Shown here: positions 1 through 64,000 of the stretch, one piece after another
Position numbering within the stretch: the first letter of the stretch is position 1
Layout: each line of letters begins with the position of its first letter
Origin: Burkholderiales bacterium
GTDB taxonomy: Bacteria > Pseudomonadota > Gammaproteobacteria > Burkholderiales > Eutrophovitaceae
Length of the DNA stretch: 64,000 nucleotides
Assembly: GCA_035560005.1 (NCBI GenBank)
Contig: DATMAN010000063.1
Location: 1 to 64,000 of the forward strand
Reading direction: 5' to 3'
Notes under the pieces: generated by a model
Seen by the model: only the letters and a program-made list of their open reading frames with translations
The model's database searches: none
Told to the model about the DNA's origin: nothing
Program-made: the position numbers and the translations under genes

Positions 1-962
1 GGGAAATCGCGCATCGGCCGCGCGCCGCCATAGCTGGAGCGCACGATGCGCCGCTCGCCCATCAGCGAACCCCAGCGAAAGCTCACTTCCTCGTCGACGT
101 TGACCTTGCCCAGCCAGACCACGTTGCCCCCAGGCCGGCAAACCTCCACCGCAAGGCGAAAGACTCTTGCGCTTCCCGCCGCTTCGAACACATGGTCCGC
201 GCCGCGGCCGGCAGTGAGCGATTTCACCTGCTGCGGCACATTTGCGTCGGCTGCGTCGATTGCATGAGTGGCACCGAAGCGCATGGCGCGCGCCAGCTTC
301 TCTCCTCCGAGGTCGATCGCGATGATTCTCTGCGCACCGGCAAGCTTCGCACCCTGCACGGCGTTGAGTCCGACGGCGCCGCAGCCGATCACCGCCACAT
401 TCGAGCCGGGCTCGACCCTGGCCTTGCGTGTCACCGCTCCCACCCCGGTCATCACGCCGCAGCCGATGATGCAGGCGCGGTCGAAAGGCATCTCTTTCGG
501 GATCGGAATAGCGCCGGATTCCGGCACCACCGTCAGCTCGGCATGCGTGGAAGTCACGGAATAGTGGTGCACCTTCGCGCCCTTGCGCTTCATCCTGGAA
601 GTGCCATCCAGCAGAAGTCCCTGGGGCTGGTGGCGGGTGAACGGCTCGCAGAGGATCGGCAAGTCGCGCTCGCAGTAGAAGCAGTGGCCGCAGTGCGGAT
701 TCCAGGACAGGATTACGTGATCGCCCGGCTTTATCCTCGTGACCCGGCTGCCGACCGCTTCCACGATGCCGGCGCCCTCGTGACCCAGCACGATGGGCGT
801 CGGGTAGGCGAGGTGGCCCTGGATCACCTCGAGGTCCGTGTGGCACAGTCCGCTCGCCTTGATCCGCACCAGCACGTCTTCGGGCTGCAGCGGATCCATC
901 TCCAACTCGTCGATGACGAGCGGCGTGCCCACCTTCTCCAATACCGCCGCCTTGAATTTCAT
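1..962 (-). CDS. zinc-dependent alcohol dehydrogenase, class III-like (3' end outside window)
   Basis: Medium-chain Zn alcohol dehydrogenase that would oxidise an alcohol or adduct with NAD in the cytosol. The reading frame starts at ATG 962 (MKFKAAVLEK) and stays open to base 1, so about 320 residues are visible and the C-terminus is missing. Catalytic-zinc motifs GLCHTD and GHEGAG and the structural-zinc cluster CGHCFYCERDLPILC are present, followed by a nucleotide-binding GCGAVGLNAVQGAK segment. It lies 25 bp downstream of the TRAP large-permease gene on the same strand, so it is probably the last gene of that operon. It resembles FrmA and the complete FrmA at 8996-10108, but the substrate is more likely the compound imported by the TRAP system. 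Family assignment is secure; substrate is unknown. Confidence 0.9.
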   Translation of the reverse strand, partial: MKFKAAVLEKVGTPLVIDELEMDPLQPEDVLVRIKASGLCHTDLEVIQGHLAYPTPIVLGHEGAGIVEAVGSRVTRIKPGDHVILSWNPHCGHCFYCERDLPILCEPFTRHQPQGLLLDGTSRMKRKGAKVHHYSVTSTHAELTVVPESGAIPIPKEMPFDRACIIGCGVMTGVGAVTRKARVEPGSNVAVIGCGAVGLNAVQGAKLAGAQRIIAIDLGGEKLARAMRFGATHAIDAADANVPQQVKSLTAGRGADHVFEAAGSARVFRLAVEVCRPGGNVVWLGKVNVDEEVSFRWGSLMGERRIVRSSYGGARPMRDF

Positions 963-987
963 TCGACTCACCTTTTAATAAAAGCGC

Positions 988-2295
988 TCATAGGGAAGGC
1001 AGCCAGAGAGCGATCTGGGGAAAGAAGAGCACCGCCATCAGCACCGCCGCCTGGAGAACGATGAACGGCCATAGCGAAGCAAAGATGTCGTTGAGCGAAA
1101 TGTGCGGCGGCGCCACGCCCTTCAGGTAGAACGCCGCGGGACCGAAGGGCGGCGTGAGGTAGGAGATCTGCATGTTCAGGCAGAACAGCACGCCGAACCA
1201 CACCGGGTCATAGCCCAGCTCGCGCACGATCGGCACGAAGATCGGCATGGTGAGCAGGCAGATGCCCACCCAGTCCATCACACAGCCCAGGATCACCAGA
1301 ATGCCCATCATCATCAGAACGACGACGACCGGGGGTACGGCCAGCCCGGTAAAGAGCTCCTTGACGAACTGGGGCCCGCCAGCGAGATTGTAGACACCGA
1401 TCATCGCCGTCGCGCCGAAGGACAGCCAGAGCAGCATCCCGCAGGTGTGCATGGTCTGCCTGAGGGACTTGCGCACCGCGTCGAAGCTCAACTCGCCGCG
1501 CGCCGCGCAGGCGATCAGCGTGCCGATTACGCCCATGCTCGCGGCCTCCGTGACCGACGCGATCCCGAAGTAGATCGTTCCCAGCACCGCCGCGATCACC
1601 AGCAGCGGAAGTCCGAGCCCTTTGAGCAAAGCGACCTTCTTGCCGAAGGACCTGCTGCGTTCGGCTTCCGGCGCCGGTGGTCCGAGCTTCGGGTCAAGCT
1701 GGCAGCGCGCGAAGATGTAGGTCATGTACACCGCGGAGAGCACGAGCCCCGGGACCACATTGGCCACGAACAGCTCGCCGATCGGGACGTTGACCGTCAG
1801 TCCGTAGATGATGAGCACGATCGAGGGCGGGATCATGGTGCCGAGCGAACCGCCCGCGCAGATCGTTCCGATGGCCAGGCTCTTGTCGTAGCCGAGCCGC
1901 AGCATCTGCGGCAGCGCGATCAGGCCGAGCAGTACGATCTCCCCGCCGATGATCCCGGTCATCGCGCCCATGACGGTCGCCGCGACCATGGTCTGGATGG
2001 CCAGCCCGCCGGGGAGCCGCCCGGCCCACACGCGCATGGCGTCGAACAGGTCTTTCGCCACGCCGGAGCGCTCCATGAGCGAGGCCATCATGATGAACAT
2101 CGGCACCGAGACCAGCGCGTACTCGCCCATGAAGCTGTAGATGCGGCTCGCGACGAGCTGCAGGCCATTGACACCGAACAACCCGACCGTGAACAGCACG
2201 CCGATCAGGCCGGTGACGAAGGCGAGCGGCAGACCCAGCGCCAGCAGCAGGAACATGGCGCCGAACATGAGCAGCGTGATCAGCTCGATGCTCAC
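988..2295 (-). CDS. dctM: TRAP transporter large permease, DctM type
   Basis: Large membrane subunit of a tripartite ATP-independent periplasmic transporter, the ion-coupled translocation channel of the inner membrane. The 435-residue protein has the family's usual length and about a dozen hydrophobic segments, beginning MSIELITLLMFGAMFLL and containing the typical GxxIPPSI-like segment GTMIPPSIVLIIYG near residue 155. The start is GTG at 2295, overlapping the stop of the small-permease gene by four bases (GTGA), which indicates translational coupling. It sits between dctQ and the alcohol dehydrogenase in one minus-strand operon. The substrate cannot be read from this subunit. Confidence 0.95.
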   Translation of the reverse strand: MSIELITLLMFGAMFLLLALGLPLAFVTGLIGVLFTVGLFGVNGLQLVASRIYSFMGEYALVSVPMFIMMASLMERSGVAKDLFDAMRVWAGRLPGGLAIQTMVAATVMGAMTGIIGGEIVLLGLIALPQMLRLGYDKSLAIGTICAGGSLGTMIPPSIVLIIYGLTVNVPIGELFVANVVPGLVLSAVYMTYIFARCQLDPKLGPPAPEAERSRSFGKKVALLKGLGLPLLVIAAVLGTIYFGIASVTEAASMGVIGTLIACAARGELSFDAVRKSLRQTMHTCGMLLWLSFGATAMIGVYNLAGGPQFVKELFTGLAVPPVVVVLMMMGILVILGCVMDWVGICLLTMPIFVPIVRELGYDPVWFGVLFCLNMQISYLTPPFGPAAFYLKGVAPPHISLNDIFASLWPFIVLQAAVLMAVLFFPQIALWLPSL

Positions 2296-2795
2296 GCGCG
2301 GCCTGCGCGCCCCCTCAGCGCGGAAACATCCTGGACGAAGTGCAGCGCCGACTGCAGGGTCATCACCACCGCGCAGACCGCGAAGAGGGTTTTCAGATAC
2401 ACCGGAATCGGCCAGTTGAGCGCGGTCCCGGTCTTCTCCATGACCTTGAGCGCCAGCCCTGCCTGCACCAACGTGGCGAAGGTGAGAAATCCGCAGAAAG
2501 CCAGGGCGAACAGGGAACCCAGCGCGCGGGACCAGCGCCGGGCCGCCGGGCTCATGCGCTCATAGAAGAAGCCGATCGCGATGTGATGGCGATCCTGATG
2601 CACGTAGGGACCGCCGATGACGAAACAGGTAGCTGCCAGCGCGACGGAAAGCTCATGCACCCACAGCGTGGGCGCATTGAGCAGATAGCGCATCGTCACT
2701 TCATAGGCGGTGATGAGGACGACGACAAGGTACAGCCAGCTCGCCGTCTCGCCCGCTCGGCGCACGAGCCGGGCGATGCGCTCCTCCAGGCGCAT
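2292..2795 (-). CDS. dctQ: TRAP transporter small permease, DctQ type
   Basis: Four-helix small membrane subunit of the TRAP transporter, which pairs with DctM. The protein has 167 residues, matching the family, with hydrophobic helices around residues 18-38, 50-68, 88-108 and 130-150 and the usual conserved segment WVHELSVALAATCFVIGGPY. ATG at 2795 follows a good ribosome site (GGGGGA). The gene lies 60 bp after the substrate-binding protein gene and overlaps dctM by four bases. Confidence 0.92.
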   Translation of the reverse strand: MRLEERIARLVRRAGETASWLYLVVVLITAYEVTMRYLLNAPTLWVHELSVALAATCFVIGGPYVHQDRHHIAIGFFYERMSPAARRWSRALGSLFALAFCGFLTFATLVQAGLALKVMEKTGTALNWPIPVYLKTLFAVCAVVMTLQSALHFVQDVSALRGRAGRA

Positions 2796-2855
2796 AGTTC
2801 CCCCTGGTGTTGTTCCGGCGTCTTCTCGCGGCGGCGGGAGTCGGGTCCCGCCAGC

Positions 2856-3893
2856 CTATTGCAGCAGCCCCAGTTGCTGCAGGAAGGCGATCTGGGAGTC
2901 GTAGACCCTCTGCGCCATGGGGCTCTTGGCAGCATAGCTCTTCCACACGCCCCTGGCGATCTCCCGGAACTTCTGCCGCTCGCCCGGCGGTAAGTCGATC
3001 GGCTCGAACCCGCGTCTGGTCGCCTCGACCGCGATCTTCTGGTCCGCGAGGTAGTTGCGCTGGATCATCTCGCGCGCGTACTCATGGGTGGCGACTTCGA
3101 TCGCGGCCCGCAGGTCGGCAGGCAGCGCTTCCCAGCGCTTCAAGTTGATCGAGATGTCGCCGCTCGGCATCGAGTGAAACCCCGGATAGGTCGGATATCT
3201 CGCGAGCCTGTGGTAGCCGAGATCCTCGTTCATCGACAATGTGCCCCAATCGCTCGCATCGACTACGCCCCGTTCGAGGGCGGTGTAGACCTCGCTGCCC
3301 GGCAGCTGGACGGGCGCGGCGCCAAGCAGGCTGAAGATCTCTCCGCTCATCCCCTGCGGTGCGCGGATCTTCAGGCCCTTGAAATCGGCCAGCGCGCGCA
3401 GCGGCCGCTTCGAGACCAGGGATTCGACGCCGTACCACACGCCGCCGACGTAGCGAACGCCATACTGTGCATACAGCTCGCGTGCCAGCTCCTTGCCTCC
3501 GCCATATTCCATCCACATTTGCATTTGATAAGGATTGTCGAAGGCGCCCTGAGGATCGCCAATCAACGCGAATGCCGCGTCCTTTCCGGTGTAATAGGCC
3601 GGGCCGCCATTCTGGCCATCGAGCACGCCGGCACCGACGGCGTCCAGGCCTTCGGGAGGGGCCACTACTGCATTGGTCGGCAGCGCCTCGATCCTGAGAC
3701 GTCCGCCTGAGAGCGTCTCCACGCGCTTCGCGAAATCCTCGAAGAGCTGCTGCGGGAGCGTGCCCGACTGCCAGTAAGACTGCATCTTCCACTGCAAGGT
3801 CGGGCTTGGCCCGGCTGGCTGCTGCACCTGCTCGGTCTTCTGCCCGCAGGCGACCAGCACGAATACGATCGCGGCAAGCAGCGGATTTCTCAC
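2856..3893 (-). CDS. dctP: TRAP transporter solute-binding lipoprotein, DctP type
   Basis: Periplasmic receptor of the TRAP system, 345 residues. The N-terminus MRNPLLAAIVFVLVACGQK is a short lipoprotein signal with Cys16 as the likely lipidated residue. The DctP fold is supported by the FAKRVETLSGGRLRIEALP stretch near residue 50 and by KGLKIRAPQ near residue 170, where the conserved Arg that binds the ligand carboxylate is expected; WGTLSMNEDLGYHRLARY follows. The start is GTG at 3893, preceded by GGGAG at proper spacing. The receptor fold implies an organic acid ligand, but its identity is unknown. A 172-bp gap separates it from the upstream PhyH gene, with no obvious terminator in it. Confidence 0.93.
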   Translation of the reverse strand: MRNPLLAAIVFVLVACGQKTEQVQQPAGPSPTLQWKMQSYWQSGTLPQQLFEDFAKRVETLSGGRLRIEALPTNAVVAPPEGLDAVGAGVLDGQNGGPAYYTGKDAAFALIGDPQGAFDNPYQMQMWMEYGGGKELARELYAQYGVRYVGGVWYGVESLVSKRPLRALADFKGLKIRAPQGMSGEIFSLLGAAPVQLPGSEVYTALERGVVDASDWGTLSMNEDLGYHRLARYPTYPGFHSMPSGDISINLKRWEALPADLRAAIEVATHEYAREMIQRNYLADQKIAVEATRRGFEPIDLPPGERQKFREIARGVWKSYAAKSPMAQRVYDSQIAFLQQLGLLQ

Positions 3894-4065
3894 GTGGTTT
3901 GTCTCCCTGGTCGTGAACGTCGTCAGTGCCGCAGCCCGGCGCCGGCATCAGTCTCGCAGCGCAAAAGGCGCCGGGCACAGCCGGTCATCGAAGCACGACA
4001 GTGGTCGGATTCTGGCCGCATCCTCGACCGAGCCTGCCGGTTCTTCGCCTCTCGCCCTTGCGCCT

Positions 4066-4935
4066 TCACCCCCGCCCTGGCGCCCGGTCCGTGCCCCGAT
4101 AGAGGATCCGGTTGGCTTCTTCGGTGATCAACCGGTGCGCGGCGCGCTCCTCCTCGCCGAACTCGACCTTCGGTACCGGCTCGTACTCGAAATGACGGTA
4201 GCGATCCACGCCGCGCACAAGCGTGGCATAGTCCTTGGGGCCGGCGGTCTGTCGCACGTAGGTCGGCACGTACCGGATCGCAAGTCCGATGCGCCGGTAG
4301 TCGGCGCGGTTGGGCTCGGAGCCATGCACCATGCGCACATGGTGCAGCGACATCTCGCCCGGCTGCAGCGTCATGTCCACCACCGTGCGCTCGTCGACCT
4401 CCACCATTACCTCCTGCCCGCGCGTCAACAGATTGTTCTGGGCAAAGGTGTCCCTGTGCGGAAGCTGGTCCTTGAGGTGGCTGCCTGGCACGACCCGCAT
4501 CGCGCCGTTCGCCGGATCGCTCACGGAAAACGCCACCCAGGCGGTCACGATGTCGGGGTGCGACAGGCCCCAGTACGTGGAATCCTGGTGCCAGGAGATG
4601 TAGGCCGGATCGTGAGGTTCCTTGATGAAAAAACTCGATCCCCACACCAGCAGATCGGGGCCGAGCAGATCTTCGATCGCATCCACGATGCCGGGGTGCC
4701 GGATGAGCTGGTTGACCCACTTGAAGACCAGATGCGGCTTGTTGCGGTACGCGGTCTTCATGATGAGCCCGTGCTGCGCTTCGAACTCCTCCAGCCGGCG
4801 CCGGTAACCGGCGGCCTCCTCGGCAGACATCACGCGCAACGGAAAGTGATAGCCGTTGCGATTGAAAGCCTCCACCTGCTCCGCGGTGAGCCGCCGGGTG
4901 GTTGCGGCCCTGGATGATCGCTGCGCAGTTTCCAT
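4066..4935 (-). CDS. phytanoyl-CoA dioxygenase (PhyH) family protein
   Basis: Fe(II)/2-oxoglutarate-dependent oxygenase of the PhyH family, 289 residues. The iron triad is visible: WHQDSTYW supplies the HxD pair near residue 135, and HHVRMVHGSEPNRADYRRIG supplies the distal His, followed by the Arg that would hold 2-oxoglutarate. PhyH enzymes hydroxylate or oxidatively dealkylate small molecules, and the substrate here is unknown. ATG 4935 follows GGAG. The gene lies between the SMP-30 lactonase and the TRAP genes in the same minus-strand operon, so it probably acts on the imported compound. A second PhyH protein is encoded at 10272-11159. Confidence 0.88.
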   Translation of the reverse strand: METAQRSSRAATTRRLTAEQVEAFNRNGYHFPLRVMSAEEAAGYRRRLEEFEAQHGLIMKTAYRNKPHLVFKWVNQLIRHPGIVDAIEDLLGPDLLVWGSSFFIKEPHDPAYISWHQDSTYWGLSHPDIVTAWVAFSVSDPANGAMRVVPGSHLKDQLPHRDTFAQNNLLTRGQEVMVEVDERTVVDMTLQPGEMSLHHVRMVHGSEPNRADYRRIGLAIRYVPTYVRQTAGPKDYATLVRGVDRYRHFEYEPVPKVEFGEEERAAHRLITEEANRILYRGTDRAPGRG

Positions 4936-5011
4936 TGTCTCGCTCCTGCCCGAAAGCCCGCAGGGACCTCACGGTCCCTGCGCTTGCTCAAAGCAGAGAA
5001 TGTCCGTCGCC

Positions 5012-6091
5012 TTAGGGCAGGTGATAGCCCTTCCTGTTGGTCCGCACGCGGTACAGACTCTTGCCCGAGGTAATGTAGAGAATGTTCGCCATGTCTCCCC
5101 GACCGAACCCCACGTTGGTCGGCAGTTCTTTGCCGGTGGAGATGAAGCCGACTTCCCGGCCGTCGGGCGAATAGACCGCGATGCCGGGCCGGTGCTCGCA
5201 GCGCTCGGCGACCCAGATGAAGCCTTCCGAGTCCATGACCAGACCGTCGGGCCCGCTGCACGCGGGACTGCGGTCCTTGCTGTAGTCCTTGAACACGCGG
5301 CGGTTGGACAGCGTGCCGTCGGCGTTCACGTCGTAGACCTGCAGCAGGTGATGCCCCTGCAGCGTCTTCTCCCCCTGCTTCAGGTTCTCGAAGGCGAGGA
5401 AGCCGTTGTCGTTGCTGACGATGTACATGCGCTTCTGGTCCGGCGAGATGGCGATGCCGTTGCACTTGCCGCAGTCGGTCGCCACGCGCGATACCGTGCC
5501 GTCCGGATCCAGGCGGTAGGCCGCGAAGCCATCCGCCATCACGGGCTCGTGGCCGAGGTAGCGCGGATCGGTGAAATAGATGCGGCCCTGCTCGTCGATC
5601 GTGATGTCGTTCAAGGCGTTGAATGGCTTGCCCTCGAAGCCCCCGGCGAGAATCATGCTGCGGCCGGTCTTCATGTCGATCTTGGCGAGCATGCGCAGGC
5701 CGAAGTCCGCACCCATCGCCAGGATCATGTTGCCTTCGCGATCGAACTTGGTGCCGTTGGACATGCCCGAGGGGCTGCGGAAGATCTCCGCCTTGCCGGT
5801 CTTCGGGTTGTACTTCCACACGTGGCCGCCCATCGGATGCTTGCCGCTCGGGTCCTTGCAGAACCTGGTGAAGGTGATGTCGCTGAAATAAACCATGTTG
5901 TCCGGGCCCACGGACACGCCCTCGCTGAAGCAGTCGGCCTCGAACAGTTTCTCCACCTTCGCCCCCGAAGGAAACACGTTCCCCGTGGGAGCAGGAAACC
6001 CGGCGTCGGTCTGTGCGCCGGCCAGGCCGATCAGTCCGAAGCAGGCGCCCACGACGGCGGCACTTTGTCGCGCAAAACGCATCGCTCTCAT
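5012..6091 (-). CDS. secreted SMP-30/gluconolactonase-like protein
   Basis: Six-bladed beta-propeller of the SMP-30/Gnl/LRE family, probably a lactonase, 359 residues from ATG 6091. The N-terminus MRAMRFARQSAAVVGACFGLIG ending near AGA is a Sec-type signal peptide, so the mature protein is periplasmic. Propeller repeats are seen as VGPDNMVYFSDI, EGNMILAMGAD, LNDITIDEQGRIYFTDPRY (metal-binding Asn and Asp), CNGIAISPDQKRMYIV and GPDGLVMDSEGFIWVA. AGGAGG lies six bases before ATG 6091; a GTG just upstream is a less good start. It is the first gene of the minus-strand operon and diverges from the IclR regulator. Confidence 0.87.
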   Translation of the reverse strand: MRAMRFARQSAAVVGACFGLIGLAGAQTDAGFPAPTGNVFPSGAKVEKLFEADCFSEGVSVGPDNMVYFSDITFTRFCKDPSGKHPMGGHVWKYNPKTGKAEIFRSPSGMSNGTKFDREGNMILAMGADFGLRMLAKIDMKTGRSMILAGGFEGKPFNALNDITIDEQGRIYFTDPRYLGHEPVMADGFAAYRLDPDGTVSRVATDCGKCNGIAISPDQKRMYIVSNDNGFLAFENLKQGEKTLQGHHLLQVYDVNADGTLSNRRVFKDYSKDRSPACSGPDGLVMDSEGFIWVAERCEHRPGIAVYSPDGREVGFISTGKELPTNVGFGRGDMANILYITSGKSLYRVRTNRKGYHLP

Positions 6092-6211
6092 CACACTCCT
6101 CCTCTTTGCTTTACTTTCTCGATGGTCGGCCGCGTCGCGGCCGGGAAAATGGCTTGGATTGCCACGCGGCGCCTGATTGCCGCTTGCAGGCAGTGTTCAC
6201 CTATAAAATGG

Positions 6212-6229
6212 GTTTTCAAATTTAAAAAC
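6212..6229. promoter_or_regulatory. candidate IclR operator in the smp30-iclR divergent region
   Basis: An AT-rich island, unusual in this GC-rich region, contains the near-palindrome GTTTTCAAA / TTTAAAAAC (8 of 9 positions symmetric). It lies 11 bases before the TTG start of the IclR gene, so bound protein would block the regulator's own expression and perhaps the divergent catabolic operon. TATAAA at 6202-6207 just upstream could be a -10 element. The role is inferred from position and symmetry. Confidence 0.45.
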
Positions 6230-6240
6230 GGAGTTCGACG

Positions 6241-7041
6241 TTGTCAACAAAAAAACGCGCGGTGCATCGCAACAAGGCGCGCTACTCCGCTCCGGCGCTG
6301 GAAAAGGGCCTGGACGTGCTGGAGCTGCTGGCGCAGGAAGCGCATGGACTGAGCCTGCAGGAGATCGCGCAGCGGCTCGCACGCTCGCCCAACGAGATCT
6401 ATCGGATGCTCGACGTGCTCGTACGCAGGGGTTTTCTCGCACGCCGGCCGGATGCGACCTACGTCCTGACCCTGCGCCTGTTCGAGCTGGCGCACCGGCA
6501 TCCGCCGATGGGCCGGCTGCTCGACGTGGCGATGCCGCACATGCAGGAGCTGGCGCGCCTGACCGGACAGTCGAATCACCTGTGCGTGCATCACGACCGG
6601 CGGCTCGTCGTTCTTGCGCGCGCCGAGCCTCCGGAGCCCATGAGCGCCTCTTTCCGGCAGGGCGCGCACTTTCCGTTTCACGACGACCGCGTCTCGGCAC
6701 GCGTGATCTCCGCGTTCCAGCCGCCCGACAAGCGGCCCTGGTACCTGTCCGAGTTGCTGGCCGACGAAAAGCCGAGTGAGGCGCGGCGCCGGGCGCTCGC
6801 GAAGAGACTGGACGAAATTCGCGACCGGGGCCATGACGAAGGGCCCAGCGATACCGTCTCCGGAGTGGTCGACATCTGCTTCCCGATCTTCGACCATTTC
6901 GGCGTGGTCGCCGCGATGACGGTCGTTTATCTGAAGCACCGCGACGTGCGCGTGGACATTCCCACCGCGCGCGAGCACGCACGCACGGTGTCGCAGTCGA
7001 TCTCGCGGGCGCTCGGCCACACCGAGACCGCTGCGGCGTGA
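6241..7041 (+). CDS. IclR family transcriptional regulator
   Basis: DNA-binding regulator of 266 residues. The N-terminal winged helix covers about residues 15-75 (LEKGLDVLELLAQE, then LSLQEIAQRLARSPNEIYRMLDVLV), and the effector-binding GAF-like domain fills residues 90-255 (VAMPHMQELARLTGQSNHLC). The start is TTG at 6241 preceded by GGAG; the TTG and the operator-like palindrome over the leader suggest low, self-controlled expression. It diverges from the smp30-phyH-TRAP-adh operon and most simply controls it in response to the imported compound or an intermediate. Its 3' end lies 13 bp from the convergent isomerase-like gene. Confidence 0.93.
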   Translation: MSTKKRAVHRNKARYSAPALEKGLDVLELLAQEAHGLSLQEIAQRLARSPNEIYRMLDVLVRRGFLARRPDATYVLTLRLFELAHRHPPMGRLLDVAMPHMQELARLTGQSNHLCVHHDRRLVVLARAEPPEPMSASFRQGAHFPFHDDRVSARVISAFQPPDKRPWYLSELLADEKPSEARRRALAKRLDEIRDRGHDEGPSDTVSGVVDICFPIFDHFGVVAAMTVVYLKHRDVRVDIPTAREHARTVSQSISRALGHTETAAA

Positions 7042-7054
7042 ATCCCTCGACCTG

Positions 7055-7915
7055 CTAGGCCGCGCGCGCTTCCTGCGCTTCCTCGTCCTCGATCCTCTTC
7101 CACAGCGCGCGGATCATGTCCTTGAGCATCAGCGACTCTTCCCAGCGGTCGGACAGCTCGTAACCGTCGCGTCCGGTGATCGCGTACTCCTTCGGCCCGA
7201 GCTCGCAGAGGAAAGTGAGCGTGGCGTCCTTGGGTGCGCGCCGGCGCCAGCTGCGCAAGCCGTATTCCCACCACTGCATGAACAGGTCGACCCAGTGCTT
7301 CATGGTGGGGAAGCTGATCTGGATCTGGATCTGCTCGCGGCTCGCGACGCGACCGTGGTAGGCCCAGCAGTGGTCCATGATCCGATGCATGAGCACGTGG
7401 TGCTCGTCGGGCACCGGATACCAGAACTCGCGCCCGACGAGATAGTGCGAGAGATCTCCCGTGAGCTTCAGGTCGGGGAAGCAGTCCAGAAGGCGCAGCG
7501 TGAAGTGCAGGTCGGTCGTCATGCGGTCGCGGTGCGTCTCCATGAACATCGGAATGCCCGCGTCGTCGGCGAGCCGCCGCCAGCCTTCGACATAGGGAAT
7601 GCAGTCCTCCAGCCGCAGTGGCCGCACGTCCGCCTGCAGGTTGATGTGGTCGGCACCCAGTTCCTGCACATACTCGATGACGGGTTTGAGGTCATCCACC
7701 GTCTTCGGATAGCACTGCGCCTGCCAGATCATCCCGTGCGCGCGCAGGAAAGAGGTGACCTCCCTTGCGAAGCCGTAGTCGATGAAGCGCACTCCGCAGC
7801 CGTCGAAACCGGCGTCGCGGATCATCGTAAGCTTCTCTTCCAGCGTCCACTCGAGGCCATCGGGCCGGCGGCGCTCCATGGCCCAGAGCGATTGCAGCAC
7901 TTTCAGCTTTTGCAT
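7055..7915 (-). CDS. sugar phosphate isomerase/epimerase-like TIM barrel
   Basis: AP-endonuclease-2/xylose-isomerase-like TIM barrel, 286 residues, starting at ATG 7915 (MQKLKVLQSLWAM). Barrel features include KLTMIRDAGFDGCGVRF near residue 30, GADHINLQADV near 90, MFMETHRDRMTTD near 125 (metal-site Glu and His), LKLTGDLSHYLVG near 150 and QIQISFP near 195. Members isomerise or epimerise sugars and inositols using a divalent metal; the exact reaction is not readable. It precedes fghA on the transcript strand by position and could belong either with the IclR cluster or with the formaldehyde genes. An upstream in-frame extension to 8101 enters the fghA coding region and was rejected. Confidence 0.85.
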   Translation of the reverse strand: MQKLKVLQSLWAMERRRPDGLEWTLEEKLTMIRDAGFDGCGVRFIDYGFAREVTSFLRAHGMIWQAQCYPKTVDDLKPVIEYVQELGADHINLQADVRPLRLEDCIPYVEGWRRLADDAGIPMFMETHRDRMTTDLHFTLRLLDCFPDLKLTGDLSHYLVGREFWYPVPDEHHVLMHRIMDHCWAYHGRVASREQIQIQISFPTMKHWVDLFMQWWEYGLRSWRRRAPKDATLTFLCELGPKEYAITGRDGYELSDRWEESLMLKDMIRALWKRIEDEEAQEARAA

Positions 7916-7961
7916 TGCTCCCTCCACCGTTTTGAAGCGTTCACCGCGGCGAGCGCTTGTC

Positions 7962-8804
7962 TCAGGCACCGAGCTGGGCGGCGTGATGGCGCAGATGGTC
8001 TTCGACGAAAGTCGAAATGAAATAGTAGCCGTGATCGTATCCCGCATGGCGGCGCAATTGCAGCGACTGCTTTTTCTGCCTGCACGCCGCCTCGAATACA
8101 TCCGGATACAGTTGTTCGGCGAGAAACTTGTCCGCCATGCCCTGATCGAGCAATATCGGCCCGGGAAAGGGCGCGCGCCTCACCAGCTCGCTCGCATCGT
8201 ACTCGCGCCAGACCGTCGGATCCTCGCCCAGATAACCGTGAAACGCCTTCTGCCCCCAGGGACAGCGCATCGGCGCGCAAATCGGCGCGAGCGCGGAGAG
8301 GGACCGATACCGGTCCGGATTGCGAAACGCGCACACCAGGGCGCCGTGCCCGCCCATTGAATGACCGAAAATGCCTTGTCTGCCGCCGTCGGCAGGAAAG
8401 TGCTCGCCAATGATCCGTGGCAGCTCGCGAGTCACGTAGCTGTACATCCGGTAGTGCTTCGACCAGGGCTCCCGCAGCGCATCGACGTAGAAGCCGGCGC
8501 CGAGTCCGAAATCCCAGGAATCGGCCTCGCCGGGAATATTGGCGCCCCGCGGGCTCGTGTCCGGCGCAACCAGCATGAGGCCCGCCTTTGCCGCGAAACG
8601 CTGGGCGCCAGCCTTGATCATGAAGGTTTCCTCGGTACAGGTCAGACCCGCCAGGTAGTAGAGCACCGGCACCTTGGCGTGCCTCGCGTGCGGCGGCCGA
8701 TAGACCGAGAAGCGCATCGGCAGGCCGATCTCTGCCGAATCGTGCAGATAGAAGCCCTGCACGCCTTCGAAGCACTTATGCTCGCTGATGGTCCTGATGG
8801 CCAT
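7962..8804 (-). CDS. fghA: S-formylglutathione hydrolase
   Basis: Esterase-D-type alpha/beta hydrolase that cleaves S-formylglutathione to glutathione and formate, the second step of glutathione-dependent formaldehyde oxidation in the cytosol. The 280-residue protein starts MAIRTISEHKCFEG, as the family does. GHSMGGHGAL carries the nucleophile Ser, DQGMADKFL holds the acidic residue and HAGYDHGYYFI the catalytic His. ATG 8804 is preferred over an in-frame ATG at 8864 because the extra 20 codons fall into the intergenic repeat at 8822-8940. It lies downstream of frmA on the same strand. Confidence 0.95.
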   Translation of the reverse strand: MAIRTISEHKCFEGVQGFYLHDSAEIGLPMRFSVYRPPHARHAKVPVLYYLAGLTCTEETFMIKAGAQRFAAKAGLMLVAPDTSPRGANIPGEADSWDFGLGAGFYVDALREPWSKHYRMYSYVTRELPRIIGEHFPADGGRQGIFGHSMGGHGALVCAFRNPDRYRSLSALAPICAPMRCPWGQKAFHGYLGEDPTVWREYDASELVRRAPFPGPILLDQGMADKFLAEQLYPDVFEAACRQKKQSLQLRRHAGYDHGYYFISTFVEDHLRHHAAQLGA

Positions 8805-8821
8805 GAACGAATTCAAGCGCT

Positions 8822-8940
8822 CGCCGCGCAGGATGCGAAGCGATACGCAGAAAGAGCGAGCCATGAGGGCATGAAGACCCGAAGATAGAGAAGAACTTCA
8901 TGCGCTTTCTTCGTGCTCCTTTGTGTCCTTGCGCGGCGTG
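8822..8940. repeat. hairpin-forming intergenic repeat, copy 1
   Basis: The left part (CGCCGCGCAGGATGCGAAG...) is an imperfect reverse complement of the right part, which reads CTTCGTGCTCCTTTGTGTCC followed by TTGCGCGGCG. The whole sits between frmA and fghA and could fold into a long imperfect hairpin in the transcript. The core resembles elements at 19336, 37751, 38653, 39655, 49515 and 52467. Confidence 0.55.
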
Positions 8941-8995
8941 CTTTACAGGGTTGCCTGTTCCGCGTCCCCCGCGCCCTCGGCGGTGAGACCCTGAC

Positions 8996-10108
<1,113 letters not shown>

Positions 10109-10221
10109 GGGTCTCCTCCTGGTCTTCGTCCGGCCGCCACGCCGGGCCGCGGTGTCCGCTACAGTATAGTGAACCGGCGTGAGGCAGCCGGAGCCACCGC
10201 CGCAATGCAACGCATCGCGAC

Positions 10222-10248
10222 AAAAAAAGGCGCAGCCGGCGCTGCACC
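10222..10248 (-). terminator. rho-independent terminator of the second PhyH gene
   Basis: On the minus strand an 8-bp stem (GGTGCAGC with GCTGCGCC, one G-U pair) with loop GCCG is followed by seven T. It lies 24 bp after the PhyH stop codon and ahead of frmA, so phyH and frmA are probably separate transcripts. Confidence 0.85.
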
Positions 10249-10271
10249 TTCTTGCCGGGCGAGGGCCGCGC

Positions 10272-11159
10272 TCAGGTCGCTGCCTGCTTGATCTCGAAGA
10301 AGCGGTTGCGCAGCGCCGTCTGGTTCTCGTAGATCGACCCCTGCGCGAGCGCCGGCGGATAGGGCATGCGCACCGGCACCTTCTCCAGGCGCGCTTCCAG
10401 GGTCGGCTCACCGCAGATCATGCGGCTGTTGAAGTCGTCCAGCCCGCCGAAATTGAGCGCCGTCAGCGGCCAGGCGTCGGCCGCGGCGCACTCGTAGAGC
10501 AGCAGATTGCGCGGCTTCACCGACGTGTTCTGCGCCGAGCCGTGCACCAGCCGCACGTGGTGGAAGGAGCACGAGCCCGCTCTCCCGGTGCAGGCCACGG
10601 CCCTGGAGTAATCGAGGTCCGGCGTGTTGGCGGGGTCCATGGCGCCGCAGAAGCGCCCGTCCAGGTGGTGGTCCCACACCTTGGGGACGCGGTGCGTACC
10701 CGGCATTACCAGCAAAGGTCCGTTCTCCAGCTCGACGTCATCGAGCATCACCCCGATTGCCAGCAGGTCGTCGTTGGTGTGGGGATAGAACGCCCAGTCC
10801 TGGTGCCACTCGACCGGCGAGCCGTACTGGGGGGATTTCATGTTGAGCTTGGACCCGTGCAGGCGCACATTGGGCCCGAGCAGCGCCTTCAGAATCGCCA
10901 CCATCTTCGGGCTTTTCACGATCTCCCAGAAGATGGGATGCCACTTGTGAGGTGTCTTGATGCGCCGCACACGCGGGCTGTCCGGCGAGTGAGTGGGCTC
11001 GAGATCGTAGACCTCGTTGTGGGTGGTCAGGCCCTTCGCCTTGGCCACGAACTCGGCGATCACGCCCTTTATCCGGCTGACCGTATCCGGATCGATGACG
11101 TTCTCGACCACGATGTAGCCGTTGTCGCGGTAGAACCGAACCTGCTTGTCGTCGATCAC
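10272..11159 (-). CDS. phytanoyl-CoA dioxygenase (PhyH) family protein, second copy
   Basis: Fe(II)/2-oxoglutarate oxygenase, 295 residues. [11 protein letters not shown] carries the HxD iron pair near residue 120, and [14 protein letters not shown] carries the distal His near residue 205, followed by KPRNLLLYE with the likely 2-oxoglutarate Arg. It shares motifs with the PhyH at 4066-4935 but differs widely elsewhere. The start is GTG at 11159 after GGGGGC. It has its own terminator and lies directly upstream of frmA and fghA, which suggests, without proving, that its reaction releases formaldehyde. The substrate is unknown. Confidence 0.87.
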
Positions 11160-11462
11160 TGTCGCCCCCGAAAGCGAATGTTCACTGAACCCACCAATAG
11201 CTTACCCCAAGATCGCGCGCGCCGAGTTTGCTGCGAATCAAACCGGCTCCGACCGGCACAGGTCGGGCTCGCACCCGAAGGTCCCGATGGCCCCGTCGTG
11301 CCGCCATGGCGCTGTTCTGCGGCTTGCAACCGACTGCGCCTTGTGCCATCTTACTGCGGCGTCTGCGGGCGGGGTGCGTTCTCGGTGCTCCACGCAGAGG
11401 TCGGAGAAACAACAACCACCGGCAGTTCCAACACCGATTCATTCGGGGAGAGAGGAGAATCC
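11160..11462. other. divergent intergenic region, phyH / cyclase
   Basis: This 303-bp gap separates divergent start codons and must hold both promoters. No convincing -35/-10 pair or strong palindrome was found by eye. The only clear element is the ribosome site AGAGAGGAGAA before the cyclase gene. Confidence 0.5.
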
Positions 11463-12566
11463 ATGAAGCTGAGCATCATCGCGAGCGCCGTCGCGGCCCT
11501 GTGCGTAGGTTCGGGCGCGATCATGGCGCAGACACTGAAGGGCAACGTCGACGACTCGCCCATCACCGAAAAATGGTTCCCGAGCAAGTGGGGTGCCGAC
11601 GACAAGGCGGGGAGCTCCAACCACACCAAGAATCCGGCGAATGTGCGCAAGGCGCTCGGCACCATCAAGCAGTACAAGGTGCTGACCGTCGGCAAGTACT
11701 ATCATCGCGAAGCACCGGCTTTCGGTCCGCGCGGATGGCACATGTGGATACCCGGCACACCCACCGGCGGCCCGTTCGGCAAGAACGCGCTGGTGTATCA
11801 CGACGAGCTGGTCACCACGCAAATCGGCCAGATCCAGACCCAGTTCGACGGTCCCGGCCACATCGGCGTGAACACCTCCAAGGGCCCGATGTTCTACAAC
11901 GGGCGCATCAGCTGGGATTCCTACGAGCGCGGCGCCGGCGGCCAAGTCATGGGCATGGGCCCGCTGGGCGTCGAGCACGTGGGCGAGAACGGTTTCGTCT
12001 GCCGCCTGGTGGTACTGGACGCGGTGGGCTGGCGCAAGTCGCAGGGCAAGCTCGCGCAGGACGCCGAAATGCTGCCGATCCCGCGCAGCAAAGACTCTCC
12101 GGGTATCGTCACCGCAGCCGACGTTCAGGGCATGGTCAAGGCGATGGGCATCGCCGAGATCGGTCCGGGGGACTGCGTAGCGATCCACACCGGCCAGGGC
12201 AACTCCTGGGGCAACGGCCGCTACAAGTCGCTGACCTCCGAGCAGCGGGCCGCCGCGCGTGCGCTCTTCGGTCAGGGCGAACCCGGCTTCGGTATCAGCG
12301 CCTGCCAGTACCTCGCCTCGCGCGACATCGCGCTGACCATGGGTGACACCTCGGCCAATGACGCTCAGCCCTTCGGGGAGGAAGGCGACCAGTACGCGGT
12401 GCCCTGCCACACGCAGCTGCAGACCCGCCGCGGCATCTGGAACCTGGAGAACGTCGACACCGAGTCGCTGGTCAAGGCCGGCATCAAGGAAGCCGCGTTC
12501 ATCTGGGCGCCTCTGCGCATCATCGGCGGCACCGGCTCGCCCGGCAACCCGGTCGTGATCTACTGA
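11463..12566 (+). CDS. secreted cyclase-family (kynurenine-formamidase-like) protein
   Basis: Member of the cyclase/kynurenine-formamidase-like hydrolase superfamily, 367 residues with a Sec signal peptide (MKLSIIASAVAALCVGSGAI, cleavage near MAQ), so it should be periplasmic. In place of the canonical HxGTHxDxPxH metal motif it has QIQTQFDGPGH at residues 123-133: the two leading His are Gln while Asp129, Pro131 and His133 remain. A later conserved block reads GDCVAIHTGQGNSWG. Members open cyclic amides, lactones or anhydrides. ATG 11463 follows GAGGAGA, and a strong terminator follows the gene, so it is monocistronic. Substrate unknown. Confidence 0.85.
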   Translation: MKLSIIASAVAALCVGSGAIMAQTLKGNVDDSPITEKWFPSKWGADDKAGSSNHTKNPANVRKALGTIKQYKVLTVGKYYHREAPAFGPRGWHMWIPGTPTGGPFGKNALVYHDELVTTQIGQIQTQFDGPGHIGVNTSKGPMFYNGRISWDSYERGAGGQVMGMGPLGVEHVGENGFVCRLVVLDAVGWRKSQGKLAQDAEMLPIPRSKDSPGIVTAADVQGMVKAMGIAEIGPGDCVAIHTGQGNSWGNGRYKSLTSEQRAAARALFGQGEPGFGISACQYLASRDIALTMGDTSANDAQPFGEEGDQYAVPCHTQLQTRRGIWNLENVDTESLVKAGIKEAAFIWAPLRIIGGTGSPGNPVVIY

Positions 12567-12602
12567 GATCAAGCAGTCAACAACGAAAGCAGCAACGACT
12601 CG

Positions 12603-12638
12603 AACCGGCAGCGCGCGAAAGCGCCTGCCGGTTTTTCT
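12603..12638 (+). terminator. rho-independent terminator of the cyclase gene
   Basis: AACCGGCA pairs with TGCCGGTT and extends into GCGC pairs around a GAAA loop, followed by a T-rich run (TTTTTCTTC). It lies 37 bp after the stop codon. Confidence 0.85.
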
Positions 12639-12975
12639 TCAGATGCGCACGTCAAAGCGGCCGAGCATCCAGATCGTCGCCGGACAGGCCCCCGCGGTGA
12701 GCAGCACAGGGAGGGCGAGACTCCAGTAGAGCGCGCAGCAACGCCGGCAGCGCGAGAAACAGCAGCAGCGAGGGCGGCACCAGCGAGAACACGCCGACGG
12801 AGAAATCGGCGATCCTCCGGCTGTCCATGGTCCACGTAGATCCAGATCATGGCCAGCACGCAGACCAGCGCAATGGACGCGAGCAGCGCTCCCGCAATGA
12901 CACTGCGTTTCCCCCTTCGGACACGACCACCACCAGAACGGCGGTGATCAGGAGCTTGATGGCATATTCGGTCAC
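12639..12975 (-). pseudogene. decayed DUF3147-family membrane protein gene
   Basis: Reading the minus strand with three frame changes recovers a continuous small membrane protein: TEYAIKLLITAVLVVVVSE, then KRSVIAGALLASIALVCVL and AMIWIYVDHGQPE, then ADFSVGVFSLVPPSLLLFL, then YWSLALPVLLTAG ending in GRFDVRI and a TGA at 12641-12639. The order, spacing and motifs match my recollection of DUF3147 (about 115 residues). The frame breaks lie near 12918, 12808 and 12724. No single frame is intact, so it is most likely a pseudogene; sequence error is possible but would need three errors in 340 bp. Confidence 0.75.
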
Positions 12976-13110
12976 AGTGCCTTCGCCTCGTTGGACGCCG
13001 GCCGCGCGCGGGCTCGCTCTCGGCGCTCCGGTTTTCTCAACTCGATGCGCCCCGACCTCGCGCTTTCCCTGCCGTCCTGGAGCCTGGATGGTTCAATTGC
13101 GTAATTCGAC

Positions 13111-13785
13111 ATGACGCTGAACGACTACGTCGATGCGTACTGCGAGCGGGTCGAACCCGGCTTCTGGAGCGAGCCGTTCAACGCCTTCAGCAACGCCGGC
13201 TTCTGGATCGCCGGCGCATTGCTGGCCGCGCGGCTGCGCCGCAACGCAGTTCCGCTGCCGCTGTCGATCCGGCTGCTGCCGGCCTGGCTGATCCTCGTTG
13301 GCTTCGGCAGCTTTGCCTTCCACACCCTGGCGACCGTGTGGGCCGGGTGGCTGGATACCGGATTCATCCTCGCGTTCGCCTGCACCTTCGTCTACGCGTT
13401 CCTGCGTCATGTCGCCGGCTTGAAGACATGGCTGTGCGCACTCGCCGCGCTGATCTTCTTCTGGCTGAGTTTCGGCGCCAAGGCCTGGATGCCCGCCCTG
13501 GGGTTGAACGGCAGCGAAGCCTACCTGCCGATGCTGCTGGGACTGTTCGCGATGACCGCCTGGCTGTGGCGTCGTAGCACCGCCTTCAAGCCTTTCCTGG
13601 GCGCGAGCCTGCTGTTCTGCGCGTCGCTTGCGCTGAGAACCCTCGACCATGCGTTGTGTGCGGACTTCTCGCTCGGCACGCACTTCGCTTGGCACCTGCT
13701 CAACGCGCTGCTCCTCTACGTCCTGACCACGGCAGTGGCCGGCAACGGCCGCCATGCGCGACAGGCCGCTAGGCGCCAACGCTGA
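13111..13785 (+). CDS. alkaline-ceramidase-like integral membrane hydrolase
   Basis: Membrane protein of 224 residues with about seven helices, resembling the alkaline ceramidase/CREST superfamily. All five zinc and catalytic positions known from alkaline ceramidases can be placed with correct spacing: Ser67 and His71 (SFAFH), Asp82 (WLD, eleven residues on), and His191 and His195 (HFAWH). The N-terminal EPFNAFSNAGFWIAG is also typical. It could hydrolyse ceramide-like or other membrane amides; most Proteobacteria lack sphingolipids, so the substrate is open. The 3' end overlaps the convergent hydratase gene by 17 bp. Confidence 0.8.
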   Translation: MTLNDYVDAYCERVEPGFWSEPFNAFSNAGFWIAGALLAARLRRNAVPLPLSIRLLPAWLILVGFGSFAFHTLATVWAGWLDTGFILAFACTFVYAFLRHVAGLKTWLCALAALIFFWLSFGAKAWMPALGLNGSEAYLPMLLGLFAMTAWLWRRSTAFKPFLGASLLFCASLALRTLDHALCADFSLGTHFAWHLLNALLLYVLTTAVAGNGRHARQAARRQR

Positions 13786-14560
13786 GCGAGACTTCGCCCA
13801 GTTCCTCGATCTGCACGCGGACCTCGTCGCCGGCATCGAGCCATTTGGTTTCGACGACGCTGCCCAGCAGAACGAACGCGCCTTTCTTCAACCCCATGCC
13901 CCGCAGCGCGCGGGCGCGCGCCAGCCAGGCCAGCGCTTCGAAGGGGTGATCCATGACCAGCGCCCCCGTGCCGCGCCCGACCTCGATCCCGTTGATTCGG
14001 GTCGCGCCGCAGATGCGGCTCAAATCCAGGCTGCGCCAGTCACGTACGGGCTCGCCGAGCACGCAGCCCGAGTCGAAGAAGTCGTCCGCGATCAGCGTGG
14101 GCACACCCAGCGCCCGGTAGTCCCGGTAGCGGTCGTCGACGATCTCGATCGCGGCCATCACTTCATCGACGGCGAACGCGACGCTGTCGCGAGTGAACGG
14201 CGCGTCCTGAGGAAAGATATCCCGGCCCAGCCGCACGGCGATTTCGCATTCGATGCCCAGCTTGATGAAGCCCGAGCGCGGAACGCGCCCGGCGCGCTGC
14301 ATGACGGTTCGCTCGAACACATCGCCTGCGCAGGGGTTCGGGATACCGAGAAAGCGCTGCATGACCGGGGTGGTGCATCCGATCTTGTGGCCCACCACCG
14401 GACCCAGGCCGGCCTCGGTCAGCATGCGGTTCACCGCCTGCTGGATGCGGTAGCCCTCGGGCTCGTCGCGCGGGCGCCACCCCGTGGGCAGGGGCTCGAT
14501 GGGGCTCAGCGACAGGCGCTGCTCGACCAGTCGCGCGGCCGCCTTCTCGTGTCGCTTCAT
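13769..14560 (-). CDS. 2-keto-4-pentenoate hydratase / fumarylacetoacetase-fold protein
   Basis: MhpD/TesE/DmpE-type hydratase or related decarboxylase, 263 residues from ATG 14560. The core is VVGHKIGCTTPVMQRFLGI near residue 53, GIECEIAVRLGRD near 100 (metal-binding Glu pair), DEVMAAIEIVDDRY near 130 and LGSVVETKWLDAGDEV near the C-terminus. Hydratases of this type add water to 2-hydroxypenta-2,4-dienoate in meta-cleavage pathways. No other meta-pathway gene is nearby, so the pathway is not established. An in-frame upstream extension to 14623 lacks a ribosome site. Confidence 0.88.
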   Translation of the reverse strand: MKRHEKAAARLVEQRLSLSPIEPLPTGWRPRDEPEGYRIQQAVNRMLTEAGLGPVVGHKIGCTTPVMQRFLGIPNPCAGDVFERTVMQRAGRVPRSGFIKLGIECEIAVRLGRDIFPQDAPFTRDSVAFAVDEVMAAIEIVDDRYRDYRALGVPTLIADDFFDSGCVLGEPVRDWRSLDLSRICGATRINGIEVGRGTGALVMDHPFEALAWLARARALRGMGLKKGAFVLLGSVVETKWLDAGDEVRVQIEELGEVSLSVGA

Positions 14561-14675
14561 TGCTGCGTCCTGTTCTGATCGGCGGCCTGCCGGCGGCCGC
14601 GAAAACTGCGGTGCACAATGCATCGGGGGGCACCGCGACTATGGCATCATAGCGCGGGGCAGCGGGCGACGTTGC

Positions 14676-14705
14676 TTGACGAGATCGCGAGCCCTTAAAG
14701 ATAAT
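14676..14705 (+). promoter_or_regulatory. sigma-70-type promoter for the sugar ABC operon
   Basis: TTGACG (-35) and GATAAT (-10) are separated by 18 bp, about 95 bp before the binding-protein start codon and its AGGAGGAA ribosome site. Both hexamers match five of six consensus bases. Confidence 0.65.
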
Positions 14706-14800
14706 CGGCCGCAAAAATCGGATCCGGACATCGGCACCCCCGGGTCACGGCCAAGAAACAAGACCGCAATCACAAAGACCACACCTCAGGAGGAACCACC

Positions 14801-16336
14801 ATGAAGGACAGCGTCGCCTTCCCTCGCCGTCCAGATTTGCCGCAAGCGCATTCGTCCACGAAGCTCGGTCTGACCGCCGCGGCGTTGCTCGCGCTCGCGT
14901 TGAGCGCCTGCGGCAAGAAGGAAGAAGCGGCACCCACCGCCGGTCCTGCAACAACCGCTGGCAAGAGCGCGGCGCAGATCGCCGTCGAGGCGGCAAAACC
15001 GCTGTGCCAGGGCGGCAAGACCATCACGATCGTCTGGGAAGCGGGCCTGCAGTCGCTCGATCCGCTCAACTTTTCCGGCCCGAAGTGGGAGCAGGAAACC
15101 GGCTGCAAGGTGAAAGTGGTCGAAGTCCCCACGGCCGAGATGTTCACCAAGATCATGCAGGAGTATCGCGCCGGCACCGGGGCCTATGACGCGCTGAACG
15201 TGATCCCGGCCTGGATGCCGGATCTGGCCCAGGCCGGCGCGCTGGAGGTCCTCGATCCCTACGTCGACAAGTACGGCTACCGGGAAGAACTGCAGAAAAT
15301 CGCGCCGACCTACCGCGACAACCAGATGACCGTCGACGGCAAGATCTACGGCTTCCCGGACGACGGCGACGTGTTCCTGTTCTACTACCGCAAGGACATC
15401 TTCGCCCGCGAAGATCTGCAGAAGGCCTTCAAGGCCAAGCACGGCTACGATCTCGCCCCGCCCAAGACGTGGAAGGAATTCGACGAGATCGGCTCCTTCC
15501 TCACCGACGCACTGAAGAAGGAAGGCGTCTACGGCGCTGCGTTCTTCCGCGAGCCGCCCTACACGATGTACATGTTCCAGGAGCGCTTCCGCGTCGAGGG
15601 CGGGAAGTTCTTCGACGCCGACACGATGAAGGCCACGGTAAACAGCCCGATCGGCGTCAAGGTGCTGACCGAGATGCGCAAGGAGAACCGCTTCATGCCG
15701 CCGGGCGTGGAGAAGTTCGGTTTTGTCGAGAACCTCGCTACGTTCCTCGAGGGCAAGAGCGCGATGACGATCTCCTGGCCGCCTTATGGCCGCTTCGCCG
15801 CCGGCTACCTGGCGGAGGAGAAGGCGCTCGCCTGGGTGCCGAAGTCGAAGATCGCTGGCAAGGTGGGCTACGCGCTGCCGCCGGGCGGCCATCCGGAACT
15901 GGCCGCCGGTTTCGCGCTGTCGGTCGCCTCCACCAGCAAGAACAAGGAAGCCGCATACCTGTTCATCCAGTGGCTGAACAGCGAGGAGACCAGCAGCCAG
16001 CGCGTGAAACTGCCCTTCGCCCTGCGCGACCCGTTCCGCGATTCGCACTTCACCGATGCGGACTACATGAAACTGTGGCCGGACGCGAAGGACTATTTGG
16101 CCGCGCTGAGCGAGGGCGCCAAGACCGGTTTGCTCGACCTGTCGCTGATCCAGACCGACAAATACGAGGAAGCGCTGCGCCAGGGCATCAGCCGCCTGTG
16201 GGCGGGCGACGATCCGCAGAAGATCCTGGACGATGTCGCCAAGCAGTGGGACGCGGTCACCCAGCAGGTGGGTGTGGACAAGCAGAAGGCGGTGTACGCC
16301 GCCTGGGCCGCGAAACCGGGTGCCTATCCCAGGTAA
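14801..16336 (+). CDS. carbohydrate ABC transporter substrate-binding lipoprotein
   Basis: Periplasmic binding protein (family 1, sugar type) that captures a carbohydrate for the permeases encoded downstream; 511 residues, longer than the usual 420-450. The signal peptide ends in a lipobox, LALALSAC, with Cys37 the lipidated residue, followed by a charged and Ala/Thr-rich linker. Binding-protein features include QEYRAGTGAYDALNVIPAW, GKIYGFPDDGDVFLFYYRKD and GYALPPGGHPELAAGFALS. ATG 14801 has an ideal AGGAGGAA site and a promoter at 14676. It is separated from the permease gene by two hairpins that probably make it the most abundant product of the operon. Confidence 0.93.
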   Translation: MKDSVAFPRRPDLPQAHSSTKLGLTAAALLALALSACGKKEEAAPTAGPATTAGKSAAQIAVEAAKPLCQGGKTITIVWEAGLQSLDPLNFSGPKWEQETGCKVKVVEVPTAEMFTKIMQEYRAGTGAYDALNVIPAWMPDLAQAGALEVLDPYVDKYGYREELQKIAPTYRDNQMTVDGKIYGFPDDGDVFLFYYRKDIFAREDLQKAFKAKHGYDLAPPKTWKEFDEIGSFLTDALKKEGVYGAAFFREPPYTMYMFQERFRVEGGKFFDADTMKATVNSPIGVKVLTEMRKENRFMPPGVEKFGFVENLATFLEGKSAMTISWPPYGRFAAGYLAEEKALAWVPKSKIAGKVGYALPPGGHPELAAGFALSVASTSKNKEAAYLFIQWLNSEETSSQRVKLPFALRDPFRDSHFTDADYMKLWPDAKDYLAALSEGAKTGLLDLSLIQTDKYEEALRQGISRLWAGDDPQKILDDVAKQWDAVTQQVGVDKQKAVYAAWAAKPGAYPR

Positions 16337-16355
16337 GCGGGCGTCGTTGATCGCC

Positions 16356-16385
16356 CGCGCTGCCGCGCCGCGGCGCGGCAGCGCG
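16356..16385. repeat. 30-bp perfect palindrome after the binding-protein gene
   Basis: CGCGCTGCCGCGCCG is followed immediately by its exact reverse complement. It begins 20 bp after the stop codon and directly precedes a terminator. As RNA it would form a very stable hairpin that could protect the binding-protein mRNA from 3' decay, as REP elements do between malE and malF in enteric bacteria. Confidence 0.8.
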
Positions 16386-16388
16386 AAG

Positions 16389-16421
16389 ACGGGGAGCGCT
16401 CGACGGCGCTCCCCGTTTTTC
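16389..16421 (+). terminator. intra-operon terminator/attenuator
   Basis: An 11-bp perfect stem (ACGGGGAGCGC with GCGCTCCCCGT), a 6-base loop and then a T run. It lies between the binding-protein and permease genes, so it should lower, not abolish, expression of the membrane components. Confidence 0.88.
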
Positions 16422-16439
16422 CGTCTGGAATGACGCAAA

Positions 16440-17330
16440 GTGGTCTCGCACACGTCGCACGCCAGCTTCACCGAGCGCAACTTCAAGTACCTGCTGGTCT
16501 GGCCGGCCATTCTCGTGCTGCTCCTGATCGGCATCTTCCCGCTCGTCTATCTGCTGGTGGTGAGCTTCCAGGGCATCACGATGACCGAGACCGACACCGG
16601 TTTCATCGGCTTTCGCAATTACGCGATGCTGTTCCAGGACGAGCGGCTGTGGGAAGCGATCCTGCACACCGTGATATTCACCGCGATCGCGCTGCCGGTC
16701 GAGCTGCTGCTCGGGCTGGCGATGGCGCAACTGTTCCTGGACAGAATGCCCGGCCGGCAGGTCTTCATCGCGCTGCTGGTGCTGCCGGTGGTAGTCTCTC
16801 CGATCGTCTCGGGCGCGACCTGGTCGCTGCTGTTCGATCACCGCTTCGGTCCCATCAACCAGATCATCGGCTGGTTCACCGGCTCCGACGAGGCGATTCT
16901 CTGGACCATCAATCCGAACCTGGTCTATCCGGCGATCCTGGCCGCGGAGATCTGGCAGTGGACGCCTTTCATGTTCCTGCTGTTGCTCGCCGCGCTGGCC
17001 AACGTCGACAAGTCGCAGCTCGAAGCGGCATCGATCGACGGGGCGGGCTGGTGGCGCACTTTCTTCAGGATCGTGCTGCCGGCCATCTGGCCGGTGATGG
17101 CGATTGCGATCCTGATTCGCGGACTGGACTTGTTCCGCCTGTTCGACATCGTGTGGGCGCTGACCAAGGGCGGACCTGGAACCATGACCGAAACGATCTC
17201 GATCTTCACCTATGTGAAGGGCTTTCAGCAGTTCGAGACCAGCTATACCGCTGCGGTCGCGTTCCTGATCGTCGTTCTGCTGTCGATCGTGGTGATGCTC
17301 GCGTTGAAGCGCGTCGAGCTGGCGAGATAG
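16440..17330 (+). CDS. carbohydrate ABC transporter permease, MalF type
   Basis: First inner-membrane permease of the sugar ABC transporter, 296 residues with six predicted helices. The coupling-helix motif is EAASIDGAGWWRTFFRIVLP near residue 195, matching the EAA-x3-G loop that contacts the ATPase. It follows the binding-protein gene after two hairpins. The start is taken as GTG 16440 (MVSHTSHASFTERNFKYLL); the ribosome site is weak, so the start is uncertain. The gene lies 7 bp ahead of the second permease gene. Confidence 0.93.
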   Translation: MVSHTSHASFTERNFKYLLVWPAILVLLLIGIFPLVYLLVVSFQGITMTETDTGFIGFRNYAMLFQDERLWEAILHTVIFTAIALPVELLLGLAMAQLFLDRMPGRQVFIALLVLPVVVSPIVSGATWSLLFDHRFGPINQIIGWFTGSDEAILWTINPNLVYPAILAAEIWQWTPFMFLLLLAALANVDKSQLEAASIDGAGWWRTFFRIVLPAIWPVMAIAILIRGLDLFRLFDIVWALTKGGPGTMTETISIFTYVKGFQQFETSYTAAVAFLIVVLLSIVVMLALKRVELAR

Positions 17331-17337
17331 GACCGCG

Positions 17338-18168
17338 ATGACGCTCAAGGGACGGCGGACCGTTCAGCTGTGGCTCAGGGTGCTGGCCGCCGCCGCGCTC
17401 ACGCTGCTCTTTCTGTTCCCCATCTACTGGCTGGCGATGATCTCCTTCAAGACTCCGGAGGAGATCTATTCCTTCCCGCCGAAGTGGTACCCGGGACAGA
17501 TCCAGTTCGACAACTATGCCGTGCTGTTCAAGGACGGTGACGCCACCACGGTAATGAACAGCCTCATCGTGGCCGGCGTGAGCACGGTGATCGCGATGAT
17601 CCTCGGCACGATCTGCGCCTATTCGCTGGCGCGCTTCCGCACCGGCGGCGAGCATCTGGCCAACTGGATCATTTCCCAGCGCATGATTCCGCCGATCGCG
17701 ATCGTTTTTCCGATCTTCCTGCTCTACGTGTGGCTGGGGCTGGTCGACACCTTCGCCGGCGTGATCCTGCTCTACACCGCGTTCAACCTCCCTTACGTGA
17801 TCTGGATGATGCGCGGCTACATCCTGGATATTCCAAAGGCGCTCGAGGAATCGGCGCTGGTCGACGGCTGCACGCGCTGGCAGGTCATCTGGAAGGTGGT
17901 GTTCCCGATGTCGCGGGCGGGTCTGTTCGCCACCGCGATCTTCACCTTCGTCTTCGCCTGGAACGATTTCCTGTTCGCCCTGGTGCTCACGCGCACCGAG
18001 GTCACCACCTACACCGTGCAGGTCACGCACTACTTCGGCGGGCAGTCGAACTTCTGGGCCAAGATCTCCGCGATGTCGGTGCTGGGCACGATCCCGATCT
18101 TCGTCGTAGTGGCGTTCATGCAGCGATATCTCGTGCGGGGCATCTCCCTGGGCGCGGTAAAAGGTTAA
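17338..18168 (+). CDS. carbohydrate ABC transporter permease, MalG type
   Basis: Second permease, 276 residues, six helices. EESALVDGCTRWQVIWKVVFP near residue 170 is the EAA coupling loop, and the C-terminus (MQRYLVRGISLGAVKG) is typical of MalG-type subunits. It forms the translocation pore with the MalF-type subunit. ATG 17338 lies 7 bp after the previous stop, indicating coupled translation. Confidence 0.94.
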   Translation: MTLKGRRTVQLWLRVLAAAALTLLFLFPIYWLAMISFKTPEEIYSFPPKWYPGQIQFDNYAVLFKDGDATTVMNSLIVAGVSTVIAMILGTICAYSLARFRTGGEHLANWIISQRMIPPIAIVFPIFLLYVWLGLVDTFAGVILLYTAFNLPYVIWMMRGYILDIPKALEESALVDGCTRWQVIWKVVFPMSRAGLFATAIFTFVFAWNDFLFALVLTRTEVTTYTVQVTHYFGGQSNFWAKISAMSVLGTIPIFVVVAFMQRYLVRGISLGAVKG

Positions 18169-18174
18169 GCCGAT

Positions 18175-18209
18175 GGGAACCACCAAGGCGCCAGGACACG
18201 ACGAAAACC
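18175..18209. repeat. intergenic repeat, single arm, copy 2
   Basis: GGGAACCACCAAGGCGCC then AGGACACGACGAAAAC resembles one arm of the hairpin elements elsewhere in the window. It occupies the gap between the MalG-type permease and ATPase genes; no opposing arm was found. Confidence 0.4.
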
Positions 18210-18231
18210 GAATCGGAGCGAGATGACGTAG

Positions 18232-19332
18232 ATGGCGGATTTGAGGATTACCGGTCTGCACAAGTACTACGGCAACGTGCACGCCGTGCGCGGGATCGAC
18301 CTAGAGATCCCGGCTGGCGAGTTCACGGTGCTGGTCGGCCCGTCCGGGTGCGGCAAGAGCACGCTGCTGCGCACGATCGCGGGGCTGGAGGACGCGGACG
18401 AAGGCGTCATCGAGATCGGAGGCCAGCCGGTCACCCATCTCCCGCCGCGCGAGCGCGACATCGCGATGGTATTCCAGAATTACGCGCTGTATCCGTACAT
18501 GAAGGTGTACGACAACATCGCCTTCGGACTGCGCTCGCGCAGGACTCCGGAAGCCGAGATCGCACCCAAGGTGCGCGGCGCCGCGAAAATGCTCGCCATC
18601 GAACATCTGCTCGACCGCTATCCACGCCAGCTCTCCGGCGGGCAGCTGCAGCGCGTGGCGATCGGCCGTGCCATCGTTCGCAATGCCCGCCTCTACCTGT
18701 TCGACGAACCGCTGTCCAACCTCGACGCCCAGTTGCGAGACGAAATGCGCAGCGAGATCAAGCGCCTGCACCAGGAGCTGGGCAAGACCATGATCTACGT
18801 CACGCACGATCAAATCGAGGCGATGACCATGGCCGACCGCATCGTGCTGCTGCGCGACGGCGTGATCGAGCAGGCTGGCGCGCCGCTCGACCTCTACGAA
18901 CGCCCGGCCACCAAATATGTCGCCGGCTTTCTCGGTTCGCCGTCCATGAACTTCATTACCGCCGACCTGACGGAAGCGAACGGCGGGCTCGCGCTGCAGC
19001 TTGCCGATGGCACGGCACTGAGGCTGCCTGCGTCCCGCCAGGACAGGTACGCTGCGCATCGCGGGCGGCCGGTCGTTCTCGGCGTGAGACCGGAGCACAT
19101 GAGCCGCGCGCAGGCCGGGGAACTCAGGGCGGGCTTCGCACGTCATGCGGCGACCATCGACCTGGTCCAGCCGACCGGCTCGCGCACTTACGCGACGTTC
19201 AAGCTCGGCGGGGTGGAGACGGTGGCCGAGCTGCATGCGCACGACGTTTCGCAGCCCGGCGAACGCATCGAGCTTGCGATCGACATGAATCGGGTCGTGC
19301 TGATCGACCCGTCGACCGAGAGAGTGCTTTGA
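18232..19332 (+). CDS. sugar ABC transporter ATP-binding protein, UgpC/MalK type
   Basis: ATPase subunit, 366 residues, the usual length for this family. Walker A is GPSGCGKST near residue 38, the Q-loop is QNYALYPY, the signature is LSGGQ near residue 134, Walker B is LYLFDEP and the switch His is VTHDQ. The C-terminal third is the MalK-like regulatory OB-fold domain. It powers the two permeases encoded just upstream and may be shared with other sugar importers. Confidence 0.95.
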   Translation: MADLRITGLHKYYGNVHAVRGIDLEIPAGEFTVLVGPSGCGKSTLLRTIAGLEDADEGVIEIGGQPVTHLPPRERDIAMVFQNYALYPYMKVYDNIAFGLRSRRTPEAEIAPKVRGAAKMLAIEHLLDRYPRQLSGGQLQRVAIGRAIVRNARLYLFDEPLSNLDAQLRDEMRSEIKRLHQELGKTMIYVTHDQIEAMTMADRIVLLRDGVIEQAGAPLDLYERPATKYVAGFLGSPSMNFITADLTEANGGLALQLADGTALRLPASRQDRYAAHRGRPVVLGVRPEHMSRAQAGELRAGFARHAATIDLVQPTGSRTYATFKLGGVETVAELHAHDVSQPGERIELAIDMNRVVLIDPSTERVL

Positions 19333-19335
19333 TAA

Positions 19336-19389
19336 TGGAAACACGGAGGAAAGCCGACGCTCAAGACGAATGTGTCCTCCGTGGTTCCA
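19336..19389. repeat. hairpin-forming intergenic repeat, copy 3
   Basis: TGGAAACACGGAGGA (19336-19350) and TCCTCCGTGGTTCCA (19375-19389) are inverted repeats with one mismatch and a 24-base spacer. It fills the gap between the ATPase gene and the lactonase gene and has no T run. Confidence 0.6.
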
Positions 19390-19418
19390 GTCGCTTCCAA
19401 TAGAGAGGAACCAACAAG

Positions 19419-21377
19419 ATGAAGAACGCTTCGCAGGCGATCAAACTCTGCGGCACCGAGCAGCCGGACCTCGTCGGACGCATCCTGAAGGCGGGGCCGA
19501 TGGAGGTGGAATTCGACAACGGCCAGTTGCGCTATCTGAAAGTCGACGGCGTCGAGGTGCTGCGTGCGATCGGCTTTCTGGTGCGCGACGAGAACTGGGG
19601 CACCTACGTGCCGAAGATCAGCGACCTGAAGATCGAGGAGCGCCGCGAATCATTTTCCGTGTCGTTTCATGCGGTCTGCAGCCGGCCGGGCCAGGAGATC
19701 GCGTACGACGCCGAAATCCAAGCCACGCCGAACAGTCTCGAGTTCACCGGCACCGCGGTTCCGAAGACCGACTTCCTGACCGCGCGTACCGGCTTCGTGG
19801 TGCTGCATCCGCTCAAGGGCGTGGCCGGGTGCCCGGTCACCGTCGAACATGTCGACGGCAAGATCGTCAATGCGAAGTTCCCCGAGCGGGTCGATCCGGT
19901 CCAGCCATTCCTCAACATTCGCGCGCTCACGCACGAAGTGCTGCCAGGTCTGAAGGCGACGGTACGCATGGAGGGCGACACCTGGGAGATGGAAGATCAC
20001 CGCAACTGGACCGACGCCTCGTTCAAGACCTATGTGCGCCCGCTGTCGCTGCCCTGGCCGTACACGCTCAAGGCCGGCGAGACCGTGAAACAGTCGATCA
20101 AGGTCACGCTCTCCGGCTCGGCCAAGGCCCGGGCCGGGGGCGCCGTGCCGAGCGGCATCGAGGTGAAGTTGGGCGCGACGATGCGCCAGACGCTGTTGCC
20201 GGTCGGGCTCGGCGTGCCGGCCGAGGAAGTCGAGCACGCGGTCAAACGGCTCGATCTGGTGCGGCTCGCGGCGCCACGCCTGCTGCAGTGCCATTTCGAT
20301 CCGCGGCAGAAACATGGACTCGCGGAGCTGTACGGCTACCGGCTGCTCAGCGAAGCGTGCGGCGCCGATGCAATCCTGGAAATCGTGGTCGAAAGCCTGG
20401 ATGAATACGCGAAGGAGCTGCAAGGCGTCGCCGCGCTGGTCAAGGAGTCCGGCCTCAAGCTCTCCGGCGTGGCGCTGTGCCCGGTGGGCGATCTGAAGGC
20501 CGTGCTTCCGGGCGGCGCGCGTCCCCCGGCACCCGCACTGGAAAAGCTGTACGCGGCCGCGCGCGCGGCTTTTCCCGGGGTCGAGCTGGGCGGCGGGATG
20601 TTCTCCTTCTTCACCGAACTGAACCGCAAGCATCCACCGGCGCACTTGCTCGATTTCGTGATGAACACGACCTGCCCGATCGTGCACGCGGCCGACGACC
20701 GCTCGGTCATGGAAACGCTGGAAGCACTGCCCTACCAGGTGCAGACCGCACGCTCGTTCATCGGCAAGACGGCGTATCGCGTGGGGCCGAGCGCGATCGG
20801 TTGCCGCGACAATCCGCACGGCAAGACCTTCACGCCGAATCCGGACAACGAGCGCGTCTGCCTGGCGAAGATGGACCCGCGGCAGCGCGGCCTGTTCGGC
20901 GCGGCGTGGACGCTCGGCTACATCGCCACCTTCGCGCGCACCGGCATCGCCTCGCTCACGCTCGGCGCACCCACGGGCCCGCTGGGATTCATCTACCGCA
21001 AGACCGACTACAGGCAGCCCTACTACGACGAGCTCGCCGGTCCCGCGGTCTATCCCGCCTTCCATGTGGTGAGCGGCGTGGCGCGTGGCGCGGGCCGCAA
21101 GCTCGTTTCGGCGACCTCGTCGGACAGCCAGAAAGTCGAATGCCTCGCCTACCGCGCAACGGGCGGCACCACCGTGTGGCTGGCGAATCTCACCGCGAAG
21201 CAGCAGCCGGTGAAACTCGCCGGGGTGGCGCAAACGGCGTTCGGCACACTGCTCGACGAAGACAGCTTCGAGACGGCCACCGCCGACCCGCGCGGTTTCC
21301 AGCGGACCTGGAAGGCGATGAAGAACTCGTTGACACTGAAGCCCTACGGCGTTGCAATCCTGTCGCTGAGCGACTAG
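19419..21377 (+). CDS. apnL: D-apionate-lactonase-like protein
   Basis: Large cytosolic protein, 652 residues with no signal peptide. The N-terminal third carries blocks I associate with D-apionate lactonase (ApnL): FLVRDENWGTYVP near residue 55, FVVLHPLKGVAGCPVTVEH near 125, and DHRNWTDASFKTYVRPLSLP near 195. ApnL hydrolyses D-apionolactone to D-apionate in apiose catabolism. The gene follows a complete sugar ABC transporter and precedes an MFS transporter, which fits uptake and breakdown of a branched pentose or its lactone. The downstream apionate enzymes (oxidoisomerase, decarboxylase, kinase) are not visible here. Family recognition is from memory; a related lactonase with another substrate is possible. 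A good AGAGGAA site precedes ATG 19419. Confidence 0.65.
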   Translation: MKNASQAIKLCGTEQPDLVGRILKAGPMEVEFDNGQLRYLKVDGVEVLRAIGFLVRDENWGTYVPKISDLKIEERRESFSVSFHAVCSRPGQEIAYDAEIQATPNSLEFTGTAVPKTDFLTARTGFVVLHPLKGVAGCPVTVEHVDGKIVNAKFPERVDPVQPFLNIRALTHEVLPGLKATVRMEGDTWEMEDHRNWTDASFKTYVRPLSLPWPYTLKAGETVKQSIKVTLSGSAKARAGGAVPSGIEVKLGATMRQTLLPVGLGVPAEEVEHAVKRLDLVRLAAPRLLQCHFDPRQKHGLAELYGYRLLSEACGADAILEIVVESLDEYAKELQGVAALVKESGLKLSGVALCPVGDLKAVLPGGARPPAPALEKLYAAARAAFPGVELGGGMFSFFTELNRKHPPAHLLDFVMNTTCPIVHAADDRSVMETLEALPYQVQTARSFIGKTAYRVGPSAIGCRDNPHGKTFTPNPDNERVCLAKMDPRQRGLFGAAWTLGYIATFARTGIASLTLGAPTGPLGFIYRKTDYRQPYYDELAGPAVYPAFHVVSGVARGAGRKLVSATSSDSQKVECLAYRATGGTTVWLANLTAKQQPVKLAGVAQTAFGTLLDEDSFETATADPRGFQRTWKAMKNSLTLKPYGVAILSLSD

Positions 21378-21491
21378 AACCTGTTCCAGCCGTCAAGCCC
21401 GCGCAACCGCGGGCGTCGCGAGCACAACCCGAAACCGCACGCAGCGCCGCGCTCGCGGCACTGTTGCGCGAGTCTCGCCACAGGGGGAGCC

Positions 21492-22823
21492 ATGGACGTT
21501 TCGCACAAGAGAGTCATTCTGGCGTCGGCGGTGGGCTCGGCGCTCGAGTGGTACGACTTCTTCATCTACGGGACGGCTGCGGCCCTGGTTTTCGGCGAGC
21601 TGTTCTTTCCCAAGGCCGAGCCGGCGGTCGGCACGCTGCTCGCGTTCGCCACGTTCGGCGTGGGCTTCGTCGCGCGCCCCTTCGGCGGTCTCGTCTTCGG
21701 GCATCTGGGCGACCGGATCGGACGCAAGCCGGTGCTGGTCATGACGCTGCTGCTCGTGGGCGGCGGCACTTTCCTGATCGGCGTGCTGCCGACCTACGAA
21801 TCGATCGGCCTGTGGGCGCCGGCGCTGCTCGTGCTGATGCGCCTGATCCAGGGCTTCGGTGCGGGCGCCGAATACGGCGGTGCGGTGATCATCGCCGTGG
21901 AGCACGCCCCGCCCGGCAAGCGAGGCCTGTTCGGCAGCTGGGCGCCGCTGGGCGTGACGGTGGGAATCCTGCTCGCCAACGGCGTGTTCGCGCTGTTCGC
22001 CGCGCTGCCGCGGGAAGATTTCCTGAGCTGGGGCTGGCGCATACCGTTCCTGCTCAGCATCGTGCTGATCATCGTCGGCCTGTACATCCGCGCCAAGCTT
22101 TCCGAGACACCGGTGTTCACCGAGATCGCGGCCAAGAACAAGGCGGCGCGTTCACCGGTCATCGAAGCGGTGAAGAAGCATCCGCGCGAGTTCCTGGTCG
22201 TGATCGGCGCTCGTCTGGCGGAGAACGGGCTCGGCTACCTGTTTCCGGTGTTCGCGTTGAACTACATGACGCAGCAGCTGCAACTGTCCAAACCGATGAT
22301 CCTGCAGGGCAACATGCTTGCCTACGCGGTGCAGCTCGTCACCATCCCGTTCTTTTCCATCCTTTCGGACAAGGTCGGCAGGCGGCCGGTGTACATGGGC
22401 GGTGCGCTGTTCTCGGCGGCGTTTGCCTTTCCCTTTTTCATGCTGGTCAACACCCAGGTGCAGCCGCTGATCTATCTCGCGCTGGTGCTCGCGATTTCAG
22501 TGGGCGTGGGCGCGATGTTCGGACCGCAGGCGGCCTATTTCGCCGAGCTGTTCGGCGCGCGGCTGCGCTACAGCGGCTTCGCCTTCGCGCGCGAACTGGG
22601 CTCGATCCTGGCGGGCGGACCGGCGCCGTTCATCGCGGGCGCGCTGCTCATGTACGCGGGCGGAGAGCCCTGGCTGGTGGCGGGCTACATGATGCTGCTC
22701 GCGCTGGTAACCGCGGCCGCCGTGTACTGGGGGCCGGAGACCTATCGCAGCGACATCCACGCCGATGTCGCGGAACCCCCTGCGAGGACCGGTCGCGCAG
22801 CGGCGATGCCGGTCGGGGATTGA
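21492..22823 (+). CDS. MFS transporter, metabolite:H+ symporter (MHS) type
   Basis: Proton-coupled secondary importer of the MHS subfamily (ShiA, ProP, KgtP relatives), 443 residues with about twelve helices. The signature features are SALEWYDFFIYGTAAALVF near residue 17, RPFGGLVFGHLGDRIGRKPVL near 60, RLIQGFGAGAEYGGA near 118 and SDKVGRRPVY near 295. GGGGGAG precedes ATG 21492. It lies 114 bp after the lactonase gene on the same strand and may import a related carboxylate. Confidence 0.92.
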   Translation: MDVSHKRVILASAVGSALEWYDFFIYGTAAALVFGELFFPKAEPAVGTLLAFATFGVGFVARPFGGLVFGHLGDRIGRKPVLVMTLLLVGGGTFLIGVLPTYESIGLWAPALLVLMRLIQGFGAGAEYGGAVIIAVEHAPPGKRGLFGSWAPLGVTVGILLANGVFALFAALPREDFLSWGWRIPFLLSIVLIIVGLYIRAKLSETPVFTEIAAKNKAARSPVIEAVKKHPREFLVVIGARLAENGLGYLFPVFALNYMTQQLQLSKPMILQGNMLAYAVQLVTIPFFSILSDKVGRRPVYMGGALFSAAFAFPFFMLVNTQVQPLIYLALVLAISVGVGAMFGPQAAYFAELFGARLRYSGFAFARELGSILAGGPAPFIAGALLMYAGGEPWLVAGYMMLLALVTAAAVYWGPETYRSDIHADVAEPPARTGRAAAMPVGD

Positions 22824-22873
22824 CGCGGTACACGGCGAAGGCAGCGCGCTGCGCTCGTTCGGCGGCGCACCGC

Positions 22874-24352
22874 TCAGCGCATCACGAACGGATTGGCGGT
22901 CGCCGCGCCGGAATTGATCCAGACACTCTTGACCTGCAGGTACTCGCGCACCGCGTCGATGCCGTTCTCGCGCCCGAGTCCCGAATCCTTGTAGCCCCCG
23001 AACGGCGACATGAAGCTCACCGCGCGATAGGTGTTCACCCAGACAGTGCCCGCCTGGATGCGCTCGGCCATGCGGATCGCGCGCGCGATGTCACTGGTCC
23101 ATACGCCCGAGCCGAGGCCGAAGCGCACGTCGTTTGCGATTGCCACTGCTTCGTCCTCGTCGTGGAACTTGATGACCGAGAGCACCGGGCCGAACACCTC
23201 CTCCTGGGCGATGCGCATGCGGTTGTTCACCGCGCCAAAGATGGTGGGCTCGACGAACCAGCCGCTGCCGCATTCGGGCCGGGTGGCCGGGCCTCCCCCC
23301 ATCAGCAGCTCGGCGCCTTCCTGTTTGGCGATCCCGATGTAGTTGAGCACTTTCTCGTACTGCGGGCGCGTGGTGACGGGACCGACCTGCGTGTCGAAGC
23401 TCATCGGATCGCCCATGCGCGCGGTCCGGGCGAGCTTGAGCAGCCGCTCGACGAACTCGTCGTGCAGGCTGTCCTGCAGCAGCAGGCGCGAGCCGGCGAT
23501 GCAGGTCTGTCCGGTGGCGGCGAAGATCCCGGAGACGGCGCCGTTGACCGCGTCCTCGATCTTGGCATCGGCGAACACGATGTTGGGCGACTTGCCGCCG
23601 AGCTCGAGGCTCACGCGCTTGAAGCTCTTCGCCGCCAGCTCGTTGATCGCGCGCCCCGTCGCGTCCGAGCCGGTGAAGGCGATCTTCCTCACCAGAGGAT
23701 GCGCCACCAGTGGCGTGCCCACTTCCTTGCCGAAGCCCGTCACCACATTCACCACGCCGGGCGGGAAACCCGCCTCCTCGACCAGCTTTACGAATTCCAG
23801 CGTCGAAGCCGAGGTGAACTCGGAGGGCTTGACCACCACCGTGCAGCCCGCCGCGAGCGCCGGGGCAAGCTTCCACGCAAGCAGCAGCAGCGGCGAGTTC
23901 CAGGGCGTAATCGCAACCACGACGCCGAGCGGCTCGTGACGCGTGAAGTTGAAGTAGCCCTTCTTGTCCAGCGGGATCACCGTACCCTGGATCTTGTCGG
24001 CCAGCCCCCCGAAGTAGTAGTACCAGTGCGGCACGTAGTTCAGTTGCGCCTGCATCTCGGCGATGAGTTTGCCGTTGTCGCGCACCTCGATCTCGGCCAG
24101 GCGCCCGGCTTCGCGCGCCACCAGATCGCCAAGACGATGCAGCAGCAGCCCGCGCTGGGTCGCCGTGAGCTGCGCCCATGGTCCCGCGCTGAATGCCCGA
24201 TGCGCCGCCTGCACCGCGCGGTCCGCATCCTCGGCGTTGCCGCGCGCGATTCGAGCCCACGGCTGCCCGGTATACGGGTTGTAGCTGTCGAACCATTCGC
24301 CCGACGCCGGATCGACCGACTGTCCATCGATGTACATACGGTACTGCTGCAT
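22874..24352 (-). CDS. NAD(P)-dependent aldehyde dehydrogenase
   Basis: Oxidises an aldehyde to a carboxylic acid; 492 residues, normal length. The Glu base lies in [12 protein letters not shown] near residue 255 and the nucleophilic Cys in [10 protein letters not shown] near residue 290; [10 protein letters not shown]-like [11 protein letters not shown] is the cofactor region, and [13 protein letters not shown] is conserved. ATG 24352 follows AGGGAGGAA; an upstream extension to 24412 has no ribosome site. It is convergent with the MFS gene, divergent from gdhA, and its substrate is not evident. Confidence 0.92.
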
Positions 24353-24476
24353 GCGTTCCTCCCTGTTCTTCACCTTGCCCCGCATTTTCCGATTTCTACG
24401 CGTGATTTGCACGGAGATAAACTCACCGGGCCTTGCCCCGCGTCAGGGGCGAGCGTCCCTTCGTCGAGGAGAAGAC

Positions 24477-25748
24477 ATGAGCGAGCTGTCCTACGTCACC
24501 CCGGCCCCGAGCGGTCCCTGGCAGACCTTTCTTTCGCAGGTCGAGCGCGTCACGCCCTACCTCGGCCCATTGGCGCGCTGGGTGGATTCGCTCAAGCGGC
24601 CCAAGCGCGTGCTCGTGGTCGACGTGCCCATCGAGATGGACGACGGCAGCACGCGCCACTTCGAGGGCTACCGCGTTCAGCACAACCTGTTCCGCGGACC
24701 GGGCAAGGGCGGCGTGCGCTACCACCCGGACGTGACGCTCGAAGAAGTGATGGCGCTCGCGGCGTGGATGTCGATCAAGACCGCCGCGGTCAACCTGCCC
24801 TACGGCGGCGCCAAGGGCGGCATCCGGGTCGACCCGAAGCAACTGTCGATCAAGGAACTGGAGCGCATGACCCGCCGCTACACCAGCGAGATCGGCATCG
24901 TCATCGGACCGCAGCACGACATTCCGGCACCCGATGTCAACACCAACAGCCAGATCATGGCGTGGATGATGGATACCTATTCGATGAACGTGGGCGCCAC
25001 GACGACCGGCGTGGTCACCGGCAAGCCGGTCGACCTCGGCGGATCGCACGGACGGCTGAAGGCCACCGGGCGCGGCGTATTCGTCACCGGCCGCGAAGCG
25101 GCCCGGCGCCTGGGTTTGAATCTCGACGGGGCGCGCGTGGCGCTGCAGGGTTTCGGCAACGTGGGCAGCGCGGCGGCCGAGCTGTTCGTCGGGTCCGGCG
25201 CGAAGGTGGTGGCGGTGCAGGATTCCAGTGGCACGATCGCCAATCCCCAGGGCCTGGACATGTCGGAACTGATGCGTACGCTGCGCCGCGACGGCCACAT
25301 CCATGCCTACAGGAACGGAGAGCGCATGCCCAACGAGGCGTTCTGGGACGTCGATTGCGACATCCTGATTCCGGCCGCGCTGGAAGGTCAGATCACCGCC
25401 GGGCGCGCGCGCCGCATCAAGGCCAGACTGGTGCTCGAGGGCGCCAACGGTCCGACGCTGCCCGAAGCCGACGACGTGCTGCGCGAGCGTGGTGTCCTGG
25501 TGGTGCCGGATGTAATCTGCAACGCCGGCGGAGTGACTGTGAGTTACTTCGAATGGGTGCAGGATTTCTCCAGCTTCTTCTGGACCGAGGACGAGATCAA
25601 CGTCCGCCTGGACAAGATCCTGGTGGGCGCGCTGAAGAGAATCTGGGAAGCCGCAGACCAGCACCGCGTCACGCTGCGCACCGCCGCCTTCGTCATGGCT
25701 TGCGAGCGCATCCTCACGGCGCGCCAGCAGCGCGGGCTTTACCCATGA
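24477..25748 (+). CDS. gdhA: Glu/Leu/Phe/Val dehydrogenase (glutamate dehydrogenase)
   Basis: Oxidative deamination or reductive amination between glutamate and 2-oxoglutarate, 423 residues. The substrate-binding motif [13 protein letters not shown] near residue 78, the catalytic Lys block [10 protein letters not shown] near 107 and the nucleotide-binding [13 protein letters not shown] near 225 are present. The length and motifs fit the hexameric NAD-type enzyme. GAGGAGAAG precedes ATG 24477. It lies 37 bp upstream of the aminotransferase gene, so the two may be co-transcribed, which would place the amino-donor supply next to an aminotransferase. Confidence 0.93.
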
Positions 25749-25785
25749 AAACAGATACAGCATCGCACCGGGAGCTTCCTCCGAC

Positions 25786-26883
25786 ATGGAATTCATCGAT
25801 CTGAGATCCCAGTACCGGGCCTTGCGCGAGTCGATCGAGGCGCGCATCGGGCGCGTACTCGCGCACGGGCGGTTCATTCTCGGCCCCGAGGTACGCGAGC
25901 TCGAGACACGCCTGGAAGAATACACGCAGGCCAGGCACTGCATCACCGTGGCCTCCGGAACCGACGCCTTGCTCATCGCGCTCATGGCGCTCGAGGTAAA
26001 GGCCGGCGACGAAGTCATCACGACGACTTTCTCATTCGCCGCCGCAGCGGAGGTCATCGCGCTGCTGGGCGCCCGGCCGGTTCTGGTCGACGTGGAAGCC
26101 GACACCGGCAACATCGATGCGAGCCTGATCGAGGCCGCGATCAGCCCGCGCACGCGCGCGATCGTGCCGGTGTCGCTCTACGGTCAGCCGGCCGACATGG
26201 ACGAAATCAACGCGGCTGCCGCGCGCCATGCGCTGCCGGTTATCGAAGATGCGGCGCAGAGCTTCGGCGCGACCTACAAGGGCCGCAGGAGCTGCAATCT
26301 GTCCACGATCGGTTGCACGAGCTTCTATCCGTCCAAGCCGCTCGGCTGCTATGGAGACGGCGGCGCGATCTTCACCAGCGACGACGCCCTCGCCAGGGCG
26401 ATGCGCGAAATCCGCGTTCACGGCCAGGAAGGCCCGTACCGGCATGCGCGCCTGGGCGTGAACGGCCGGCTGGACACGATCCAGTGCGCCGTCCTGCTGG
26501 CGAAGCTCGAGCGCTTCGACTGGGAAGTGCGGCGCCGTGGCGAGATCGCCGCGCGTTACGACGAACGACTGCGCCCGCTCGAGCCGGCGCTGCGGCCGCT
26601 GCGCGTGAAGCCGGATCGAACCAGCGTCTACGCCCAATACACCGTCCGGGTGCACAAGCGCGAAGCCGTGCGGGCCCGCCTGGGAGAGGCGGGCGTTCCG
26701 ACCGCGGTCCACTATCCGCTGGCCCTGCATCGGCAGCCCGCGTACGCGGCGCTGCGCCTGGCCCACCCCTGCCCCATCGCCGATGCGCTCGCCGAAGAAG
26801 TACTCAGCCTTCCGATGCACGCCGACCTCGACGAGAATAGCCAGGACACGATCGTCGATGCTGTGCGCAAAGCGGTCGTCTGA
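25786..26883 (+). CDS. DegT/DnrJ-family nucleotide-sugar aminotransferase (GnnB candidate)
   Basis: PLP-dependent aminotransferase of 365 residues. GTDALLIALMAL near residue 58 binds PLP phosphate, EDAAQSFGATYKGRR near 158 has the ring-stacking region, and the PLP Lys is in SFYPSKPLGCYGDGG near 183. This subgroup (WbpE, GnnB) aminates 3-keto nucleotide sugars using glutamate. A Gfo/Idh dehydrogenase and an LpxL acyltransferase gene face it across a 160-bp gap, so conversion of 3-keto-UDP-GlcNAc to UDP-GlcNAc3N for lipid A is the best guess. An O-antigen amino sugar is the alternative. Confidence 0.88.
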   Translation: MEFIDLRSQYRALRESIEARIGRVLAHGRFILGPEVRELETRLEEYTQARHCITVASGTDALLIALMALEVKAGDEVITTTFSFAAAAEVIALLGARPVLVDVEADTGNIDASLIEAAISPRTRAIVPVSLYGQPADMDEINAAAARHALPVIEDAAQSFGATYKGRRSCNLSTIGCTSFYPSKPLGCYGDGGAIFTSDDALARAMREIRVHGQEGPYRHARLGVNGRLDTIQCAVLLAKLERFDWEVRRRGEIAARYDERLRPLEPALRPLRVKPDRTSVYAQYTVRVHKREAVRARLGEAGVPTAVHYPLALHRQPAYAALRLAHPCPIADALAEEVLSLPMHADLDENSQDTIVDAVRKAVV

Positions 26884-26892
26884 GCACGAGCC

Positions 26893-26926
26893 GGCGCGAA
26901 ACACGAAAGCGCAAAGAGGAAGCGAC
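26893..26926. repeat. intergenic repeat, single arm, copy 4
   Basis: GGCGCGAAACACGAAAGCGC then AAAGAGGAAGCG is a lone purine-rich arm like those in the hairpin copies. It lies between the convergent aminotransferase and Gfo/Idh genes. Confidence 0.4.
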
Positions 26927-27043
26927 CCAGCCTCCGACCGCAAGCCAAGGCTCAGAGGTTCGTCGAGGGAAACCCGAGCTGCTGCCGTTGCCCTGCTGGT
27001 GATCTTGGTGGTTCCATCGGCTCTTGCTTTGTTCGCGCCCGCT

Positions 27044-27988
27044 TCAGCGCGAATCGCCGCGGATGCGATGATCGATGAGCAGCGCGAGTTCCAGCGCGCG
27101 GCGGCCCTCCTGCGCCGAGGCGGCGTTGCGGGGCAGCCCGCGCACCGCGTCGACGAATGCCGCGAGTTCCGCCTGCAGCTCGTCCCCTTCGGAATAGGCG
27201 ATGCGTTCCAACGCGATGCCGGGAAGCGGGCCGCTGTCCGCATTCGATTCCACGCGCGCAATCTCGACCGAGCGCTCGCGGAAGTCGACGGCGAGGTAGC
27301 AGTCGGACTGGAATACGCGAAGCTTGCGCATCTCCTTCCCGCTCACCCGGCTCGCGGTGACATTGGCCACGCAGCCATTCTCGAACTCGATCCTGGCATT
27401 GGCGATGTCCAGTCCGCCCGTGAGCACCGGCGCCCCATTGGCCCTTACCTCGGCGACCGGTGAATCGGACAGCGAGAGGATGATGTCGAGATCGTGGATC
27501 ATGAGGTCGAGCACGACGTCGACGTCGGTGCCGCGCGGCTTGAATGGAGCGAGTCGATGCGCCTCGATGAAGCGAGGCCGGCTGATGTGCTTGCGTGCCG
27601 CGATGAGCGCCGGATTGAATCGCTCCAGGTGTCCGACACACAGCACCAGTCCCTTGGCCGCGGCCAGACCGACGACGCGATCGGCCTCCTCCAGGGTCGC
27701 CGTGAGCGGCTTTTCGACCAGCAGGTGAATGCCGGCGCCGAGCAGCGCCTCGGCCACTTCCGAGTGGATGCGCGTGGGCACCGCCACCGTGGCGATGTCC
27801 ACGCTGCCGAGCACTGCCCGGTAATCGGTCGCGGTCCGCGCATTCAGCTCGAGGGCGAGTTCCCGGGTCCGCGAGCGATCCGCGTCCACCAGGTACTCGA
27901 GCCGCACGCCGGGCAGTCGCGCGAGGCGCAGGGCATGGCGCGAACCGAAATAGCCCACGCCGATCACCGCCGCGCGCAGAGTTTCCAT
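27044..27988 (-). CDS. Gfo/Idh/MocA oxidoreductase (GnnA candidate)
   Basis: NAD(P)-dependent sugar dehydrogenase, 314 residues from ATG 27988. The Rossmann motif is VIGVGYFGSRHALRLARL at residues 8-25, the catalytic EKPL lies near residue 93, and GHLERFNPALIAARK near 118 and LMIHDLDIILSL near 160 are typical of the UDP-GlcNAc 3-dehydrogenase-like subgroup. It starts 8 bp after the lipid A acyltransferase stop, so the two form an operon. In this context it could oxidise the 3-OH of UDP-GlcNAc ahead of transamination. The substrate is inferred from neighbours only. Confidence 0.87.
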   Translation of the reverse strand: METLRAAVIGVGYFGSRHALRLARLPGVRLEYLVDADRSRTRELALELNARTATDYRAVLGSVDIATVAVPTRIHSEVAEALLGAGIHLLVEKPLTATLEEADRVVGLAAAKGLVLCVGHLERFNPALIAARKHISRPRFIEAHRLAPFKPRGTDVDVVLDLMIHDLDIILSLSDSPVAEVRANGAPVLTGGLDIANARIEFENGCVANVTASRVSGKEMRKLRVFQSDCYLAVDFRERSVEIARVESNADSGPLPGIALERIAYSEGDELQAELAAFVDAVRGLPRNAASAQEGRRALELALLIDHRIRGDSR

Positions 27989-27996
27989 GGAAGCCC

Positions 27997-28953
27997 TCAA
28001 TAGAAGCCGGGCTCGCCCGGGGGTCGCGTCTTGAAGCGCCGGTGGATCCAGTTGTACTGTTCGGGCATCTCGCGCACGCACTGTTCGATGAACGCGTTCA
28101 CGCGCCGCGCGTCGGCGCGCTCGTCGCCGGTGGGGTAGTCTTCCCACGCGCGGTAGATTCGCACTTCGTAGCCGCGCGCGCCGGGCAGCATGCGGGTGAC
28201 GGCGGGGACCACCCGTGCACCGGTCAGCCGGGCGATCCGGGACACGCCCGTGATGGTCGCGGCCGGCACCCCGAAGAACGGCACGAAGATCGAATCGCGA
28301 GCGCCGTAGTCCTGGTCCGGCAGATAGTAGAAGGGCAGCCCGTTCTTCATTTCCTGGATCACGCGACGGATCCCGTGCTGTCGGGAATAGAGCCGGATCG
28401 GCTTGAAACGGTTGCGCGCACGCTCGAGCAGCCGGTCCACGTGGGGATTCTTCTGACGCGAATACATGCTCACCGCTTCGCCTTCCATGGACAGTCGGGT
28501 CGCGCCGGCGTGCAGGCCGACGAAATGCGGCGCCAGCAGAATCACCGGCCCGGTGGCGGCCGCCCGGTAGTGCTCCATGCCGTCAATGCGCACCAGGCGG
28601 GCGATGCGCCGCGCCGAAGACCAGAACAGGATCCCGTGGTCGACCATGCTTCGGCCAAGGGCCGCGAAATGCCGCTTGGCCAGCGCTCTGCGCTCGCTCT
28701 CCGGCATTTGCGGGAAGCACTTCGCGAGATTCACCAGGCACACATGCCTGCGCTCCGCCAGCAGGTGGAAGCCCAGCCGCCCGAGCGCCGCGCCGATCGG
28801 CGCCAGAACCGGAACGGGCAGAAAATGCAGGAGCCACAGCAAGCCGATGCCGCAGCGGGTAAGGACGGACCCGAGCACTGAGCAATCGGCAGCCGGAATG
28901 ATTCGCCGGCGCGCGATCGATCGGGAAGTGCGTGCCGATCCGGATGTTGTCAT
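27997..28953 (-). CDS. lpxL: lipid A biosynthesis acyltransferase, LpxL/HtrB family
   Basis: Inner-membrane late acyltransferase that adds a secondary acyl chain to lipid A, 318 residues. One N-terminal hydrophobic helix (residues 28-60) is followed by the acyltransferase domain, with YYLPDQDYGARDSIFVPFFG near residue 215 as the second conserved block. The catalytic HX4D/E motif reads HFVGLH (His143 to His148): the acidic residue is replaced by His, which would be expected to impair or alter catalysis. ATG 28953 has a weak ribosome site. It heads a two-gene operon with the Gfo/Idh gene. Confidence 0.9.
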   Translation of the reverse strand: MTTSGSARTSRSIARRRIIPAADCSVLGSVLTRCGIGLLWLLHFLPVPVLAPIGAALGRLGFHLLAERRHVCLVNLAKCFPQMPESERRALAKRHFAALGRSMVDHGILFWSSARRIARLVRIDGMEHYRAAATGPVILLAPHFVGLHAGATRLSMEGEAVSMYSRQKNPHVDRLLERARNRFKPIRLYSRQHGIRRVIQEMKNGLPFYYLPDQDYGARDSIFVPFFGVPAATITGVSRIARLTGARVVPAVTRMLPGARGYEVRIYRAWEDYPTGDERADARRVNAFIEQCVREMPEQYNWIHRRFKTRPPGEPGFY

Positions 28954-29164
28954 GGCGCCTGTTTCAATTCGTTGCGGGAGATATCCGGTGCCAACCAGGA
29001 CCTTGCCGCTGCTGAAATCCAGCGCGCGTGTTGCCCGGACCGCGCGGCCGCATCAAGGCGAATTCAACCCCCAAAGCGCCCCGCTGACAAGCGTCCTTGC
29101 TTCGCCGCTGTTGCGTGTTCCGAGCGGTCGTCCGCGTGCCAGGAAGATCCACGACTCTCCGCTC

Positions 29165-29194
29165 TTGGCCGGATCGGACCGGCGAAGCTATGCT
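29165..29194 (+). promoter_or_regulatory. possible promoter for the MAPEG remnant
   Basis: TTGGCC and TATGCT are spaced by 18 bp, about 75 bp before the ATG at 29270. It would drive only a broken gene or read through to the SDR gene. The rest of 28954-29269 shows nothing recognisable. Confidence 0.35.
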
Positions 29195-29269
29195 ATCGGC
29201 AAGCCGGGCATACCCCACGCCAGAGGGGTGGCTTCGCCTGGTGACGCGATGCCCGGTGAGGAGAAGACG

Positions 29270-29430
29270 ATGAAGACCGAACTGTTCTGTCTGCCGCTGG
29301 CGACGCTGTTGACCGGCCTGATCTGGATCCCTTGCATCCCGGTTCGCGGTGGAGGGAATCGCCGATACGGTCGGTCACCCGGAGCACCCCAAGACCCGGT
29401 CCGCGTGGGCGCAGCGGCCAACCTCGGCTT
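29270..29430 (+). pseudogene. N-terminal remnant of a MAPEG-family membrane protein gene
   Basis: After a good ribosome site (GGTGAGGAGAA) the frame begins MKTELFCLPLATLLTGLIW then IPCI, as small MAPEG proteins do. A frame change near 29341 then restores RFAVEGIADTVGHPEHPKT followed by RSAWAQR, again matching MAPEG. Nothing like the remaining two-thirds follows, so the gene is frameshifted and truncated. MAPEG proteins are four-helix membrane proteins of about 130 residues. Bases 29431-29594 show nothing recognisable. Confidence 0.6.
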
Positions 29431-29594
29431 CGTTTCACAGGCAGCGATCGCCTGGCGGCTGCCGGTCTTGAACGCTGCGCCAGCTTGCCGCTGACAAGCC
29501 GTTTTCTCTGGCCGCGGACTGCGCCAATGACTCCCATGAGCCGAAGCGGCGGGAAGAGCGACTTCCCCGTGGATTTCCTGTTGCCCGTTGATCG

Positions 29595-30386
29595 ATGGAC
29601 CTCAAACTTCAGGACAAGCTCGCACTGATCTCCGGTTCCACCAAGGGCATCGGCCTCGCCGTGGCCACGCTGCTTGCGCAGGAAGGCGCGCGAGTCATCG
29701 TCAACGGCCGCAGCGAGGCCGCGCTCGCGGAAGCGACTGCCGAGATCCGCCGCAGCGCGCCGAGTGCGCGGATCGACGGTTTCGCCGGCGATCTGTCCAC
29801 CGCTTCGGGATGTGCCGGGCTCGTGCGCCGCTTCCCGGCGGTGGACATCCTCGTCAACAACCTCGGCATCTTCGAACGCAAGGCGTTCGAGGACATCACC
29901 GACGAGGACTGGCAGCGTTACTTCGACGTCAACGTCATGAGCGGCGTACGCCTGTCACGCGCCTATCTGCCCGGCATGAAGCAGCGCAACTGGGGCCGCA
30001 TCGTGTTCATCAGCAGCGAGAGCGGCATCCAGATCCCCGACAACATGATCCACTACGGCATGACCAAGACCGCGCAGCTCGCAATCTCGCGCGGACTCGC
30101 CGAGACCTGCGCGGGGACGAACGTGACGGTCAACGCCGTGCTGCCCGGCCCGACACTGACCCACGGCAACAAGGCCGCCATCGCGAAGCGCGCCCCCGGA
30201 CGGCCGTTCCCGGAAGTCGAAAGGGAGTTCTTCGAGAAAGTCCGCCCCAGTTCTCTGCTCAAGCGCTACGCCACGCCCGAGGAAGTGGCCACCCTGGTGG
30301 CGTACGTGTGCAGTCCGCTTTCCTCGGCCACCAACGGGGCCGCCCTGCGCTGCGACGGCGGAGTCGTACGAGCCTGCTTCGGATGA
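29595..30386 (+). CDS. short-chain dehydrogenase/reductase
   Basis: NAD(P)-dependent SDR, 263 residues. The cofactor motif is SGSTKGIGLAVATLL near residue 14, NNLG stands in for NNAG near 88, and the catalytic Ser, Tyr and Lys are in SSESG and HYGMTKT (residues about 137-158). The substrate is unknown. No ribosome site is obvious before ATG 29595. It stands alone on the plus strand between the MAPEG remnant and the convergent AraC gene. Confidence 0.9.
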   Translation: MDLKLQDKLALISGSTKGIGLAVATLLAQEGARVIVNGRSEAALAEATAEIRRSAPSARIDGFAGDLSTASGCAGLVRRFPAVDILVNNLGIFERKAFEDITDEDWQRYFDVNVMSGVRLSRAYLPGMKQRNWGRIVFISSESGIQIPDNMIHYGMTKTAQLAISRGLAETCAGTNVTVNAVLPGPTLTHGNKAAIAKRAPGRPFPEVEREFFEKVRPSSLLKRYATPEEVATLVAYVCSPLSSATNGAALRCDGGVVRACFG

Positions 30387-30485
30387 AGGTCAAGCGATGC
30401 GGTTGCCCGCCGCCGATGTTCCCGAGCGCGGCGATCACCGACTTTGTCTTCGTTACCGTTTCGAACGAGAAGAGGCATCTGCGCA

Positions 30486-31040
30486 TCATTCGCGCGCTGC
30501 TCGAAGAAGGCGCTGACCGGTCCTTCCCGCAGCCTCACCGCCTCCCGGTCCGCGCGACACCCGGCCCGGCGCAACGCCAAAGGCGCGCTTGAAGTGCCGG
30601 GCCAGATGGCTCTGGTCGGCAAAGCCGACAGCTCCCGCAATCTCGGCCAGAGACCGGTACCTGCCGCTCATCAGCAGGCAACGCGCCGCATTCACTCGCA
30701 CGTGAATCAGATAACGATGCGGCGTGAAGCCCGTTGCCCGCTTGAAGCGGCGGCTGAAATGGAACGGACTCAGGTGCGCCGCCGCGGCGATGTCCCGGAC
30801 CGTGATCGCGCGTGCATAGTTGCCTTGCATGAAGACAAGCGCCTTCATCACGGCCCGTGGCGGCGGCTTGCCCGCGCCAGCGTCGCCCGGCGCGCGACGG
30901 TTCCGCAGTAGATGCAGGGCCACAATTCCGGCCCACGACTCGACGTAGAAACGGCTGCTTGCGCCCCCCGTGCCGGATGGGGCTGCAGTTTCCGGGATCG
31001 CGGCATCGCGTCCGGCCGATGCCGACTGCATCGTGTTCAT
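30486..31040 (-). CDS. AraC-family regulator, N-terminally truncated
   Basis: Only the tail of the sensor domain (RFYVESWAGIVALHLLRN, residues 30-47) and the complete double helix-turn-helix domain (residues 65-165; ITVRDIAAAAHLSPFHFSRRF and SLAEIAGAVGFADQSHLARH) are present. Full-length relatives have about 290-310 residues, this one 184. Only 60 bp separate it from the next gene upstream, so the missing domain is not hidden in another frame. It may still bind DNA without effector control, or be a dying gene. Start ATG 31040 is provisional. Confidence 0.75.
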   Translation of the reverse strand: MNTMQSASAGRDAAIPETAAPSGTGGASSRFYVESWAGIVALHLLRNRRAPGDAGAGKPPPRAVMKALVFMQGNYARAITVRDIAAAAHLSPFHFSRRFKRATGFTPHRYLIHVRVNAARCLLMSGRYRSLAEIAGAVGFADQSHLARHFKRAFGVAPGRVSRGPGGGEAAGRTGQRLLRAARE

Positions 31041-31100
31041 GATCGATATGCCCGTTGAAGCGCCCGCGGGGCGCGGCCCCGCGGAATCTGCGCTCGAGTG

Positions 31101-31562
31101 TCAGATCGCTGAAGTCGCGCCGGCCGGCGAAAGGGTCCTGCCTTGCAGGTACGCGAGCACGCCCACGGCGGCGCCCACGACGCTCATCGCCAGGATGCCG
31201 ATCGCGGAGAACAACGAGTGCCAGAGGGCGAGCACCACGATGGCCAGCACGACGGTGGCCCAGTTGGCCGCGACAATCCAGGAACGGAAGCGGGCGAGTC
31301 CGCCGCGCGAGCGGGCCGCCAGTACCGTCTCGGCGGCGAACAGGATCAGGAAAGCGCCGAGAAAGCGCATTACCGATTCCGAGGCGAAACCGAAGACCGT
31401 CGCCTGCCCGGGCAGCAGCAGCCGCGCAACGTCGGGGGCGAAGATGAGCAGATCCAGTCCCACCGCGGTGTCGGCGGCGGCACCGACGTAGAAGGGCCAC
31501 GAGCGACGCGCGCCTTGACGCGGAGCCGAAGAAGTCTGTCGAGCCAGGGTACCGGTGAACAT
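31101..31562 (-). CDS. small four-helix membrane protein, unknown function
   Basis: Not recognised. The protein has 153 residues with four hydrophobic segments at about residues 25-48, 60-82, 95-115 and 118-138. GAAADTAVGLDLLIFAP and SESVMRFLGAFLILFAAET stand out. ATG 31562 has a strong GAAGGAGG site. It diverges from the XRE-family regulator gene, and the perfect palindrome at 31633-31655 lies between them, so that regulator probably controls it. Confidence 0.75.
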   Translation of the reverse strand: MFTGTLARQTSSAPRQGARRSWPFYVGAAADTAVGLDLLIFAPDVARLLLPGQATVFGFASESVMRFLGAFLILFAAETVLAARSRGGLARFRSWIVAANWATVVLAIVVLALWHSLFSAIGILAMSVVGAAVGVLAYLQGRTLSPAGATSAI

Positions 31563-31632
31563 GATGTGCCTCCTTCAAGAGTTGAACGTTTTCGAACAGC
31601 GAGCGCATCATGCAGGCCGTGAGGTCGGCGCC

Positions 31633-31655
31633 GCAATTACCTGCCAGGTAATTGC
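31633..31655. promoter_or_regulatory. perfect operator-like palindrome between divergent genes
   Basis: GCAATTACCTG and its exact reverse complement CAGGTAATTGC flank a central C. It lies 71 bp from the membrane-protein start and 33 bp from the XRE regulator start. Symmetry, AT-rich ends and position all suggest the binding site of the adjacent helix-turn-helix protein. Confidence 0.7.
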
Positions 31656-31687
31656 CAGAGATCACAAACAGGAGGAGAAAGCCTCCC

Positions 31688-32536
31688 ATGACCGTGAATT
31701 CGATGGACCGGAGCCTGTCCTCCGCAGCGCCGGCTTTCGGGCTGATGCTGCGGGAGTGGCGCAAGGCGCGCGGCGTCAGCCAGCTGGACCTGGCGCTGAG
31801 CTGCGGGCTGTCGCAGAAACACCTGAGCTTTCTGGAATCCGGGCGCAGCCGTCCGAGCCGCGGCATGGTGCTGCATCTGGCTTCGGCGCTGAACGTGCCG
31901 CTGAGCCAGCAGAACGCACTGCTGCTGGCTGCGGGGTTCGCGCCGGCCTACAAAGAGCGGTCCATGGACGCACCCGACATGCAGCCGGTGGAACTGGCCC
32001 TGGGCCACGTGCTGCGGCAGCAGGAACCCTATCCGGCGCTCGTCGTCGATCGGGCGCACAACATTCTGCGCATCAACCGCTCGCTGGGCGGCTTGCTGGC
32101 GTTCCTCTCCGGCATGGACCCGCCAGCGCTCGCCGCCGGACCGCCCCTGAACGCGATCGAGTTTTCCCTCAGGCCGGACGGCCTGCGGCCGGTGATCGAG
32201 AACTGGGAGGAACTCGCGGTCTGGTCGGTGCGGCGGCTGCGCGCCGAAGCGATGGTGGAAGGCGGCGCCGCGCAGCCGCGGGCGCTGCTCGATCGCATCC
32301 TCTGCCTGCCCGGCGTGGCCGAGGCTGCGCGCGCCGCGCACGACGATGGCGAGTTTCCGCCCACGCTCGCCGTACGCTTCAGGAAAGGCGACACGCGCCT
32401 CGCGCTGTTTTCGATGATCGCCACCATCGGAACCCCGCTCGACGTATCCGTGCAGAACCTGCGGCTGGAGCTGTTCTTCCCCGCCGACGCGCAGACCGCA
32501 CGATGGTTCTCCGAGCGTCTTCCCGCCGGTAACTGA
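31688..32536 (+). CDS. XRE-family regulator with MmyB-like ligand domain
   Basis: Transcriptional regulator of 282 residues. The helix-turn-helix covers residues 13-68 (LREWRKARGVSQLDLALSCG, then LSQKHLSFLESGRSRPSR), and the remainder matches the MmyB-like PAS-type domain (PYPALVVDRAHNILRINRSL near residue 115; RLALFSMIATIGTPLDVSVQ near 240). ATG 31688 follows AGGAGGAG at rather long spacing; ATG 31700 is an alternative. It diverges from the small membrane protein across a perfect palindrome and probably represses that gene and itself. Confidence 0.88.
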   Translation: MTVNSMDRSLSSAAPAFGLMLREWRKARGVSQLDLALSCGLSQKHLSFLESGRSRPSRGMVLHLASALNVPLSQQNALLLAAGFAPAYKERSMDAPDMQPVELALGHVLRQQEPYPALVVDRAHNILRINRSLGGLLAFLSGMDPPALAAGPPLNAIEFSLRPDGLRPVIENWEELAVWSVRRLRAEAMVEGGAAQPRALLDRILCLPGVAEAARAAHDDGEFPPTLAVRFRKGDTRLALFSMIATIGTPLDVSVQNLRLELFFPADAQTARWFSERLPAGN

Positions 32537-32557
32537 ACCCGGTCAACGCAAGCACCC

Positions 32558-33550
32558 TCAAGCGCCGGCAACGCCCTGGGTGTTGACGTAGAGCGCATAG
32601 ACGCTCCTGGCGGCTGCCATGAAAAGCCGATGGCGATGCAGGCCGCCGAAGCACACGTTGGCGCAGCGTTCCGGCAACGCGATGCGGCCGATCAGCCGAC
32701 CCTCGGGGTTGTAGACGTTCACGCCATCGAGCGCCGCATCGCCCATGCCCCAGCCGATCCACAGATTGCCGTCGACGTCGCAGCGCATGCCGTCCGGCGT
32801 TCCCGGCCCGGCGTCGATGAGCTTGCGTTTTCCCGACAGCCGCCGTCCACGGTCCACCACGTCGTAGGCGTACACGTTGCGCGGCGTCGTGCCCGATTCG
32901 ACGATGTAGAGCGCCGACTCGTCCGGGGAGAAACACAGCCCGTTCGGCCGGTTGATCGAGTCTTCCACCACCGTCACCTCTGCACTCTGGCCGTCGACCC
33001 GGTAGACGTTGGTCGGCAGTTCCTGTTTGCCTGAACGACCCTCGTAGTGACTGAGCAAGCCGAACGGCGGATCGGTGAACCAGATCGAACCGTCGGACTT
33101 CACCACCACGTCGTTGGGCGAATTGAGCGGCTTGCCGTCGAAGCGATCGACAATCACCGTCAACGTCCCGTCGTACTCGGTGCGCGTGAGGCGACGAGCG
33201 CCATGCTCGCAGGTCACCAACCGGCCTTGCCGGTCGCGCGTGTTGCCGTTGGCCAGATTCGAGGGCTGCCGGAACACGCTCACCGCAGCGGTTTCCTCCT
33301 CCCACTTCAGGATGCGGTCGTTCGGGATGTCGCTCCACAGCAGATAGCGACCGTCGCCGAACCACACCGGGCCCTCGCACCAGCGCAAGCCGTGCGCCAG
33401 ACGCTCCACCGATGCCAGGTTCAGCCGATACCTGGCGAAGCTCTGATCGAGCACCTGTACCGCCGGGTCCGGGTAGCGCGCGCTCGGTACCCACGGCACG
33501 CGGTTGTCGCTGCCCAGACCCAAGGAGGATGTGCGGTCGTGCGTTGTCAT
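32558..33550 (-). CDS. SMP-30/gluconolactonase family protein, cytosolic
   Basis: Beta-propeller lactonase-like protein of 330 residues with no signal peptide, unlike the secreted paralogue at 5012-6091. The conserved blocks are CEGPVWFGDGRYLLWSDIPN near residue 58, LNSPNDVVVKSDGSIWFTDP near 142, NRPNGLCFSPDESALYIVE near 190 and GTPDGMRCDVDGNLWIG near 245, which place the metal-binding Glu, Asn and Asp residues. The ribosome site is weak. It ends the minus-strand catabolic block and converges with the XRE regulator gene. Confidence 0.9.
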   Translation of the reverse strand: MTTHDRTSSLGLGSDNRVPWVPSARYPDPAVQVLDQSFARYRLNLASVERLAHGLRWCEGPVWFGDGRYLLWSDIPNDRILKWEEETAAVSVFRQPSNLANGNTRDRQGRLVTCEHGARRLTRTEYDGTLTVIVDRFDGKPLNSPNDVVVKSDGSIWFTDPPFGLLSHYEGRSGKQELPTNVYRVDGQSAEVTVVEDSINRPNGLCFSPDESALYIVESGTTPRNVYAYDVVDRGRRLSGKRKLIDAGPGTPDGMRCDVDGNLWIGWGMGDAALDGVNVYNPEGRLIGRIALPERCANVCFGGLHRHRLFMAAARSVYALYVNTQGVAGA

Positions 33551-33637
33551 GGTTCACACCGTCTCGTGGCTGCCCGGACACCTCGCGGTCCGTGGCGTCG
33601 ATGTTCGGCCCGATGCGCTCGCTCGAAGCGATCCTTG

Positions 33638-34789
33638 TCAGCGGGCCGATCGGGCCAGCAGTCGCTCCAGATACGGCTTCCACAGAGAAGCATCGTAGAA
33701 GCTCGCATGCCCGCGGGTCCGATCGCTGGCCGGAATGGTGACGGCCTTGCCTTTGCGCACCCGCATGATCTCCTTTTCCAGAATGCCCAGCTCCGGCGGA
33801 GTACGCTCGTCGTCGGCGAAATTGATCGCGACCACGGCTGCACGGATCTCCTCCAGGCCCGGAGCCGGGTTGTAGTCGCGCGAAGCTTCCCAGGCGTAGA
33901 GAAAGTCGTTGGCGTCGGTGGCTCGCAGGCGCTCCTGCACCCGCTCATCGAGCAGGCGGTCGGCTGCTTCCATGGTGGGCGCAGCGAGGTAGAGCTGGCG
34001 CGCGCTGCCACTGGTGATCAATGCCGCCTTCAATGCCGTCGCGAGCCCTTGCGGCGGCCTGGCGTAGTTGCCGCCGTTCCATTCCGGATCGTTGCGAATG
34101 GCATCCACGATGAGTCGCCGCTCCATGCGGTTGCGCCCGGAAATCTGCGCCGGCAGGCAAGCCAGTGGCAGAACCGCGTCCATGAAGTCGGGATAGTTCA
34201 CCGCCCACATCCAGGCGTGCATCCCGCCCATCGAGGTTCCGAGGACGAGCCGCAACCGGTCGATGGCGAGCTTCTCCGTGACCAGCCGGTACTGGGCCGT
34301 GACCATGTCGGCGTAGCCGTAGCGCGGAAAACGCGTCCGCAGACCGTCGCTGGGTTTGCTGGAGCGGCCGTGACCGATGTTGTCTGGAACGATGATGAAG
34401 TAGCGCTCGGCGTCCAGCGGCTGCCCGCTGCCGAACAGCTCGCCTGCGAAACTGCCGATGAAGAAGTTGGCCGCGCTGCCCGCGGTGCCGTGCAGCAGGA
34501 GAACGGCATTGGTCGTGCGCCCGGCGGAGTCGCGCTGCAACCGGCCCAGCGTGTAGTAGTGGAGCTTGAGCTCAGGCAGGGTCTCGCCGTTGGTGAAGCG
34601 AAAGCCGCGCAAGATGAACTCGCCCGGCTGGGGTTCCGGATACGGCGCGGCGCGCGCGTCTTCCATGAAGACGGGACAGCCGACCGCCAGGGACACCAGG
34701 AGAACCGCGAAGCGAAATCGCGAAGCGAGCGCCGGTTTCCGCTGCGCTACAAAATCCGCCCAGGCCTTGTCTTTGACGCTCCCGGTCAT
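33638..34789 (-). CDS. exported alpha/beta hydrolase, homoserine O-acetyltransferase-like
   Basis: MetX-like alpha/beta hydrolase fold, 383 residues, with a hydrophobic N-terminal stretch (residues 26-42) that looks like a signal peptide, so probably periplasmic. LLLHGTAGSAANF near residue 98 is the oxyanion region, LGTSMGGMHAWMWA near 188 has the nucleophile Ser, and GHASFYDASLWKPYL near the end has the His. Export argues against a methionine-biosynthesis role; an ester or lactone hydrolase is more likely. Confidence 0.82.
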   Translation of the reverse strand: MTGSVKDKAWADFVAQRKPALASRFRFAVLLVSLAVGCPVFMEDARAAPYPEPQPGEFILRGFRFTNGETLPELKLHYYTLGRLQRDSAGRTTNAVLLLHGTAGSAANFFIGSFAGELFGSGQPLDAERYFIIVPDNIGHGRSSKPSDGLRTRFPRYGYADMVTAQYRLVTEKLAIDRLRLVLGTSMGGMHAWMWAVNYPDFMDAVLPLACLPAQISGRNRMERRLIVDAIRNDPEWNGGNYARPPQGLATALKAALITSGSARQLYLAAPTMEAADRLLDERVQERLRATDANDFLYAWEASRDYNPAPGLEEIRAAVVAINFADDERTPPELGILEKEIMRVRKGKAVTIPASDRTRGHASFYDASLWKPYLERLLARSAR

Positions 34790-34837
34790 GCGCTTGTCCT
34801 GGTGAACTTGGTGTTCCGGGCGGTTCGCGTGCCGCCT

Positions 34838-35695
34838 CTAGGCAGCCGGGCGCTGGGTTTCCTTGGTGGTGATGCGCCACAGCGTGCGCGGGTCGTTCGG
34901 GTCGGTGAGGGTCGCCGAATGCAGTACGGAGGCGTTGTCCCAGACCACCACGTCGCCGACGCCGTATTTCACGCGGTACTGATATTTCGGCTGGGTCGCG
35001 TGCGCGGCCAGCTCGCGCAGCAGCGCCAGTCCTTCGGCTTGCGGCAGGCCCTCCACGGCGAAGGATGTCCCGCACACGGCGTACAGCGCCAGCCGCCCGG
35101 TGTAGGGATGGCGCCGCACCAGGGGATGGCGAATCAGCGTGGCGCCGCGGCGCATTTTCTGCTCCTCGGTCGGCTGGTAGGCCGAGGTGCGCGACGCCGG
35201 GTCGGGATCGTCGCGGTTGCCGTAAACGTTCAGAGTCACCATGTCCCGGATGCGCCGCTTGGTCGCCTCCGGCAGTTCCTCGTAGGCCTGTTCCTGGTCG
35301 GCGAACAGCGTGTCGCCGCCGACCCTGGGCACCTGGATCGAATAGAGCAGCGTGGCGCGCGCCGGAATCTCCAGATAGGAGTAGTCGCTGTGCCAGTAAG
35401 TGCCGCCGTCGGCCAACCCGATCGGCTTGCCGTCCTTCCTGACGTTGGACAGGATCAGAATGTCGGGATACCCGGGATGGTGAAACTGGTCGAGCACGTG
35501 CGGCTCCGGCGGGCCGAAGCGGCGTGCAAACTCCAGAAAGGACCGTGGTTCGAGCCGCTGCGCGCGAAACACCAGGACGTGGTAACGGTGCAACGCCTCA
35601 CGGACCGCGCCGAAGCTATGGTCCGGCAACGGCTGCGACAGGTCGAGGCCGGAAACCTCGGCGCCCATGCAACCGCCGGAAGGGCGAATGTCCAA
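34838..35695 (-). CDS. TauD/TfdA-family 2-oxoglutarate dioxygenase
   Basis: Non-heme iron dioxygenase of 285 residues. The triad is TYWHSDYSY (His and Asp near residue 100) and NASVLHSAT (His near 258), with TLWRITTKE providing the 2-oxoglutarate Arg. Members hydroxylate taurine, 2,4-D and other acids. The start is TTG at 35695, well placed after GAGGAGG; no ATG gives the full N-terminus. It lies between the exported hydrolase and 2-hydroxyacid dehydrogenase genes in the catabolic block. Confidence 0.9.
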   Translation of the reverse strand: MDIRPSGGCMGAEVSGLDLSQPLPDHSFGAVREALHRYHVLVFRAQRLEPRSFLEFARRFGPPEPHVLDQFHHPGYPDILILSNVRKDGKPIGLADGGTYWHSDYSYLEIPARATLLYSIQVPRVGGDTLFADQEQAYEELPEATKRRIRDMVTLNVYGNRDDPDPASRTSAYQPTEEQKMRRGATLIRHPLVRRHPYTGRLALYAVCGTSFAVEGLPQAEGLALLRELAAHATQPKYQYRVKYGVGDVVVWDNASVLHSATLTDPNDPRTLWRITTKETQRPAA

Positions 35696-35801
35696 CGTGG
35701 TCGCCTCCTCTCGCTATTGAACGAATTGTGGCATCAACCAGCGCGGCAGCGCCAGAATCGCACGCGGGAAGCGGCGGGCACCTCGTCACCCGTCTTTCGC
35801 T

Positions 35802-36821
35802 TTACCGATGGAAGTAGGGAACCCTGCCGAGCACTTCCTGATTGACGACATTCTTCGGTACGCGCCCCGCGGCGAGATCCCGACAGGCGCTGAACACGCT
35901 CGCGGCGATGGTGTTGATGCATTCGTCGGTCAGGCAGATGTGATGCGGGGTCACGATGACGTTGTCGAGCTTCAGCAACGGGTTGTCCGGCGACACCGGT
36001 TCCTGCTCGAACACGTCGAGCCCGGCACCCGCGATGCGCCCCGCCGCCAGCGCTTCGTAGAGCGCCTTCTCGTCGACGATCGGTCCGCGCGCCGTATTGA
36101 TGAAGAATGCGGTCGGCTTCATCAAGGAAAACTGCCGCGCGCCGATCATCTTGCGCGTGTCTTCGTTGAGCGGACAGTTCACGCACACGAAATCCGACTC
36201 GCGCATGAGCGTATCCAGATCTACGAGCTTCACTCCGAGCGGAGCCACCGATTCCTGCGTAATGTACGGGTCGTGGCCGAGATGCTTCATGCCGAAGGGC
36301 GCGACCAGCCGGAACAGCTCCGAGCCGATGTTGCCCACGCCGACCGAGCCGAGCACGCGCCCGGAAAGCCCCGTGCCGAAGTGGTTCAAGCGTTCCTGCC
36401 AGCGGCCTTCGCGCGTGATCCGATCCTTGATCAGCACGCGCTGCGCCAGCATCAGCACGAAGGTCAGGGCCGACGTGGCCACTGGCCGGCGCACTCCGTC
36501 GGGGGTAATCGTCAGAATGACTCCGTTCTCGGTGAGCGCGGGGACGTCCACCGTGTCGTAACCCACGCCGAAGCGGGCCACGAGTTTCAATCGCCTGCTC
36601 GGGCCGGAAACGGTCTTGCGGGTGACCCTGGCCAGCATCACGGCCAGGGCGTCGTACTTCGCAGCGCTTTCGGGCGTCAGCTCGGGTTCGGTCTGAGTCA
36701 GAAATTCGTACTCGATGCCCGCCTGCTCCAGGATCTTGAAGGCCGACGGGTCGAAGATCGGCTTGCCGTCCGGCTTGAGGTTGTCGCGGGTGATGCCGAC
36801 GCGAAATCTGCCTTGTGCCAT
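35802..36821 (-). CDS. D-isomer-specific 2-hydroxyacid dehydrogenase
   Basis: NAD-dependent 2-keto/2-hydroxy acid oxidoreductase, 339 residues. LGSVGVGNIGSELFRLVAPFG near residue 157 is the cofactor-binding motif, NTARGPIVDEKAL near 240 includes the catalytic Arg region, VFEQEPVSPDNPL near 275 the Glu, and TPHHICLT near 292 the His. ATG 36821 follows GGAGGAGAA. Together with the HpcH aldolase encoded upstream, it suits interconversion of a hydroxy acid produced by aldol cleavage. Confidence 0.93.
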   Translation of the reverse strand: MAQGRFRVGITRDNLKPDGKPIFDPSAFKILEQAGIEYEFLTQTEPELTPESAAKYDALAVMLARVTRKTVSGPSRRLKLVARFGVGYDTVDVPALTENGVILTITPDGVRRPVATSALTFVLMLAQRVLIKDRITREGRWQERLNHFGTGLSGRVLGSVGVGNIGSELFRLVAPFGMKHLGHDPYITQESVAPLGVKLVDLDTLMRESDFVCVNCPLNEDTRKMIGARQFSLMKPTAFFINTARGPIVDEKALYEALAAGRIAGAGLDVFEQEPVSPDNPLLKLDNVIVTPHHICLTDECINTIAASVFSACRDLAAGRVPKNVVNQEVLGRVPYFHR

Positions 36822-36887
36822 CGCTTCTCCTCCTTGAACCTCGACGACGTGGGATTCTCCTGCCGACCGGCGCGCCGGCCGCCGACG

Positions 36888-37691
36888 CTATTTCCCGCTT
36901 CCAGCCGATCGGCCGGATGCGCTGAGAGTCCGCAGATGATCGATGCCGTTCTTGAGGGCGCCCTGCAGCAGCATCGAGTCGATACCCATGGAAAAAAGAC
37001 GGAATCCCTTGTCCCAGTACTGGCGGCTCCACTTCTCGTCCGCGGTCATGCAGCCCAGGACCTTGCCGTGCCTTTTCGCGGCTGCAACCATCCTGTCGAT
37101 GGCCTTGACGTACTTCGGATGATCGAACTGCGCCGGAATGCCGAGAAAGTTGGTGAGATCGAAGTGGCCGAGCCAGAGCACGTCCACTCCAGGCTCGGCC
37201 GCGATCTTTTCCACGTTTTCGATGCCTTCCGCGGTCTCGATCAGGCACATCACCAGGGTGCGCTGGTTAGCGATCCGGATCTTGTCGGCGACACTGCCGC
37301 CGATGTAGTCGTCGGCCGCAAAGCCGAATGCCGCGCCCCGGCGGCCCTCCGGTGGATAGCGGGTGCAGGAGACGATGTAGCGCGCTTCCTCCGCCGATCC
37401 CACCATCGGAGCCATGATGCCCATGATGCCGAGGTCGAGCGCACGCGAGATGTAGTGGTACTGGTTGGCTGGCACGCGCGCCATCGGCACGAGGTCGAGG
37501 CCGCGGCACAGCGCGGCCTGGTCCTTGATGGTTTCGTAGGTCGTGCCGGCGTGCTCCATGTCGAGCAGCAGGAACTCCGCACCCGAAGCCTTCACCATCT
37601 GCGGCAGACCGGGAACCATGAACTCCCAGCCGAACGCACCGAAGACGGCCTCGCCTCGAAGAAGCTTTTCCTTCACCGGATTGGTTCTCAT
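36888..37691 (-). CDS. HpcH/HpaI-family aldolase
   Basis: Class II metal-dependent aldolase that cleaves or forms 2-keto acids, 267 residues. LLLDMEHAGTTYE near residue 41 supplies the catalytic His, CLIETAEGIENVEKIA near 150 the metal-binding Glu, and VLWLGHFDLTNFLG near 170 the Asp. ATG 37691 follows GGAG. Likely products are pyruvate or an analogue plus an aldehyde. It lies 66 bp upstream of the 2-hydroxyacid dehydrogenase gene. Confidence 0.92.
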   Translation of the reverse strand: MRTNPVKEKLLRGEAVFGAFGWEFMVPGLPQMVKASGAEFLLLDMEHAGTTYETIKDQAALCRGLDLVPMARVPANQYHYISRALDLGIMGIMAPMVGSAEEARYIVSCTRYPPEGRRGAAFGFAADDYIGGSVADKIRIANQRTLVMCLIETAEGIENVEKIAAEPGVDVLWLGHFDLTNFLGIPAQFDHPKYVKAIDRMVAAAKRHGKVLGCMTADEKWSRQYWDKGFRLFSMGIDSMLLQGALKNGIDHLRTLSASGRSAGSGK

Positions 37692-37750
37692 AGGAGCTCC
37701 GTGGTGACGTGACTATCGCAGCGAGCCCACTTCGGTCGAGAACCGCGCAG

Positions 37751-37837
37751 GCACCAGGGCACGAAGCAACACGAGGAAAGGCGCCTCGGATTTTCCGATT
37801 TTCTCTGTGTCACTTCGTGCCTTTGTGTCTTTGTGGC
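37751..37837. repeat. hairpin-forming intergenic repeat, copy 5
   Basis: The left arm contains GGCACGAAGCAACACGAGG and the right arm, read on the opposite strand, GGCACGAAGTGACACAGAG, so the arms pair imperfectly. It sits between the HpcH aldolase and SDR genes and includes CTTTGTGTCTTTGTGGC. Confidence 0.6.
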
Positions 37838-37877
37838 AAGTCCGATCGGCCACCGATCCGGCAACCGACTCTGCCGT

Positions 37878-38633
37878 CTACATCGCCGCCGAAAACGCCC
37901 CGTCCACCACCAGCACGTGGCCGTTGACGTAGGATGCCTCGTCGGAAGCGAGGAATACGGCGACCGGGCCGATTTCCTTCAGCTCGCCCCAGCGGCCGGC
38001 CGGCGTACGCCTGCACACCCAGTCGTTGAATTCGCGATTCTGGATGAGCGCAGTGTTCATCTCGGTGGCGAAGTAGCCCGGTGCGATCGCGTTCACCGTG
38101 ATGTTGTGCGGGGCGAGCTCGACCGCCAGCTCCCGCGTCAGCGCATGGATCGCGCCCTTGGACGCGACGTAGGCCGAGATGGTCGGCCGCGCCAGCAAAG
38201 CGCTGATCGAGCCGGTCATGATGATGCGGCCGCGCTGCGCGGGAATCATCGCCTTCGCAGCTTCGCGCACGAGCGCCCAGACGGCCGTGAGGTTGGTGTC
38301 GATCACGCGCCGAAAATCAGCGGTTTCGAACTCCGTGACGGGCTTGCGGTGCTGGATGCCGGCGTTGGCGACCAGGATGTCCAGGCGACCGTACTTCTGC
38401 ACCGCACCCTGGATCGCCGCGGCGCCCGCGGCATGGTCGTTGACGTCGAAAGCCGCCGCCTCGCCTTTCAGACCCCGGGAAGCGAGCTCGCCGGCGCGTT
38501 CCTTCAACGCTTTTGCATCACGGGCGTTGAGCAGGACGAGCGCGCCCGCTGTGGCCAGCGATTGCGCCATCGCCCAGCCCAGGCCGCGCGAGGCACCGGT
38601 GATCAGCGCCACCTTCCCGCTCAGATCGAACAT
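37878..38633 (-). CDS. SDR, gluconate/2-keto-3-deoxygluconate dehydrogenase-like
   Basis: Short-chain dehydrogenase of 251 residues, from ATG 38633 after GGGAGGAG. TGASRGLGWAMAQSLA near residue 13 binds NAD(P), NAGIQHRKP near 90 is conserved, and the catalytic Ser/Tyr/Lys lie in TGSISA and SAYVASKGA. The NAGIQHRKPV and DTNLTAVW segments are typical of gluconate 5-dehydrogenase and KduD relatives, which act on sugar acids. An in-frame upstream extension enters the next intergenic repeat. Confidence 0.9.
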   Translation of the reverse strand: MFDLSGKVALITGASRGLGWAMAQSLATAGALVLLNARDAKALKERAGELASRGLKGEAAAFDVNDHAAGAAAIQGAVQKYGRLDILVANAGIQHRKPVTEFETADFRRVIDTNLTAVWALVREAAKAMIPAQRGRIIMTGSISALLARPTISAYVASKGAIHALTRELAVELAPHNITVNAIAPGYFATEMNTALIQNREFNDWVCRRTPAGRWGELKEIGPVAVFLASDEASYVNGHVLVVDGAFSAAM

Positions 38634-38652
38634 CTCTCCTCCCGGAATTCCA

Positions 38653-38809
38653 TCCACCACGCAGAAACAGAGAAGGACGAAATCCGCAATCAACCGCCGA
38701 GGCTAAAAAGCGCCAAGAATCGCCCCGGACTTTCAAACGAACCCTTGGCGGCTTGGTGGTGGGGCATGTTTTCGTCGGTGCAGCTGCGTGCCTGCGTGTC
38801 TGTCTGGCG
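38653..38809. repeat. long imperfect inverted repeat, copy 6
   Basis: The left half (CCACCACGCAGAAACAGAG ... GCGCCAAG) pairs loosely with the right half (CTTGGCGG ... GCGTGCCTGCGTGTCTG). It separates the two SDR genes and resembles the other intergenic elements, but is longer. Confidence 0.45.
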
Positions 38810-38819
38810 AATGCCCTGC

Positions 38820-39587
38820 CTACGGCATGTATTGACCGCCGTTGACTTCCAGAATCTGCCCGGTCATGTACCCGCTCATCCTGTCCGAGGCGAGGAACAG
38901 GAACGCGCCGGCGCACTCGTCAGGCGTTCCCAGTCTGTTCATCGGAATCGTGGCCTTGAAGCTCTCCAGCATCTGCGGCGTGGAGAAGCGCTCGTGGAAA
39001 GGCGTCATGATCACGCCGGGGCTCACAGCGTTCACCCGGATCCTGTCCTTGACCAGCTCCTTCGCATGGCCGCGCGTCATGGTCGACACGAAACCCTTCG
39101 CCGCGGCGTAGAGCACCGCGCCCGGTCCTCCGCCATGCCGCGCCGCGACCGAAGTCACGTTGATGATCGCGCCGCCGCTGCCCTGCCTTCTCATCTGCAC
39201 GACGGCGGCGCCGGTGCACATGACAGCGGAGCGCACGTTGAGGTCGATCACCTGATCGAACAGCTCGTCGGTGATCGACTCGACCGGCAGGCGCTGGACC
39301 AGGCCGCCGGCGTTGTTGATCAGAACGTCGATGCGCCCGAAGTGCGCGACAGTGCTCTGCACCAGATCCTTGCAAACCGGGGAGCTGGTGACATCCCCGG
39401 ACACCAGGAAGGCCTTGCCGCCGGCCTTTTCGACTTCGGCGGCGACTTGCTCCGCTTCGGCCTTGCTCCTGTTGTAGTGCACGGCGACCTTGGCGCCGTT
39501 CGCGCCGAAGGCCTTCGCCGCGGCGGCACCGATGCCGGTGCTCGATCCGGTAATCAGCACGACCTTGTCCTTCAGGTCCTCGATCAT
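38820..39587 (-). CDS. SDR, 3-oxoacyl-ACP-reductase/glucose-dehydrogenase-like
   Basis: Short-chain dehydrogenase of 255 residues from ATG 39587. TGSSTGIGAAAAKAFG near residue 13, NNAGGLV near 90 and the catalytic Tyr/Lys in VLYAAAKGF near 160 are present; the C-terminus GQILEVNGGQYMP is typical. It is the second SDR in a row; the two differ clearly, so this is not a recent duplication. The substrate is unknown but probably lies in the same pathway. Confidence 0.9.
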   Translation of the reverse strand: MIEDLKDKVVLITGSSTGIGAAAAKAFGANGAKVAVHYNRSKAEAEQVAAEVEKAGGKAFLVSGDVTSSPVCKDLVQSTVAHFGRIDVLINNAGGLVQRLPVESITDELFDQVIDLNVRSAVMCTGAAVVQMRRQGSGGAIINVTSVAARHGGGPGAVLYAAAKGFVSTMTRGHAKELVKDRIRVNAVSPGVIMTPFHERFSTPQMLESFKATIPMNRLGTPDECAGAFLFLASDRMSGYMTGQILEVNGGQYMP

Positions 39588-39654
39588 CTCTACCCCCGAT
39601 TCAATCTCCCGGCGCGGAGGACGCGAAGGGCGGGGCGGAAGACGAGAACCAGGG

Positions 39655-39719
39655 GCGAAACACGAAGGCACGAAGAGACAAAAGGCCGGGATTTGTTCTC
39701 CGTGTGCTGCATGGTTCCG
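39655..39719. repeat. hairpin-forming intergenic repeat, copy 7
   Basis: CGAAACACGAAGGCACGAAG and AGACAAA form the left arm; TTTGTTCTCCGTGTGCTGC and ATGGTTCC form the right arm, pairing imperfectly. It lies between the SDR and quinone reductase genes. Confidence 0.55.
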
Positions 39720-39778
39720 ATTCCTTCCTCCTGCTCGCCTCTGCGTCCTTCACGGCCTGCGCATCGAGCGTTCTTGCG

Positions 39779-40753
39779 CTAGGGCAACAGAACAGTGGAG
39801 CCGGTGGTCTTGCGGCCTTCCAGGTCGCGATGCGCCTGCGCCGCGTCGGCCAGCTTGTAGGTCTGGTTGATCTCGATCTTGACCTTGCCGGACTTCACGA
39901 CGTCGAACAGCCGGCTCGCGCCTTCCTCCAGGTCCTCGCGCCGCGCCGTGTACGTCATCAGGGTCGGCCGCGTCACGTAGAGCGAACCCTTCGCTGCGAG
40001 CAGGTTGAGATCGAAAGCCGAAACCGGGCCCGAGCCGTTTCCGAACACGCACAGCAGGCCGCGCGGCATCAGGCAGTCCAGCGATCCCATGAACGTGTCC
40101 TTGCCGACGGAGTCGTAGACGACCGGAACCTTGCGCCCGCCGGTGATCTCCTTCACCCGCTCCACGAAGTTCTCCCGGGTGTAGACGATCGTGTGATCGC
40201 AGCCGTGTGCCTTGGCGATCTTTGCCTTCTCGTCGGAGCCGACCGTGCCGATCACCGTCACTCCCAGCGCTTTCAGCCACTGGCAGGCGATGAGTCCCAC
40301 GCCGCCGGCCGCGGCATGCCATAGCACCGTTTCCCCTTTCTCGACCCGGTAGGTGCGATGGATCAGATACCACACCGTCAAGCCCTTGAGCATCATCGCC
40401 GCGGCCTGCTGGTCGGTGATTCCGGCGGGGACCCTGACCAGCTTGTCGGCCGGCATCACCCTGATCTCGGAATAGGCGCCCGGAGCGCCCCCGGCGTAGG
40501 CCACGCGGTCGCCGGCCTTGACGTGTGCCACCCCCGGGCCGACCGCCTCGACGATACCCGCGGCTTCCAGTCCCAGCCCACTGGGCAGCGGCAACGGATA
40601 GAGGCCGCTGCGATGGTAGGTGTCGATGAAATTCAGGCCGATCGCGGTATGCCTGACCCGGACCTCTCCGGCGCCGGGTTCACCGACTGCCACATCTTCG
40701 TAGACCAGAACTTCCGGTCCGCCTGTCTTGTGAAAACGCACAGCCTTCGTCAT
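39779..40753 (-). CDS. qor: NADPH:quinone reductase, zinc-independent MDR
   Basis: Medium-chain quinone oxidoreductase of 324 residues. GLNFIDTYHRSGLYP near residue 40, GLEAAGIVEAVG near 63, the nucleotide-binding HAAAGGVGLIACQWLKALG near 148 and the YDSVGKDTF block are diagnostic, and zinc ligands are absent. ATG 40753 has GGGAG at eight bases; a GTG nine bases upstream is a weaker start. It may reduce quinones or an enone intermediate of the adjacent pathway. Confidence 0.92.
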   Translation of the reverse strand: MTKAVRFHKTGGPEVLVYEDVAVGEPGAGEVRVRHTAIGLNFIDTYHRSGLYPLPLPSGLGLEAAGIVEAVGPGVAHVKAGDRVAYAGGAPGAYSEIRVMPADKLVRVPAGITDQQAAAMMLKGLTVWYLIHRTYRVEKGETVLWHAAAGGVGLIACQWLKALGVTVIGTVGSDEKAKIAKAHGCDHTIVYTRENFVERVKEITGGRKVPVVYDSVGKDTFMGSLDCLMPRGLLCVFGNGSGPVSAFDLNLLAAKGSLYVTRPTLMTYTARREDLEEGASRLFDVVKSGKVKIEINQTYKLADAAQAHRDLEGRKTTGSTVLLP

Positions 40754-40895
40754 GTTGTTCACTCCCGTGCATCAAGCAATATTGTTTCGATTCCAGCGGT
40801 CCTGCTGCCCGCTCCGCGGTCACGTTCAGCGCGCCGAAACGCGCGGAACCCGTTCCACTGTCGGGATGGCCGGTTGAAGCATTGATCGTCTCGTC

Positions 40896-41399
40896 TCAAC
40901 GTATGAACTGATTCACGAAATCGCGACCCAGCCCCACCTTTTCATAGTGGGCCCGGCACATCTCGATCTTGGTGAAGACGTCCTCGTAGGCTAGGGTCTC
41001 GCCTTTCCCGTCGACGTAGATCATCGCGCCGTTGACGTTGAACAGGGTGATCATCTCTTCCGCGGCGTCGTCGACGATCAGCGTGTGGACTTCGCCCGGC
41101 GGTTCGTACACGAAACCGCCTTCCTCGGCGATCCAGTCGTGCTCGAGGTAGCGCCATCTGCCCTTGATGACATATCCATAGACCGCCATCGGGTGGCGAT
41201 GGCGGGAAAGAATCCCGCTCTTGCGCACGCGCAGCAGGTTGAACCAGCCCCCGGAAACGGTATTCAGCATGAGAGGCCGGAACCACACCCCTGGAGCCTG
41301 CGGCACCCAGACGCGTTCGTCGGAGGGAACGGCCAGTGTCACGATCTCGTGATGCATTCCGGCCGCCGCAAGGGGGTTCGACCTGAGCGGAGCGTTCAT
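40896..41399 (-). CDS. cupin protein, 2,4'-dihydroxyacetophenone dioxygenase-like
   Basis: Cupin of 167 residues. Metal ligands are visible in LSRHRHPMAVYGYVIKG (two His, near residue 68) and EPPGEVHTLIV (Glu and His, near 105). The sequence style fits the 2,4'-dihydroxyacetophenone dioxygenase family, iron enzymes that cleave a C-C bond next to a carbonyl. ATG 41399 follows AGGAAAAG; the frame extends upstream into the SDR remnant but has no better start. The substrate is inferred from family only. Confidence 0.8.
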   Translation of the reverse strand: MNAPLRSNPLAAAGMHHEIVTLAVPSDERVWVPQAPGVWFRPLMLNTVSGGWFNLLRVRKSGILSRHRHPMAVYGYVIKGRWRYLEHDWIAEEGGFVYEPPGEVHTLIVDDAAEEMITLFNVNGAMIYVDGKGETLAYEDVFTKIEMCRAHYEKVGLGRDFVNQFIR

Positions 41400-41425
41400 C
41401 GCATTCTTTTCCTCAGCCAATCGGG

Positions 41426-41640
41426 TCAGGTGACCAGGTGCCCGCCGTCCCCCGGGACAATCGCCCCGTTGACGAAACCGGCGAGGCGAGCAGACGACGG
41501 CGCCGGCGACACCTTCGGGCACGGCCCCAGCGTCGCAGGGCGTGCGAGCATGCCGCGGCTGCGCTCGGTCCCTCCGAAGCGCCTGCGTGAGCGGGGTCGC
41601 GATCCCGGGAGCGACGCGTCAACGCGTATTTTATCAGCGG
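41426..41640 (-). pseudogene. C-terminal remnant of an SDR gene
   Basis: The minus strand ends FVNGAIVPGDGGHLVT and TGA, the standard SDR C-terminus, and another frame just upstream reads GIATPLTQALR and later EGVAGAVVC, again SDR-like. At least one frameshift near 41485 separates them, and nothing upstream restores the N-terminal half. Bases 41641-41789 show no recognisable feature. Confidence 0.6.
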
Positions 41641-41789
41641 CACATGCGCTCGAAAGCGACTTCCTCGGTTGCGGCTGCGTTTCGAGGTCGAAGTCCTTCG
41701 ACGCGATGCAACGCAAAGGACACGTCGTCAGCGGCGATCGAGAACGATCGGGGCACAGGTGTCGTCGTCTGCCTCGCGTTGAACGCCTT

Positions 41790-43280
41790 TCAGGCGGCTG
41801 CGGCGCGGCGGCGCCGCAGCCGGAGGAAGAACGGCGAGAGCCACACCAGAATGGCGAACACGCCGAGCGCGCCGGCGATCGGCCGCTCGAAGAATGCGGC
41901 GATGCGGCCTTCGGACTTGATGAGCGAGGTCGCCAAGTTCTCTTCCAGCATTGCGCCCAGCACCACCCCGAGGATCGCCGGCGCGACCGGAAAGCCGTTG
42001 CGTTCCATGAAGAAGGCGATGATGCCCGCGGTGAGCATCACGCCGATATCGAATGCGGTGTTGTTGATGGCGAAGGCGCCCACCATGCAGAAGGTCAGGA
42101 TCACCGGCATCAGCACGTGCCTGGGGACCCGCAGCACGCGCTTGTAGCCCTTGATGGCCATGAGCCCGAGCGGGATCATCAGCAGGTTGGCGATGAAGAA
42201 GACGATGAACACCGCGTAGATGTTCTCCGGGTTGTTGAGGAAGATCGTCGGGCCCGGGTTCATGCCTTTCAGATAGAGCACGCCGATCGCGATCGCCGTG
42301 ATCGAATCTCCCGGAATGCCGAACACGAGCGCGGGAATCCACGCACCGGACAGCGCGCCGTTGTTGGCGGCACCGCTCTCGATCACGCCCTCGACGTGCC
42401 CGGTGCCGTACTTCTCCGGAGTCTTCGAGAACTTCTTGGAGATTGCGTAGGAGATCCACGCGGCGATGTCGGCGCCCGCACCGGGCAGCGCGCCGATGGC
42501 GGTGCCCACGGCACTGCCCCGGAAGGCGGCGGCGGGATACCTGCGGACGAGCTCCCACTGCCCGCGAAAGATGTTGCCGATTCTCTCCTGCGCCAGGTGC
42601 AGCGGCGCATCCTTCGAGGTCACGTAGCGCAGCACCTCCGAGACCGCGAACATGCCGATCATCATCGGAATGAAGTTGATGCCGCCCATCAGCTCGGTAT
42701 TGTCGAAGGTGAAGCGGGGAAAGGCGGCCGGATTGTTCAGTCCCACGCAGGAAACCAGCAACCCGAGGAGCAACGAGACGCTCGCCTTCAGCGGGCGGTC
42801 CGACGCGATGAACACCGCGCACGTCAGTCCCAGCAGCACCAGCCAGAAATACTCGAACGAGCTGAAGTTGAGCGCCACTTCTGCGAGCCAAGGCGCCGCC
42901 GTGACCAGCACGACCGTTCCGAGGATGCCGCCGATCGCGGAGAAGACCAACCCCGCCCCGAGCACCAGCTCCGCCTGCCCTTTTCGGGTCATCGCGTACG
43001 CTTCGTCGGTGTAGGCAGCGGAGGCCGGCGTGCCGGGCATGCGCAGCAGCGCACCCGGAATGTCGCCGGCGAAGATGGCCATGGCGGTGGTGGTGACGAT
43101 CGCCGCGACCGCGGGAACCGGCTCCATGAAGAACGTCACGGGCACCAGCAGCGCAGTGGCCATGGTGGCGGTCAGTCCCGGAATCGCGCCGACGAAAAGC
43201 CCGAACAGCGCGGCACCGAGAATCACCGCGAGGACATAGGGATCCAGTACCAGCGCAAAGGCGGTGGTCAGCTCGCTCAT
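41790..43280 (-). CDS. tctA: tripartite tricarboxylate transporter permease, TctA
   Basis: Large membrane subunit of a TTT carrier, 496 residues, about twelve helices. GAIPGLTATMATALLVPVTF near residue 27, GDIPGALLRMPGTPASAAYT near 70, GALPGAGADIAAWISY near 260 and GIPGDSITAIAIGVLY near 320 are the diagnostic glycine-rich loops. ATG 43280 abuts the tctB stop codon. With TctB and a Bug receptor it imports carboxylates driven by ion gradients. Confidence 0.95.
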   Translation of the reverse strand: MSELTTAFALVLDPYVLAVILGAALFGLFVGAIPGLTATMATALLVPVTFFMEPVPAVAAIVTTTAMAIFAGDIPGALLRMPGTPASAAYTDEAYAMTRKGQAELVLGAGLVFSAIGGILGTVVLVTAAPWLAEVALNFSSFEYFWLVLLGLTCAVFIASDRPLKASVSLLLGLLVSCVGLNNPAAFPRFTFDNTELMGGINFIPMMIGMFAVSEVLRYVTSKDAPLHLAQERIGNIFRGQWELVRRYPAAAFRGSAVGTAIGALPGAGADIAAWISYAISKKFSKTPEKYGTGHVEGVIESGAANNGALSGAWIPALVFGIPGDSITAIAIGVLYLKGMNPGPTIFLNNPENIYAVFIVFFIANLLMIPLGLMAIKGYKRVLRVPRHVLMPVILTFCMVGAFAINNTAFDIGVMLTAGIIAFFMERNGFPVAPAILGVVLGAMLEENLATSLIKSEGRIAAFFERPIAGALGVFAILVWLSPFFLRLRRRRAAAA

Positions 43281-43754
43281 CTACCAGGCCAGCGGTTCGA
43301 GCAATCCCCACGGCAGAGGCACCTTCAGCGCGCCGTAGAAGATCCAGTGGATGACGAAGGCGGCGACCAGCGCCGTGGGCAGCGCGACGAACCAGCGGTT
43401 GCGCAGCGCGAGCAGGATGGCGAGGAGGGCAAGCGGCGCTGCGATCAGAAAGCCGAGCCTATCCGAAAACAGAATGTAGAACGCCATCGCGCCGATCACG
43501 ACGGCGAAATTCAGCGCCAGCCGCGGCGTACGCATCCACTCAGAAAGTTCGATCGCCCCTTGCGTCTTCCAGCGGCGCAGGCCCGATGCGATCAAGGCGA
43601 GACCGGTGAGGGCGAAGCCCGCGGCAATGGCGCGGGGAAACAGCGACGGCCCGAACTGCTGCCCGGGCATGGGCGGGAAACCGTGCACGTACCAGGCGAT
43701 CAGGGCGGCGAACGCCACGAGCGCCGCGCCAATGAGAGCGTCGTTGAATCTCAT
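43281..43754 (-). CDS. tctB: tripartite tricarboxylate transporter small subunit, TctB
   Basis: Four-helix membrane subunit of 157 residues. FGPSLFPRAIAAGFALTGLAL near residue 36 is the conserved loop, and hydrophobic segments lie at about 9-27, 45-60, 80-112 and 120-140. ATG 43754 is chosen over an in-frame TTG at 43760. The stop codon is directly followed by the tctA start. Confidence 0.9.
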   Translation of the reverse strand: MRFNDALIGAALVAFAALIAWYVHGFPPMPGQQFGPSLFPRAIAAGFALTGLALIASGLRRWKTQGAIELSEWMRTPRLALNFAVVIGAMAFYILFSDRLGFLIAAPLALLAILLALRNRWFVALPTALVAAFVIHWIFYGALKVPLPWGLLEPLAW

Positions 43755-43843
43755 CAGCAAAGGCCCGGCCGAGGACGGGTCCGACTTACCACAGTCCGAG
43801 TCCGGCTTCCATCGGCGCGCTCTCGATCGCTCGACCCCAGCTT

Positions 43844-44812
43844 CTATTTCGCCAAGCCGACGACCTTCATCAGCGCGCCCAGCTCGGCGTCGTCCCTGGC
43901 CATGAACGCCGCGAATTCCTGCGGCGGCGCGTAGCGCATGCCGAAGCCGCGCGAGGTCATGAAGTCGCGGAACTCGCGGCTGTCATAGGCCTTCTTGACC
44001 GCGGCGACCAGGCGGGCTTCGATGTCCTGTGGCAGCCCTTTCGGCGCAGCAACCCCGCGCCAGGCCCCGCTCACCCATTTGCTGCCGATCGCCCGCCTGA
44101 GCGTGGGCACCTTGGGAAACAGCGTCGAGGGCTTGTCGTCCATGATCGCCAGGCTCCTGACCTTGCCCGCCTCGATGAGCGCGCGTGCCTCCGCGTGCGA
44201 TCCGACGACCATGTCCACTCCGCCGGCCACCAGATCGAGCAGCCCGGCGGCGTTGCTGGCGCTGGGCACCCACAGAACGCTCTGCGGATCGACCTTCAGG
44301 TCGTGCAGCATTCCGTAGAGCGACAGATGCCAGATTCCGCCGTGCGCGGTCCCTGAAGCCTTCAACTTGCCCGGACTGGCTTCGATGGCGGCAATCAGAT
44401 CGGCGAGATTTCCGTAGGGCGCATCGGCGCGCACCTGCACCGCCGCGGCATCGACGTTGATCAGCCCCAGCGGCGCGAACGAGGCACCGTTCAATCGGGT
44501 CAGACCCTGGTGATGCATCATGCCGATCTCGACGGTGATGACGCCGATGGTGTAGCCGTCCGGTTTTGCGGCGGCGATCGCCTGATGTCCGACCACTCCG
44601 CTGCCACCGGTGCGGTTGACGACATTGACCGGCTTGCCCAGATCGCGCTCGAGCAGCGTGGCCATCATGCGGCCGACGGCATCCGTACCGCCGCCCGCGC
44701 CCCACGGGACGATGAAGGTCACCGGGCGCGCGGGGTAGTCGGCGGCGACGCAGAACGGTGCGGCGACGGTGAGCAGCAGCGTCAAAAGCAGTCTTCGCCT
44801 TGCGAAGCGCAT
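43844..44812 (-). CDS. Bug-family periplasmic receptor (TctC-like), first copy
   Basis: Extracytoplasmic receptor of 322 residues with a Sec signal peptide ending near PFCVAADY. The Bug fold is shown by YPARPVTFIVPWGAGGGTDA near residue 25, VVNRTGGSGVVGHQAIA near 65, and PDGYTIGVITVEIGMMHHQG. It presents a carboxylate to TctAB, encoded 90 bp downstream. It closely resembles the next gene over its whole length. ATG 44812 lacks a clear ribosome site. Confidence 0.93.
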   Translation of the reverse strand: MRFARRRLLLTLLLTVAAPFCVAADYPARPVTFIVPWGAGGGTDAVGRMMATLLERDLGKPVNVVNRTGGSGVVGHQAIAAAKPDGYTIGVITVEIGMMHHQGLTRLNGASFAPLGLINVDAAAVQVRADAPYGNLADLIAAIEASPGKLKASGTAHGGIWHLSLYGMLHDLKVDPQSVLWVPSASNAAGLLDLVAGGVDMVVGSHAEARALIEAGKVRSLAIMDDKPSTLFPKVPTLRRAIGSKWVSGAWRGVAAPKGLPQDIEARLVAAVKKAYDSREFRDFMTSRGFGMRYAPPQEFAAFMARDDAELGALMKVVGLAK

Positions 44813-44856
44813 TTGCACCGGCTGGCCCCGAAGGCGGCGACAAGCAAGAGGCGGAC

Positions 44857-45834
44857 TCATCGATTGATGATGCCCACAACTGTCATCGTCCTGCCCATCG
44901 CCGCGTTGCTCTGCTTCATATGCTCGGCAAACTGTCTCGCGTCGCCCCACAGCAGGCCGAAGCCGCGGCTCGCCATGAAGTCGCGATACTCCCTGGCCTC
45001 GTAGACCTTTTTCAGGGATGCCGCCAGCCGGTCGACGATCGGCTGCGGCATGCCTTTCGGCCCGGCCACCCCGCGCCATGCTCCCAGCGTCCAACCACTG
45101 GCGACGGCTTCCTGTAGCGTGGGCACGTCGGGAAACAAGGGGGCTCGCTTCGCGTCCATGATCGCCAGGCTCCTGACCTTGCCGGCCTCGATCAGCGAAC
45201 GCGCTTCCGGCAGCGAACACGGAACCACCTCGACGCCGCCCGCGACCAGATCGAGCAGGCCGGGCGCGGCGCCGTTGCTCGGCACCCAGGCCACCGACCC
45301 GGGATCGATCTTCTTGTCGGCGAGCAGGCCGAAGAACGACACGTGCCAGATGCACCCCTGTCCGCAGCCGGTGGCCTTGATCCGCCCGGGCCGCTTGCGG
45401 ATGTCGTCCAGCAGATCCTGCAGCGTCGCGTACTTCGAATCGGCCCGCACCTGCACGCCGGCCGGGTCGAAGTTCATCAGCGCGATCGGGGTGAAGTCAT
45501 CGGGCGTAAGCGGTGTCAGGCCCTGCCAGTGCAGCATCGCGATCTCGGTGGTGATGAAGCCGAGGGTGTAGCCGTCCGGCGGGGCGCTGGCCACGGCCTG
45601 ATGGCCGATGACGCCGTTGCCGCCGGTGCGATTGACCACGTTGATCGGCTGCCCGAGGTCCCTTTCCATCAGGCTGGCGATCATCCGCGCGATCGCGTCG
45701 GTTCCGCCGCCCGCGCCCCAAGGCACGACGATGGTGATCGGGCGCGACGGATAGTCCTTGCTGCCGCCGCAACCGGCAAGCGCCAGCAAGACGGCGCAAA
45801 ACGCCGCCAGCAGCCCGTTTCTCCTCCGAATCAT
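44857..45834 (-). CDS. Bug-family receptor, lipoprotein, second copy
   Basis: A paralogue of the adjacent receptor, 325 residues. It differs at the N-terminus, which is a lipoprotein signal (LLALAGCGG, Cys22). Shared landmarks are VPWGAGGGTDAIARMIASL, VVNRTGGNGVIGHQAVA and PDGYTLGFITTEIAMLHWQG. ATG 45834 follows GGAGAAG. The pair looks like a tandem duplication with a switch from soluble to membrane-anchored form, perhaps serving two ligands through one TctAB carrier. Confidence 0.93.
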   Translation of the reverse strand: MIRRRNGLLAAFCAVLLALAGCGGSKDYPSRPITIVVPWGAGGGTDAIARMIASLMERDLGQPINVVNRTGGNGVIGHQAVASAPPDGYTLGFITTEIAMLHWQGLTPLTPDDFTPIALMNFDPAGVQVRADSKYATLQDLLDDIRKRPGRIKATGCGQGCIWHVSFFGLLADKKIDPGSVAWVPSNGAAPGLLDLVAGGVEVVPCSLPEARSLIEAGKVRSLAIMDAKRAPLFPDVPTLQEAVASGWTLGAWRGVAGPKGMPQPIVDRLAASLKKVYEAREYRDFMASRGFGLLWGDARQFAEHMKQSNAAMGRTMTVVGIINR

Positions 45835-45872
45835 CGTGTGCTTCTCCTGCCTGGTCGTTCCCGGCGCGACCA

Positions 45873-45900
45873 AAAACAAGCGGCGCCTTCAGGCGCCGCG
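45873..45900 (-). terminator. rho-independent terminator of the depolymerase gene
   Basis: The stem GCGGCGCC/GGCGCCGC with a 4-base loop is followed on the minus strand by TTGTTTTTGG. It separates phaZ from the Bug-TctBA operon. Confidence 0.7.
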
Positions 45901-45960
45901 GGGGTTTTCGCGGATTGTATTGCAAGGCCGCCGCCTGAATCGAGCCCTTAACGAGGCTTT

Positions 45961-47217
45961 CTATCTCGCGAGGCGAAGGCGTCCGAGGGCGCGCTGCTGC
46001 CGTGTCTGCTGGAAAATGAACTCGCGGATCTGCGGGTAGATCGTTTCGCGGAACTTGCGGCCGCTGAAGATTCCATAGTGGCCGACACCTCTGGCCAGCA
46101 GGTGCCGCCGCCTCTCCGCCGGAATGGCCCTGCACAGGGCGTGCGCAGCTTCGGTCTGACCGTTGCCGGAGATGTCGTCCAGCTCGCCTTCGATCGTGAA
46201 CAGCGACGTCTGCGCGATGGCCTCGGGGCGCACCGGCTCACCACGCACCCGCCACTGGCCCTTCGGCAGCTGGAATTCCTGGAACACCACCTTGATCGTG
46301 TCCAGGTAGTACTCGGCGGGCATGTCGAGCACCGCGTTGTACTCGTCGTAGAAGCGGCGATGCGCCTCGGCCGATTCGCCATCGCCTCGCACCAGGTGCA
46401 TGTAGAACCTCCAGTGCGAATCGAGGTGCCGGTCGGGATTCATCGCCAGGAAGCTCGCGTGCTGCAGGAAGCCGGGGTAGACCTTGCGCATGAAGCCGGG
46501 GTAGTTGGGCGGCACGCGCATGATCACCTTGTCGGCGAACCAGGAATGCGGCCGGCCCTGGGCGAAATCGTTCACCGCGGTCGGATTGCGGCGGGTGTCG
46601 ATCGGCCCGCCCATCATGACCATGGTCCTCGGCAGGGCCGGATCGTCGCTCGCGGCCATCAGCGACACCGCCCCCAGTACCGGGACGGTGGGCTGGCACA
46701 CCGACATCACGTTCACGTCGGGGGCCAGAAAGCGGATGAATTCCCGGACATAGTCGACGTAGTCGTCGAGGTGGAACGGACCCCGCGGCAGCGGAACCAT
46801 CTTCGCGTCCACCCAGTCGGTGATCCACACGTCGAAGTCGGGCAGCGCGGTACGGACCGTATCGCGCAGCAGTGTCGCGAAGTGGCCGGACAGCGGCGCG
46901 ACGATCAGCAGCTTGGGGTGGGCATGTTTCGTTTCCTTGCGGAAGTGCAGCAGCTCGCAGAACGGTTTCGCGAGGGCGACCTCGCGCCGCACGACCACCG
47001 TTTCGCCATCGACGACGGTGTGCTCGATGTTCCACTGGGGCTTGGGATACCGCCGCAGCAGGCGCACGAACAGCTCGCTGCCCGCCGCGAGGGTGCGCGC
47101 GCCCGGCACATAGGCCAGAGGGCTGAAGGGGTGGGTGAAGAACTGCCTCGCCGCATCGGCCCAGACGACAGCCGGGGCCATGACGTTCTTATGAAACTCG
47201 TGCAACTGGTAGATCAT
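45961..47217 (-). CDS. phaZ: intracellular polyhydroxyalkanoate depolymerase
   Basis: Mobilises stored polyhydroxybutyrate at granules in the cytosol. The 418-residue protein matches the betaproteobacterial PhaZ1 type in length and lacks a signal peptide. Its nucleophile is a cysteine, Cys174 in VMSVCQPTVPVLGA, in place of the usual Ser; WITDWVDAKMVPLPRG near residue 134 and GVGHYGIFSGRKF (catalytic His near 383) are typical. No PHA synthase or phasin gene is nearby. The gene has its own terminator. Confidence 0.95.
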   Translation of the reverse strand: MIYQLHEFHKNVMAPAVVWADAARQFFTHPFSPLAYVPGARTLAAGSELFVRLLRRYPKPQWNIEHTVVDGETVVVRREVALAKPFCELLHFRKETKHAHPKLLIVAPLSGHFATLLRDTVRTALPDFDVWITDWVDAKMVPLPRGPFHLDDYVDYVREFIRFLAPDVNVMSVCQPTVPVLGAVSLMAASDDPALPRTMVMMGGPIDTRRNPTAVNDFAQGRPHSWFADKVIMRVPPNYPGFMRKVYPGFLQHASFLAMNPDRHLDSHWRFYMHLVRGDGESAEAHRRFYDEYNAVLDMPAEYYLDTIKVVFQEFQLPKGQWRVRGEPVRPEAIAQTSLFTIEGELDDISGNGQTEAAHALCRAIPAERRRHLLARGVGHYGIFSGRKFRETIYPQIREFIFQQTRQQRALGRLRLAR

Positions 47218-47373
47218 CGCCGATGTCTCCCACCCCCCTTGAAGCCGTGTTGCTTTTGTTCGGAGCTGAAACCTGCCGCTGTGTTGCGGCTGCCACGGCG
47301 CACCGCCGCGACTGTAAGGATTGTGTCATGAAGCGTCAAGGAGGTTCTCGACGCTGCCGGACCGCGGCTTTGG

Positions 47374-48354
47374 CTAGAGCGCCAGCGGCGGTTCGCCCAT
47401 CGCGCCCACCTGCTCCCTCAAGTGCAGGATGTGTTCCTCCCAGTAGCGGCGGGAGCCGAACCACGGAAAGGCGGCCGGAAAGGCCGGGTCGTCCCAGCGG
47501 CGGGCAAGCCAGGCGGCATAGTGGATCATCCGCATGGCGCGCAGGGTTTCGATGAGCCGCAGCTCGCGGTCGTCGAACTCGGCGAACTGTTCATAGCCGT
47601 CCAGTACATGGCGCAGCTGCCGCGCCATCGCCGACCGATCGCCCGACAACAGCATCCAGAGATCCTGCACGGCCGGTCCTGTCCGGCAATCGTCGAGATC
47701 GACGAAGTGCGGCCCGTCGTCGGTCCAGAGAATGTTTCCGGCATGGCAGTCGCCGTGCAGCCGGATCCGGCCGACGGGCCCGGCGCAATCGAACGCCGCG
47801 GCGCCCGCTTCGAGCGCCTTCGCGGTTACGGCACGATACGGCTCGACCAGGTCCGGCGGGACCTTTGCGCTCTCCAGCAAGAAAACGCGCGGCTCCTCGA
47901 TGAAGGACGCCAGGTCGAGCTCCGGCCGGTGCGCGAATCGCCTCGCGGCGCCAACCGCGTGAATGCGCCCCAGAAACCGGCCGATCCATTCGAGCACCTC
48001 GGGATCCTCCAGTTCGGGCGCCCGGCCGCCCCGGCGCGCAAAGAGCGAAAAGCGAAACCCTTCGTGCCGATGCAAGGTGGCGTTGCCGGGCGCCAGCGGA
48101 GCGACGACGGGAATCTCCGCGGCGGCCAGTTCGAGCGCGAAGGCGTGCTCTTCCAGAATCTGGTCATCGGTCCATCTTCCCGGACGGTAGAATTTGGCAA
48201 CCACCGGCGCGCCCTGCTCGATGCCGACCTGGTAGACGCGGTTCTCGTAGCTGTTGAGCGCAAGCAGCCGTCCGTCCACGCGCAGCCCGCAGGATTCGAC
48301 CGCGTCGAGGATCAGATCGGGAGTGAGCGCCGAGTACGGGTGTGCCGCTGGCAT
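47374..48354 (-). CDS. srkA: stress-response serine/threonine kinase, SrkA/YihE family
   Basis: APH-fold protein kinase of 326 residues, like E. coli SrkA (328). RIRLHGDCHAGNILW near residue 200 is the catalytic HGDxHxxN loop, and HFVDLDDCRTGPAVQDLW near 220 is the metal-binding DxD segment. SrkA counters the consequences of envelope and oxidative stress. ATG 48354 is chosen because the family begins with this Pro/Ala-rich lead into YSALTPDLILDAVES; no ribosome site is visible. It diverges from the exported hydrolase gene. Confidence 0.92.
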   Translation of the reverse strand: MPAAHPYSALTPDLILDAVESCGLRVDGRLLALNSYENRVYQVGIEQGAPVVAKFYRPGRWTDDQILEEHAFALELAAAEIPVVAPLAPGNATLHRHEGFRFSLFARRGGRAPELEDPEVLEWIGRFLGRIHAVGAARRFAHRPELDLASFIEEPRVFLLESAKVPPDLVEPYRAVTAKALEAGAAAFDCAGPVGRIRLHGDCHAGNILWTDDGPHFVDLDDCRTGPAVQDLWMLLSGDRSAMARQLRHVLDGYEQFAEFDDRELRLIETLRAMRMIHYAAWLARRWDDPAFPAAFPWFGSRRYWEEHILHLREQVGAMGEPPLAL

Positions 48355-48420
48355 CGCGCGATTGTATCGAGCCCTGCTCACCGGCAAGATTCCGGATTCA
48401 AAGCAAGACCGGAGAACGAA

Positions 48421-49458
48421 TTGAAGCCAGCAACGATCGCACTCGCCACGCTTCTTGTTTTCGCGGCGCTGACGTCATCGGCCGATGACGCGGCCATTCG
48501 CGAAGCCGCGAAGCGGCTCGTCACCGAGCATCTGATGATCGACTCGGATACGCCCGGAATCCGGCTCTATCTGCGCAACAAGCGCCTCCCCGGGTTGAAG
48601 TTCGCGGCGCAGCGCACGCTGCTCTATGTGCACGGCGCGACCTACCCGGCGGAGACCGCCTTCGATCTGCCGCTCGACGGCCTGTCGTGGATGGATTACA
48701 TCGCCGCGCACGGCTGGGACGTGTGGCTGGTGGACCTGCGCGGCTACGGGCGCTCGACGCGCCCGCCCGAGATGGACCAGCCGCCCGAAGCCAATCCGCC
48801 GATCGTCACAACCGACGTGGCGATCCGCGACGTCTGCGCCGCGGTGAACTTCATTCTTCGCCGTCGCGGCGTGGACCGGCTCGCCCTGCTCGGCTGGTCG
48901 TGGGGCACCACCATCATGGGCGGGTACACCGCATCCAGTAACGACAAGGTATACCGGCTCGTGCTTTACGCTCCGCTGTGGCTGCGCACCACACCCTCGC
49001 AGATCGCCTCGGGCGGTGGGCCGCTCGGCGCGTACCGCACCGTGACCCGCGAAGCCGCTCGTAAACGCTGGCTGGCTGGCGTGCCCGAAGACAAGGTCGC
49101 GAGCCTCATCCCGGCGGGGTGGTTCGAGCAATGGGCGCAGGCGACCTGGGCGACCGATCCGAAAAGCCGGGATAGCGGACTGCTGCGTGCGCCCAACGGC
49201 GTCATCCTGGACGCCCGCAACTACTGGATGCAGGGCAAGCCGCTGTACGATCCGGCGCAGATCCGCGTGCCCACGCTCATCGTGCACGCCGAATGGGACC
49301 AGGACACGCCGCTGTACATGGCCCAGGCCGTGTTCGAGAAACTCGCCAATGCGCCTTACCGGCGCTGGGTCGAGATCGGCGAAGGCACCCACAGCCTCAT
49401 CATGGAAAAGAACCGCTGGCAGCTCTTCCGCGAGGTCCAGCTCTTCCTCGACGAATAG
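48421..49458 (+). CDS. exported alpha/beta hydrolase
   Basis: Alpha/beta-hydrolase-fold protein of 345 residues with a Sec signal peptide (KPATIALATLLVFAALTSSA). TLLYVHGATYPAE near residue 68 is the oxyanion loop, LLGWSWGTTIMGGY near 158 has the nucleophile Ser, HAEWDQDTPLY near 286 the Asp, and GEGTHSLIMEK near 322 the His. The start is TTG 48421 behind GGAGA; an upstream long frame crosses the srkA gene and is not real. Substrate unknown. Confidence 0.85.
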   Translation: MKPATIALATLLVFAALTSSADDAAIREAAKRLVTEHLMIDSDTPGIRLYLRNKRLPGLKFAAQRTLLYVHGATYPAETAFDLPLDGLSWMDYIAAHGWDVWLVDLRGYGRSTRPPEMDQPPEANPPIVTTDVAIRDVCAAVNFILRRRGVDRLALLGWSWGTTIMGGYTASSNDKVYRLVLYAPLWLRTTPSQIASGGGPLGAYRTVTREAARKRWLAGVPEDKVASLIPAGWFEQWAQATWATDPKSRDSGLLRAPNGVILDARNYWMQGKPLYDPAQIRVPTLIVHAEWDQDTPLYMAQAVFEKLANAPYRRWVEIGEGTHSLIMEKNRWQLFREVQLFLDE

Positions 49459-49514
49459 GGTCAAGAAGATTCTCACCCCGAAGGACGCGGGGGCGGCAAT
49501 CCTGTAGAGCAGGC

Positions 49515-49566
49515 CGCCGAGGCACAACGACACAAGGGAGCGTGCCGTCGTGCTTTCGTGGTTCGC
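49515..49566. repeat. hairpin-forming intergenic repeat, copy 8
   Basis: GGCACAACGACACAAGG and CCGTCGTGCTTTCGTGG form imperfect inverted arms. It lies in the short gap between two convergent genes. Confidence 0.5.
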
Positions 49567-49575
49567 TCTTGCCCT

Positions 49576-50652
49576 TCAGATGTCCACCGCATCTCCCGCG
49601 TCCTCTGCGGTGCCAGGCGCAGCGGGTTGAACGGTGTCGAGAACGGCGACACGATCGAGGCGGACTTCCGCGAGCAGATCGAGGATGCTCCGGGCGACTT
49701 CGTCGAGGTCGTCGGCCGGGCCGAGCGCCCAGCGGTACTCTTCGACGAAAGATTCGTCCAGGGGCGAAGTCAGTCGCACGCGCACGGTCGCATCGGAATG
49801 GGCCGCCACGCAAACGTCCGGATCGCCGAAGCGGGAACGCGCCCTGCGCAGCGCGTTGCTCACGAAAAGCTGAAAGCCCAGCTCGGCCCGCGCGAAGGAC
49901 CCGGCGTGCGCCGCGCGTACAAAGCCCATCGGCGGCCGCGGGATCGGCAGCACGGTCGCGGCCCGGGTGGACAACTGTTTGGCCAGCGTGCGGGTGAACG
50001 GAATACCCCAGCGGCCGATCGCGCCGGCCGTCTCCAGAAAGGTCGGAGCATCCGCGCGGGTGACTGCCGCGCCCGGCAGGAATCGCAGATCCACCTGATC
50101 CTCCCCGGTGTGCAGCACGATGTCCTCCGGCTCCAGCGCGAGCGGCCCCAGCTCGACGGGCTCATCGGATTGTGCGATCCGCAACAGCGCGGTCCACGAC
50201 ACCGCCTCGAGCGAGGCCCGCGAAGTCAGGGCGTTGGAAAAGCCGAAGTTCCTGACCGGGCCGAGCGCTCCGGCCGCCTCGAATACGCGGGTCAGTTCCG
50301 CAGCATCGCCAACCGCCGAGGGCACGACGGCGCCGGCCTCACCCCCGGTCACGACCACGATGGGAATCGCGAACAGCCGGATCTGCGCGCCGTCGGCCTG
50401 CAGCCGGCGCACGAGGGCCGAGTCCACTGCCTCGAGCAGGGTGCGGCAGATGGCGGCGCAAGGCGCCTCGCGTATCGCCTCCTGCACCAGATCCGCCCGC
50501 GCCTCGGCCAACAGGCGGGCCACGGCTTGTTCCAGCGACTTGTCCGGTTCGTCGTGTTGCGATGCAGGAGTCTGTGCCAGGCGTTGTGCGAGCGCCACCA
50601 GCGGCGAAGCGCTGGTCGCGCTGTAACGACGTGGATCGGGAAGAATTCTCAT
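49576..50652 (-). CDS. conserved-looking protein of unknown function
   Basis: Not recognised. The 358-residue protein is cytosolic, with no signal peptide or membrane helix, and rich in Ala, Leu and Arg. Residues 85-110 (RLFAIPIVVVTGGEAGAVV), 130-160 (PVRNFGFSNALTS) and 190-215 (DIVLHTGEDQVDLRFLPGAA) look like structured core. The C-terminal part has DDLDEVARSILDLLAEVRLD, a probable amphipathic helix. It stands alone, convergent with the hydrolase gene and divergent from the amidohydrolase gene. Codon use matches the neighbours, so it is probably real. Confidence 0.7.
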   Translation of the reverse strand: MRILPDPRRYSATSASPLVALAQRLAQTPASQHDEPDKSLEQAVARLLAEARADLVQEAIREAPCAAICRTLLEAVDSALVRRLQADGAQIRLFAIPIVVVTGGEAGAVVPSAVGDAAELTRVFEAAGALGPVRNFGFSNALTSRASLEAVSWTALLRIAQSDEPVELGPLALEPEDIVLHTGEDQVDLRFLPGAAVTRADAPTFLETAGAIGRWGIPFTRTLAKQLSTRAATVLPIPRPPMGFVRAAHAGSFARAELGFQLFVSNALRRARSRFGDPDVCVAAHSDATVRVRLTSPLDESFVEEYRWALGPADDLDEVARSILDLLAEVRLDRVAVLDTVQPAAPGTAEDAGDAVDI

Positions 50653-50754
50653 GGATCTCGGCGCGCGATTCTAACAGGCGAAACATCGGCGTCTGCCGTG
50701 GCGCAGCGCAGGCATTTCTTGAACTCGGTAGCAACAAGCGCTACAAAGGAAGGA

Positions 50755-50799
50755 GTGATCGCCAGCGGCGCGCGAAGTACCTCGCCGAGCGGCGATCAC
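50755..50799 (+). promoter_or_regulatory. stem-loop in the amidohydrolase leader
   Basis: GTGATCGCC (50755-50763) and GGCGATCAC (50791-50799) are perfect inverted arms around a 27-base loop that itself can pair. It ends 37 bp before the ATG and has no T run, so it could be a leader structure or an operator. Confidence 0.4.
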
Positions 50800-50836
50800 C
50801 ACTCGCGAGTAAAACCTTTATGGGGGAGTTCACCAA

Positions 50837-52351
50837 ATGTGGTTGAGCGATAAAGAACGCAAGGAAATAACGACGGCCGACGAACTCGACATCGGGTTCA
50901 GCTCGCCGGTTCCGACGCAGGTCGTGTCCAACGGCGAGTACAACCCGCCACCGCAGACCGAAAAACAGCGGCAGGTCGAAGGCCGGATCAAGGAGCTTGC
51001 GGACCAGTATGCCCGCAAGCTCAACATGGACCGCCGTCAGTTCCTGAAGACCGCTTCGGGGATGGCGGTGGCCTTCCTGGCGATGAACCAGGTCTTCGGT
51101 CCCGTCTGGGACGTGTCCGAAGCGGAAGCCGCCGATCTCGACATGGCCAACGAGCGCGCCAAGGCGCTGAAGGGTCAGTTCATCTTCGACGATCAGACCC
51201 ACTTCGTGCGCGACGACTTCGACAAGGAAGGCCTGCTGGGGCTGGGCAAGTACGCCGCCGAGCACTGGAACCCGGACATGCTGAAGGACATGCCGCTGGT
51301 GTTGCAGCGCTACAAGTTCCAGAACTACCTGAAGGAAGTCTATCTGGACAGCGACACCAAGGTCGCGCTCCTGTCCTCGGCGCCGTTCGACGATCCCGAC
51401 TGGTGGCTGCTGATGAACGATCAGATCGTGGCGGCCCGTCAGGCCATCAACAAGGTGGCGGGATCGCGCCGCATGTTCGCGCACACGGTGGTCACGCCCG
51501 GCCAGGGCAACTGGATGGAGGAGCAGGTCGAGCGCGGCATCGCGGAGTTCAAGCCGGACTCCTGGAAGTGCTACACGATCGGCGATCCGCTGGCGCCTTC
51601 GTCCAGAGGCACGGCCTGGCGGCTGGACGACGAGAAGCTGGTCTACCCGTGGTATGAAAAGGCGGTCAAGGCCGGCATCAACACGATCTGCATCCACAAG
51701 GGCCTGCTGCCGCGCGACTACGAGCAGTCCTGGCCGGGCGTGTGGAAGCACGCCACGGTGGACGACGTCCTGAAGGCGGCGAAGGACTGGCCGCAGATCA
51801 ACTTCGTCATCTATCACGGCGCACTGCGCATGTTCCTCGAGGACCCGGCCTATACGCTGGACAACTTCGAGAAAACCGGCCGCATCGACTGGACCACGGA
51901 CGTCTGCGAACTGGCCTCCAAGCACGGCTTGAAGAACGTCTACGCCGAACTCGGCACGACCTTCGCCACCTGTGCGGTCGCCAGCCCGCGGCTGGCCGGT
52001 GCGATGATCGGCCAGTTCGTCAACGAGATGGGCGAGGACCACGTGGTCTGGGGCACCGACTCGGTGTGGTACGGCAGCCCGCAGTGGCAGATCGAAGCCA
52101 TGCGCCGTCTGGAAATCCCCGAGGACATCATGAAGAAGATGGGCTGGAAGAAGAAGCTCGGCGGCCCGGACAGCAAGGTCAAGCGCATGATCTTCGGCGA
52201 GAACTCGGCGCGCATCTACAAGTACAAGATCCAGTCCGAGTACGAGGACCTCACGCACGATCAACTGGCGCTGATGAAGCAGATGTACGAATCCGAGGGC
52301 GTGACGCGCAACAACGTCGCCTACGGCTACGTACACAAGCGCAGCGCGTAG
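50837..52351 (+). CDS. Tat-type amidohydrolase-family (TIM barrel) protein
   Basis: Metal-dependent hydrolase/decarboxylase of the amidohydrolase-2 family, 504 residues. It has an unusual N-terminus: about 63 mostly polar residues precede a twin-arginine signal, MDRRQFLKTASGMAVAFLAM (from Met64). The barrel starts at FIFDDQTHF (residues 116-123), where the usual DxHxH has Gln120 in place of the first His; FVIYHGALR near residue 335 and VVWGTDSVWYGSP near 404 keep the later His and Asp. Start ATG 50837 has GGGGGAG; a shorter start at Met64 would give a normal Tat leader. A strong terminator follows, so it is monocistronic. The substrate is unknown. Confidence 0.83.
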   Translation: MWLSDKERKEITTADELDIGFSSPVPTQVVSNGEYNPPPQTEKQRQVEGRIKELADQYARKLNMDRRQFLKTASGMAVAFLAMNQVFGPVWDVSEAEAADLDMANERAKALKGQFIFDDQTHFVRDDFDKEGLLGLGKYAAEHWNPDMLKDMPLVLQRYKFQNYLKEVYLDSDTKVALLSSAPFDDPDWWLLMNDQIVAARQAINKVAGSRRMFAHTVVTPGQGNWMEEQVERGIAEFKPDSWKCYTIGDPLAPSSRGTAWRLDDEKLVYPWYEKAVKAGINTICIHKGLLPRDYEQSWPGVWKHATVDDVLKAAKDWPQINFVIYHGALRMFLEDPAYTLDNFEKTGRIDWTTDVCELASKHGLKNVYAELGTTFATCAVASPRLAGAMIGQFVNEMGEDHVVWGTDSVWYGSPQWQIEAMRRLEIPEDIMKKMGWKKKLGGPDSKVKRMIFGENSARIYKYKIQSEYEDLTHDQLALMKQMYESEGVTRNNVAYGYVHKRSA

Positions 52352-52375
52352 CAGCATTCATCGCTGCACCCTCCA

Positions 52376-52407
52376 GAGGGGAGCCCAACGGCTCCCCTCT
52401 TTTTTTG
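52376..52407 (+). terminator. rho-independent terminator of the amidohydrolase gene
   Basis: The 11-base stem AGAGGGGAGCC/GGCTCCCCTCT with loop CAAC is followed by seven T, 24 bp after the stop codon. Confidence 0.93.
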
Positions 52408-52466
52408 ACTGAATCACGCATCGAGGGTCCGCAAAAGCTGTGGAGGAAACGTGCTTCCGGATAGCC

Positions 52467-52547
52467 CACCACATAGGGACAAAGGACACAAACTACTCAA
52501 GGTCGATCGGGAAACTTCGTGTTTCTTTGTGTCTTCGTGTCTTGGTG
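52467..52547. repeat. hairpin-forming intergenic repeat, copy 9
   Basis: The clearest copy. The left arm CACCACATAGGGACAAAGG (then ACACAAA) pairs imperfectly with the right arm, which includes CTTTGTGTCTTCGTGTCTTG. It lies between the amidohydrolase terminator and the SRPBCC gene. Confidence 0.65.
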
Positions 52548-52584
52548 ATGAGTTTTCGGCGGTGAGGGGTATGATGAAGCGCGT

Positions 52585-53013
52585 ATGCTGATCCGCCAGT
52601 CGGTGGTGCTGCCTGCGCCGCCAGGCAGGCTCTACGAGATGTATCTCGACTCCCGCGAGCACGCGAAGATCATCGACGCGCACGCGCGCATCGTGCCGAA
52701 ACCCGGCGGCCGCTTCAGCGCCTGGGGTGGCGAGATCTCCGGCACCATCCTGCAACTCGTGCCCGGGCGGCTGATCGTGCAGTCGTGGCGCGCATCGGAC
52801 TGGAACAAGGCCGATCCGGACTCGACGCTGATCCTCTCTTTCCATCGCGACAGGAGGGGCGGGCGCATCGAACTCACTCACGTCAACGTGCCGCCGCGAC
52901 ACCTCGCGGGCGTGCGCCGCGGCTGGCGCGCGTTCTACTGGAGGCCGTGTGGCGCGCCCTGCTGCAGCGCTGAGGGCGTCTTGCGCAGGCATCTCGCATT
53001 TGCAACTTTCTGA
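52585..53013 (+). CDS. SRPBCC-domain protein with a C-terminal frameshift
   Basis: Small START/Bet-v1-fold protein, probably a ligand-binding or Aha1-like protein. The open frame gives 142 residues; LPAPPGRLYEMYLDSREHAKI near residue 9 and GVRRGWRAFYWRP near 109 are typical. After FYWRP the sequence loses family character, but removing one TG from TGTG at 52948-52951 gives PWRALLQR and a stop at 52971-52973, the expected end. A 2-bp slippage insertion is therefore likely. The core domain is intact, so the product may still fold. Confidence 0.75.
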   Translation: MLIRQSVVLPAPPGRLYEMYLDSREHAKIIDAHARIVPKPGGRFSAWGGEISGTILQLVPGRLIVQSWRASDWNKADPDSTLILSFHRDRRGGRIELTHVNVPPRHLAGVRRGWRAFYWRPCGAPCCSAEGVLRRHLAFATF

Positions 53014-53028
53014 ACATCGCACTCCGGT

Positions 53029-53499
53029 ATGGCGAACCAGAGCGCGGGTGTTCTTCTCTACCGCCGGCGAGGCGCCGATGTCGAGGTGCTGCTCGCCCAT
53101 CCCGGCGGCCCGTTCTGGGCGCGCAAGGACCAAGGCGCGTGGTCGATCCCCAAAGGCGAGTTCGACGACAGTGAGGAACCGCTCGCCGCGGCCAGGCGCG
53201 AGTTCCAGGAGGAAACCGGCTTCGCGCTGGACGGCGCCTTCCTCGCGCTGGCTCCACGCCGGCAGAAGAGCGGCAAGATCATCCACGCGTTCGCCCTGGA
53301 ACGGGATCTCGACCCCAGTGCGGCGCGCAGCAACTTTTTCACGATGGAGTGGCCGCGCGGCTCCGGCCAGACCGTGGAGTTTCCGGAAGTCGACCGCGTC
53401 GCGTGGTTCCCGCTGCACGAAGCGCGCAGGCGCATACAGCCGGGGCAGCGTGCGTTTCTCGACGAGCTTTCCGATCGCCTGGGCCTGCGAGGCCGATAG
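53029..53499 (+). CDS. Nudix hydrolase
   Basis: Hydrolyses a nucleoside diphosphate linked to another group; 156 residues. The complete Nudix box runs from GEFDDSEEPLAAARREF to QEETGF near residues 44-66. The form SAGVLLYRRRGADVEVLLAHPGGP with WSIPKGE matches the YfcD/diadenosine-type subgroup. It lies 16 bp after the SRPBCC frame. The 237-bp gap that follows shows no firm promoter. Confidence 0.93.
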   Translation: MANQSAGVLLYRRRGADVEVLLAHPGGPFWARKDQGAWSIPKGEFDDSEEPLAAARREFQEETGFALDGAFLALAPRRQKSGKIIHAFALERDLDPSAARSNFFTMEWPRGSGQTVEFPEVDRVAWFPLHEARRRIQPGQRAFLDELSDRLGLRGR

Positions 53500-53736
53500 A
53501 CCACCCTCGATCCCCCCGGCGCCACGGCGGCAGGGTTCTCACACGCGGTTCGTTCTTATAGACTGTCCGGCCGTGACAGGCGGCCGGGCGCATTCCCCGG
53601 CGCTGCCAGCCGACCGCGGGCGCGTCGACGGGCTGCGGCTACCGGCTGCAAACTTCCTGCATGGCACGGATATCGACATGTCCTGCGGAGAGGAAACGCG
53701 CGCGCTGAAACAGGGGAGCCTCGCCCTCTGAGTCCT

Positions 53737-56061
53737 TTGCATTCCAGGCTCAAAGCGTTTTCCGTGGCCGCCAGCGCGCTGGCCATTCTCGTCGGCGCGC
53801 TCGTGCTGGCGGGCTGGGCATGGGACATCGAGCGCTTGAAGCGCGTTTTCGCCGGTCTGGTCGCCATGAACCCGATGACCGCGGTGTCGTTTCTCCTGGC
53901 GGGCGTTTCTCTCTGGCTGCAGAGTGGTGCATCGGTGCCTGCCGCCCGCCGATTCGCGCGATTGTGCGCGTTGCTGATCCTGTGCATCGGCTTGCTGAAA
54001 CTGGCCGATTACCTGCTCGGGCGGGAATCGGGCATTGACCAGCTTCTGTTCACGCCAAAGCTGCCCGGCGACACGGTTTTGCCGAACCGGATAGCGCCGA
54101 ACACGGCGTTGGGTTTCGTCTTCCTTGGCCTGGCGCTCTTGCTCCTGGACCTGACCACGCGGCGCGGATGGCGCCCGAGCGAGTTGTTCGCCGTCGCGAC
54201 CGCACTCGTTGCGTTGCTGGCGCTGACGGGTTATGCCTACAAGGTCCAGTGGCTCTACGGCGTGGGCACGTTCATTCCGATGGCGCTGCACACCGCGGCG
54301 GTGTTCCTTCTGCTGTCGCTGGGAGTGCTCTGCGCGCGGCCCGGCAAGGGCTTCATGGCGGTCGTGACCGGCGACAGCGGCGCGGGCCTCATGTGGCGGA
54401 GGCTTTTTCCCGGCACGGTACTGGTGTTGATCGCGCTCGGCTGGCTGCGGATCGAAGGCGAACGCCGCGGCCTCTATGGCACGGAGTTGGGGGTGGCGCT
54501 ACACACCACGGCGACCGTCACGATCCTCGGCGCATTGATCTGGTGGAGCACCCGCTCGCTCGACCGCGCCGAAGCCGCCCGCAGGCGCTCGGAGGCGGAA
54601 CGGGAGCGGTTCTTCACCCTGTCGCTCGACATGCTCTGCATCGCGGGCTCCGATGGCTACTTCAAGCGCCTCAACCCTGCCTTCAACCAGACGCTGGGCT
54701 ACACCACGGAGGAATTACTGGCGCGTCCCTTCCTGGAATTCGTACACCCGGACGACCGCGCGGCCACGCTCGCAGAAATGGACAAGCTGAGCCGCGGCCA
54801 GCCGACGCTTCAATTCGAGAATCGTTACCAGTGCAAGGACGGCTCATGGAAATGGCTTTCGTGGAGAACCCAGCCCTTCCCCAGCGAAGGGCTGCTCTAC
54901 GCAACCGCGCGCGACATCACGGAGCTCAAGCGCGCGGAAGCGGAGCTTCTGGCGGCGAACCGCTTCCTCGACTCCGTGATCGAGAACATTCCCGACATGA
55001 TCTTCGTCAAGGAGGCCGGCGACTTGCGTTTCGTCCGCGTCAATCGTGCGGGAGAGGAGCTTCTGGGCTACTCGCGCTCGGAGCTGCTGGGCAGGAACGA
55101 CTACGACTTCTTTCCCAAGGAGCAAGCCGACGGCTTCACGGCCAGAGACCGCGAAGTGCTGCAAGACAGAGTCGTGAAAGACATTCCGGAAGAACCGATC
55201 CGCACGCGCCACAAGGGCGAGCGTATTCTCCACACCAAGAAGATTCCCATTGCCGACGAGCACGACCGGCCTCGCTACCTGCTGGGCATTTCGGAAGACG
55301 TGACCGAGAGAAAGGAGAAGGAACGCGAGATCTTCAGGCTCAATGAAGAACTGGCCGAGCGTGCCAAGCAGCTCGAAGCCGCTACCAGGGAACTGGAATC
55401 GTTCTCCTATTCGGTGTCGCACGACCTGCGCGCGCCGCTGCGGCATATCGACGGCTATATCGAGATGCTGACCGAGGAGGCGGGCGACGCCTTGTCGGTC
55501 GAGGCCCGACGGCACCTGCAAGTGATCACCGACGCCAGCCGGCGCATGGGCCAGCTCATCGACGATCTGCTGGAATTCTCCCGCATGGGGCGCGCCGAGT
55601 TGCACGAGGAACGCGTCGATCTCGACGCCCTGGTCCGGGAGGCGATGCGCGGCCTGGAGATGGCCACCCGCGGACGCGCCATTTCCTGGAACGTGTCGCC
55701 CCTGCCGGTGGTTACCGGCGATCCGTCGATGCTCGGTCAGGTCCTCGCCAACCTGCTGAGCAACGCAGTCAAGTACACCCGCGGTCGGAGTCCGGCGCAG
55801 ATAGAGATCGGGCGGGCGGGCGAAGAGAACGGACGCCTCGTCTTCTACGTGCGCGACAACGGGGCCGGCTTCGACATGAAGTATGCGGACAAGCTCTTCG
55901 GCGTCTTCCAGCGCCTACACCGCCAGGACGAGTTCGAAGGCACCGGCATCGGGCTCGCCAACGTCCGGCGCATCATCGCGCGGCACGGCGGCCGCGTCTG
56001 GGCCGAGGCCGCGCCGGACAAGGGGGCGACGTTCTTTTTCACCTTGAAGCCGGCGCCCTGA
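53737..56061 (+). CDS. membrane PAS-domain sensor histidine kinase
   Basis: Hybrid-free sensor kinase of 774 residues in the inner membrane. About eight N-terminal helices (residues 5-270) form the input region, which has two related halves (NPMTAVSFLLAG and APNTALGFVFLG). A short coiled coil follows, then two PAS domains (about 285-400 and 405-530), and HisKA with His562 in SYSVSHDLRAPLRHIDGY. HATPase motifs are NLLSNAVKYT, DNGAGFDMKYADKLFG and GTGIGLANVRRI. The kinase core is of the phytochrome-kinase type (HWE-like neighbours excluded), which usually pairs with Rcp1-like regulators such as the next gene. TTG 53737 is a provisional start; GTG 53764 is possible. Confidence 0.92.
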   Translation: MHSRLKAFSVAASALAILVGALVLAGWAWDIERLKRVFAGLVAMNPMTAVSFLLAGVSLWLQSGASVPAARRFARLCALLILCIGLLKLADYLLGRESGIDQLLFTPKLPGDTVLPNRIAPNTALGFVFLGLALLLLDLTTRRGWRPSELFAVATALVALLALTGYAYKVQWLYGVGTFIPMALHTAAVFLLLSLGVLCARPGKGFMAVVTGDSGAGLMWRRLFPGTVLVLIALGWLRIEGERRGLYGTELGVALHTTATVTILGALIWWSTRSLDRAEAARRRSEAERERFFTLSLDMLCIAGSDGYFKRLNPAFNQTLGYTTEELLARPFLEFVHPDDRAATLAEMDKLSRGQPTLQFENRYQCKDGSWKWLSWRTQPFPSEGLLYATARDITELKRAEAELLAANRFLDSVIENIPDMIFVKEAGDLRFVRVNRAGEELLGYSRSELLGRNDYDFFPKEQADGFTARDREVLQDRVVKDIPEEPIRTRHKGERILHTKKIPIADEHDRPRYLLGISEDVTERKEKEREIFRLNEELAERAKQLEAATRELESFSYSVSHDLRAPLRHIDGYIEMLTEEAGDALSVEARRHLQVITDASRRMGQLIDDLLEFSRMGRAELHEERVDLDALVREAMRGLEMATRGRAISWNVSPLPVVTGDPSMLGQVLANLLSNAVKYTRGRSPAQIEIGRAGEENGRLVFYVRDNGAGFDMKYADKLFGVFQRLHRQDEFEGTGIGLANVRRIIARHGGRVWAEAAPDKGATFFFTLKPAP

Positions 56062-56093
56062 GCCGCGCGCCGCGTCCGTTTGGAGAAGCGACA

Positions 56094-56564
56094 ATGAACT
56101 GGCTGCCTCGCATACTGCTGGTCGAAGACAGCGCGCAGGACGCAGAGATGACGCTCAGGGCGTTCGAAGCCTGCCACCTCGCGAATGAAGTGCTTCACTT
56201 GCATGACGGCGCGGAGGCGCTGGACTTCCTGCACCGGCGCGGGAAATTCGCGGGCCGGACCAATGGCCAGCCGGCGCTCGTGCTGCTGGACCTGAAGATG
56301 CCGAAGATGGACGGCCTGGAGGTGCTGCGGCAGATGCGGGAGGATGCGGACCTCAGACTCATCCCGGTCGTCATCATGACCTCGTCGCGCGCCGAGCGCG
56401 ATCTGCTCGACAGCTACCGCCTTGGCGTCAACGCCTACGTGGTCAAGCCGGTGAAGTTCTCGGATTTCATCGGTGCGGTGCGGCAGGTGGGCGCGTTCTG
56501 GGCGGTCCTGAACGAGCCGCCGCCGGGAAGCGTGCCCAGGCGCGCCCCGCCAGAGACACGGTAG
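56094..56564 (+). CDS. single-domain response regulator, Rcp1-like
   Basis: Receiver-only protein of 156 residues with Asp66 (LLDLKMPKMDG) as phospho-acceptor, acidic pair EDS near residue 11, Thr in MTSS and Lys in VVKPVKF. The length and the DGAEALDFLHRRG segment match Rcp1-type partners of phytochrome-like kinases. It lies 32 bp after the kinase gene behind TTGGAGAA and is the obvious partner. It has no output domain, so it must act by protein contact or phosphotransfer. Confidence 0.93.
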   Translation: MNWLPRILLVEDSAQDAEMTLRAFEACHLANEVLHLHDGAEALDFLHRRGKFAGRTNGQPALVLLDLKMPKMDGLEVLRQMREDADLRLIPVVIMTSSRAERDLLDSYRLGVNAYVVKPVKFSDFIGAVRQVGAFWAVLNEPPPGSVPRRAPPETR

Positions 56565-56595
56565 AACACTCACCATTCATGACTCGCAGGGCAAG

Positions 56596-59316
56596 ATGAG
56601 CCGACCGGTCCGCGTGCTGCATCTGGAGGACGACCCGCGCGACGCGGAATTGATCCATCGGAGGCTCAAGGCTTCCGGCCCGCAGTGCGAGATCGTACGG
56701 GTCGCCGACAGAAAGGGTTTCGAGACCGCGCTGGACCGGCAAACCTTCGACCTCGTGCTGTGTGACTACAACCTGCCCGACTACGACGGCCCAACGGCGC
56801 TGCGCCATGCACGGGCGCATCGACCGGAACTGCCGATCATCGTCATCTCCGGCACGGTCGGCGAAGACGAAGCCGTCGAGTGCCTCAAGGCCGGCGCCAC
56901 CGATTACGTGCTCAAGCAGCGGCCGCAGCGGCTCGGCGCCGCCGTGTCCAGGGCGCTCAAGGAGGCCGAGCAGCGCAGACAACTTCGCCAGGCCGAGGAA
57001 GCCCTGCGCGACAGCGAGGAGCGGTTCCGGTCGGCCATGCATTTTTCGGCCATCGGAATGGCTCTGGTCGCGCCGGACGGACGCTGGCTGGAGGTCAATC
57101 GGGCGCTGTGCCGGATCACGGGATATTCAGCGGAAGAATTGCGGGCGACGAATTTCCAGTCGATCACCCATCCGGACGATCTGGCGACCGATCTCGAACA
57201 AGTGCGCCGGATGCTGGCCCGCGAAATCGACAGCTATCAGCTCGAAAAGCGCTACATCCGCAAGGACGGTGGCATCGTGTGGATATCGCTCGGCGTTTCC
57301 CTGCTCTGGACCCCGGATGGACAGCCGCGGCACTTCATCTCCCAGATACAGGACATCACGCAACGCAAGGAACAGGAACAAAAGATCGCCCGACTGAGCC
57401 GGATCCACGCCGTGCTGAGCGGCATCAACTCGGCGATCGTGCGCATCCGCGAGCGTCAGGAGCTTTTCGCCGAGGCCTGCCGCATCGTGGTCGAGCACGG
57501 CGGCTTCAGCATCGGCTGGATCGCCAGGCTGGATGAGCCGACCGGAAGACTGGTGCCCGTCGCGCAGGCGGGGCTGCCGCTGGACCTGGGAGGTGGCAGC
57601 CAGTCCCTGGAGCCACGGGCTGGATTCGCGCCGGCCGGCGTCGCCGAGATCGCCCTGCGCGAGGGCCGTCCCGCTATCGACAACGACCTCGGGGCCGGGC
57701 GGCGATCGGCGGACGCAGCGCAGTACCCGGACACCCTGAGCATCCGGCGCGCGGCCATCGAGCTGGGCGCCCGGTCGGTCATCGTGCTGCCGCTCTTCGT
57801 GGAGGAACGGACCTTCGGAGTCCTGACTCTGTACGCGCCGGAGCGCAATTTCTTCGACGAGGAAGAGGTCAAGCTCCTCACGGAACTCGCGGGCGACATT
57901 TCCTTCGCGCTCGCCTTCCTCGCCAAGGAGGAGAAGGTCAACTATCTCGCGTACTACGACGCACTTACCGGCCTGGCCAACAGCACCCTGTTGCTCGACC
58001 GCCTGGGGCAAGCCCTTCGTGCCGCGCGGCGCGAGCGGCGCATGGCAGCACTCGTTTTCGCCGATCTGGAGCGCTTTCACGTCGTCAACGACACACTGGG
58101 CAGGTCCACCGGCGATGCGTGTCTGAAGGAAGTCGCATCCCGCCTTCGGCGGCAGGCGCGCGCCGAGGACATCGTCGCGCGCATCGGCGCAGACTGCTTC
58201 GCGGTCGCCCTGATCGATGTGTCCGATGCGGACGAGGCGGCGCATTTGCTGCACGATCGCGTGTCGGCTTTCGCCAGGCAGCCGATCGTGCTTTCCGGCC
58301 AGGAGCTTCGCCTTTCGGCACGCTTCGGCGTCGCGATGTACCCGTCCGACGGGCAGTCTCCCGAGACGCTGTACGCCAATGCCGAAGCGGCACTGAAGCG
58401 AGCCAAGTCCACAGGCGAGCCTTTCCTGTTCTATACGCCGGAGATGAACGCGCGTATCGCGGAATCGCTGGTTCTCGAGAACAAGCTCCGGGCAGCGCTG
58501 GAGAAAGATCAGTTCGTGCTGCACTACCAGCCCAAGGTCACCGTCCGCGACCGCAGGATCACCGGATTCGAGGCGCTGATCCGCTGGAACGATCCGGAAC
58601 TCGGCCTGGTTTCGCCCGCGAAGTTCATCCCCCTTCTGGAAACCACCGGCCTGATCCGGGAGGTCGGGCGATGGGCGCTTTCCCGGGTCGCGCGCGATTG
58701 CCGCCTGTGGGCGGAGAACGGAGTCGCGCCGCCGCGCGTGGCTGTCAACGTCTCCGCGATAGAGCTGCGGCAGAAGGATTTTCTGGACACGATGATCGAG
58801 GCAGCGCAGATGATCCGGGACACGAACGGTCTGCTCGACCTGGAGATCACCGAGAGCGTCATCATGGAGAACCTGGACGCCGTTACAGGCAAGCTGCAGA
58901 CGTTGCGCGGTCTGGACATGCAGATCGCCGTGGACGACTTCGGCACGGGCTACTCTTCCTTGGCGTATATCGCGCGGCTGCCGATCCATGCACTCAAGAT
59001 CGACCGCAGCTTCACTGCGGGCATGACGGACAGCGCCGACAGCCTGGCGATCGTCACTTCGGTGATCTCGCTCGCCCATTCCCTCCGGCTGCAAGTGATC
59101 GCCGAGGGCGTGGAAACGCCGCAGCAGGCCGCGATGCTCGAGGAGCTGGGCTGCGACCAGATGCAGGGTTACTTCTTCAGCCGCCCGCTGCCGCCGGACG
59201 CGGTGGGGCGCCTTCTCGCCGCGCAACCCCCGGAGCAGCGCGAAGCGCGCCGTCGCGAAGCCTCCACCGCGAGGCGAATACGCCCCGCCCGGCGCGGCAA
59301 GGCGCACCGGAGGTAG
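56596..59316 (+). CDS. receiver-PAS-GAF-GGDEF-EAL protein, c-di-GMP phosphodiesterase
   Basis: Cyclic-di-GMP signalling protein of 906 residues. The receiver domain covers residues 5-120 (Asp57 in LCDYNLPDYDG), PAS about 140-265, GAF about 280-445, GGDEF about 455-610 and EAL about 620-880. The GGDEF active site reads GADCF (residues 531-535), so cyclase activity is probably lost and the domain may only bind GTP. The EAL domain is intact: FEALIRW (Glu659), ITESVIM, DDFGTGYSSL and VIAEGVET. It should degrade c-di-GMP on phosphorylation by one of the nearby kinases. Confidence 0.93.
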   Translation: MSRPVRVLHLEDDPRDAELIHRRLKASGPQCEIVRVADRKGFETALDRQTFDLVLCDYNLPDYDGPTALRHARAHRPELPIIVISGTVGEDEAVECLKAGATDYVLKQRPQRLGAAVSRALKEAEQRRQLRQAEEALRDSEERFRSAMHFSAIGMALVAPDGRWLEVNRALCRITGYSAEELRATNFQSITHPDDLATDLEQVRRMLAREIDSYQLEKRYIRKDGGIVWISLGVSLLWTPDGQPRHFISQIQDITQRKEQEQKIARLSRIHAVLSGINSAIVRIRERQELFAEACRIVVEHGGFSIGWIARLDEPTGRLVPVAQAGLPLDLGGGSQSLEPRAGFAPAGVAEIALREGRPAIDNDLGAGRRSADAAQYPDTLSIRRAAIELGARSVIVLPLFVEERTFGVLTLYAPERNFFDEEEVKLLTELAGDISFALAFLAKEEKVNYLAYYDALTGLANSTLLLDRLGQALRAARRERRMAALVFADLERFHVVNDTLGRSTGDACLKEVASRLRRQARAEDIVARIGADCFAVALIDVSDADEAAHLLHDRVSAFARQPIVLSGQELRLSARFGVAMYPSDGQSPETLYANAEAALKRAKSTGEPFLFYTPEMNARIAESLVLENKLRAALEKDQFVLHYQPKVTVRDRRITGFEALIRWNDPELGLVSPAKFIPLLETTGLIREVGRWALSRVARDCRLWAENGVAPPRVAVNVSAIELRQKDFLDTMIEAAQMIRDTNGLLDLEITESVIMENLDAVTGKLQTLRGLDMQIAVDDFGTGYSSLAYIARLPIHALKIDRSFTAGMTDSADSLAIVTSVISLAHSLRLQVIAEGVETPQQAAMLEELGCDQMQGYFFSRPLPPDAVGRLLAAQPPEQREARRREASTARRIRPARRGKAHRR

Positions 59317-59387
59317 GCGCACGCCAGTCGCCCCTCGGCACCTTCCGCGCGATAATGGCGCCGGGGCGCAGCTCGGGGCAAAGGCGC

Positions 59388-60875
59388 ATGGCCAGTCGAA
59401 CGAGTGAACGATCTGCCGCGGCCCGGCCGGCCAAGGCGGTGCGCGACCTCGAGGCGCGGCTCGAGCTGGCGATCCGGGCCTCGAACATCGGATTCTGGGA
59501 CTGGGACGTCGCCCGCGGATCGGTCTACTTTTCTCCCGAGTGGAAAAGGCAGCTCGGCTATGCGGACGAAGAGCTGCCCAACCGCTTCGAGGAGTGGGAA
59601 ACCCGACTTCATCCCGACGACCGGGAGCGCACGCTCGACCGGATACGCGCGTATCTCGCCAATCCCTGGCCGGACTACCAGGTCGAATTCCGCCTGCGCC
59701 ACAAGGACGGGTCCTACCGGTGGATCCATACGCGCGCGGAGCTGATGCGCGACAGTGCCGGGCTTCCGCGGCGCCTGCTCGGGTGCCACGTGGACGTCAC
59801 CGACCGCAAGCACGCCGAAGCCGCGCTGCGCGAGAGCGAAGAGAAACTGCGGCTGTTCATCGAGCATGCGCCATCGGCCATCGCCATGTTCGACCGCGAC
59901 ATGCGTTACCTGGCCTACAGCCGTCGCTGGCTTGTCGATTACGGGCTGGAGGGGCAGCAACTCGCCGGCCGCAGCCACTACGCGGTCTTCCCCGAACTGC
60001 CTGAGCGGTGGAAAGCGGTTCACCGGCGCTGCCTGGAGGGCGCGACCGAGAAATGCGAACAGGATCCGTTCCCGCGCGGCGACGGCACCGTGGACTGGAT
60101 CCGCTGGGAGGTGCACCCTTGGCGAACAGACGACGGCATCGTGGGTGGCCTTGTCATCTTTTCCGAGGTGATCACCGACCGCAAGCGGGCCGAGGAAGCG
60201 TTGCGCGAGCACACCGAAAGGCTGAAAGGACTGTCTCAGCGGCTGATGGAAGCCGAAGAAGCGGAACGCCGTGCCATCAATCGCGAACTGCACGACCGCA
60301 TCGGCCAGAACCTGTCCGCGCTCAATCTCAATCTCAACGTCCTGCGCGCCGGCCTTTCCGGAGCATCGCTGGAGGCGGTGAAGTCGCGACTCGACGAGAT
60401 CCAGAAACTCATCGAGGAAACGACGGTTCAGGTGCGCAACGTCATGGCCGAGCTGCATCCGCCGGCCCTGGACGACTACGGTCTCATTGCCGCGCTTCGG
60501 ACCTTCGCGGAGTCTCGCGGCCCCCACGGCCCGCTCTCGATCGAGGTCAGGGGCGAGGAGCCGGCACCGCGGCTGCAAAGACCGGTGGAACTCGCCCTGT
60601 TCCGGATCGCCCAGGAAGCGCTGACCAACGCGCTCAAGCACGCCAATGCGCGTCGCGTGGAGGTTGCGGTCGCGGCCGCAGGCGCCCGGATCGCGCTTGC
60701 CATCCTCGACGACGGAGTCGGCGTCGATCGGTCGGACGCCGGCTCCGCAGCCCGCGGTTGGGGACTGACCATCATGCGCGAACGCGCGGAAGCGATCGGC
60801 GCGCGGCTGCGCATCGAAGCGCGACCCGGCGGCGGGACCCGGGTACTCGTCGAACTGGAGCGGAAGGCCGAATGA
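59388..60875 (+). CDS. soluble PAS-PAS sensor histidine kinase, NarX/DegS type
   Basis: Cytosolic kinase of 495 residues. Two PAS domains (about 25-140, beginning NIGFWDWDVARGSVYFSPEW, and 150-270) precede HisKA_3 with His302 in NRELHDRIGQNLSALNLNL and an HATPase with EALTNALKHANARRVEV. No membrane helices, so it senses an internal cue. ATG 59388 is chosen; in-frame ATG 59355 is possible, but longer extensions run into the EAL gene. Its stop overlaps the next start by four bases (ATGA), tying it to the NarL-type regulator. Confidence 0.92.
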   Translation: MASRTSERSAAARPAKAVRDLEARLELAIRASNIGFWDWDVARGSVYFSPEWKRQLGYADEELPNRFEEWETRLHPDDRERTLDRIRAYLANPWPDYQVEFRLRHKDGSYRWIHTRAELMRDSAGLPRRLLGCHVDVTDRKHAEAALRESEEKLRLFIEHAPSAIAMFDRDMRYLAYSRRWLVDYGLEGQQLAGRSHYAVFPELPERWKAVHRRCLEGATEKCEQDPFPRGDGTVDWIRWEVHPWRTDDGIVGGLVIFSEVITDRKRAEEALREHTERLKGLSQRLMEAEEAERRAINRELHDRIGQNLSALNLNLNVLRAGLSGASLEAVKSRLDEIQKLIEETTVQVRNVMAELHPPALDDYGLIAALRTFAESRGPHGPLSIEVRGEEPAPRLQRPVELALFRIAQEALTNALKHANARRVEVAVAAAGARIALAILDDGVGVDRSDAGSAARGWGLTIMRERAEAIGARLRIEARPGGGTRVLVELERKAE

Positions 60876-61513
60876 CGATCCGCGTGCTGATCGCGGACGA
60901 CCACGCCATGATGCGCGACGGGTTGAAGGCGCTGCTGTCCGCGGACCCGGAGTTCGAAGTGATCGGGGAAGTGGGCAACGGTCGCGACACCGTGCGCCGC
61001 GCCGAGGAACTCGGGCCCGATGCGGTTATTCTGGACATCTCCATGCCGGACCTGAACGGCATCGAAGCCGCTCGACTGCTGCGCGAGCGGTGTCCCGGCG
61101 TGCGTATCGTCATGTTGTCGATGCACTCCAGCTCCGAGCACGTGTTCCGTGCGTTCGAAGCGGGGGCCTCCGCCTATCTTCTGAAGGACTCGGCCGGCGC
61201 GGAGATGAAGGCGGCGCTGCGCGCCGCATGCGCGGGCAGGCGTTATCTTTCCCGCGCCATCGCCGACCTGGATCCCTCGAAACGGGCGCTTCCCGCGCGG
61301 GCGAGCCCCCTCGAGCGCCTGAGCGCACGCGAACGGCAGGTTCTCCAACTCGTGGTGGAAGGCCATTCGAGCGCCGAGATCGCCCGGCTCGTCCACCTGT
61401 CGCCGAAGAGCGTGGAGACCTATCGCGCCCGCCTGATGCGGAAGCTCGGCGTGAAAGACGTGCCCGCGCTGGTGAAGTTCGCGATCGAGCACGGACTGAC
61501 TACCTCCGGCTAG
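60872..61513 (+). CDS. NarL/LuxR-type response regulator
   Basis: Transcription factor of 213 residues and cognate partner of the kinase encoded just upstream. The receiver has Asp55 (VILDISMPDLNG), acidic DDH near residue 9 and Lys in YLLKDS. The LuxR helix-turn-helix covers residues 148-205 (LSARERQVLQLVVEGHSSAE, then LSPKSVETYRARLMRKLGV). The ATGA overlap ensures coupled synthesis. Its targets may include this operon or the FNR-box gene downstream. Confidence 0.95.
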   Translation: MTIRVLIADDHAMMRDGLKALLSADPEFEVIGEVGNGRDTVRRAEELGPDAVILDISMPDLNGIEAARLLRERCPGVRIVMLSMHSSSEHVFRAFEAGASAYLLKDSAGAEMKAALRAACAGRRYLSRAIADLDPSKRALPARASPLERLSARERQVLQLVVEGHSSAEIARLVHLSPKSVETYRARLMRKLGVKDVPALVKFAIEHGLTTSG

Positions 61514-61544
61514 GTCTTCAGCGCGCCTGGTGCAACGCCATTGC

Positions 61545-61558
61545 TTGATCCAGGTCAA
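61545..61558 (+). promoter_or_regulatory. FNR/Crp-type binding site
   Basis: TTGATCCAGGTCAA is a two-half-site FNR-type box (consensus TTGAT-N4-ATCAA, one substitution). It lies in the 172-bp gap, 128 bp before the GTG of the next gene and 32 bp after the NarL-type stop. Position and match suggest oxygen- or nitric-oxide-linked control of the downstream sensor protein. Confidence 0.6.
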
Positions 61559-61685
61559 GCAGGCCGGCGTTGGTTGGGCGCATCGTGTCAGTTGTAGGGT
61601 TCTCCCGACAGACCGGATTCGTGCCGCTCTGTATCGTGCCGGCCGTGGCAAAGCGGGTGCCACGCGCTCCCGGAAAGGGTCTGTT

Positions 61686-64000
61686 GTGAAAATACTGATT
61701 GTCGAAGACCAGGACACGATGCGCCGCGCACTGCGTGGCTTCCTGGAACTTTCTCTGCCGGCGGCTACTGTCCTCGAGGCGGCGGACGCCGCCAGCGCAT
61801 TCGAACTGTGCCTGGCCCATCGGCCTGCGCTGGTGCTGATGGATGTCTCGCTTCCAGATGGTAACGGCATCGAACTCACCGGCCGGATCAAGTCGGTGTT
61901 GCCGGACATCGCCGTGATCGTGGTCACACAGCACGCCGGACCCGCCTACCTGGAGCGGGCGCGCGCGGCGGGCGCAGGCGCGCTGGTCGGCAAGCACGCG
62001 CTGCACCGCGATCTGCTGCCGGCCATTCGAAGTACCGTCGCGCAGGCCGAGGGACCGAAGCCCGAGCAGGATCGAGCGCCGCTTGCGGCCGAAAGTACCG
62101 GCGCCGACCGCGCCGCGGTCGCTCGGGAAGCGGCCGCACGCGCGGGAATCGAGGCGGCGCTGCGCACGAGCGAGCGCAGGCTGCGCGCCATCGTCGAGAC
62201 AGAGCCGGAATGCGTCAAGGTCGTCTCGCGCGACGGCGAGCTGCTGGAGATGAACCCGGCTGGCCTGGCCATGCTGGAAGCCGCCTCGCTCGAGGAAGCG
62301 CGCCGGCGGCCGCTGCTCACATACCTTGCCCCGGAGCACCGCGCCGCCTTCCGGGCACTGCATGAGCACGTGATGCGCGGTGAACGAGGGTCGCTGCGCT
62401 TCGAGGTGGTCGGTCTCAAGGGGACCCGCCGCTGGCTGGAGACGCATGCCGCGCCGCTGCGAGACGACGCCGGCAATGTGTATGCGCTGCTCGGCGTCAC
62501 CCGCGACATCAGCGTTCAGGTATGGTCGGAGCGCTGGTCCGCGGCCGAGCATGCGATACTGGAGCGCATCGCCAAAGGCGAGGCGGCCAGCGAAGTGCTG
62601 GATGCACTGTGCCGGGCCATCGAAGAGCGGATTCCGGGCGCACGCTGCTCGATCCTGGAGGTCGACGAGCAGGGTCTGCACCTGCGCCATCTTTCTGCAC
62701 CCAGTCTGCCGCGACGCTACGTCGAGGCGATCGACGGCGCGGCGATCGGCGAGGCGGCCGGTTCGTGCGGCACCGCCGCCCATCGCCGCGAGCCGGTCAC
62801 CGTCTCGGACATCCGGACCGATCCCCTGTGGCGAGAATATCGGGACGTGGCGCTGCGCCACGGACTGCGCGCCTGCTGGTCCACGCCGATCTTGTGCGAA
62901 AGGCAGGAGGTGCTCGGCACCTTCGCGATCTACCCGGCGGAGGCGCGCGAACCCACCGAGGCAGAACGGCGCCTCACAGAACGCGCAGCATACCTGGCCA
63001 GCATCGTGATGATGCGTGCGCGTTCGGAGCGCGCACTGCGCGAAAGCGAGCTGCGCTTTCGCCAGCTCACCGAGAACATCCGCGAGGTGTTCTGGCTCAC
63101 CGACCCGGCCAAGGAGCGGATGCTCTACATCAGCCCCGGCTACGAGCAGGTCTGGGGGCGCTCCTGCGAGAGCCTTTATCGCTCGCCGCGCGACTGGGTC
63201 GAGGCCATCCACCCCGAGGACCGCGCGCGCGTGCTCGAAGCGGCGCAGACCCGACAGGCACGCGGGCAATACGACGAGGAGTATCGCATCGTGCGCCCGG
63301 ACGGGTCGGTGCGCTGGATACGCGACCGCGCCTTCCCCGTCGCGGGCGACAGCGGGGAGGTCTCACGCATCGCCGGCGTGGCGGAGGACATCACCGAGCG
63401 AAAGCGTGCCGAGGAAAGCCTGCGCCGCAACCAGGAGCGCCTCGGCACATTGATCAGTTCTGTGGACGGCATCGTGTGGGAGGCCGATGCGCAGACGCTG
63501 CGCTTCACCTTCGTCAGCCCGCGTGCCGAGCGCCTGCTGGGCTATCCGCTGTCGCGCTGGACGGAGGAGTCGAACTTCTGGCGGGATCACATCCATCCCG
63601 ACGACCGCGACCAGGCCGTGGGTTATTGCCTGCAGTGCACGAGGCAGTCGCGCGATCACGAGTTCGAGTACCGCATGCTGGCTGCCGACGGGCGCGCCGT
63701 ATGGCTGCGCGACATCGTGACCGTGGTGTCGGAAGGCGGCCGGCCGACCAAGCTGCGCGGGGTCATGGTCGACATCACCGAACGCAAGCAGGCCGAGCAG
63801 CGCTTGCGCGAAAGCGAGGCGCGTTTCCGGCGCATCGCAGAGCAATCGCCGGACGCGATCCTGATGCATCAGGCAGGCCGCATCGTGTTCGTCAACGAAG
63901 CGATGGTGCGCCTGATGCGCGCCGGGGCTCCCGAGCGACTGATCGGCAAGCCGGCCACCTCGGTGCTGCATCCGGAATACACGGCCATCGCTGAAGCGCG
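61686..64000 (+). CDS. receiver-PAS-GAF-PAS-PAS-PAS signalling protein (3' end outside window)
   Basis: Large multi-sensor protein, 771 residues visible, open at the right edge. GTG 61686 (MKILIVEDQDTMRRAL) begins a receiver with Asp53 (VLMDVSLPDGNG), though the usual Lys region reads LVGKH. PAS follows at about 175-280 (IVETEPECVKVVSRDG), then GAF at about 285-430 with the typical GEAAGSCGTAAHRREPV, and PAS domains at about 455-575 (VFWLTDPAKERMLYISPGY), 580-705 and 710 onward. The output is beyond the window; GGDEF-EAL or a histidine kinase are both common. An FNR-like box lies upstream. Confidence 0.88.
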   Translation, partial: MKILIVEDQDTMRRALRGFLELSLPAATVLEAADAASAFELCLAHRPALVLMDVSLPDGNGIELTGRIKSVLPDIAVIVVTQHAGPAYLERARAAGAGALVGKHALHRDLLPAIRSTVAQAEGPKPEQDRAPLAAESTGADRAAVAREAAARAGIEAALRTSERRLRAIVETEPECVKVVSRDGELLEMNPAGLAMLEAASLEEARRRPLLTYLAPEHRAAFRALHEHVMRGERGSLRFEVVGLKGTRRWLETHAAPLRDDAGNVYALLGVTRDISVQVWSERWSAAEHAILERIAKGEAASEVLDALCRAIEERIPGARCSILEVDEQGLHLRHLSAPSLPRRYVEAIDGAAIGEAAGSCGTAAHRREPVTVSDIRTDPLWREYRDVALRHGLRACWSTPILCERQEVLGTFAIYPAEAREPTEAERRLTERAAYLASIVMMRARSERALRESELRFRQLTENIREVFWLTDPAKERMLYISPGYEQVWGRSCESLYRSPRDWVEAIHPEDRARVLEAAQTRQARGQYDEEYRIVRPDGSVRWIRDRAFPVAGDSGEVSRIAGVAEDITERKRAEESLRRNQERLGTLISSVDGIVWEADAQTLRFTFVSPRAERLLGYPLSRWTEESNFWRDHIHPDDRDQAVGYCLQCTRQSRDHEFEYRMLAADGRAVWLRDIVTVVSEGGRPTKLRGVMVDITERKQAEQRLRESEARFRRIAEQSPDAILMHQAGRIVFVNEAMVRLMRAGAPERLIGKPATSVLHPEYTAIAEA

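Follow-up and report, generated by a model that had tools for sequence, protein, structure and literature searches.

A PF04909 amidohydrolase with a conserved pre-region and a twin-arginine leader that evolves like the enzyme itself

A Tat signal is as a rule a disposable tag that evolves fast. In an amidohydrolase of a Burkholderiales bacterium (assembly GCA_035560005.1, contig DATMAN010000063.1), the twin-arginine leader is conserved like the enzyme that it precedes, which suggests that this export tag may have a function within the enzyme. The gene lies in a stretch of 64,000 nucleotides (positions 1 to 64,000 of the contig, hereafter the window), and its features are collected in Table 1. 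The question of its start is settled in favour of a genuine pre-region upstream of the leader, and the leader evolving like an enzyme part is a stronger finding than the unusual residue, Gln120, in the first metal motif.

Table 1. Features of the amidohydrolase gene and its product; positions are those of the window.
Feature	Position	Strand	Details or basis
Shine-Dalgarno-like GGGGGAG preceding the start codon	50822..50828	+	sequence
Tat-type PF04909 amidohydrolase gene	50837..52351	+	504 aa, ATG start, TAG stop
Conserved pre-region, residues 20-62	50894..51022	+	alignments, selection, AF2
Leader, residues 63-99	51023..51133	+	alignments, conservation control, AF2
Amidohydrolase (beta/alpha)8 barrel, residues 113-480	51173..52276	+	Pfam; VIA-align model range 111-473
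First metal motif DDQTH, residues 118-122	51188..51202	+	sequence, alignment
Lys244 on predicted beta4 (strand 242-246)	51566..51568	+	AF2; kept in 74/74 rows
His287 on predicted beta5	51695..51697	+	74/74 rows; AF2; weak LigJ register
His327 on predicted beta6	51815..51817	+	74/74 rows; AF2; weak LigJ register
Asp408 at beta8	52058..52060	+	kept in 71/71 rows with data
Intrinsic-terminator-like hairpin 3' of the gene	52375..52407	+	11-bp stem, 4-nt loop, T run

The GGGGGAG element ends 8 bases before the Met1 codon. A promoter-like match was looked for at the amidohydrolase gene and none was found. The closest upstream gene (ORF 49576-50652, minus strand) points the other way and the hairpin downstream is a strong terminator-like one, so that the amidohydrolase gene seems to be transcribed on its own. 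An antisense open frame of 538 aa (50741-52357, minus strand) covers the entire gene and resembles a GC-rich shadow frame. Elsewhere in the window, approximately 5 kb from the gene and on the opposite strand, positions 41790-45834 hold tripartite tricarboxylate transporter genes, among them 2 consecutive genes for TctC-like receptors. A tRNA-Leu (caa) gene at 56631-56706 (plus strand) overlaps the called start of a long sensor-type open frame (56596-59316), and the true start of that frame is therefore probably further downstream.

As originally predicted, the Tat motif begins at residue 64 behind a polar extension (MDRRQFL at residues 64-70, with the twin arginines R66-R67), and this left 2 options, translation from Met64 or a genuine pre-region. 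Relatives decide for the latter. The alignment begins at query residue 1-6 in 40 of the 43 confirmed relatives from named genomes, the exceptions being L048 and L053, which align from residue 21, and L070, which is cut by a contig end; the possibility that relatives start only at Met64 thus does not hold. The pre-region consists of a linear motif, P-x-P-T-x-x-x-S-N-G-E-Y/F-x-P-x-P-Q (residues 20-41), followed by a helix (residues 42-61) in the AlphaFold2 (AF2) model, and Pro24, Pro26, Glu34, Pro37, Gln40, and Gln44 are invariant in the 34-row alignment. Residues 20-62 are under purifying selection: between the window gene and L172 their dN/dS is 0.09, compared with 0.10 in the barrel, and between the window gene and L002, where dS is saturated over these residues, dN is low (0.12 vs 0.115 in the barrel). 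A Shine-Dalgarno-like tetramer is found at the long start in 35 of 41 named relatives tested, whereas an ATG within 12 codons of the twin arginines occurs in only 28 of the 41 named loci, 6 of these 28 with such a tetramer, and nothing resembling a Shine-Dalgarno sequence stands before Met64 in the window gene. The twin arginines are at residues 60-75 in 63 of 64 main-family rows, and the remaining row is partial and has no twin arginines. A start at Met64, with a spurious frame upstream, would put the twin arginines at the usual distance from the N-terminus, but the upstream region is conserved and selected and the ribosome-binding sequence lies at the upstream start, so that we reject this reading as next to impossible. 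Selection, the Shine-Dalgarno-like sequence, and homology show that the pre-region is genuine and that the start is Met1. In the same genome, a paralogue (G000:C88:34172-35326) carries an HTH motif and a different pre-region of 60 residues before its RR leader; we take this as a second pre-region type within the same enzyme group.

The leader itself consists of RRxFLK, a hydrophobic helix (residues 73-87) with an invariant Asn84, and a cleavage-like AEA site (residues 96-98), and an RRxFL motif followed by a hydrophobic stretch is what is expected of a Tat substrate. Of the 73 rows with data, 72 have the twin arginines and all 73 have R67, F69, G75, and N84, the count for N84 spanning 3 paralogue groups; the AEA site is likewise conserved (E97 in 68/73 and A98 in 69/70 rows with data). 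The window protein scores 16.8 bits with the TAT_signal profile PF10518 (residues 63-79), under the cut-off of 22.7, and is also under the cut-off of TIGR01409, while the C88 paralogue of the same genome reaches 22.9 bits with PF10518, past the cut-off once neighbours are counted. A weak hydrophobic core was considered and rejected, as the best 15-residue segment of the leader has a mean hydropathy of 1.49, and 11 other Tat leaders encoded in this genome span 1.25-1.85.

To compare the leader with those of other exported proteins, we took as controls 3 further Tat-type proteins encoded in this genome, each with its relatives, with leader boundaries set by eye and class names (FCSD, sulfite-oxidase-like, and multicopper oxidase) read from the sequences and not from a family search. 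Loci were required to have at least 85% of the barrel aligned, which kept 57/57 amidohydrolase, 18/19 FCSD, 8/8 sulfite-oxidase-like, and 17/18 multicopper oxidase loci. At 55-75% barrel identity (33 of the 57 amidohydrolase relatives), identity in the amidohydrolase leader (residues 63-99) was 0.67, compared with 0.61 in the barrel. In contrast, leader and mature identities were 0.40 and 0.63 for FCSD (16 of 18 loci), 0.40 and 0.67 for the sulfite-oxidase-like protein (4 of 8 loci), and 0.37 and 0.63 for the multicopper oxidase (16 of 17 loci). Even at 45-55% mature identity the amidohydrolase leader was 64% identical (23 loci). Invariant columns of the 34-row alignment make up 12 of 37 positions in the leader and 67 of 368 in the barrel, and in the comparisons of the window gene with L002 and L172 dN was 0.05-0.06 in the leader vs 0.11-0.12 in the barrel. 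The amidohydrolase thus departs from the other Tat proteins of these genomes, in which the signal is poorly conserved beyond the twin arginines. A profile covering pre-region and leader (A2) matched in 31 of 100 relative genomes. The matches were the amidohydrolase in 7 inspected rows and in rows with the coordinates of known amidohydrolase loci; 3 further rows were weak (E 0.003-0.008) and several had no locus. Among the profile A2 rows inspected in these 100 genomes, the leader was not found on any other kind of protein.

The AF2 model, run on the 34-row alignment, has a mean pLDDT of 84.2 and a pTM of 0.88. It contains helices at residues 42-61, 73-87, 95-99, and 101-111, and the pLDDT over residues 41-110, in blocks of ten, is 87, 90, 83, 88, 94, 95, and 91. 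For residues 11-40 it is just 56-62, so that the linear motif is not placed. A control TctC protein with an RR leader, modelled with the same settings, had a pLDDT of 46 and 44 in its first 2 blocks within a model of mean 87.9; this control is a single protein, and its alignment was shallower and half near-identical. Judging from pLDDT and pTM, the leader of the amidohydrolase probably packs on the barrel. The barrel is of the amidohydrolase TIM-barrel fold (AF2 model; VIA-align Z up to 23.2), and Pfam Amidohydro_2 (PF04909) matches the protein with 36.3 bits, above its cut-off of 26.4, and the barrels of 18 of 18 diverse family members at E <= 0.1. Its fold neighbours are BB4693, pyrone-dicarboxylate hydrolase, dihydroxybenzoate decarboxylases, LigW, and ACMSD. 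Nearly all of these alignments begin at model residue 107-116, and the N-terminal module of approximately 110 residues had no counterpart in the solved structures matched by the fold search. Searches of the PDB at E <= 1 gave no match for the whole-protein profile and, for the window protein, none except a chance match to Nup98; a profile of the barrel found LigJ alone (E 1.3).

The first metal motif, DDQTH, was correctly called in the original prediction, with Gln120 encoded by CAG at 51194-51196 and His122 at 51200-51202. Describing it as the loss of a metal His is partly misleading, however: the Gln is real, but it is the common state, present in 46 of 74 rows, with His in the other 28. The expected DxHxH pattern was also too strict for PF04909, as solved enzymes have His, Glu, or Asp as their first ligand. 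This ligand is His12 in IDCase and Glu7, Glu8, or Glu19 in several decarboxylases, LigW and the dihydroxybenzoate decarboxylases being of the Glu type, where the window enzyme has Gln120 (PMC7894528), and it is Asp25 in AibH2 (PMC10401708). Gln120 therefore sits where variation is already known. The window enzyme has QxH at beta1 in place of HxH, ExH, or DxH; because the ligand set varies among PF04909 members, this argues for a variant site and not against membership of the fold family, whose His at beta5 and Asp at beta8 are both present. To our knowledge, a Gln-His first metal motif has not been seen in characterised PF04909 enzymes. Asp118, His122, and Lys288 are kept in 74 of 74 rows, like the 3 residues so marked in Table 1. 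His287 is likely a metal ligand, His327 likely a catalytic base or second-site ligand, and Asp408 likely a metal ligand or acid.

For a maximum-likelihood tree with the motif columns removed, we took out the window copy (L001), partial or refetched rows (L017, L068, L085, and L091), and broken ones (L028 and L094), and thinned the rest at 95% identity to 60 rows; the 74-row set retains close copies and the partial refetches L085 and L091. On this tree, which has an uncertain root because L095 and the paralogues sit on long branches, the state of position 120 changes twice (bootstrap 2-2; shuffled mean 17.6). Gln is found in most of the main family and in the C31-type paralogues, and His in the C88-type outgroup and in a clade of 19 rows (support 100/100) nested among the Gln rows. 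Gln120 occurs with Ser409 and Tyr412 in 42 rows and the main-family His with Ala409 and Thr412 in 24; the exceptions are one Gln row and 3 outgroup His rows with Trp412, and 4 rows have no data. Genomes G044 and G448 hold the Gln and His kinds together. Because of the tree, the covariation at 409 and 412, and the co-occurrence in these 2 genomes, we read position 120 as marking 2 site types and not decay, with Gln120 as an old lineage-wide trait rather than a fresh loss. A sequence error at codon 120 is rejected since relatives share the Gln, and a frequent sequence conflict does not describe the His either, which is found only in the supported clade and one outgroup paralogue group. The RR motif, the pre-region, and Gln120 all recur in relatives from several phyla, and are thus neither chance nor sequence error. 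The window's own genome also encodes a leaderless PF04909 protein (L196, C69:8015-8704) in which the first motif has degenerated to DFRGR, and so holds HxH, QxH, and motif-less members of the family.

Among known enzymes, ACMSD, LigW, 2,6-dihydroxybenzoate decarboxylase (2,6-DHBD), IDCase, and LigJ share the TIM barrel, and their second His, beta5 His, beta6 His, and beta8 Asp are kept here (Z 18-20 against the LigW, ACMSD, and 2,6-DHBD structures). The window enzyme differs from these decarboxylases and hydratases in having Gln where they have His or Glu as first ligand, and in its N-terminal module. The top fold match is BB4693 (PDB 3irs), an uncharacterised TIM-barrel protein from Bordetella bronchiseptica (Z 23.2, rmsd 2.9 over 260 residues), but identity is 12% and the alignment starts at model residue 114, leaving the leader without a counterpart. 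The dinuclear oxygenases AibH2, SfbO, and PtmU3 also have a PF04909 barrel, and SfbO is among the fold matches. Their ligand set is different: where AibH2 has 25D, 27H, 211H, 265E, 337D, and 340H (PMC10401708), the window enzyme has Q120/H122, H287, H327, and D408/W411, that is, Gln for the first Asp, His327 for the beta6 Glu, and Trp411 for the His three after the beta8 Asp. An AibH2-type oxygenase is rejected on these ligands. For export, PA2699 of Pseudomonas aeruginosa is a proven Tat-dependent amidohydrolase whose start codon was likewise ambiguous (PMC4899797); unlike the window enzyme, it belongs to PF07969 and has a short n-region with the twin arginines at residues 10-11 (PMC6085387). 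PMC6085387 also gives Rieske proteins as a precedent for an uncleaved Tat signal on a mature protein. There the signal is a membrane anchor, whereas for the helix of the window enzyme, which follows a conserved module of 60 residues, the model predicts order together with a soluble barrel.

The enzyme is rare. A match at E <= 0.001 was found in 22 of 61 near relatives, its own genome included, and one at E <= 1e-30 in only 3 of 398 genomes sampled across the phylum. Named carriers include Rokubacteria, Methylomirabilota, Acetobacteraceae, Roseomonas, and Pseudomaricurvus, and single carrier bins are labelled Acidobacteriota and Myxococcota, though such bins may be misassigned. Rhodopila globiformis, Vineibacter terrae, and Roseomonas AR75 are carriers that have been cultured. 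Rhodopila globiformis DSM 161 (L041) has 2 adjacent copies (genes 303-1811 and 2102-3607), both of the DDQLH type. The closest annotated plasmid copy, on a Sphingobium baderi plasmid, is 30% identical; its deposited start gives it a leader of the same layout, and it is placed within a cluster for acyl-CoA catabolism. A C31-type relative with QTHH on a Sphingobium baderi plasmid (L201, 3965-6889) lies in a cluster of acyl-CoA dehydrogenase, thiolase, and CoA-transferase genes, with an IS6100 element one gene downstream. Copies are broken in L011 (a TAG, in G016) and in L069 (stops; an Alphaproteobacteria bin), and the gene is therefore sometimes lost. The most frequent neighbour is TctC, near 17 loci including the window; Pfam counts of neighbours covered 63 and 50 of 111 and 115 listed. 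In L039 (2860-5830) and L071 (2527-5580), TctC, TctB, and TctA genes immediately precede the enzyme gene in the same orientation, and at Roseomonas-type loci a divergent TctC gene adjoins the His-type copy; other neighbours vary by lineage. No dedicated chaperone or partner gene common to the relatives' loci was found among the neighbours covered. Because several copies adjoin genes for TctABC carboxylate uptake or acyl-CoA catabolism, our best guess is a carboxylic or aromatic substrate and a hydrolytic, decarboxylating, or hydrating step. Literature searches, from which subscription papers were mostly outside reach, listed no paper on a family of PF04909 amidohydrolases with a Tat leader.

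We favour, with about even confidence, a Tat-exported PF04909 enzyme that has a lineage-specific, structured, and perhaps retained leader and a metal centre with Gln120. The TIM-barrel enzyme would fold and take up its metal in the cytoplasm and would then be exported in the folded state through Tat. The first 110 residues or so would form a lineage-specific module, running from the motif at 20-41 through helix 42-61, the twin arginines at 66-67, and helix 73-87 to helix 95-111. Because conservation is as strict in this module as in the barrel and the model orders the two together, the module probably docks on the folded barrel and may remain on the mature enzyme; it would belong to the fold of the precursor or serve in its quality check. 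In the periplasm, Gln120, His122, His287, and Asp408 would surround a divalent metal, with Gln120 standing where relatives have their first His (or Glu, or Asp) and His327 as the likely acid/base.

The main rival is a standard Tat signal that is cleaved off and whose n-region is unusually long. Pre-region and leader would be held constant through recognition by a dedicated signal-binding chaperone, as TorD and DmsD are for their reductases, and the mature periplasmic enzyme would start around Ala99. Chaperones of the REMP type do bind Tat leaders (PMC4464133), and the conserved AEA site fits this possibility, as does a motif at residues 20-41 that is conserved yet predicted to be loosely ordered, as a docking motif would be. 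We consider it possible rather than probable: no candidate chaperone gene recurs beside the enzyme gene among the neighbours covered, although such a gene could lie elsewhere, and in the AF2 model the leader helix is ordered together with the barrel even though no partner is present. Less probable still is a cytoplasmic protein in which RRxFL is a structural coincidence and the N-terminus an extra domain. The ordered leader of the AF2 model, the Tat profile scores under their cut-offs, the length of the pre-region, and the cytoplasmic CoA enzymes among many of the neighbours would all suit such a protein, but all 73 rows with data have R67-x-F69, the hydrophobic stretch is within the normal Tat range, and the C88 paralogue passes the PF10518 cut-off once neighbours are counted.

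At the metal site, 2 alternatives were weighed. The original suggestion was a mononuclear or atypical site, and mononuclear is in any case the state that is usual in the amidohydrolase superfamily. In phosphotriesterase-type (subtype I) amidohydrolases, a carboxylated beta4 Lys bridges 2 metals. A dinuclear site of this kind, with carboxylated Lys244 as the bridge, Gln120, His122, and Asp408 on one metal, and His287 and His327 on the other, would explain a Lys at predicted beta4 in all 74 rows together with the kept beta5 and beta6 His. We think it unlikely, as the weak LigJ alignment has Asn, a non-ligand, at the position of Lys244, and, oxygenases aside, the PF04909 enzymes characterised so far are mononuclear or have no metal (PMC10811679). 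That some members of the family work without a metal cofactor (PMC10811679) would, together with the missing first His, suit a dead or metal-free enzyme marked by Gln120. This we regard as very improbable: H122, K244, H287, and H327 are invariant, D408 is present wherever there are data, the barrel is under purifying selection (dN/dS 0.10-0.16), and Gln covaries with Ser409 and Tyr412 as a stable site type.

The exported enzyme with a structured leader remains the reading that we prefer. In its fullest form, which we put forward only tentatively, the pre-region and RR leader would fold onto the barrel, report a folded and metal-loaded enzyme, pass the Tat system, and stay as a structural part in the periplasm, so that signal and enzyme evolve together around a Gln-His centre. 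A conserved AEA site directly after the leader favours cleavage and counts against a retained leader. The enzyme is ordinary as a fold and of interest for Tat biology. Its natural versions with Gln or His as first ligand, sometimes in one genome (G044 and G448), offer a test of how this ligand affects the choice of metal, and the family provides a clean system in which to study how Tat recognises a folded substrate and whether signals can turn into enzyme parts.
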